A stretch of 22,781 nt of DNA from the IMG/VR virus record IMGVR_UViG_3300032083_002849, positions 1 to 22,781 of that record; one strand, given 5' to 3'. The first letter of the stretch is position 1. Each line of letters begins with the position of its first letter. The notes under the pieces were generated by a model. That model made no database searches. It saw only the letters and a list, made by a program, of their open reading frames with translations, and was not told where the DNA came from. Both the position numbers and the translations under genes were made by a program. Below, piece after piece: positions 1-22,781 of this stretch. This DNA comes from a virus.

Positions 1-177
1 TGCTGTAATCTTATTCGCAGGAAGTCCACCATTCAAGTCTCCACTTAATAGACCATTCAGTATATACGAACCTGTATCAATAAACGTAGAAACATCTCCT
101 GCCTCTACACCATCATCCACAATAGAGGCATACTCGTTACCAACCTCTTTTACAATACTTCTCAAAAAATCACTCAA
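1..177 (-). CDS. uvsX: UvsX RecA-like recombinase, N-terminal part (gene runs off the left edge)
   Basis: The first 59 codons of a minus-strand gene are present. They read [18 protein letters not shown] and continue through [10 protein letters not shown] and [10 protein letters not shown], the N-terminal signature of T4-like UvsX just before the Walker A region, which lies outside the window. UvsX is the phage RecA homologue: it forms filaments on single-stranded DNA with gp32 and UvsY and drives strand invasion for recombination-dependent replication. The start is TTG at 177-175. An AAGGAG Shine-Dalgarno (SD) sequence sits at 185-190, and there is no in-frame ATG nearby. A sigma70-like promoter at 203-231 lies just upstream. 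Identity is confident from the family pattern; the ATPase motifs cannot be seen here. Confidence 0.88.
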
Positions 178-202
178 ATACTTTCTCCTTATAATAACAT
201 AG

Positions 203-231
203 ACTATAACACAATGTACTGGTTAAGTCAA
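203..231 (-). promoter_or_regulatory. sigma70-like early promoter upstream of uvsX
   Basis: On the minus strand there is TTGACT (226-231), a 17-bp spacer, then TATAGT (203-208) preceded by TGT, an extended -10. The design matches eight other promoters in this window. It would start transcription near position 196, about 20 nt before the uvsX TTG codon. The TGA stop of the upstream 68-residue ORF lies inside the -35 box. Confidence 0.8.
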
Positions 232-434
232 GACCTTTTTGCCAGTTTTTGACGGCCCTCTTTGCCATACACATGATACTTTACTAACTTTGTCTCTATT
301 TTTCTACGCTCTCTTGCATAGTATGCTTCATTCTCCATAAAGAACAAACGCTTCTTAGATAGAAGAAGAAGGGGGTTGTCTTTATATAGTATATCATACT
401 TTAAAAGTGTTAAAGACATTAAAAATTCTTTCAT
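228..434 (-). CDS. small basic hypothetical protein (68 aa)
   Basis: An unrecognised 68-residue ORF. The N-terminal half is hydrophobic (about residues 5-31), and the C-terminal half is strongly charged and basic (YARERRKIETKLVKYHVYGK, ending KLAKRS). No clear Shine-Dalgarno precedes the ATG at 434. A later ATG (residue 33, MENEAYYARER) would give a 36-residue basic protein and cannot be excluded. The gene ends exactly inside the -35 element of the uvsX promoter, as do other small genes in this region. The basic C-terminus could bind nucleic acid, but nothing identifies a function. Confidence 0.45.
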   Translation of the reverse strand: MKEFLMSLTLLKYDILYKDNPLLLLSKKRLFFMENEAYYARERRKIETKLVKYHVYGKEGRQKLAKRS

Positions 435-1016
435 AATAAGGGAAGTTCATTTAAATGTTGCTCAGTTCTGATGGTGGGTATGTTGTAAAAAATAGTTGTA
501 GGGAACCTAACATCCTGTATAGATTAGATTTAGTTGCCCAGTTTAAAGGGCCCCATACTTTTAAAAGAGAGGGACAACACGTATCCCCACACGTTATATA
601 ACGAACTTTCACTGTGGGCCAACCAACCTTAATGACCCTCTCTTAAAAAGTCCCCATCAAGGAACCCCAGCATAGGGCCCTTGATGAGTAGCTCAGTATT
701 GGTAGAACTTAACACCAGAGAGTTTCTTGGTCACACTCACAACGACAGGTTAGTGCCTGATTGAGGACAGGTCAGCCTAAAATCATTAACCCAACGATCA
801 TTCCCCGCCTTGGTGGTCTACTCTAGGAGTAGTGTCGAGCTGCGTCCCTCTCGCCGTACCTCTGAAGGGGAAATATAATTCTTCAGAGGTAGTCTGTATC
901 ACTCTCCGACCCCACATAGCTTTCACCTCATACAGACAGAGCCTACTCACGGTTTAACTGGGGTTTAGATTATCGTCAACTCATTCATATCTCCTGTCTC
1001 TCTCTCAGTATATCTA
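435..1016. other. largely non-coding stretch with several strong hairpins
   Basis: About 580 nt without a convincing long gene, lying downstream of the minus-strand promoter at 1017-1045. Inverted repeats: 857-867 with 881-891 (perfect 11 bp); 893-900 with 930-937 (perfect 8 bp); 818-823 with 827-832 (6 bp); 655-662 with 679-686 (perfect 8 bp plus an inner GGG/CCC); AAGAGAGGG ending at 573 with its complement starting at 636 (9 bp plus partial extension) around an inner CCCACA (586-591)/TGTGGG (613-618); and a 12-nt palindrome at 592-603. Read on the minus strand, the 655-686 stem is followed after 6 nt by five T, so it may also act as a weak terminator. Very short ORFs with SD-like sequences occur: MNELTII at 965-988 (AGGAG just upstream), MLGFLDGDFLREGH near 673, and the 39-residue ORF listed separately. 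No complete tRNA cloverleaf was found on either strand. A structured phage RNA is possible. Confidence 0.45.
798..917 (-). CDS. possible 39-aa microprotein
   Basis: ATG at 917 follows an SD-like GAGGTG and opens a 39-codon frame (begins MWGRRVIQTTSEEL, ends DHQGGE). The ribosome binding site and start codon lie in the 29-nt loop of the 8-bp hairpin 893-900/930-937, and the coding part contains the perfect 11-bp hairpin 857-891. A nine-codon hydrophobic frame (MIVGLMILG) overlaps its stop in ATGA fashion. The protein has no recognisable domain. The strong secondary structure argues that this DNA may instead specify an RNA, so the call is weak. Confidence 0.25.
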   Translation of the reverse strand: MWGRRVIQTTSEELYFPFRGTARGTQLDTTPRVDHQGGE

Positions 1017-1045
1017 ATAGTACCACACTCAGAGAGGTTTGTCAA
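1017..1045 (-). promoter_or_regulatory. sigma70-like early promoter facing the structured region
   Basis: Minus strand TTGACA (1040-1045), 17-bp spacer, TACTAT (1017-1022) preceded by TGG. The expected start near 1009 is followed by a GAGAGAG-rich leader and an AGGAG before a seven-codon ORF (965-988). No long gene lies directly downstream, so the main product may be the structured RNA of 435-1016. Confidence 0.78.
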
Positions 1046-1051
1046 GCAGAA

Positions 1052-1161
1052 ACTTTCATTCACTGCAAGATTTACGGTGAATACTGTGGCTATTCACTGC
1101 ATGGTTCTACACATGACTTGTCAAGAGAAAACTTTCAGTTAATTCTAAGAGACTTTCAGTT
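1052..1161. repeat. cluster of short direct and inverted repeats beside a decayed promoter
   Basis: Direct copies of ATTCACTGCA occur at 1058-1067 and 1092-1101. ACTTTCAGTT occurs at 1131-1140 and 1152-1161, and the core ACTTTCA also at 1052-1058. GTGAATA (1077-1083) and TATTCAC (1091-1097) form a 7-bp hairpin. On the minus strand the sequence just before the intact -35 at 1040-1045 resembles that before a second TTGACA at 1119-1124 (TGAAAGTTT followed by a pyrimidine-rich link). The second box lacks a good -10 at 17 bp (TGCAGT). This looks like a diverged tandem duplication of a promoter unit. Confidence 0.5.
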
Positions 1162-1240
1162 GGTATCTAGCCTGTGGCTCCAGTAGTCTCAGCCAGTAGT
1201 TCTCTCTTGGGCCCGAATCCTTTCTCTCTCTATTATCTTT

Positions 1241-1269
1241 ATAGTACCACACTTATATGTATTTGTCAA
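1241..1269 (-). promoter_or_regulatory. sigma70-like early promoter
   Basis: Minus strand TTGACA (1264-1269), 17-bp spacer, TACTAT (1241-1246) preceded by TGG. It is followed by the GAGAGAGAAAGG leader type seen after other promoters here, but no good start codon follows the AAGGA. The transcript would run through the repeat cluster at 1052-1161 towards the next promoter. The stop of the 34-residue ORF 1266-1370 lies within its -35 box. Confidence 0.78.
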
Positions 1270-1370
1270 GAAGTATTTTTATTATATCGTAGGATAAAGT
1301 AGTAGTAGTTCATTCTTCCTACTGCATACCCTAGCCAGTACTGAACTCTTCTAGGTAGATACTTAATCAT
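1266..1370 (-). CDS. small basic, Tyr-rich hypothetical protein (34 aa)
   Basis: ATG at 1370 opens a 34-codon frame that begins MIKYLPRRVQYWLGYAVG and ends LRYNKNTS. Five arginines or lysines alternate with aromatic residues (RMNYYYFILRY), suggesting a short amphipathic or membrane-associated peptide; this is an inference. The start is about 26 nt downstream of the predicted start site of the promoter at 1403-1431, with GGGATAAGAG as the nearest SD-like sequence. The TGA stop is embedded in the TTGACA of the next promoter. No family is recognised. The promoter immediately upstream and the stop/-35 overlap make a real gene plausible. Confidence 0.45.
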   Translation of the reverse strand: MIKYLPRRVQYWLGYAVGRMNYYYFILRYNKNTS

Positions 1371-1402
1371 TGACTCTTATCCCTTAACCACTCTACATAC
1401 TT

Positions 1403-1431
1403 AATATAACAGGCTGTCAAGGGTTTGTCAA
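1403..1431 (-). promoter_or_regulatory. sigma70-like early promoter
   Basis: Minus strand TTGACA (1426-1431), 17-bp spacer, TATATT (1403-1408) preceded by TGT. A second TTGACA lies inside the spacer (1415-1420), but the sequence 17 bp further on (TGTAGA) is a poor -10. Drives the 34-residue ORF 1266-1370. Confidence 0.78.
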
Positions 1432-1536
1432 GTACTTTCTGCATTTATTTAGAGTTTTTTTATATATTTTTGGTGTGTGTGTTGGCGGAGCTGATAGACT
1501 GCAAACTTTAATCACCATAACTCTATGTTTATTCAT
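1417..1536 (-). CDS. possible 39-aa microprotein, last of a coupled string
   Basis: The ATG at 1536 overlaps the stop of the preceding ORF in ATGA fashion. The 39-residue product begins MNKHRVMVIKVCSLSAPP and ends KCRKYLTNP, is basic, and has two cysteines. Its last codons read through the -35 element of the promoter at 1403-1431, and its TGA lies within the second TTGACA at 1415-1420. No domain is recognised. Support rests only on the stop-start overlap and the pattern of its upstream neighbours, so it may be chance. Confidence 0.33.
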   Translation of the reverse strand: MNKHRVMVIKVCSLSAPPTHTPKIYKKTLNKCRKYLTNP

Positions 1537-1682
1537 ACCTTTTTAATGATTGGGTAAATATGGGATACTATGGGATTTTCTGGGAGATTCTTCCGATTAC
1601 TCCCCTTTCCCCTATTCGGATACATATACTCAAGGCCCTTATTGACTCTTTTCATATGCTCCATATACCCTTTTGTGACCAT
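1533..1682 (-). CDS. small basic hypothetical protein (49 aa)
   Basis: ATG at 1682 begins 1 nt after the stop of the preceding 55-residue ORF. The 49-residue product begins MVTKGYMEHMKRVNKGLEYM and is rich in Lys/Arg/Asn in the middle (NRGKGSNRKN), with a C-terminal ENPIVSHIYPIIKKV. No domain is recognised. Tight spacing on both sides (1-nt gap upstream, 4-nt overlap downstream) indicates translational coupling within the transcript that starts at the promoter 2553-2581. Confidence 0.5.
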   Translation of the reverse strand: MVTKGYMEHMKRVNKGLEYMYPNRGKGSNRKNLPENPIVSHIYPIIKKV

Positions 1683-1683
1683 A

Positions 1684-1851
1684 TCAGTAATCAATTCTAT
1701 AGTTGACTATCGGTGTTTCTAACTTAGATATCCGATTTGTAAGGGTTTCTACTACCTCTGTTAGATCACTTACCTTATACGTTAGCTGTCGTATATCTGA
1801 TGCAAGTTGTTCGTTCATCAGTAGCATGGACTCTACTTGTTCGTTTGTCAT
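1684..1851 (-). CDS. small predicted coiled-coil protein (55 aa)
   Basis: The ATG at 1851 overlaps the TAA of the 80-residue upstream gene (TAATG). The 55-residue product begins MTNEQVESMLLMNEQLASDI. Leu/Ile/Val heptad-like spacing runs through residues 8-45 (LASDIRQLTYKVSDLTEVVE, then LTNRISKLE), typical of a short parallel coiled coil. It probably dimerises or binds a helical partner. Position directly after the RpoD-region-4 protein and the HTH-like protein makes a role with them possible, but this is only context. Confidence 0.6.
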   Translation of the reverse strand: MTNEQVESMLLMNEQLASDIRQLTYKVSDLTEVVETLTNRISKLETPIVNYRIDY

Positions 1852-2093
1852 TATTCAACCTCATTCATTATCATGGAGCAAACCTCTAATAGTTCTTCTC
1901 TTGTTAATCGTTTTTCAACATTTTTCTTCATGGTATAGGCCCATGAACGAGTACGATTCAATGATCGAGCAATCTCACTGTCCAGACCTCTACCCTCTAT
2001 AGGAGTATCAATTACAGCACGTAAATACCTTAACATAGAAGGTGATAACTTCTCTGTTGTTTTACGATCTTCAACTTTTCTTGGCATTGTCAT
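1851..2093 (-). CDS. small basic helix-turn-helix-like protein (80 aa)
   Basis: Eighty residues beginning MTMPRKVEDRKTTEKLSPSM. The segment about 33-62 (IEGRGLDSEIARSLNRTRSW, then AYTMKKNVEKRL) has the helix-turn-helix spacing of DNA-binding proteins: a short helix with SEIARSLNR followed by a possible recognition helix. An AAGGAG SD at 2101-2106 lies 7 nt before the ATG. It follows the RpoD-region-4 gene with an 11-nt gap and shares its promoter (2553-2581); the coiled-coil microprotein overlaps its stop. A transcriptional regulator working with the sigma-like protein is an attractive guess, but no named family is recognised. Confidence 0.7.
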   Translation of the reverse strand: MTMPRKVEDRKTTEKLSPSMLRYLRAVIDTPIEGRGLDSEIARSLNRTRSWAYTMKKNVEKRLTREELLEVCSMIMNEVE

Positions 2094-2104
2094 ACGATTT
2101 CTCC

Positions 2105-2521
2105 TTAATAATCCAGAAATGACCGTAGGTTACGAGAGCGTGAAGGATGTTTCAATTTCCGTAATCCTTTGGCTTCAATCTGACGAATAGGTTCTCCCGT
2201 CATGTTAAATACATTTCCAACCTCTTCCAGAGTGTGAGATTTTACACCCATACCAAACCGCATCCGTAGTACTCGTTCTTCACGAGCTTTCAGAGAGGAT
2301 AGGACGCGAGTCGTAGTTTTCTTGAGTTCAGAGAGCATAGTTTCCTCTTCTGGTGACATTCCCTCATCGGCAAGGTCATATGCATATTCCAAAGGAACTG
2401 CATCCGTCATTTCTATATCAGGCTCTGCAAGAACCTTACAAATTGCAACGTAACGAGATATGTCGTTTTCCCGAATCTCTCGTAGTGCAATACTCTTTTC
2501 CGTAGTCGCAAATACCCACAT
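2105..2521 (-). CDS. stand-alone RpoD region-4-like protein (truncated sigma factor)
   Basis: Residues about 68-138 match region 4 of the primary sigma factor almost end to end: TTTRVLSSLKAREERVLRMR, FGMG, TLEEVG, IRQIEAKGLRKLKHPSRS and the terminal LRSFLDY. The HPSRSR...LRSFLD ending is the alphaproteobacterial style. Regions 1, 2 and 3 are absent; residues 1-60 are unrelated and acidic. Region 4 binds the beta-flap of RNA polymerase and the -35 DNA. In the recognition helix the usual T-R-E-R-I-R-Q is T-G-E-P-I-R-Q here (108-114), so the Arg equivalent to E. coli R584 is Gly and R586 is Pro. The frame extends upstream to 2611, but that part overlaps the promoter 2553-2581. ATG 2521 lies downstream of the expected start site, after a GAGAAAG sequence, and is preferred. 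It may alter host sigma function or recruit polymerase; the exact role is unknown. Confidence 0.88.
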   Translation of the reverse strand: MWVFATTEKSIALREIRENDISRYVAICKVLAEPDIEMTDAVPLEYAYDLADEGMSPEEETMLSELKKTTTRVLSSLKAREERVLRMRFGMGVKSHTLEEVGNVFNMTGEPIRQIEAKGLRKLKHPSRSRNLRSFLDY

Positions 2522-2552
2522 TTTCTTTCTCACTCTCTTTCGATTATTACTT

Positions 2553-2581
2553 ACTATACCACGTTCAGAGGTATTTGTCAA
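2553..2581 (-). promoter_or_regulatory. sigma70-like early promoter of the sigma-region-4 operon
   Basis: Minus strand TTGACA (2576-2581), 17-bp spacer, TATAGT (2553-2558) preceded by TGG. The stop of the upstream gene (2590) is 8 nt from the -35. It fixes the start of the sigma-like gene at 2521 rather than further upstream. Confidence 0.82.
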
Positions 2582-2589
2582 CAAGTTTT

Positions 2590-2892
2590 TTATGCATACC
2601 ACTTGGCCCACATTTCACTCGTAAGAACGGTCACAGGAACATTAAATTCCATATCCCACACCACGAACACAGCTTTCGTATCCATAATCCGAATCTTGAA
2701 AATTTCTTTGAAGCCTTTTCCCCCTTTGACGTTCTTACCCATCTTGGGGGCATTTACTATGGCGGAAGCAACCTCATTTTTGAAGTCTACCATACCGTAT
2801 TTCTTGGTGTTGTGCATAAAATCTTCAGTCTTGAACCGTTCATTGAACCGTTTGACAACATGATATTTGCAATTTTCTTTGTAAGTGTTCAT
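2590..2892 (-). CDS. hypothetical protein (100 aa)
   Basis: Begins MNTYKENCKYHVVKRFNERF and ends SEMWAKWYA. The pattern HVVKRFNERF near the N-terminus and a beta-rich C-terminal half (IMDTKAVFVVWDMEFNVPVT) recall small DUF4258/RelE-like folds, but the match is not strong enough to name. The start at 2892 is chosen because AGGAG lies 7 nt upstream; the in-frame ATG at 2898 is only 1 nt from that SD, and codons further upstream fall within the promoter. Single gene under its own promoter (2925-2953), followed 9 nt later by the next promoter. Confidence 0.7.
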   Translation of the reverse strand: MNTYKENCKYHVVKRFNERFKTEDFMHNTKKYGMVDFKNEVASAIVNAPKMGKNVKGGKGFKEIFKIRIMDTKAVFVVWDMEFNVPVTVLTSEMWAKWYA

Positions 2893-2924
2893 CGGCATAC
2901 TCCTTTCTTTCCCGATTATTATTA

Positions 2925-2953
2925 ATAATACCATGTGAAAGGAAGTTTGTCAA
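2925..2953 (-). promoter_or_regulatory. sigma70-like early promoter
   Basis: Minus strand TTGACA (2948-2953), 17-bp spacer, TATTAT (2925-2930) preceded by TGG. Upstream of the -35, at 2970-2980, lies AAGTCATTGAT; a near copy sits at the same distance upstream of the promoter 12503-12531. Drives the 100-residue gene 2590-2892. Confidence 0.8.
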
Positions 2954-3013
2954 TAAAAATCTTTTTTTTAAGTCATTGATTTATAAGGAGAAAAAATTAT
3001 TTTCGATTGTATA

Positions 3014-3232
3014 TCATGCAAGATACTTCTTTAGTTCCTCATATCCACCTATATGATGGCCATTATCCGTATAGATTTGGGGTACTGTCTTTAATCCTGT
3101 TCTTTCCTTGAAGTCTTTCTTCTTTTCGGGTGTGTCCAGCATAATGTTTATGTACTCGCAATTGTTCTCAGAAAGTAGATTCTTTGCGCTTGTACAGAAG
3201 TCGCAATGCATTGTTGTATAGATTGTGAACAT
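3014..3232 (-). CDS. glutaredoxin
   Basis: A complete 72-residue glutaredoxin of the thioredoxin fold. It starts MFTIYTTMHC, has the redox-active C10-D-F-C13 motif, the cis-proline motif T-V-P-Q-I around residues 49-53, and the glutathione-binding GGYEEL segment near the C-terminus. Glutaredoxins supply reducing equivalents from glutathione, in T4-like phages mainly to phage ribonucleotide reductase (T4 NrdC is the counterpart), acting in the cytoplasm. The ATG at 3232 follows the upstream stop by 1 nt, so it is translationally coupled as the last gene of the helicase unit. No reductase subunit gene is in this window. Confidence 0.9.
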   Translation of the reverse strand: MFTIYTTMHCDFCTSAKNLLSENNCEYINIMLDTPEKKKDFKERTGLKTVPQIYTDNGHHIGGYEELKKYLA

Positions 3233-3233
3233 A

Positions 3234-3497
3234 TTAGTGTATTACCTTGTTTCCTTCATGTAAAAATGAATTTCTATTCACCTGTTGGCGTCTTATTTGT
3301 GGTATTGTTTCTACAACAACATCCAGCAAACGGTGTATGTCTTCGTCACTTAATTGACTCAAATACAGTTCCATAGTAGCTCTCATCATAACTCCGCCCA
3401 TCATGATAGGGTCTTGATACTCGTTATGTTTATTCATCAACCATGAAGAACACTCTTCTGAAAAGCGTTCTAATTCATCTTTATCCTTTTGATTCAT
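3234..3497 (-). CDS. hypothetical protein (87 aa)
   Basis: Begins MNQKDKDELERFSEECSSWL. Mostly helical and acidic in its first half, with a Met-rich MMGGVMMRATMEL segment (about 32-44) and LSDEDIHRLLDVVVETIP in the second half. AGGAA lies 6 nt before the ATG. It sits between the zinc-ribbon protein and glutaredoxin in the gp41 transcript and overlaps neither. No family is recognised. Confidence 0.7.
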   Translation of the reverse strand: MNQKDKDELERFSEECSSWLMNKHNEYQDPIMMGGVMMRATMELYLSQLSDEDIHRLLDVVVETIPQIRRQQVNRNSFLHEGNKVIH

Positions 3498-3507
3498 TCA
3501 TATTTCC

Positions 3508-3678
3508 TTATTGTTGCATTAGTTCATAATCAATAGGAGGTTTATCATCGTATTGTTTATGGCCACAATGAGGACACCACATTCTCTTCGGCGTCCAGCC
3601 TTCCTTATCCAATGCAACACTCCACCAGAGTTTACATTTCTCACAAGTGAAATGATATAGATATTCTACATATGACAT
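3508..3678 (-). CDS. small zinc-ribbon protein (56 aa)
   Basis: Starts MSYVEYLYHFTCEKCKLWWS. Two CxxC pairs (C12-x-x-C15 and C35-x-x-C38, the second as CPHCGH) about 20 residues apart form a classic zinc ribbon. The ATG at 3678 overlaps the TAA of gp41 (TAATG) with a GGAAGGTG SD upstream; an in-frame GTG four codons earlier is less likely. Such ribbons usually bind nucleic acid or protein. Position immediately after the helicase suggests a replication accessory role, which is an inference. Confidence 0.78.
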   Translation of the reverse strand: MSYVEYLYHFTCEKCKLWWSVALDKEGWTPKRMWCPHCGHKQYDDKPPIDYELMQQ

Positions 3679-5090
3679 TACACCTTCCACCCTTCTCCAA
3701 AGTCTGTCTTATCAAAAATAGCTTCAACAAATTTATCATCCGCACTCGTAGATTGTCCACTATCCACGATGTTCTGTTCACTCATTTTAACGTCAAATAG
3801 TCTCATTTTTGCACGATCAATGCCAATTACGAACCGTTTATTCATCGTTGGATCGTTGTATCTATTCTTGAGTTGTTTGACTGCGATCTGATTGAGCTCA
3901 TCAAGCTCCTCGTTAGAAATGAGTGCAAACATGAGATCAGCAGTTGCAGGCAGGCCAAAACTTTCAGATGTGTCTTCAAGACCAATATCTGTGGATACGA
4001 AGCCTGATCTAGTGGTTTGTGTTGCTGACATAATCGGAAGATTTGTCTCAACTGCCAATCCTCTAAGTTCTTCTGCAATTGACTTAATGTACATATAAGA
4101 GTTGACATTGGTTGCTCCTTTAAACCGACTTGACGCACATATATTCAGATAATCAATAAAGATAATATCTGGTTTAAAACTCTTCTTGATTGCAAGTTCC
4201 TTAATTAATCCTCTAAAGTGTGCAGAGTGAGCGGAAGCAGTTGGATACTCTTTCACGATCAGCTTTCCACTGGTATTCTTAATAATCTTCTCTATCTTAC
4301 TTTCAAACATCTGCTTGGGAAGGTCATGTAAATCTTCCATAGAGATGTTCATAAGGTTTGCATCAATACGTTCTGCGATACGCTCTTCCGCCATCTCTAG
4401 TGTAATGTACAGAACATTTTTACCTTGAGATAGACAGTTTGCAGCCATGTGACACATAAACAAACTCTTTCCGACACCTGTACCAGCAAGTGCAATGTTG
4501 AGTGTCTTTGGTGGAAGTCCACCCTTGGTTATACGATTAAAGAAGTCCAGATCAAATGGAATCTTCTCCTCTATCGTGTGATAATACTCATATCTGGAGT
4601 CTGAATCCAACAGATAGTCGTGACCAATGTGATTATCAAAACCCACAGCCAAGGCATCTGTGAGAATGCTCGGTATAGCTCCTGCATCTCTATCTCTATC
4701 CTTTCCTTCAATAATTCCAATTCCTTCAACAATCGCATTGTATACCGCCTTATCCTTACAAAATTTTTCAGTTGTATCTACGAGCCAGTCAAAGTCTACA
4801 TCCGTAGATTTTAATGTCTTAATGACTTCGACAACCTTTCCATATTCCGTTTCGTTCAAATCTCTACGATCTTGAACCTCAATCTCTAGTGATGTTTGTG
4901 TTGGTATTTTATTATATTTGTCAACAAACTTGGTGATCTCTTCAAATATAGTACGCTCTATTTTATCAGAGAAATAGTCTTTCTTTATAAAAGGTAGCAC
5001 TTTCCGAGCATATTGTTCATTCGTTACAAGTTGTGTTAGTGCTGTTCTTTCAATCGTTGTATTCAAGATTTTCTGCCTCCAGTTGTTCAT
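3678..5090 (-). CDS. 41: replicative DNA helicase, T4 gp41 / DnaB family
   Basis: A 470-residue RecA-fold hexameric helicase. It has an N-terminal helical domain (about 1-150), Walker A G203-TGVGKS209, the following YITLEMAEER with the likely catalytic Glu at about 232, Walker B IIFIDY at about 309-314, and a sensor segment SATQTTRSG near 355-363. The length matches T4 gp41 (475 residues). It unwinds DNA 5' to 3' on the lagging strand and works with the gp61 primase, which is not in this window. The ATG at 5090 has GGAG 7-8 nt upstream and lies 41 nt inside the preceding gene. The zinc-ribbon gene starts on its stop codon. The promoter at 5369-5397 drives the unit. Confidence 0.95.
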   Translation of the reverse strand: MNNWRQKILNTTIERTALTQLVTNEQYARKVLPFIKKDYFSDKIERTIFEEITKFVDKYNKIPTQTSLEIEVQDRRDLNETEYGKVVEVIKTLKSTDVDFDWLVDTTEKFCKDKAVYNAIVEGIGIIEGKDRDRDAGAIPSILTDALAVGFDNHIGHDYLLDSDSRYEYYHTIEEKIPFDLDFFNRITKGGLPPKTLNIALAGTGVGKSLFMCHMAANCLSQGKNVLYITLEMAEERIAERIDANLMNISMEDLHDLPKQMFESKIEKIIKNTSGKLIVKEYPTASAHSAHFRGLIKELAIKKSFKPDIIFIDYLNICASSRFKGATNVNSYMYIKSIAEELRGLAVETNLPIMSATQTTRSGFVSTDIGLEDTSESFGLPATADLMFALISNEELDELNQIAVKQLKNRYNDPTMNKRFVIGIDRAKMRLFDVKMSEQNIVDSGQSTSADDKFVEAIFDKTDFGEGWKV

Positions 5091-5343
5091 CCAGTATCTC
5101 CACTAGAATATCCCCTAGTGTGTTCTTAAATTCTACTGATGATTCTAAATCTTCTTGATTGTGACCGCTATGGTCTATGATGTTGTACTTAAAAGACAAT
5201 GGCATATTACCGTTCTCATCTTCACTTTCAGCCACGGATACCTTTCCATACTGATAAATGATACCCTCATACTTACCATCTTTAATCATGACAGAGGCCC
5301 AATCATCGTCACCTTTTGATACAAATGTATAATTCTTTGTCAT
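5050..5343 (-). CDS. conserved hypothetical protein upstream of gp41 (97 aa)
   Basis: Begins MTKNYTFVSKGDDDWASVMI. The central segment is beta-rich (KDGKYEGIIYQYGKVSV) and the C-terminus is acidic and helical (GDILVEILDEQLEAENLEYND). Acidic proteins of this shape occur beside gp41 in T4-like marine phages; this is recall, not a search. AGGAG lies just upstream of the ATG and it is the first gene after the promoter 5369-5397. Its 3' end overlaps the gp41 start by 41 nt, pointing to coupled expression. Function unknown. Confidence 0.75.
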   Translation of the reverse strand: MTKNYTFVSKGDDDWASVMIKDGKYEGIIYQYGKVSVAESEDENGNMPLSFKYNIIDHSGHNQEDLESSVEFKNTLGDILVEILDEQLEAENLEYND

Positions 5344-5368
5344 ATATCATTCTCCTAATATATTATTA

Positions 5369-5397
5369 ATAATACACCAACAAGGTATTTAAGTCAA
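5369..5397 (-). promoter_or_regulatory. sigma70-like early promoter of the gp41 unit
   Basis: Minus strand TTGACT (5392-5397), 17-bp spacer, TATTAT (5369-5374). Unlike most of the set it has GTG rather than TGN before the -10. It lies 6 nt beyond the stop of the 33-residue membrane peptide. Confidence 0.78.
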
Positions 5398-5403
5398 TAC
5401 CCC

Positions 5404-5505
5404 TTACAGTATTTGCCATACATCTATACACACCTCTATGACATGAAGTGTTATTTCTATTGTAAGCAGTCCTATGATTATTTTATATAGTGTTTTTTGA
5501 TCCAT
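5404..5505 (-). CDS. single-span membrane microprotein (33 aa)
   Basis: A 33-codon frame from ATG 5505, starting 5 nt after the stop of the FecR/RTX gene. It begins MDQKTLYKIIIGLLTIEITL and ends EVCIDVWQIL, so nearly the whole peptide after residue 7 is hydrophobic and would form one transmembrane helix. There is no strong SD, and coupling to the upstream stop is likely. It sits between an exported protein and the next promoter, so a small membrane partner for that exported protein is possible. No family is recognised. Confidence 0.48.
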   Translation of the reverse strand: MDQKTLYKIIIGLLTIEITLHVIEVCIDVWQIL

Positions 5506-5510
5506 GCCAA

Positions 5511-8297
5511 TCATATATAATTTGTTTCCACATTATTACCATAGTCAAATGTTCCACTATAATTCTCTAGTGTTACTTCCATGTCTGCGGCTTTGTCACC
5601 ATCTGCATCCATCTGTAGAAGTTTGGTGTTTGTATTATACACCACTTCATGCGTATTTGTATTTCCTGTAAAAGATGGTACGATGTTGAATGTTGTTGTA
5701 ATATTACTTATATCAATTTTATCGTTAGTCTCATCATAGTCTGTAATGGTATCACCAACACCAGCAGGGGAATCTGAAAGGGATTTGTAAATGTATACAT
5801 CACTACCACTTCCACCCTTCAATGTATCTGCACCAGCACCACCATATAACGTATCATCACCATATAATCCAAATAATGTATCGTTGCCATCTAGACCTTC
5901 AAGAGTATCGTTGTTAGCCGTACCAGCGACAATATCGTTGTTATTTGTACCCTGTATGGTGCTGTAACCGTCCGTGACGAGTGATGCTGCAAATTGTAGT
6001 ATATTGGGTGCATATATGTCTTTGAAATTAGGCATTGCTCCTCCAAGATAATAATCAAGTGGTATAGATGAATAGATAACGGCTCCCTGACCATACTTGT
6101 ATGCAAAATCGACTATCTCATCTCCATCACTGGTGGATAGTAATGCAAGTGAATCATTCGGTAATGTGTCTTTCTTGGTGTATCCATGATTAGAACTATT
6201 TCCACCGTCTATTGAACTATCCGTAAGTAGACCCCCTGGCCCTTCGCCAACCACCGTATTCTCATCAACCACATCTATTGCTTGACTGTTCGTAAACTTA
6301 CGCACTATGTCAGCTGGTTCCTCTCCGAATAGAATGTTCTCTGCATTACCCACTTGTCGATCATGTATTACTAATATCATACCCTCATCAACACGCTCCT
6401 TGATACGGTCTACCGCATTGGTATATTCACTACCATAAGAACCATTGGATGGATTGATTGCCCAGAGTATGTCTACACTTGCAAGTTCTGTCTCCGAAAG
6501 TGTGGTCATCTTGACCGCTGTATGTCCGGCGTCCTCTATGGGAGCAACTTGTTTTGAGAGTCCTTGACCATTTGACATAGAATAATAACCTATGCTCAAA
6601 GCTGCATTTATAGTGTCACCTGTTCCACCAACTCCTAATAGATTTGGTTGTGGTTCTACAGTTTCTTCTTCAACTTCCTCTTCAACCACTTCTTCAACTA
6701 CCTCAATATATGCTGGTCTGGCCATTGCCATAAACTTTGGTCTTTCTATAATCTCTGGTTCATTGTAAACTATTTCTACCACTGGTTCTACATAGTGTTC
6801 AACTACATTATGAACTACCATTATAGGTTCTGGTGCTGGTGCAACAAATACAATGTCTGGTACGATAGGTGCAATTGGAATAGGTTTGGGGGCTTCCATA
6901 ATGGGTTTGGGTTGTTCTATTACTGGTTCTGGTGCAACCTCTACAACTTGTTCTGGTTTTGCCTCTAAAACTTCTACAACTTGTTCTGGTTTACCTTCTT
7001 CTATTACCTCGACAGGGGCTTCTTCCACTACAACTTCTTCTGGTGGTTTTTCACCCTCTGGTGGGCCCTCTTCCAACATAACCTCATCTGGTGGTTTCTC
7101 TCCCTCACCCTCTAATAGTTCTGGCTCACCTTCCTCTAGAAGTTCTTCACCTTCACCTTCTATTGGGCCTTCGGGGGCAACGTCTTGAGGGGCATCTCCT
7201 TCTTCTCCACCTTCTTCATTGGGGGCATCGGCATCATCACCCTCTTCCGCATCTGCTGGTTTCTCTTGGTCTTGTGGTTTTTCCTCTGCTGGTTTCTCAT
7301 CGACAACAAACTCCTTGAAAGCTTCTTTTTGGACTTCAAATTCCTGTTTTGCAATCTCTACAACTTCCTTAATATCCTCAACAACCTCTTTGGCAACCTC
7401 TACTTCTTGAACCTTCTCTGCTGCAACTTCTGCAAGTTTCTCTGCTTCTGCAATCGCCTCCTTATCTCCTGTTTCTTCTGCAATCTTCTTGGCCTCTTCT
7501 GCCGCCTCTTTTGCTTCTTCTGCAACCTGCTCCTTATTTGCAACTTCTTGTTCCGCAGCCTTTGCATCATTAGTCGCCTTAACTACCACTGTAGATGACA
7601 ATGTAGTTAAGGTCTTACCGTAACTTTTCTGGATATCCTGTTTACTGAGGACAACTGGTGGTGGTGGAGCCTGTGTCGCACTGGTTAACTGTACTGTTGC
7701 ACCCACTTGGTTCAATACGACAGAACCACTTGAGTTTGTCATCACCAATTCACCAATAATCGGTTTACCATCTCTACCCATTTCTGGTAATAGGGATATG
7801 GTGTTTTCATTACCCTCTGCAGCTGCAACACCGGCGATCTTAGTACCTCGTATACCAATAACACCAACTGGTGTATTCAGCATCATTCCTTCGGGATCAG
7901 TCTTTGCGATTTCACCAGATATGAAAGAGAACACCCCCTTGACCATGTTGGCCGCAAACTTACCCTCTTGAGAATCCTTATTATAAATCATCTCATCAAT
8001 GGTCATCTCTCCGTCTTCACCAAGAGAGAATACTGTACCATCAATGAAAGTAACACCTACAGAACCATCCTCACCTGTTATGATTGTATCACCTTGAAGA
8101 ATAGGGTCATCCTTACTAAGAGCAATCTTTTCACCATCACGAATAACGTGTACTGAACCTTCTATCGTATCAACTCGACCTATTGCATCAGTCTCCGCAG
8201 CAGACACAACTTTAGACGCCATGAACATCCATAGTCCAGCCGTTAAACTCTTTGCGATAGATTTAAGTCCTAGTCTTTTATCTCTGGTAGACAACAC
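5511..8297 (-). CDS. large exported FecR-domain / RTX-repeat protein (928 aa)
   Basis: Domain order seen: a signal peptide (residues 1-34, hydrophobic core TAGLWMFMASKVVSA); a FecR-like domain (about 38-205) with the family pattern GRVDTIEGSVHVIRDGE, LQGDTIITGEDG and LNTPVGVIGIRGT; an Ala/Glu/Lys-rich coiled coil (about 243-330); a Pro/Glu-rich low-complexity region (about 335-550); an alpha/beta domain resembling ThuA/DUF4350 glutamine-amidotransferase-like folds (about 565-772, with VDILWAINPSNGSYG and GMILVIHDR); and RTX calcium-binding nonapeptides (about 784-833, GNDTLFGLYGDDTLYGG). FecR domains with RTX repeats occur in bacterial surface and adhesin-type proteins. The start is GTG 8297 or the adjoining TTG, with AGGGA upstream, 28 nt inside the nuclease gene. 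It is unusual in a replication region and is probably an acquired gene; whether it is a virion or host-surface protein is unknown. Confidence 0.85.
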   Translation of the reverse strand: MLSTRDKRLGLKSIAKSLTAGLWMFMASKVVSAAETDAIGRVDTIEGSVHVIRDGEKIALSKDDPILQGDTIITGEDGSVGVTFIDGTVFSLGEDGEMTIDEMIYNKDSQEGKFAANMVKGVFSFISGEIAKTDPEGMMLNTPVGVIGIRGTKIAGVAAAEGNENTISLLPEMGRDGKPIIGELVMTNSSGSVVLNQVGATVQLTSATQAPPPPVVLSKQDIQKSYGKTLTTLSSTVVVKATNDAKAAEQEVANKEQVAEEAKEAAEEAKKIAEETGDKEAIAEAEKLAEVAAEKVQEVEVAKEVVEDIKEVVEIAKQEFEVQKEAFKEFVVDEKPAEEKPQDQEKPADAEEGDDADAPNEEGGEEGDAPQDVAPEGPIEGEGEELLEEGEPELLEGEGEKPPDEVMLEEGPPEGEKPPEEVVVEEAPVEVIEEGKPEQVVEVLEAKPEQVVEVAPEPVIEQPKPIMEAPKPIPIAPIVPDIVFVAPAPEPIMVVHNVVEHYVEPVVEIVYNEPEIIERPKFMAMARPAYIEVVEEVVEEEVEEETVEPQPNLLGVGGTGDTINAALSIGYYSMSNGQGLSKQVAPIEDAGHTAVKMTTLSETELASVDILWAINPSNGSYGSEYTNAVDRIKERVDEGMILVIHDRQVGNAENILFGEEPADIVRKFTNSQAIDVVDENTVVGEGPGGLLTDSSIDGGNSSNHGYTKKDTLPNDSLALLSTSDGDEIVDFAYKYGQGAVIYSSIPLDYYLGGAMPNFKDIYAPNILQFAASLVTDGYSTIQGTNNNDIVAGTANNDTLEGLDGNDTLFGLYGDDTLYGGAGADTLKGGSGSDVYIYKSLSDSPAGVGDTITDYDETNDKIDISNITTTFNIVPSFTGNTNTHEVVYNTNTKLLQMDADGDKAADMEVTLENYSGTFDYGNNVETNYI

Positions 8298-8701
8298 AAT
8301 TCCCTGTTCTTAATATGTTGTTCTGCTATATCCTCTTTAGATTGTCCATCGTATTTGACTGCCAGATGTTCACGAATCATGATATCCCCAAGATGCATTT
8401 GTCGATCTTCTTTTATATCATGCACCAAAAACTTACCAAGAATACGACCAAACTTACCTGTACCATCTTTCTCTGTCTGTAGTGTTTGCACACTTCCCAC
8501 TGGAAGATAACTCTTGACAAATTCTTTAGCCATGATACCATACGTTTTCTCGACCTTATCTCTTGTTCTACTTTCTGGCGTGTCTATGCCCAAAACACGA
8601 ATACGTTCTTTACGCATCCATACTCCAAACCCTAGATCAATATCTACATCTACTGTATCACCATCTACCACTCTTAAAATAGTGCATTTATATGTGTGCA
8701 T
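8270..8701 (-). CDS. SNase-like (thermonuclease family) nuclease
   Basis: A 143-residue staphylococcal-nuclease-fold protein. Motifs in order: ILRVVDGDTVDVDIDLGFG (about 8-26), RIRVLGIDTPES (33-44), and GKFGRILGKF (82-91). The catalytic set Arg35, Asp40, Glu43 and Arg86 corresponds to R35, D40, E43 and R87 of the staphylococcal enzyme. It should be a calcium-dependent nuclease of DNA/RNA. No export signal is visible, so it is probably cytoplasmic, perhaps for host DNA degradation. ATG 8701 is chosen; an in-frame TTG six codons earlier is also possible. It overlaps the upstream gene by 14 nt and the FecR/RTX gene by 28 nt. Confidence 0.9.
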   Translation of the reverse strand: MHTYKCTILRVVDGDTVDVDIDLGFGVWMRKERIRVLGIDTPESRTRDKVEKTYGIMAKEFVKSYLPVGSVQTLQTEKDGTGKFGRILGKFLVHDIKEDRQMHLGDIMIREHLAVKYDGQSKEDIAEQHIKNRELCCLPEIKD

Positions 8702-8981
8702 CTTCTTTGTTCCCCTCAAGTGTTACCCATAACATACCACCACACTTAACCTCACAATGGAGCTCTTCGCATCGAGCAAAGACTTCTTCTGGACTTCCAT
8801 CCAGTGTTCCCGATACACTCAAACTGTAGTCATGTTTGAACGCATGAGTTCGTTCTTTACCCTTGACCATAATGATATTCTGATCAGCAATTGTAGCTGT
8901 TCGATAATCCAGTTCATTAGGTATCTCTGATTCATGACAAATAGGTATGTAGCCTACTGTAGGTTTATGAGTGTGTTTCAC
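8688..8981 (-). CDS. hypothetical protein (97 aa)
   Basis: Begins with a GTG start at 8981 that overlaps the upstream TAG by one base; GGAG lies 8 nt before it. The product starts MKHTHKPTVGYIPICHESEI, is largely beta-predicted, and has Cys residues in EELHCEVKCGG. No signal peptide or known domain is visible. Its end overlaps the nuclease start by 14 nt, consistent with coupled translation. Confidence 0.65.
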   Translation of the reverse strand: MKHTHKPTVGYIPICHESEIPNELDYRTATIADQNIIMVKGKERTHAFKHDYSLSVSGTLDGSPEEVFARCEELHCEVKCGGMLWVTLEGNKEDAHI

Positions 8982-9316
8982 TAATCATTCTCCTTACAGT
9001 ACGGAATATTTAGGAAATTCCATGCATAGGTTTCACAATTCATAGCATACAAATAATCTATATGCTCTTTAGGAGAAAGACAGGGAGGCCATATGATTAA
9101 CACTCGACTCCATTGACAATCTCGTTGAAGTGCAATAGAAGCAGCAGTTTCATTCATTGTTTTTCCATGATTATCTAGAGCTACAATATCTCCAACAGTA
9201 GTTGCAGCCGAAAGTTGCCAAGGTACACCTAGAAATGCACAACCACTAACGCTTAGATTTATGATTAACACAATGGAAAAGATTTGGAGTAGATTGGTGT
9301 TGGCCATGGTCTTCAT
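8981..9316 (-). CDS. putative lipoprotein (111 aa)
   Basis: The N-terminus has a hydrophobic stretch LLQIFSIVLIINLSV followed by the lipobox V-S-G-C (Cys26), so export and lipidation in a bacterial inner membrane is predicted. The rest is about 85 residues with several cysteines (RDCQW, PPCLS, MNCET, PYCKE), which could form disulfides. The start is ATG 9316 or the ATG three codons later; neither has a strong SD. It lies 71 nt inside the 3' part of the upstream ORF 9246-9455, an unusually large overlap. T4-like phages can carry lipoproteins for superinfection exclusion, but no family is recognised here. Confidence 0.6.
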   Translation of the reverse strand: MKTMANTNLLQIFSIVLIINLSVSGCAFLGVPWQLSAATTVGDIVALDNHGKTMNETAASIALQRDCQWSRVLIIWPPCLSPKEHIDYLYAMNCETYAWNFLNIPYCKEND

Positions 9317-9455
9317 TCACACGCTTGTTTAGTTTATCATAATTTTTGACAACATATTCTTGACACAACTCTTTTGTATCAAACATTGGTTTGTTAATAA
9401 TATCAGATGGGGTATTAGGATTCGCTGTTAATAGAACAATTATGAACCACTTCAT
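9246..9455 (-). CDS. small hypothetical protein with hydrophobic N-terminus (69 aa)
   Basis: Begins MKWFIIVLLTANPNTPSDII, a short signal-peptide-like start, followed by a segment of the type seen in small marine-phage proteins (MFDTKELCQEYVVKNYDKLN). The ATG at 9455 lies 3 nt after the iscA stop without an SD, so coupling is likely. Its last 71 nt overlap the putative lipoprotein in another frame. Both reading frames look protein-like, and it is not clear that both are expressed. Confidence 0.55.
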   Translation of the reverse strand: MKWFIIVLLTANPNTPSDIINKPMFDTKELCQEYVVKNYDKLNKRVNEDHGQHQSTPNLFHCVNHKSKR

Positions 9456-9458
9456 ACA

Positions 9459-9770
9459 TCATATTCCGAAACTATCTCCGCATCCACATGAACTAGCGGC
9501 GGTAGGATTTTTAACTGCAAGAAAACTTCCACCTAATTCAGTAACGTAATCAATTTCGGAACCAATGATATACATCTCAGCCATGGGGTCTAACAACAAA
9601 ACTTCACCTATAGGATCAGACCATTTAACGTGTTCTATAGAGGGATCAGTAGATAAACCCCAAACATACTCAAAACCAGAACAACCACCACTCTTGACTC
9701 CAAGGGTGATGTATGCTCCGTTGGATACACTTTTCATGTATTCTTTTGCACTGTCTGTTACTGTAACCAT
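9459..9770 (-). CDS. A-type iron-sulfur cluster carrier (IscA/ErpA/HesB family)
   Basis: A 103-residue HesB-domain protein. The conserved three cysteines are present: C30 in SGGCSGF, and C95 and C97 in SSCGCGDSF. It starts MVTVTDSAKEYMKSV, as in the family. A-type carriers hold and pass Fe-S clusters to target enzymes. Marine T4-like phages often carry one, presumably to mature Fe-S enzymes during infection. It starts 8 nt after the stop of the 44-residue ORF and has no clear SD, so coupling is likely. The family is certain; which subtype it is cannot be told from this sequence alone. Confidence 0.92.
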   Translation of the reverse strand: MVTVTDSAKEYMKSVSNGAYITLGVKSGGCSGFEYVWGLSTDPSIEHVKWSDPIGEVLLLDPMAEMYIIGSEIDYVTELGGSFLAVKNPTAASSCGCGDSFGI

Positions 9771-9778
9771 AGGACTAT

Positions 9779-9913
9779 TTAGTTAAGTCGATTTGCAACT
9801 CGTAACAGATATGCAAGAACTCCATCCCAATAGTCTTTTCCCCACTGCGATTGTACGTTATCCCTTGCAGTTCGGGCATTCGATATCAAGCGATTCAATT
9901 CCTCTAGAATCAT
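9779..9913 (-). CDS. small hypothetical protein (44 aa)
   Basis: ATG 9913 opens a 44-codon frame that overlaps the 3' end of the upstream gene by 56 nt and ends 8 nt before iscA. The product begins MILEELNRLISNARTARDNV and ends YLLRVANRLN: an amphipathic helix, a WGKDYWDG turn and a second helix. AAGGA lies about 9 nt upstream. The protein-like composition and the exact fit before iscA support it. No known family. Confidence 0.55.
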   Translation of the reverse strand: MILEELNRLISNARTARDNVQSQWGKDYWDGVLAYLLRVANRLN

Positions 9914-10136
9914 TTTCAAGTTCCTTCATTTGTGTTACAATTCCCATGAAAATAGAGAAGAACTTCTCCATCTTATCCGTTTCTGCAACCGCTGGAACGC
10001 AAAGAGTCTTTGCGCCCTTGTCTTGTTCCAAGATAGCAACTCTTGCATCTAGACATTCCTTCATAGATGGCATCTCTACCTCATATGCACCCATGCCGCC
10101 ACCAAGGGCAGAAACGATTAACAACGCTTTCATCAT
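9858..10136 (-). CDS. small putative exported protein (92 aa)
   Basis: Starts MMKALLIVSALGGGMGAYEV, which looks like a signal peptide or membrane anchor, followed by a mainly helical region with an A-V-A-E-T segment and a second hydrophobic patch FFSIFMGIVTQM. The last residues carry a CxxC (ECPNCKG). GAGG lies about 10 nt before the first ATG. It may be a periplasmic or membrane protein. No family is recognised. Confidence 0.62.
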   Translation of the reverse strand: MMKALLIVSALGGGMGAYEVEMPSMKECLDARVAILEQDKGAKTLCVPAVAETDKMEKFFSIFMGIVTQMKELENDSRGIESLDIECPNCKG

Positions 10137-10170
10137 GATAATAATTCCTCGTTTGTCGATTTAATATCAG

Positions 10171-10248
10171 TTAATTGATACTAGCATAACCATCTGGCCC
10201 ATCCAGATTGATGATGGTTTCAAACTTTTCAAATCGTTTACGAATCAC
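10171..10248 (-). CDS. microprotein (25 aa), GTG start
   Basis: A GTG at 10248 overlaps the TGA of the upstream gene (GTGA). The 25-residue frame reads MIRKRFEKFETIINLDGPDG then YASIN, with basic first residues and a DGPDGYA motif. AAGGA lies about 11 nt upstream. The overlap and non-random composition support a real coupled microprotein, but at this length chance cannot be excluded. Confidence 0.42.
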   Translation of the reverse strand: MIRKRFEKFETIINLDGPDGYASIN

Positions 10249-10547
10249 TTTATATTTTTCCTTATCCATTCAATCTTTTGTTCTGTTGGCCAACTCTTGA
10301 GATAATCATTATCCTTATCAAATAATTCAAACATATCTTCTTCATTCATCTCAACAGTATCAATGATATATTCGCCCATGTATTCTTGGGAAAACTCTTC
10401 ACAATCGTTGTTACAAACTGTATCGTTAGCCCATTCAATTCCATTAACTTGTTTTTCAGTGTTTAATTTTTGCAAATCATCTTTATGCATTACATAACGC
10501 ATTCGGTAAGATGAAATACACGTAACAACGACATAATCTTTACTCAT
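10245..10547 (-). CDS. hypothetical acidic protein (100 aa)
   Basis: Begins MSKDYVVVTCISSYRMRYVM and ends EWIRKNIK. The middle is acidic (DTVCNNDCEEFSQEYMGEYI), with an EMNEEDMFELFDKDNDYL segment. The ATG overlaps the upstream gene by 8 nt with GGAAATAGGG before it. No recognised domain. It is part of the string of short early genes between the promoter at 11599-11627 and iscA. Confidence 0.7.
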   Translation of the reverse strand: MSKDYVVVTCISSYRMRYVMHKDDLQKLNTEKQVNGIEWANDTVCNNDCEEFSQEYMGEYIIDTVEMNEEDMFELFDKDNDYLKSWPTEQKIEWIRKNIK

Positions 10548-10761
10548 TCCCTATTTCCTTATTGTTCCACCGTTCAATTTCTTCAGCGGTCATATAATAT
10601 TCAAGCACAGTTTGAATTGCTTTGAGCAATTCATAATCCGGCTCAAGCACTGTATCAGAACAGTCTACCCGATCAAACTTGTTATTTCTCAGATAAGCAT
10701 CTTTCAACTCATCAACAATAACTTGGTCAACATCTTCAACTTGTAATGTAATTGTTTTCAT
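10540..10761 (-). CDS. conserved-type hypothetical protein (73 aa)
   Basis: ATG 10761 overlaps the stop of the upstream gene in ATGA fashion and gives MKTITLQVEDVDQVIVDELK, then a Cys-Asp pair and EPDYELLKAIQTVLEYYMT. Proteins of this composition recur among T4-like cyanophages (recalled, not searched). An in-frame ATG ten codons earlier lacks support. Acidic, mixed alpha/beta, function unknown. Confidence 0.7.
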   Translation of the reverse strand: MKTITLQVEDVDQVIVDELKDAYLRNNKFDRVDCSDTVLEPDYELLKAIQTVLEYYMTAEEIERWNNKEIGNE

Positions 10762-11084
10762 TCTACAAGTTTCCATCCAGACATCATGCACTCATATTTC
10801 TTTGCACCAATCAGTACAAAGTCACCGACACTGGTAGACCGACAAGACTTCTCAGGCCCCATATATTCGATACCTTCTTTACTGGTGTACCATGCTTCAT
10901 TGATGGTGTTTGTCTTCATGAAGGCGTGTTCCAATTTCTTCGTATCAGTCCACTCCTTCTCAACCTCGACAAATGCAACCAAATGAGACTTCTCTTCAAA
11001 AGCTGCATGGACAACCGAAGCCATTTCTTTAGGATTTTTTACATCATCCAAAGTGTCCAACAGGGCGTCTAATTTCTTGTTCAT
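10758..11084 (-). CDS. hypothetical protein (108 aa)
   Basis: The chosen start (ATG 11084) has GGAGG 5 nt upstream. ATG 11096, four codons earlier, also has an SD (GAGG), and the frame is open to 11132, where it would overlap the next gene. The product begins MNKKLDALLDTLDDVKNPKE. It has a helical N-terminus and a beta-rich C-terminus (SVGDFVLIGAKKYECMMSGW). The opening resembles that of the OB-fold protein at 11637-12017 (ALLKNLEEVKNPKP), hinting at a shared N-terminal interaction motif. No known family. Confidence 0.7.
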   Translation of the reverse strand: MNKKLDALLDTLDDVKNPKEMASVVHAAFEEKSHLVAFVEVEKEWTDTKKLEHAFMKTNTINEAWYTSKEGIEYMGPEKSCRSTSVGDFVLIGAKKYECMMSGWKLVE

Positions 11085-11112
11085 TTTAGCCTCCATATGT
11101 TCCTCTGCTTTT

Positions 11113-11298
11113 TCAATTATACCTATCATCACTTTCTTCCATAAATCGGGTTTTGTGTTTCGCTTTTCTATAAGACTCAGAATCTTTTAACCTATCACGA
11201 AATGTCTTGCCGTGAAAATTACTGTCTGGGTCGAGCATATCTTTAGCAATAAAGTTTCGTATCTTTGGTGCCTGTGGTTTTCTAATTTTCTTAGACAT
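11113..11298 (-). CDS. small basic protein (61 aa)
   Basis: Begins MSKKIRKPQAPKIRNFIAKD and ends RFMEESDDRYN. Strongly basic with a Lys/Arg-rich N-terminus and a KTFRDRLKDSESYRKAKHK segment, a composition typical of small nucleic-acid-associated phage proteins in T4-like genomes. AGGACAAA sits before the ATG. The 63-bp gap to the upstream gene holds no start/stop pattern of note. Confidence 0.68.
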   Translation of the reverse strand: MSKKIRKPQAPKIRNFIAKDMLDPDSNFHGKTFRDRLKDSESYRKAKHKTRFMEESDDRYN

Positions 11299-11361
11299 TT
11301 TGTCCTCGTTTTACTCAAAAGAGTTACCAACCTCTTTCTTGAACTTGGTTATAACCGAATT

Positions 11362-11568
11362 TTAAACATCAACAAACACTCCTATTGGAGAGCCGTTAAC
11401 AGAAGTGTCACCAGGCATCATGATACAAGACTCGTTGATTTCCTCAACAAAACCCACATCACCCTTGATGGTGATAATACCAAAATCTGACACGGCTGTT
11501 ACCTTACCAAACTCTTCACAATGCATCGCACCGTAATTAAACCGAATTTTTGTACCAACTTCAATCAT
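11362..11568 (-). CDS. small beta-rich hypothetical protein (68 aa)
   Basis: The start at 11568 is fixed by the promoter 11599-11627: the predicted start site is followed by a GAGAGAGAGAGA leader that serves as the ribosome binding site directly before ATG, and upstream codons of the open frame lie in the promoter. The product begins MIEVGTKIRFNYGAMHCEEF and shows alternating strands (GKVTAVSDFGIITIKGD), suggestive of an SH3-like barrel. No named family. First gene of the long early transcript. Confidence 0.7.
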   Translation of the reverse strand: MIEVGTKIRFNYGAMHCEEFGKVTAVSDFGIITIKGDVGFVEEINESCIMMPGDTSVNGSPIGVFVDV

Positions 11569-11598
11569 TTTCTCTCTCTCTCTCTTGATTATATTACT

Positions 11599-11627
11599 AG
11601 TATACACTATAGAATAAGGTTTGTCAA
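11599..11627 (-). promoter_or_regulatory. sigma70-like early promoter of the 11.6-5.4 kb unit
   Basis: Minus strand TTGACA (11622-11627), 17-bp spacer, TATACT (11599-11604), a near-consensus promoter. No comparable promoter is seen between here and 5397, so it probably transcribes the whole run of small genes, iscA, the nuclease and the FecR/RTX gene. Confidence 0.82.
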
Positions 11628-11636
11628 CAGTTAATT

Positions 11637-12017
11637 TCAGTCCTGAAAGTCCGGGCCCGGAAAGGGCCAGGTCCACCTAGTTCGTGTAATTACCGTTGAT
11701 TTTTCCTCATTACCAGTGTAGGAGTTAAAGTAAACATCGTGTTTTTTGACTGTTCCACTGATATTGATTGTATCACCCTTCACTGGTACTTCGTTAGCCG
11801 TTCCAGAGTAGAATGTGGTGATTAGATTACCACTGGTATCCTCTATTTTCAACAATAGAGTCGTACCATAATATCCATTAACGTATTTTGCGACTAGTAC
11901 CTTACCTTCAGCCGTAATTTTACCCCCAACCTTACCGATATAACCAGTAACCTTTTCAACTACAGGTTTGGGATTCTTCACTTCTTCTAAGTTCTTTAAA
12001 AGTGCATCTATGGACAT
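11637..12017 (-). CDS. predicted OB-fold protein (126 aa)
   Basis: Begins MSIDALLKNLEEVKNPKPVV. Residues about 30-115 show a five-strand pattern (KITAEGKVLVAKYVNGYYGT, LLLKIEDTSGNLITTFYSG, KGDTINISGTVKKHD) characteristic of OB-fold nucleic-acid binders. It could bind single-stranded DNA or RNA or act as a protein-interaction module. It ends with an aromatic/proline tail (RWTWPFPGPDFQD). The ATG overlaps the TAA of the SprT-like gene (TAATG) with AAGG 4 nt upstream. The fold call is from pattern only. Confidence 0.7.
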   Translation of the reverse strand: MSIDALLKNLEEVKNPKPVVEKVTGYIGKVGGKITAEGKVLVAKYVNGYYGTTLLLKIEDTSGNLITTFYSGTANEVPVKGDTINISGTVKKHDVYFNSYTGNEEKSTVITRTRWTWPFPGPDFQD

Positions 12018-12475
12018 TAGACCTTTTCCTCATAATTTTTGAACAATTCGGTGAGATGACCTTCCATCCGATAGGCCTCAGTTTCCCAAGGTTTCCGTTT
12101 ATAGGGGGCTTTAGTGTAGTTCCGATACTTACCGTCTTTACACTTCCAAAACTGCTTGTATTCACCTCTGAAGGTATCTTTTAAACGACCAGTAGACATT
12201 TGACAGACATGAACCATTTCATGACAAATGGTTTCGATCAGTTTATCCCGACCTTCAATCCGACCTAGCCGATGGTCAACTTGTACAATCAAGTCTTTCT
12301 CATCTTCACCCATGAACGCAAATCCCATTGCACCTTCATCTAGAGTTTTACAGAACTCTAAATCAACACACAATGTACGCATACGAGGCATGAGGATATC
12401 CATGCAGAACCACATAACGTCCTCTGCAAGTTCTCGTTCTTTCTTCAGACCACCAGTGGCTTCAATATGGATCAT
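12017..12475 (-). CDS. SprT-like putative zinc metalloprotease (152 aa)
   Basis: Begins MIHIEATGGLKKERELAEDV. The zinc-protease motif H85-E-M-V-H89 sits in LIETICHEMVHVCQM, and PWETEAYRMEGHL lies at about 128-140, a layout shared with SprT/SprT-like peptidases of phages and bacteria. It may be a cytoplasmic protease or a DNA-protein crosslink-processing enzyme. GAGAGAGA precedes the ATG at 12475, which is the first gene after the promoter 12503-12531. Substrate unknown; the catalytic motif is intact. Confidence 0.78.
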   Translation of the reverse strand: MIHIEATGGLKKERELAEDVMWFCMDILMPRMRTLCVDLEFCKTLDEGAMGFAFMGEDEKDLIVQVDHRLGRIEGRDKLIETICHEMVHVCQMSTGRLKDTFRGEYKQFWKCKDGKYRNYTKAPYKRKPWETEAYRMEGHLTELFKNYEEKV

Positions 12476-12502
12476 ACGAATCTCTCTCTCTGATTATATT
12501 TA

Positions 12503-12531
12503 ATCATACCATCTCCAGAGGGATTTGTCAA
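12503..12531 (-). promoter_or_regulatory. sigma70-like early promoter of the SprT-like/OB-fold pair
   Basis: Minus strand TTGACA (12526-12531), 17-bp spacer, TATGAT (12503-12508) preceded by TGG. AAGTCCTTGAT at 12549-12559 lies 17 bp upstream of the -35, matching the element upstream of the promoter at 2925-2953. TCCTT/AAGGA (12552-12556 and 12564-12568) could form a small hairpin there. Confidence 0.8.
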
Positions 12532-12609
12532 GAAAAATCGTAACGTGTAAGTCCTTGATAATAAAGGATACTTAAAAAAAATAATCTTAATCGTAAATTA
12601 ACCTATTTG

Positions 12610-12618
12610 TGGTATACT
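12610..12618 (+). promoter_or_regulatory. extended -10 promoter on the plus strand
   Basis: TGG followed by TATACT (12613-12618) makes an extended -10. The region 17 bp upstream (ATCGTA) is not a good -35. A GAGAGAATCG leader like those of the minus-strand promoters follows, then GGGAG and the ATG of a 35-residue ORF. Confidence 0.55.
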
Positions 12619-12644
12619 ATGAGAGAATCGAAAAGGGAGTCTAT

Positions 12645-12752
12645 ATGCACTATAGAGTATGTATGTTATATGAGTGGGTGTTCAATCTGGTGAACAGACG
12701 CTCTACTGTTAGATGGGTGAATGAGCCTCAGAAGTTAGATATTAGGGTCTAG
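12645..12752 (+). CDS. small plus-strand protein (35 aa)
   Basis: ATG 12645 has GGGAG 6 nt upstream and lies about 20 nt after the expected start of the promoter 12610-12618. The product begins MHYRVCMLYEWVFNLVNRRS and ends NEPQKLDIRV; it is basic with an amphipathic N-terminal half. Its TAG and the TAG of the convergent kinase gene share the palindrome CTAG (12749-12752). It is the only plus-strand gene in the left 16 kb. No family is recognised; the promoter, leader and SD in correct order make it credible. Confidence 0.52.
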   Translation: MHYRVCMLYEWVFNLVNRRSTVRWVNEPQKLDIRV

Positions 12753-13429
12753 AACCCCTTAGGGCCCTTGGTGATGCCCCTATCTTTCATTTGTTGCATC
12801 ACCCACTGTTTTGCGATAGGGCTCGTCACTTTCTTTTTGAGGAGTCCTCGAATCTGTTTGAATACAGGCGTCATAACATCTTCGGTTGCATCGTTGTTGT
12901 CTACCACAAGAAAATTCTGCCTGAAGTGTTGACTGAACTTACCTATGTTTGATTGAACATCGTTCCAAGATTTGACAACGATTGATTCTGGCACAGTTCT
13001 ATCTCGCTTTGCGTTACGAGCAAGTGCAGTATCAAGAGAAGTGTTCACAAAAATCATATGTGTGTCATAACCTAGTTGTCTTAGTTGAACAGACTGCTTT
13101 GAAATCTTGTCATAGTCCTTACCAGTTCCATCTATGATAAGTCCAATACGACCTTCAACATAATTTGCTTGACGAGCTTTGGTTATTCTTTTTGCTTTGT
13201 CTCTGACCTCATCTCTTCGTGGATCATTAGTAGACATTTTCAAAGAAATGCCAGCATCTTTGAGATATTTCTCAAATGCGTCATCTGAGTTTACAATTTT
13301 AAGTCCACTTCCACCAGTGGTTTTCCTGACAACGTATGACTTACCGCTGCCAGGTCCACCAGCTAGAAAGAAGGCTTTAAATATGTTGGGATCGTTAAGT
13401 CCCTCTTGCAAATCTTGGAATGTTTTCAT
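12749..13429 (-). CDS. P-loop kinase, zeta-toxin/polynucleotide-kinase-like (226 aa)
   Basis: Begins MKTFQDLQEGLNDPNIFKAF and has Walker A G24-GPGSGKS31. The order then follows P-loop kinases: KIVNSDDAFEKYL (substrate segment), RIGLIIDGTGKD (strand and DGTG), MIFVNTSLDTALARNAKRDR (lid arginines), and LVVDNND. T4-like marine phages commonly carry one such gene, named zeta-toxin or AAA_33 kinase; the substrate is unknown (nucleotide, RNA end or sugar). GGAG lies 5 nt before the ATG, which is inside the 3' end of the 57-residue ORF. It is downstream of the hub/gp53/gp48 genes and may be expressed late with them. Confidence 0.8.
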   Translation of the reverse strand: MKTFQDLQEGLNDPNIFKAFFLAGGPGSGKSYVVRKTTGGSGLKIVNSDDAFEKYLKDAGISLKMSTNDPRRDEVRDKAKRITKARQANYVEGRIGLIIDGTGKDYDKISKQSVQLRQLGYDTHMIFVNTSLDTALARNAKRDRTVPESIVVKSWNDVQSNIGKFSQHFRQNFLVVDNNDATEDVMTPVFKQIRGLLKKKVTSPIAKQWVMQQMKDRGITKGPKGF

Positions 13430-13568
13430 AATTACTCCGTAATGTATCTTTTCTATACCCTACTAATTCTATAATGTATTTATCATCATCTGAAAGTTCC
13501 TCTAATATTTTACGTTCTTGTTTCTGAAAGTTCATTTTTTTAATTCTGGTTTTCATCTTAATTGACAT
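13395..13568 (-). CDS. small basic protein (57 aa)
   Basis: ATG 13568 follows AAGGA by a few nucleotides and gives MSIKMKTRIKKMNFQKQERK, then KILEELSDDDKYIIELVGYR and a tail NYENIPRFARGT that overlaps the kinase start by 35 nt. The N-terminus is Lys/Arg-rich and the middle forms an acidic helix. The good SD and tight packing support it; no family is recognised. The DNA between 13569 and 13637 carries a second AAGGAG (13629-13634) but only a very short frame after it. Confidence 0.55.
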   Translation of the reverse strand: MSIKMKTRIKKMNFQKQERKILEELSDDDKYIIELVGYRKDTLRSNYENIPRFARGT

Positions 13569-13637
13569 TGGTTGTTCCTTTCTAAATAAATTCAGATCAA
13601 TTTGTTGGGCATTTTTTTAGATACACTTCTCCTTTCT

Positions 13638-15068
13638 TTATAACTGTGGATAAAAAGTTTCTTTGTCCTTATAGACTAAAGCTTTTTTCTCTGGTTTTGG
13701 TTCATACAAATCTTTTGGCCCATCTAGTTCTTTAGCCAGAGAGTCCTTTACGAGTGTCACAATTGATGTATGTATGTCACGATCTTTATGAAAAGTAAAT
13801 TGGTGTTTAATTTTCTTTATTAGAAAAACTCCCTGATAAAACCTGTCACTTTTAGGATTATCAGGTCTTTTAGATGCAAGTTGAATAGGTATGTCTAACT
13901 TCACAACATCTCCAGCATTAATAGATGTATTACCGTGTATAGTTATATTTATTAAAAGACCTTTTTCTAACTGATTTACAGTAGATGATCTTTCCTGTAA
14001 AGTATTTTGTGGGTCAGGAGCTGCATAAGGTTCTGTGCCGTCTACATTTGTATTATTTGTATCTGTCTCACTCTGTGAGATTGATGTTAGGTATGTTCTG
14101 GCTGGAAAATCAGAGCTTCTAGAACCGTCCTTCGCTATCGTTACATCACTGAAAATGGGAAACTGTTTTTTGTCATGGTAACTTGTTATGTGCTTTTCTT
14201 TATTAAAATTATCAAAGTAATTGTAAGTGTATTCTTCAAAAGATTTACTGTAGATATTATGCACAATAAGCTTAGATGCTAAAACTCCTGTTGTAGAATT
14301 AAATAGACCATCACTGTTTTCTATGATTTCATAATCAATAATATTGCTTAATCCCAATTGGACTTTTTCATTATTAGGTTGGGGGCCAATAATATGAGTT
14401 GTGTATGTTTGAGAAATAGGTTGTGCATACATACTTGCTAAACTTCTAAAATGATACCCCTTAAATGTTTCATAGAACATATAACTAGGAGTTGCATTGT
14501 CAGATAAACTTGATGTTGATTGTTTCATCGCCATTGATATTACATTAAATGGAGATATGTTTGGAGCAACAATTCTTTTAACACCATTTGTTGGCTCTAG
14601 AAAAATTTGTTTTTGACAATTAACCCTCTTTAACATATCCTCAACAATATTAGAATACGTTCCCTTTAAGGATTCCTTAACTCTTGTTCTTTGATTTTTT
14701 ACCAACTCTGAAGTTGTAAAGGTTAACATATACACATTTACGTTATTGCCTACTGCAACTCTATTTTCTACAGAATTTATGATTAAAACATTTTTGGTAA
14801 AATCTATAATATCTCCATCTGATTCAAAAGAAGGAGTTTTAATCTTTAGAAAAAAATATTCTTGACCAATAATTGGGCCTGAACCCATATAATCAGCAGC
14901 ATCTTGCAACATAATTTCTCCAGATATTGCATTTCTCTGACAGTCCTCGTATATATTAATGCTTATTATATTTGTATTTTTTTTGAGATCAATTCTTAAA
15001 CCAGAAGATGTTACTAATTTTGCTTCAACCAAATCAAAATCACCAGCAATTTGAATTTTATCAGACAT
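13638..15068 (-). CDS. baseplate hub protein, gp27-like (476 aa)
   Basis: Begins MSDKIQIAGDFDLVEAKLVT. It is beta-rich throughout, with segments NAISGEIMLQDAADYMGSGP and GQEYFFLKIKTPSF near the N-terminus, and a late strand block INAGDVVKLDIPIQL ... FYQGVFLIKKIKHQFTFHKD typical of gp27/gpD-like hub proteins that form the torus below the tail tube. T4 gp27 is 391 residues; this is longer. The assignment rests on this architecture and on the adjoining gp53 and gp48 genes. The ATG overlaps the gp53 stop (TAATG). Its C-terminus ends in a Lys/Pro-rich tail. An alternative is another hub component of cyanophage type. Confidence 0.65.
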   Translation of the reverse strand: MSDKIQIAGDFDLVEAKLVTSSGLRIDLKKNTNIISINIYEDCQRNAISGEIMLQDAADYMGSGPIIGQEYFFLKIKTPSFESDGDIIDFTKNVLIINSVENRVAVGNNVNVYMLTFTTSELVKNQRTRVKESLKGTYSNIVEDMLKRVNCQKQIFLEPTNGVKRIVAPNISPFNVISMAMKQSTSSLSDNATPSYMFYETFKGYHFRSLASMYAQPISQTYTTHIIGPQPNNEKVQLGLSNIIDYEIIENSDGLFNSTTGVLASKLIVHNIYSKSFEEYTYNYFDNFNKEKHITSYHDKKQFPIFSDVTIAKDGSRSSDFPARTYLTSISQSETDTNNTNVDGTEPYAAPDPQNTLQERSSTVNQLEKGLLINITIHGNTSINAGDVVKLDIPIQLASKRPDNPKSDRFYQGVFLIKKIKHQFTFHKDRDIHTSIVTLVKDSLAKELDGPKDLYEPKPEKKALVYKDKETFYPQL

Positions 15069-15595
15069 TACAACACACTTGCCCCTATAAGATTTTCAAA
15101 CTCTTCTACAAACTGATCTACATATGATGAGTCTAGTAAACGTATACTACGTAATGTGTCTTGTCTACTTTCTTCGTATTCACTATTTGTTACGAGTGTA
15201 GCACCAGCATGACTTGTGTTATCTGAACCAATATCAATCGTTACTGTGGTATCACCAGAGGTTTGTGTTATCTCATAATGGTGTGTTCCATCGGGATTAC
15301 TGTACTTATCATTAACAAAAGCTAAAAACTGTGGTGTGGATAAAGGCCACTGATGATACCTGTCTGTGATACCATTTACATACATAATTATCCAGTGTAG
15401 ATTAGGATCACCATAGAGTTTATCTGCAATCATCTCTGGCGTTTCTCCCTCTTTAACATCATAGGTATCAAAGAGAAGTGCATTTGTTCTTACCTTTGAT
15501 CTAAGAGCAACACGTTTCATTAGATTGGTAACAATCTTAAATTCACCATTACCCACAGAATCATATGGTATGAGAGGAAAATTTGCAAAATACAT
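15068..15595 (-). CDS. 53: baseplate wedge protein gp53
   Basis: A 175-residue protein beginning MYFANFPLIPYDSVGNGEFK. The conserved LysM-like segment of gp53 is clear (EGETPEMIADKLYGDPNLHW, then IIMYVNGITD), followed by the family's NDKYSNPDGTHHYEI. In T4, gp53 (196 residues) clamps neighbouring baseplate wedges around the hub and completes the wedge. AGGA is 8 nt before the ATG, at the very end of gp48. Coupled upstream to gp48 and downstream to the gp27-like gene. Confidence 0.88.
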   Translation of the reverse strand: MYFANFPLIPYDSVGNGEFKIVTNLMKRVALRSKVRTNALLFDTYDVKEGETPEMIADKLYGDPNLHWIIMYVNGITDRYHQWPLSTPQFLAFVNDKYSNPDGTHHYEITQTSGDTTVTIDIGSDNTSHAGATLVTNSEYEESRQDTLRSIRLLDSSYVDQFVEEFENLIGASVL

Positions 15596-15597
15596 TA

Positions 15598-16773
15598 TTA
15601 ATATCCTTGTGCAATGTGGTCTTGGCTCAATAATTCTAATTCAGTGAAACTTAATGTCATTTTAGTTTTCTGTGGAGGCGCGCCAAAACCAAATTTTGAT
15701 GATGTTGGTTCATACGCAGTAAAACGATCTGCACCATATTCTACCGCAACATTTCTTAAAAAGCACGATGATACTTTATTGATAAAGTCATTATTATTAC
15801 CTTTGTACATATATCGTATATCAAATGTGCCAGGAATTTTCATTTCTCTTCTTGTTGATTTGTTAGCATATTCTGGCATCATAAAAAATTTAAAGTGGTA
15901 TATGATGTTTTCTACTAATCGTGCTTCCTGAGCACTTTTAGGTAAAAACATAAACGTATAACTGAAGTCTCTTCGACCAACACCTTCAAACATCAGTTCC
16001 ATTCTTGGTGTTATGACAGTTCCCTTAGAAAGTTCCATTAAAGTTTGGGCACCAGATGCAAACGTATCCAAAGTTCCCATAGCAAAACTTTGAGCAAGTT
16101 CATTAAATCCTTGTCCACTTGCATCCATAGCACCTTGCAACTTAGTTGTCATATTTCCTGGCGTAGCAGAAAATGCTGCAATGGCATCACCAAATGCAGC
16201 TGCCATACCGCCAATTTCTTTGTCTCCATATTTTACATCATAACTTACTTGTATAGAGGGAGGCATATACAGTGCAATTGTTGTGTCGTGCCGTACAGTA
16301 GGAAGCTGTGAATATACGATTGAGCGATTTAATTTACCACCAGCATTATCCATTAACTTTGAATTTCCATAACCTTCCACTTGGTAAGCTGCAATCACGC
16401 TCTCCTGAGTGGAAAAATCGTCACTACCATCATCAAGACCTTCCAGTGACATATCACTTATTATTTCTTTTTCAATTGATGCAAAACCTCTAGCAGTTTT
16501 ATTTTTTGCAAGCTTGCCAGGAATTCTTTTGTTAATTTCAAAAAGTATATAATGACCTTGCTGTGCATTACTATCAACATCTATGGGATATGTTAATATT
16601 GTGGTGGTTTTTGGAGAGTAAAGTTCTCCAAAGTCATCAACATTAGCATTATTACCCTCTAGAGGTAAACGACTAATATTTTTAATTGCTTTAGCACTAG
16701 CTTTAATTGATTTATTAGCATATCCAGCAATTCCTGCTCTTACTGCACCTGTAATTCCTGTTAATACTGCCAT
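15598..16773 (-). CDS. 48: baseplate tail-tube cap protein gp48
   Basis: A 391-residue protein (T4 gp48 is 364). It has an Ala/Gly-rich amphipathic N-terminus (ITGAVRAGIAGYANKSIKAS) and the tail-tube-fold core with VITPRMELMFEGVGRRDFSY and FMFLPKSAQEARLVENIIYH, which is diagnostic of the marine gp48 group. It forms the first ring above the hub on which gp54 and then the tube are built. AGGGA precedes the ATG, and the late promoter octamer at 16801-16808 lies about 30 bp upstream. First gene of the minus-strand late block. Confidence 0.88.
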   Translation of the reverse strand: MAVLTGITGAVRAGIAGYANKSIKASAKAIKNISRLPLEGNNANVDDFGELYSPKTTTILTYPIDVDSNAQQGHYILFEINKRIPGKLAKNKTARGFASIEKEIISDMSLEGLDDGSDDFSTQESVIAAYQVEGYGNSKLMDNAGGKLNRSIVYSQLPTVRHDTTIALYMPPSIQVSYDVKYGDKEIGGMAAAFGDAIAAFSATPGNMTTKLQGAMDASGQGFNELAQSFAMGTLDTFASGAQTLMELSKGTVITPRMELMFEGVGRRDFSYTFMFLPKSAQEARLVENIIYHFKFFMMPEYANKSTRREMKIPGTFDIRYMYKGNNNDFINKVSSCFLRNVAVEYGADRFTAYEPTSSKFGFGAPPQKTKMTLSFTELELLSQDHIAQGY

Positions 16774-16800
16774 CTAAATATCCCTATAAACTGTTATAAG

Positions 16801-16808
16801 TATTTATA
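16801..16808 (-). promoter_or_regulatory. T4-type late promoter octamer TATAAATA
   Basis: The minus strand carries TATAAATA in the 39-bp gap between the divergent gp48 and gp4 genes. With the late start about 6 bp downstream of the octamer, transcription would begin near 16795, giving a leader of about 22 nt that includes the gp48 SD. For the plus strand only imperfect forms (TATAAACT at 16786-16793) are seen. Confidence 0.72.
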
Positions 16809-16812
16809 CATT

Positions 16813-17256
16813 ATGTCGTACAAAGGTAAATATACTCCAACTAATCCCCGAAAATATACAGGGAATCCATCTAACATAATTTATCGTTCTCTATGGGAGC
16901 GAAAATTTATGGTGTATTGTGATACCAATGAAAAAATACTTGAGTGGGGTTCTGAAGAAATCATTATACCCTATTTATCTCCTTGGGATGGTAAAGTTCA
17001 TCGTTATTTTCCAGACTTCTATATTAAAGTTAATCAGTCAAGTGGTAAAATTAAAAAGTTTATCATTGAAGTTAAACCTAAGAAACAAACTAGGCCACCA
17101 AAACCTGTAACCCGAAAAACTAAAAGATTTATAAATGAAGTTAAAACTTGGACTATAAATGAAGCAAAATGGAAATATGCAACAAAGTGGTGTGAGAGTA
17201 ATGACATGGAGTTTAAGATATTAACAGAGGATCATCTTAACATTAAGTATAAATAA
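16813..17256 (+). CDS. 4: head completion protein gp4
   Basis: A 147-residue protein (T4 gp4 is 150). It starts MSYKGKYTPTNPRKYTGNPS and has the family core IIYRSLWERKF, LEWGSEEIIIPY, HRYFPDFYIK and FIIEVKPKKQ. The residues Glu29, Asp68 and Glu86-x-Lys88 fit a PDDEXK/TnsA-type nuclease site, consistent with a proposed role in trimming or securing DNA at the head-completion step. There is no evident SD before the ATG; TATAAACT at 16786-16793 is a possible weak late promoter. First gene of the plus-strand late block. Confidence 0.9.
   Translation: MSYKGKYTPTNPRKYTGNPSNIIYRSLWERKFMVYCDTNEKILEWGSEEIIIPYLSPWDGKVHRYFPDFYIKVNQSSGKIKKFIIEVKPKKQTRPPKPVTRKTKRFINEVKTWTINEAKWKYATKWCESNDMEFKILTEDHLNIKYK
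17248..17255 (+). promoter_or_regulatory. possible late promoter octamer TATAAATA at the gp4 stop
   Basis: A perfect plus-strand TATAAATA overlaps the gp4 stop codon. By the T4 late-promoter geometry the transcript would start about at 17261, which is the A of the next gene's ATG. The message would be leaderless, or the match is a by-product of the codons TAT AAA TAA. Confidence 0.4.
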
Positions 17257-17260
17257 TAGT

Positions 17261-17818
17261 ATGGCACAGAGTAAATATATTCAAAGCGTTTTAGATGATG
17301 CTAAAGGTAGACCCAAATCTACTCAATGGTATCAGGACAAGATTAAAGAGTTTGGTAAGCCTGGAGCTCTGGACTTGATTCGTGATGGTAAAAGAAACAA
17401 TAAACCATTTTATGGTAAGTTAAATATGTTTTTCTACAATCCAAAATTCAAGAAAAAGTTACCTTACTATGATACTTTTCCTTTAGTGTTGCCTTTAGAA
17501 ACATATAGTGATGGATTTTTAGGTTTAAATTTACACTACCTTCCAATTCCCTTACGAATAAAATTACTTGATAGATTAGTAGACTATTCTAATAACACAC
17601 AGTTTGATGAAAGTACACGATTGATTGTTAATTATAGTAAATTAAAAAAGATAAAATTAATACAACCAACCATACACAAATACTTAGCTGGTCATGTACA
17701 GTCACAGTTTCGTAGAATAGATGCAGATGAGTTTACAGTTGCAACTCTTTTACCAGTACAAAGATTTAAGAAGGCAACTGCAAAAGAAGTATGGTCTGAT
17801 TCTAGGAGTATGATCTAA
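17261..17818 (+). CDS. conserved late protein of T4-like marine phages (185 aa)
   Basis: Begins MAQSKYIQSVLDDAKGRPKS. The central block GKLNMFFYNPKFKKKLPYYD followed by TFPLVLPLETYSDGFLGLNL and HYLPIPLR is a pattern I associate with a conserved late/structural protein in T4-like marine phages, but I cannot give it a T4 gene number with confidence. Basic overall. There is no strong SD; it starts 4 nt after gp4 and its stop overlaps the gp54 start (TAATG). A head-completion or tail role is inferred from its neighbours. Confidence 0.7.
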   Translation: MAQSKYIQSVLDDAKGRPKSTQWYQDKIKEFGKPGALDLIRDGKRNNKPFYGKLNMFFYNPKFKKKLPYYDTFPLVLPLETYSDGFLGLNLHYLPIPLRIKLLDRLVDYSNNTQFDESTRLIVNYSKLKKIKLIQPTIHKYLAGHVQSQFRRIDADEFTVATLLPVQRFKKATAKEVWSDSRSMI

Positions 17819-18525
17819 TGGCAATTCCTAATTTTTTAGAGGGTGGTGCTTTTGGTATTCTAAATGATATTCTTTCTGGATTTCACGATAATAATGGATA
17901 TGCACAACCAAATAGATATGAAGTTTTAATTTTACCTCCTGCCAAACTTGGTGGTGGCCAACAACAAAATATATTTGCTGGCATGGAAAGACAAGGTGAT
18001 ACAAGAAGTATATCTTTACGAGCTCAAAGTGTTAATCTGCCAGGCAGAAACTTAGCAACATCTAATGACACTAACATATATGGCCCAGAGAGAGAAGTCG
18101 TTGAAGGTGTTAATTATGCAGAAGAAATATCTATAGAATTTCAAGCAAGTTCCAATTTATCAGAAAGAGTATTTTTTGAGAATTGGCAAAGAAATGCTTT
18201 CGATGAAACAACTTGGAATATTGGATACTATAAGGATTATATTGGTGAGATGCAAATATTTGTTTTAGATAAACAGGATCAAAGAAGGTATGGTATTAAA
18301 TTGTGGGATGTTTTTCCAAAGACTATAGGCCCAAATGCGTTAGCATATGATGCCAACGATCAACTTATGTTAACACCTGTGAGTTTTAGTTTTAGATACT
18401 GGACTAGTTTAGATCAAAATCAAAATCCAGGCACTAATATCTTTGATAGAGTTCTTGAAACTGTGGTTAACACAGCAGAGAGGAATATAACTAGGAATAT
18501 TCCTAGAATACTGAATAGATTATAA
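17818..18525 (+). CDS. 54: baseplate tail-tube initiator gp54-like
   Basis: A 235-residue tail-tube-fold protein beginning MAIPNFLEGGAFGILNDILS. Key segments are AQSVNLPGRNLAT, NIYGPEREVV, FQASSNLSERVFFENWQRNA, IGEMQIFVLDKQDQRRYGIK and LWDVFPKTIGPNAL, shared by gp19, gp48 and gp54. Position between gp4 and gp26, with gp48 encoded nearby, favours gp54, the ring on which the gp19 tube polymerises; a gp19-type tube protein is the alternative. AGGAG is 9 nt before the ATG. Confidence 0.78.
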   Translation: MAIPNFLEGGAFGILNDILSGFHDNNGYAQPNRYEVLILPPAKLGGGQQQNIFAGMERQGDTRSISLRAQSVNLPGRNLATSNDTNIYGPEREVVEGVNYAEEISIEFQASSNLSERVFFENWQRNAFDETTWNIGYYKDYIGEMQIFVLDKQDQRRYGIKLWDVFPKTIGPNALAYDANDQLMLTPVSFSFRYWTSLDQNQNPGTNIFDRVLETVVNTAERNITRNIPRILNRL

Positions 18526-18541
18526 TAAAGGATGAAATTTT

Positions 18542-19249
18542 ATGGCGTTACCTAAACTTGAAACGCCAGTTTATGAACTTGAACAACCATCAACTGGCGA
18601 AACGATTAAATATAGACCCTTCTTGGTCAAAGAACAAAAAACACTCATGTTAGCTTCTGAATCTGATGATGAAAAACAGGTAAAAGAAGCACTAGCAGGA
18701 ATTATTAGTAACTGTACCTTTTCAAAAGTAGACCCACTTAAAATTCCTATTTTTGATGTAGAATTTTTATTTTTAAGAATACGAGGAAAATCTGTAGGAG
18801 AAAAGATTGACTTGAGTTTGTTGTGTCCAGATGATAATGAGACAAGAGTAAACAAAACTATCAATCTAGATGAAATTGGTGTGAACATGAAAGTTGGTCA
18901 TACTAATGAAATTGATATCACAGATAACATAAAAATGGTTATGAGATATCCTACTCTTGATGACATGTCAGATATTGGTAGTGAAGTAGAAGGTGTTGAA
19001 GATATGTTTTCAATGATTAGACGTTGTGTTCATGAAATTCATGATGGTGAAAAAGTATATAATAGAGTGGATATGTCTAGTTCTGAGTTAGAAGAATTTG
19101 TTGATAGTTTAACAGGAGAACAGTTTGAGAAATTAAGTGACTTTTTTGAAACTATGCCAAAAGTTCAACACTCTGTAGAAGTAACTAATCCAAAGACTAA
19201 AAAGAAAGGTGAAGTCGTTATTGAGGGAATTCAAAGTTTTTTCGACTAG
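18542..19249 (+). CDS. 26: baseplate hub assembly protein gp26
   Basis: A 235-residue T4_baseplate-family protein (T4 gp26 is 208). It starts MALPKLETPVYELEQPSTGE and has YRPFLVKEQKTLMLASES and IISNCTFSKVDPLKIPIFDV, then FLFLRIRGKSVGEKI, all hallmark family segments. It is needed for hub assembly and probably acts as a chaperone. AAGGATG precedes the ATG. The last sense codons contain T_TTT_TTC (19237-19243), a slippery heptamer that would move ribosomes into the gp51 frame and make a 293-residue gp26-gp51 fusion. Confidence 0.9.
   Translation: MALPKLETPVYELEQPSTGETIKYRPFLVKEQKTLMLASESDDEKQVKEALAGIISNCTFSKVDPLKIPIFDVEFLFLRIRGKSVGEKIDLSLLCPDDNETRVNKTINLDEIGVNMKVGHTNEIDITDNIKMVMRYPTLDDMSDIGSEVEGVEDMFSMIRRCVHEIHDGEKVYNRVDMSSSELEEFVDSLTGEQFEKLSDFFETMPKVQHSVEVTNPKTKKKGEVVIEGIQSFFD
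19237..19243 (+). promoter_or_regulatory. putative -1 programmed frameshift site T_TTT_TTC
   Basis: In the gp26 frame the heptamer reads AG[T TTT TTC], the X_XXY_YYZ form of -1 slippery sites, two codons before the TAG. GAGGG at 19223-19227 lies 10 nt upstream, a spacing seen for SD-like stimulators. Shifting -1 reads TTT TTT CGA CTA GCC and continues in the gp51 frame to 19422. No strong downstream stem-loop was found. Confidence 0.72.
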
Positions 19250-19422
19250 CCCTTTCTCATGATTCAATTTTTAATTATTTTAAAACAAATTTTGCCATGT
19301 TACAACATCACAATTGGAGTTTATTTGAATTAGAAAATATGATGCCTTGGGAAAGGGAAATTTACATAGGTCTTTTATTAGAACATTTAGAAGAGCAGAG
19401 AAAAGAAGAGGCTAAAAACTAA
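19243..19422 (+). CDS. 51: gp51-like baseplate hub assembly protein, made by -1 frameshift from gp26
   Basis: The frame encodes about 59 residues, RLALSHDSIFNYFKTNFAML then QHHNWSLFELENMMPWEREI and YIGLLLEHLEEQRKEEAKN, which matches the small gp51-type protein following gp26 in T4-like phages (T4 order 26-51). In-frame, no ATG, GTG or TTG exists between the upstream stop (19222-19224) and the conserved motif; the first ATG (19297) lies inside it and has no SD. Expression as a C-terminal extension of gp26 through 19237-19243 is therefore the simplest reading. The stop overlaps the next ATG (TAATG). The coordinates give the -1 frame segment. Confidence 0.78.
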   Translation, partial: RLALSHDSIFNYFKTNFAMLQHHNWSLFELENMMPWEREIYIGLLLEHLEEQRKEEAKN

Positions 19423-19826
19423 TGGATATACCAACACCAAATGCAGCTGCAATGGAAATAACAGAATTTCTTCTACCTTACATTGGTATGGTGATGATCG
19501 TTATCATAGGTTTTATGATAAAAGATTTTGCAACCAAATTGAGTAAGGGTATTGCATTTTCTATGAATAAACAATTTCAAGAGGGTGATAAAGTTCTTAT
19601 AGATGGAGAGCGAGCTCTTATTGTTAAGATAGGTATATCACAAACTGTGTTTGGTATTCAAAAAAGTCATGGTGAGTTTGGTGGTGATTATGTGTGGAGA
19701 TATGTGCCGAATGAGCGTATAGAATTTCTTAAAATAGAAAAGATAATTTTCGACCATACTCCCATAAATAATAGAAATAACATAGCAAATAATAAAGAAC
19801 AGATAGAGGAGATTAAAAATGGCTAA
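19422..19826 (+). CDS. MscS-like single-span membrane protein (134 aa)
   Basis: Begins MDIPTPNAAAMEITEFLLPY, with one transmembrane helix at about 15-34 (LLPYIGMVMIVIIGFMI). It is followed by an MscS-type beta domain: FATKLSKGIAFSMNKQFQEG, GDKVLIDGERALIVKIGISQ, and WRYVPNERI, corresponding to the pore-lining end, the FxxGDxV strand and the PN-x-x-I strand of mechanosensitive channels. The usual first two helices and the C-terminal vestibule are missing; an Asn-rich tail follows. It lies between gp51 and the tape measure, coupled on both sides (TAATG and an 8-nt overlap). A role in lysis timing or DNA entry is speculative. Confidence 0.75.
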   Translation: MDIPTPNAAAMEITEFLLPYIGMVMIVIIGFMIKDFATKLSKGIAFSMNKQFQEGDKVLIDGERALIVKIGISQTVFGIQKSHGEFGGDYVWRYVPNERIEFLKIEKIIFDHTPINNRNNIANNKEQIEEIKNG

Positions 19827-20100
19827 AGTAGTCGTAGTTGAAGATGCAGAAGCAGAAGAAGCTCCAGCACCTGTAACATGGTACAACAGTATTTCATCTT
19901 CCCAGATAGACAAATGGCGCATTTGGCCTCGTATGTTAATCACTCTTTATGGTGTTATGTTCTATAGAACAACTGAATGGTTTATGGCTCTTCCCGAACC
20001 AACTAATGCTCAGAGTGCATTTATATCCGTTATTGTAGGTGCTGGTGCCGCATGGTTTGGACTCTATTGTGGTTCTGGTGGTAGTAAGGATAAAAAATAA
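19819..20100 (+). CDS. two-span membrane protein, holin-like candidate (93 aa)
   Basis: Starts MAKVVVVEDAEAEEAPAPVT. Two hydrophobic spans are seen, about 36-57 (IWPRMLITLYGVMFYRTTEW) and about 66-84 (SAFISVIVGAGAAWFGLY), joined by the MALPEPTNAQ turn; the acidic N-terminus and Gly/Lys tail flank them. The MALP-PT...SVIVGAGAAWFGLY pattern recurs next to the tape measure in marine T4-like phages (recalled). A holin is possible from topology, but position in the tail operon also allows a virion membrane or injection role. AGGAG precedes the ATG. Confidence 0.75.
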   Translation: MAKVVVVEDAEAEEAPAPVTWYNSISSSQIDKWRIWPRMLITLYGVMFYRTTEWFMALPEPTNAQSAFISVIVGAGAAWFGLYCGSGGSKDKK

Positions 20101-21791
20101 TGGCTGCTGAAACATTAACAGATGTAACAAAAGGTTTACAAGAAGTAAATGAAACTCTTCGGCAACAAGCGGTGGCTGAGGGTAAGGCTGATCCTCTTAA
20201 ATTTATAAAAGAAGAAGCTGTTAACCTTTTAATTGCAGAATCTAACCGTAGAGCTTCAAAAGAATTAGTGAAGGTAGAAAAGAAGGAAGCAAAAGACTTA
20301 CTAAAGACAGACAAGGCGGCCGCCAAGGCACGAAAAGCAATTGCTAGTGATTTAGTCGAACATTCAAAAACGCGAGACACATATTTGCAAAATATGGCTG
20401 GTGGATTTGATCAACTCCAACTCGGTCAGCAGCGCGTGATCAACGCCAACAGAAGTTATTTTGAAAAAATTGCTGATAACTTTAAGGCCGTAGGCGAACA
20501 CTTGGTGGGAATGTATAAAGAAGGCCTGACTGACCGCCGATTTCAAGGTGCAGCTGCAGCAGAGGATAAAAAGAAAAAGAAATTTAATGAAACGAGAACA
20601 TATAAAGTCCTTCAAGGAATTGGAAAAGGTATTTTATCTATGTCAATGTCACTTGGTGGTTTACTAAAAGATAAAGTAAAGGCTGGTGTTTCATCAATTT
20701 TTGGTTTACTACAGAACCTTGCTCTTGGTGGTTTAGCTCTTGCTGCAATTGCATTTTTAAATAATCCAAAATTTGCAGAAATGATGAAATTTATTAGAGA
20801 TGAAGTTATACCAGTGATAGGTAAATTTTATGAGGATATATTAGTTCCATTATTTCAAAACTTAAAAACATACTTTTTTGATGTAATAGAAAGTTTTGGT
20901 AAGTTTTTTGATGATCCTGATTTTCAAAAAACCATTAAGAATTTTAAAGAGGGTAAATTCCTTGATGGATTTGGAAGTCTTTTCACAAGTCTTTTAAAAC
21001 CAGGCGGTTTGATTGACAATTTATCAACAAATTTATGGAATCTATTTGCCCGTATATTTGGGATGGAACAGATTGAAGGTAAGGATACAGTTTTTGGTAT
21101 GATAGGAAAACAGTTTATAAAATTTTATGCAAGATTTCAAAATTATTTTAGAAGTACGGTAAACGATGTTTTTAAAACACTTAAAATGGACAATAGACTT
21201 GATCTAATTGATGAAGATACTGGTAAAAATATTGAGAGCGAGTATAATAAAAAGATACGATTAGAGAAAGAAGCAGAACAAGCAAAAAGAGAAGAGCTTA
21301 TTAAGGCAACGCCGGAGCTTACAGAAAAAAGAGATGCTCTGGTGAAAGAAAGAGCAAGAATTGAGGCCATGCCTAAGCGGATGGGCGATGGATTTACCGC
21401 ACTTGTTAATATGGAAAGAATTAAAGCCGAAAGAAAACTTCTAGATGATGAAGCGGAACTGCAAAAAATTGCAGAAAACAAAATACGGGATGAACAGATC
21501 AAAAAGGAAGTAAAAAACAAACTCGGCAGAGGAGCACTTTTCTCATCTATTGAGAAAAGAATAGAAAATCAAGAGAAGTTTTTAGTAATAGCAAGAAAAA
21601 AAGAAAATGCTGAAAACATTGCACGAATCACGAAAAGACTTGAAGATATGAAAAAGTATAAAGCTGCAATTGTAAGTAATAGTGGTAACACTCAAGTAAT
21701 TACTTCTGATAGTAGTCAGAAATTTTCAATATCATCTCATCCTATCCATATCCAAAGTCCAACGATTGCGACATTGACCAACATTCCTTAG
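20100..21791 (+). CDS. 29: tail length tape measure protein, gp29-like (563 aa)
   Basis: A long, mainly helical protein close to the length of T4 gp29 (590). The N-terminal 150 residues are charged helices (LIAESNRRASKELVKVEKKE). A hydrophobic block lies at about 198-220 (LLQNLALGGLALAAIAFL), and a Glu/Lys/Arg coiled coil fills about 378-520. Such hydrophobic-plus-coiled architecture and position after gp26/gp51 fit the tape measure, which sets tail length inside the tube and may line the exit channel on injection. The ATG overlaps the upstream stop (TAATG). Short GC-richer patches (for example GCGGCCGC near 20318) differ from the AT-rich surroundings. Ends 33 nt before a terminator. Confidence 0.78.
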   Translation: MAAETLTDVTKGLQEVNETLRQQAVAEGKADPLKFIKEEAVNLLIAESNRRASKELVKVEKKEAKDLLKTDKAAAKARKAIASDLVEHSKTRDTYLQNMAGGFDQLQLGQQRVINANRSYFEKIADNFKAVGEHLVGMYKEGLTDRRFQGAAAAEDKKKKKFNETRTYKVLQGIGKGILSMSMSLGGLLKDKVKAGVSSIFGLLQNLALGGLALAAIAFLNNPKFAEMMKFIRDEVIPVIGKFYEDILVPLFQNLKTYFFDVIESFGKFFDDPDFQKTIKNFKEGKFLDGFGSLFTSLLKPGGLIDNLSTNLWNLFARIFGMEQIEGKDTVFGMIGKQFIKFYARFQNYFRSTVNDVFKTLKMDNRLDLIDEDTGKNIESEYNKKIRLEKEAEQAKREELIKATPELTEKRDALVKERARIEAMPKRMGDGFTALVNMERIKAERKLLDDEAELQKIAENKIRDEQIKKEVKNKLGRGALFSSIEKRIENQEKFLVIARKKENAENIARITKRLEDMKKYKAAIVSNSGNTQVITSDSSQKFSISSHPIHIQSPTIATLTNIP

Positions 21792-21824
21792 TAGATGTTG
21801 AGTTTGTTAAACTTTAAAAAATAA

Positions 21825-21850
21825 AAACCCCTGTATTTCTACAGGGGTTT
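21825..21850. terminator. bidirectional Rho-independent terminator
   Basis: AAACCCCTGTA (21825-21835), loop TTTC, TACAGGGGTTT (21840-21850): a perfect 11-bp stem. It is followed by CTTTTT on the plus strand and by TTATTTTTT on the minus strand. It lies between the convergent tape measure gene and the exported protein gene and should stop transcription from both sides. Confidence 0.93.
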
Positions 21851-21854
21851 CTTT

Positions 21855-22277
21855 TTATCGTTTGATGGTAATTCCACCATCTTCATCAAATTTTAGATTG
21901 ATCCACTCACTGTCCTTTGTTGGACATTTTCTTTCAAAAGATTTATCCTCAAACCAACCTGTATGGCGCCTAATACCAGAGAACTTATCACTCAGAGGTT
22001 CACTTGAAACTCCTGTCACTGGTTGTGCATTAGGTGCTGGTTGTATACTTTCAATCGCAGAAACTAATTCGTTTACTTTTGAATCAGGGCCTACAGTAAC
22101 ACCAGAGCCAATATAATTTTTAACTAATTCAAAATCTGCACAATTCATTACAGGTGGATTAGTTAGTTTAAGTGTTCCACGTTCAATGTTATCTCTACAT
22201 TCAATTGTAACACTGTTTGCACTAGCAGCAGTACTAAAAAGTACCACTGCTGATGCGATCATAATAAAAGTCTTCAT
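21855..22277 (-). CDS. putative exported protein (140 aa)
   Basis: The N-terminus MKTFIMIASAVVLFSTAASA is a classical signal peptide with an A-S-A cleavage motif, so the mature part would be periplasmic in the host. The mature region has Cys27, Cys46 and a third in FERKCPTK, a Pro/Gln linker (SIQPAPNAQPVTG), and a C-terminal WINLKFDEDGGITIKR. GAGGA lies about 11 nt before ATG 22277; a TTG directly before it is the alternative start. It is separated by 3 nt from gp32 and ends at the terminator, so it is probably cotranscribed with gp32. No family is recognised. Confidence 0.7.
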   Translation of the reverse strand: MKTFIMIASAVVLFSTAASANSVTIECRDNIERGTLKLTNPPVMNCADFELVKNYIGSGVTVGPDSKVNELVSAIESIQPAPNAQPVTGVSSEPLSDKFSGIRRHTGWFEDKSFERKCPTKDSEWINLKFDEDGGITIKR

Positions 22278-22280
22278 CAA

Positions 22281-22781
22281 TCAACCGTCCTCGGCAAGTT
22301 TTTCAAAATATGACATAGTATCGTCATCTTCATCAGAAGAAGTAACTGATACAGTAGGAGCAGGCTCCTCTTTTGTATCTACTACGATTGTCTGTACTGG
22401 TGAGTCATCAAATGCTTGATCAGTTTTGAAATCTGTGACATTACCAACTCTAGTAGTGCCTGACAAAACTGTATTCAAACGAGTCTGCAACTCATCATAA
22501 GACTTGAAGTTAGATGGAGCAGTAAACTCTGTGAGAGAATATTGTTTTTCCCAAAGTGCCTCAAGTTCTGCATCATCACCATTCAATAGAGCAGATGGTG
22601 CATCAAACTCTGACTTGTCATAGTTCCAGTAACCATCGACCTTACGTAGTTTCAATTTGAAGTTTGCACCTTCCCAAAAATCAAATGGATTTACTGGAGT
22701 CTCATCTTCAAATGCAGGCTGCATTGTCTCCATAACCTTATCAAAGATTTTCTTACCATAACGATAAAGGAATACTTTACA
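22281..22781 (-). CDS. 32: single-stranded DNA-binding protein gp32, C-terminal part (gene runs off the right edge)
   Basis: The frame is open to the window end and reads CKVFLYRYGKKIFDKVMETM, VNPFDFWEGANFKLKLRKVD, GYWNYDKSEF and ALWEKQYSLTEF, the core ssDNA-binding region of T4-like gp32. The end SSDEDDDTMSYFEKLAEDG is the acidic C-terminal tail that recruits replication proteins. The N-terminal cooperativity domain and the zinc site lie beyond the window. gp32 coats single-stranded DNA during replication and recombination with UvsX, and works beside gp41. An internal ATG at 22733 is not the true start. Confidence 0.92.
   Translation of the reverse strand, partial: CKVFLYRYGKKIFDKVMETMQPAFEDETPVNPFDFWEGANFKLKLRKVDGYWNYDKSEFDAPSALLNGDDAELEALWEKQYSLTEFTAPSNFKSYDELQTRLNTVLSGTTRVGNVTDFKTDQAFDDSPVQTIVVDTKEEPAPTVSVTSSDEDDDTMSYFEKLAEDG

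Follow-up and report, generated by a model that had tools for sequence, protein, structure and literature searches.

The locus and its promoters

The window, by which we mean the whole stretch of DNA analyzed (an IMG/VR record of 22,781 bases), is a piece of a marine T4-like myovirus genome with genes for a gp41-type helicase and for tail tube, baseplate and head-closure proteins. The nearest INPHARED relative of the helicase belongs to Methylophilales phage Melnitz (72.6% protein identity). About 1.4 kb without a credible gene separates a small sigma-factor gene (2105-2611, minus strand) from an ORF at 228-434, and G+C content is 0.45-0.49 at about 500-1000, versus about 0.36 in the flanks. 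The product of the sigma-factor gene has 168 amino acids, and its match to phage sigma factors (phrog_351) is confined to their C-terminal part; the gene is absent from L005 (L-numbers denote IMG/VR loci), which is otherwise nearly identical to the window.

The original prediction for this region was a strongly structured, possibly non-coding RNA at 555-940, with a promoter at 1017-1045 pointing into it. Both are confirmed: the promoter is present on the minus strand, and the stems exist, are conserved and covary across IMG/VR relatives. The proposed extent was too short: the RNA is predicted to start near 1010, it continues beyond 556, and 1269-1137 holds a second cassette. The promoter elements are as follows:

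1241-1269, minus strand: second, tandem early promoter (TTGACA, 17 bases, TACTAT)
1017-1045, minus strand: sigma70-type promoter of the RNA (TTGACA, 17 bases, TACTAT, with TGG before the -10 box); predicted start near 1010
516-544, minus strand: promoter-like element behind the RNA (AAACTG at 544-539, 17 bases, TATACA at 521-516)

Origin of the RNA from the plus strand is less likely: plus-strand folding gives a z-score of +0.53, and the promoters are oppositely directed.

Behind the large forms of the RNA in relatives, AAACTG is followed by a 17-base spacer and then CTATAAATGCAATAAG, about once per contig. Because this spacer is fixed in length yet variable in sequence, the AAACTG-17-CTATAAATGCAATAAG arrangement reads as a putative promoter for the next gene. 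For the same reason we rejected the element (TATAAATGCAATAAG) as a further RNA module, and its occurrence at about one copy per contig disfavors a general T4-type late promoter. AAACTG or GAACTG elements are repeated on the minus strand of the window (544-516, 468-463 and 248-243). In relatives they have G-runs or C-runs on their flanks, and 17-18 bases further on comes TATAAATG, TTCCC or TAACCAG; such repeats may serve a phage factor as promoters or operators.

Structured modules and their covariation

Relatives were found by protein-guided and pattern searches. The same RNA is present in L003, L005, L007, L008 and L010 (99.7%, 89%, 88%, 81% and 87% identity, respectively), and pattern searches with its most conserved parts reached a wider family: two of its modules, A and B, occur in dozens of uncultured phage contigs, whose host assignments are unknown. 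We built covariance models for modules B (R1), A (R2) and D (R3), which match their seed sequences by construction. Five pattern matches (L096, L114, L164, L169 and L170) were set aside as resembling coding sequence or chance; the models found no match in the first four and only E 0.03 in L170.

A protein-coding reading is rejected, as the ORFs of the region are not conserved among relatives, in line with the earlier view that it holds no credible long ORF. Indels of 1 and 13 bases disrupt all reading frames. The frames at ORF 798-917, whose conservation at the amino-acid level would have refuted the prediction, are frameshifted or absent in relatives. Neither ARAGORN nor Rfam calls a tRNA or tmRNA gene in the window; by eye, the region had been judged not to fold as a tRNA.

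Folding of the whole region as a single minus-strand sequence is weak (z -1.30, with 10 of 100 shuffles as good), so that structure cannot be proven by energy alone. Locally, z-scores against shuffles are -2.67 for B, -2.23 for A2, -4.66 for a hairpin at 648-692 and only -0.45 for A; the last value is expected if the main feature of A is a pseudoknot, which lies beyond the folding program. We therefore rely on covariation, proposed beforehand as a check of the stems. Structures were defined on the same alignments used for testing; slid and shuffled controls accompany the tests, and each of A, A2, B and D was tested against independent controls. Two-sided changes in A, A2 and B stand far above these controls.

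The 5' part of the RNA holds a putative minigene and module A:

976-995, minus strand: minigene, with AGGAG (995-991), 6 bases, then ATG AGT TGA (984-976)
988-965, minus strand: frame overlapping the minigene, which would read MNELTII and a stop
882-976, minus strand: module A, predicted H-type pseudoknot (model R2)
964-960/913-909, minus strand: helix P_a of A
952-951/943-942 and 941-939/929-927, minus strand: inner hairpins of A
937-931/898-892, minus strand: pseudoknot helix of A, with two-sided changes in 6 of 7 pairs

In the alignment of A (14 sequences), 98.7% of cells are paired and 9 of 17 pairs show two-sided changes, which supports folding as an H-type pseudoknot. Outside its seed, R2 finds divergent copies in L144 (E 3e-9) and L097 (E 2e-6), both with B downstream of A. 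RNAalifold suggested that the A loop also pairs over a long range with 690-680; this was unsupported across A loci and was dropped.

An ATG followed by a stop after 0-3 codons lies just 5' of A in 13 of 14 loci, versus 3.5 expected from shuffles. In L006 and L007 the UGA of the minigene is changed to UGG, yet UAA or UAG comes immediately next. This enrichment is suggestive and no proof, because the loci share part of their ancestry; moreover, a clear ribosome-binding site precedes only some of the minigenes. From the spacing we infer that a ribosome on the minigene start codon would abut the first helix of A. The bar element of phage lambda is an AUG-stop minigene, a very short translated frame with regulatory effect. 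The axe-txe minigene (PMC8708949) is of the same kind. The minigene of the window differs from both in that it is inferred from sequence only and adjoins a pseudoknot.

Downstream of A lie the following elements:

801-891, minus strand: module A2, with a hairpin at about 890-882/866-858
872-867 (UUCCCC) with 806-801 (GGGGAA), minus strand: loop helix of A2, with a variable intervening segment
655-686, minus strand: hairpin between A2 and B (686-679/662-655 plus inner pairs; z -4.66)
556-648, minus strand: module B, three nested helices (model R1)
644-633/576-565, minus strand: helix P1 of B, 12 bp, every pair covarying
618-614/590-586, minus strand: helix P2 of B, 3 of 5 pairs covarying
603-592, minus strand: helix P3 of B, present in the alignment

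All cells are paired (100%) in the alignment of A2 (9 sequences), with two-sided changes in 11 of 18 pairs; the loop helix reads UUCUGG/CCAGAA in L154 and L155 in place of UUCCCC/GGGGAA, and the hairpin shows an A-U to G-C exchange between the window and L005. These changes support a model of A2 as a hairpin whose loop pairs to a strand past a variable insert. In the hairpin between A2 and B, inner pairs change jointly in L008 and L010.

Module B has the largest alignment (32 distinct sequences): 95.3% of cells are paired, 16 of 20 pairs show two-sided changes, and the covariation score is 0.628, versus 0.181 for shuffled and at most 0.169 for slid controls. Its joining segments AUUAAGGUUGGUUGG, UGAAAG and GUU hardly vary. 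R1 matches about 50 loci, including divergent copies outside the seed in L154 and L029 that the first patterns had missed. In the L154 copy (8888-8795), a joining segment is altered from GGUUGGUUGG to GGAUGGUGGG relative to other B copies, with the spaced GG pairs kept; these pairs might form a two-tier G-quadruplex or make a G-rich contact.

The inverted repeats noticed beforehand fall onto these helices. The perfect 11-bp stem (857-867/881-891) is exact and corresponds to the A2 hairpin; the stem at 655-662/679-686, likewise exact, belongs to the hairpin between A2 and B. The 12-nt palindrome (592-603) is P3, and the nested pair across 558-650 (at 560-576/633-649) is P1. The 8-bp stem given as 893-900/930-937 exists one base away (892-899/930-937) and is the pseudoknot helix of A.

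A further motif, found behind promoters in a search prompted by L039, L013 and L167, also occurs in the window:

1137-1212, minus strand: module D, closing stem and two inner hairpins; divergent in the window

Two-sided changes affect 7 of 17 pairs in the D alignment, where both the closing stem and the inner hairpins covary. R3 matches the window copy with E 2e-7 (this sequence is part of the seed) and finds copies outside the seed in L008 and, as a second copy, in the L154 record. L005 has a 76-amino-acid ORF where the window carries D.

Module combinations and neighboring genes

The window holds two tandem early cassettes, D (behind the promoter at 1269-1241) and A-A2-B. The row is D, A, A2, B in L008 and D, second D, A, A2, B in the L154 record. 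D is combined with B in L013, L039, L091, L093, L100 and L131, and A with a weak D-like element in L027 and L149. In several lineages a 5' module (D or A) thus comes first and B last. Judging by these arrangements, modules are exchanged with B kept last. Per record there is a single A, a single B or one of each, also in contigs of 61.7, 72.0 and 88.8 kb; this single copy is a lower bound, since many contigs are fragmentary.

A or B also occurs alone, as a 5' leader or beside tRNAs. In L147, L152 and L155, A leads directly into a ribosome-binding site and its gene without an intervening promoter, and the same holds for B in about 20 loci. Solo B is followed by genes of unrelated kinds, which encode small secreted proteins, tRNAs (Arg, Trp, Thr, Ser) or, in L124, uvsX. 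The suggestion of a small RNA or regulatory leader before uvsX is supported as to the RNA; the uvsX position holds in the window, L008 and L124 and is not general. In L119, L143, L165 and L168, the promoter of B shares sequence with the terminator hairpin of the preceding gene (for example, AAGAGGGCTTGACATGGCCCTCTTTTTTTGTTA).

tRNAs or tRNA-like arms adjoin B in many relatives and are lacking in the window. In L027, L029, L149, L154, L166 and L167 they lie between B and the AAACTG element. The tRNA-like elements inside the RNA locus, behind B or A in these same six loci (about 7920-8060 in L027, 3893-3995 in L029), have an acceptor-like stem and a GGTTCGAxTCC arm without a normal anticodon arm. 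Most are not called by ARAGORN; one in L167 is called tRNA-Arg(acg).

Interpretation and comparison with known RNAs

That this is a real conserved structured RNA we regard as virtually certain. It is best read as a modular, early non-coding RNA that the phage encodes, structured and at least 450 nt long, with a host-type promoter; its transcription is unproven. The comparison establishes that the structure is conserved, that modules are shuffled, that records have one copy each, close to a promoter, and that no protein is conserved. At least three structured RNA motifs with convincing covariation (A/A2, B and D) are missing from Rfam 15, and in widespread marine viruses phage RNA modules are reshuffled much as protein domains are.

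As to molecular function, which can only be inferred, we lean tentatively, and with less than even confidence, toward a largely stand-alone RNA that takes up a ribosome at its 5' end through the minigene. In the window, this reading is inferred because the next genes have promoter-like elements of their own and vary between relatives. The RNA would be made early from the host-type promoter near 1010, through A, A2 and B, with D in the neighboring cassette, and the folded RNA itself would be the product. A ribosome would probably load at the AUG-stop minigene, its front edge up against the A pseudoknot; the RNA may then act as a scaffold or decoy toward the host translation or transcription machinery. 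RNase P could release the upstream RNA by using the adjoining tRNAs or tRNA-like arms. More speculatively, and in our view improbably, the family may be a mosaic RNA machine of marine T4-like phages: exchangeable modules (A, A2, B, D and tRNA-like), with a ribosome parked by the minigene at the pseudoknot in an undescribed RNA-ribosome or RNA-protein complex. If the RNA does engage ribosomes or RNA polymerase, it would represent an unseen layer of host takeover by uncultured marine phages. Each module is compact and clearly delimited enough for tests in E. coli extracts, with no need for the native host.

A stand-alone RNA lacks transcript evidence, and the solo A and B copies directly before genes with a Shine-Dalgarno sequence, as a cis leader would be, keep another possibility open. 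This close rival, which we also place below even odds, is a 5' leader acting on its own transcript by put-like modification of RNA polymerase that counters pausing or termination, minigene-linked attenuation or 5'-end protection from RNase. The distance from the -10 box down to the module, which fits such a leader, is 33-44 nt for A (13 of 14 loci) and 1-7 nt for solo B. The put antitermination RNAs of HK022, about 70 nt with two stem-loops and present twice per phage (PMC9378689), are likewise located behind early promoters and work on whatever gene comes next (PMC9378689). The RNA of the window shares this position directly behind an early promoter and the indifference to the identity of the downstream gene. 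However, it does not meet the put size and two-stem-loop architecture: A and A2 contain pseudoknots, B nests three helices, the combined size of A, A2 and B far exceeds that of put, and there is one copy per record despite the many early units of T4-like phages. put is thus nearest in position with a different architecture, and there are no data on an effect on RNA polymerase. In L106 and L124, a T run after P1 of B resembles a conditional terminator; however, it is not conserved. What tips us toward the stand-alone RNA over a cis leader is the variation among downstream genes, together with the further promoter-like element behind the large forms.

A ligand- or protein-sensing element (riboswitch or autoregulated leader) governing an early gene would fit the closing stem of B around a strongly conserved junction, with Shine-Dalgarno-led ORFs immediately next. 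We consider it unlikely: downstream genes are unrelated among relatives, no conserved expression platform is seen, and the 4227 models of Rfam 15 give no match to the window at gathering score and nothing credible at E <= 10, with no riboswitch class. In relatives, at gathering score and relaxed E-values, Rfam yields only chance matches and true tRNAs. Furthermore, blastn found no match above noise in near or distant INPHARED phages or in plasmids, the core pattern of B has no match in 84,980 prokaryote species, and the family was not found in the literature searched (open-licence papers only).

GOLLD and ROOL are large ornate phage or prophage RNAs of unknown function, pseudoknotted and near tRNAs, sometimes with a tRNA inside (PMC12286853). 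They are nearest in kind to the RNA described here, which is likewise phage-encoded, large, intricate and pseudoknotted, with variable and conserved regions as in GOLLD and without known function; the GOLLD trait of lying near or holding tRNAs is met in relatives, not in the window. That it is a divergent member of this type is nevertheless very doubtful. The GOLLD and ROOL covariance models match neither the window nor its relatives, even at relaxed E-values, our RNA is shorter, its modules also occur solo behind promoters, and it comes from uncultured marine phages. Unselected intergenic sequence or a repeat artefact, for which only the unexceptional whole-region folding energy speaks, retains next to no credibility given two-sided base changes in four modules against independent controls, and alignment-based covariation has already refuted it for A, A2 and B.

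Melnitz-type marine methylophages carry a permuted tmRNA with a glutamine riboswitch (PMC9004378), another case of regulatory structured RNA in a related T4-like marine phage. The two systems differ: the window has no tmRNA or riboswitch match, and the Melnitz genome has no A or B match at E <= 1 (R2, R1) and no D match at E <= 0.1 (R3). Outside the RNA locus, the window also encodes a 928-amino-acid ORF (5511-8297, minus strand) with, by eye, a FecR-like start, an extended Pro/Glu-rich stretch and glycine-rich repeats resembling those of RTX proteins; in Melnitz, a FecR-domain gene lies among the curli genes.
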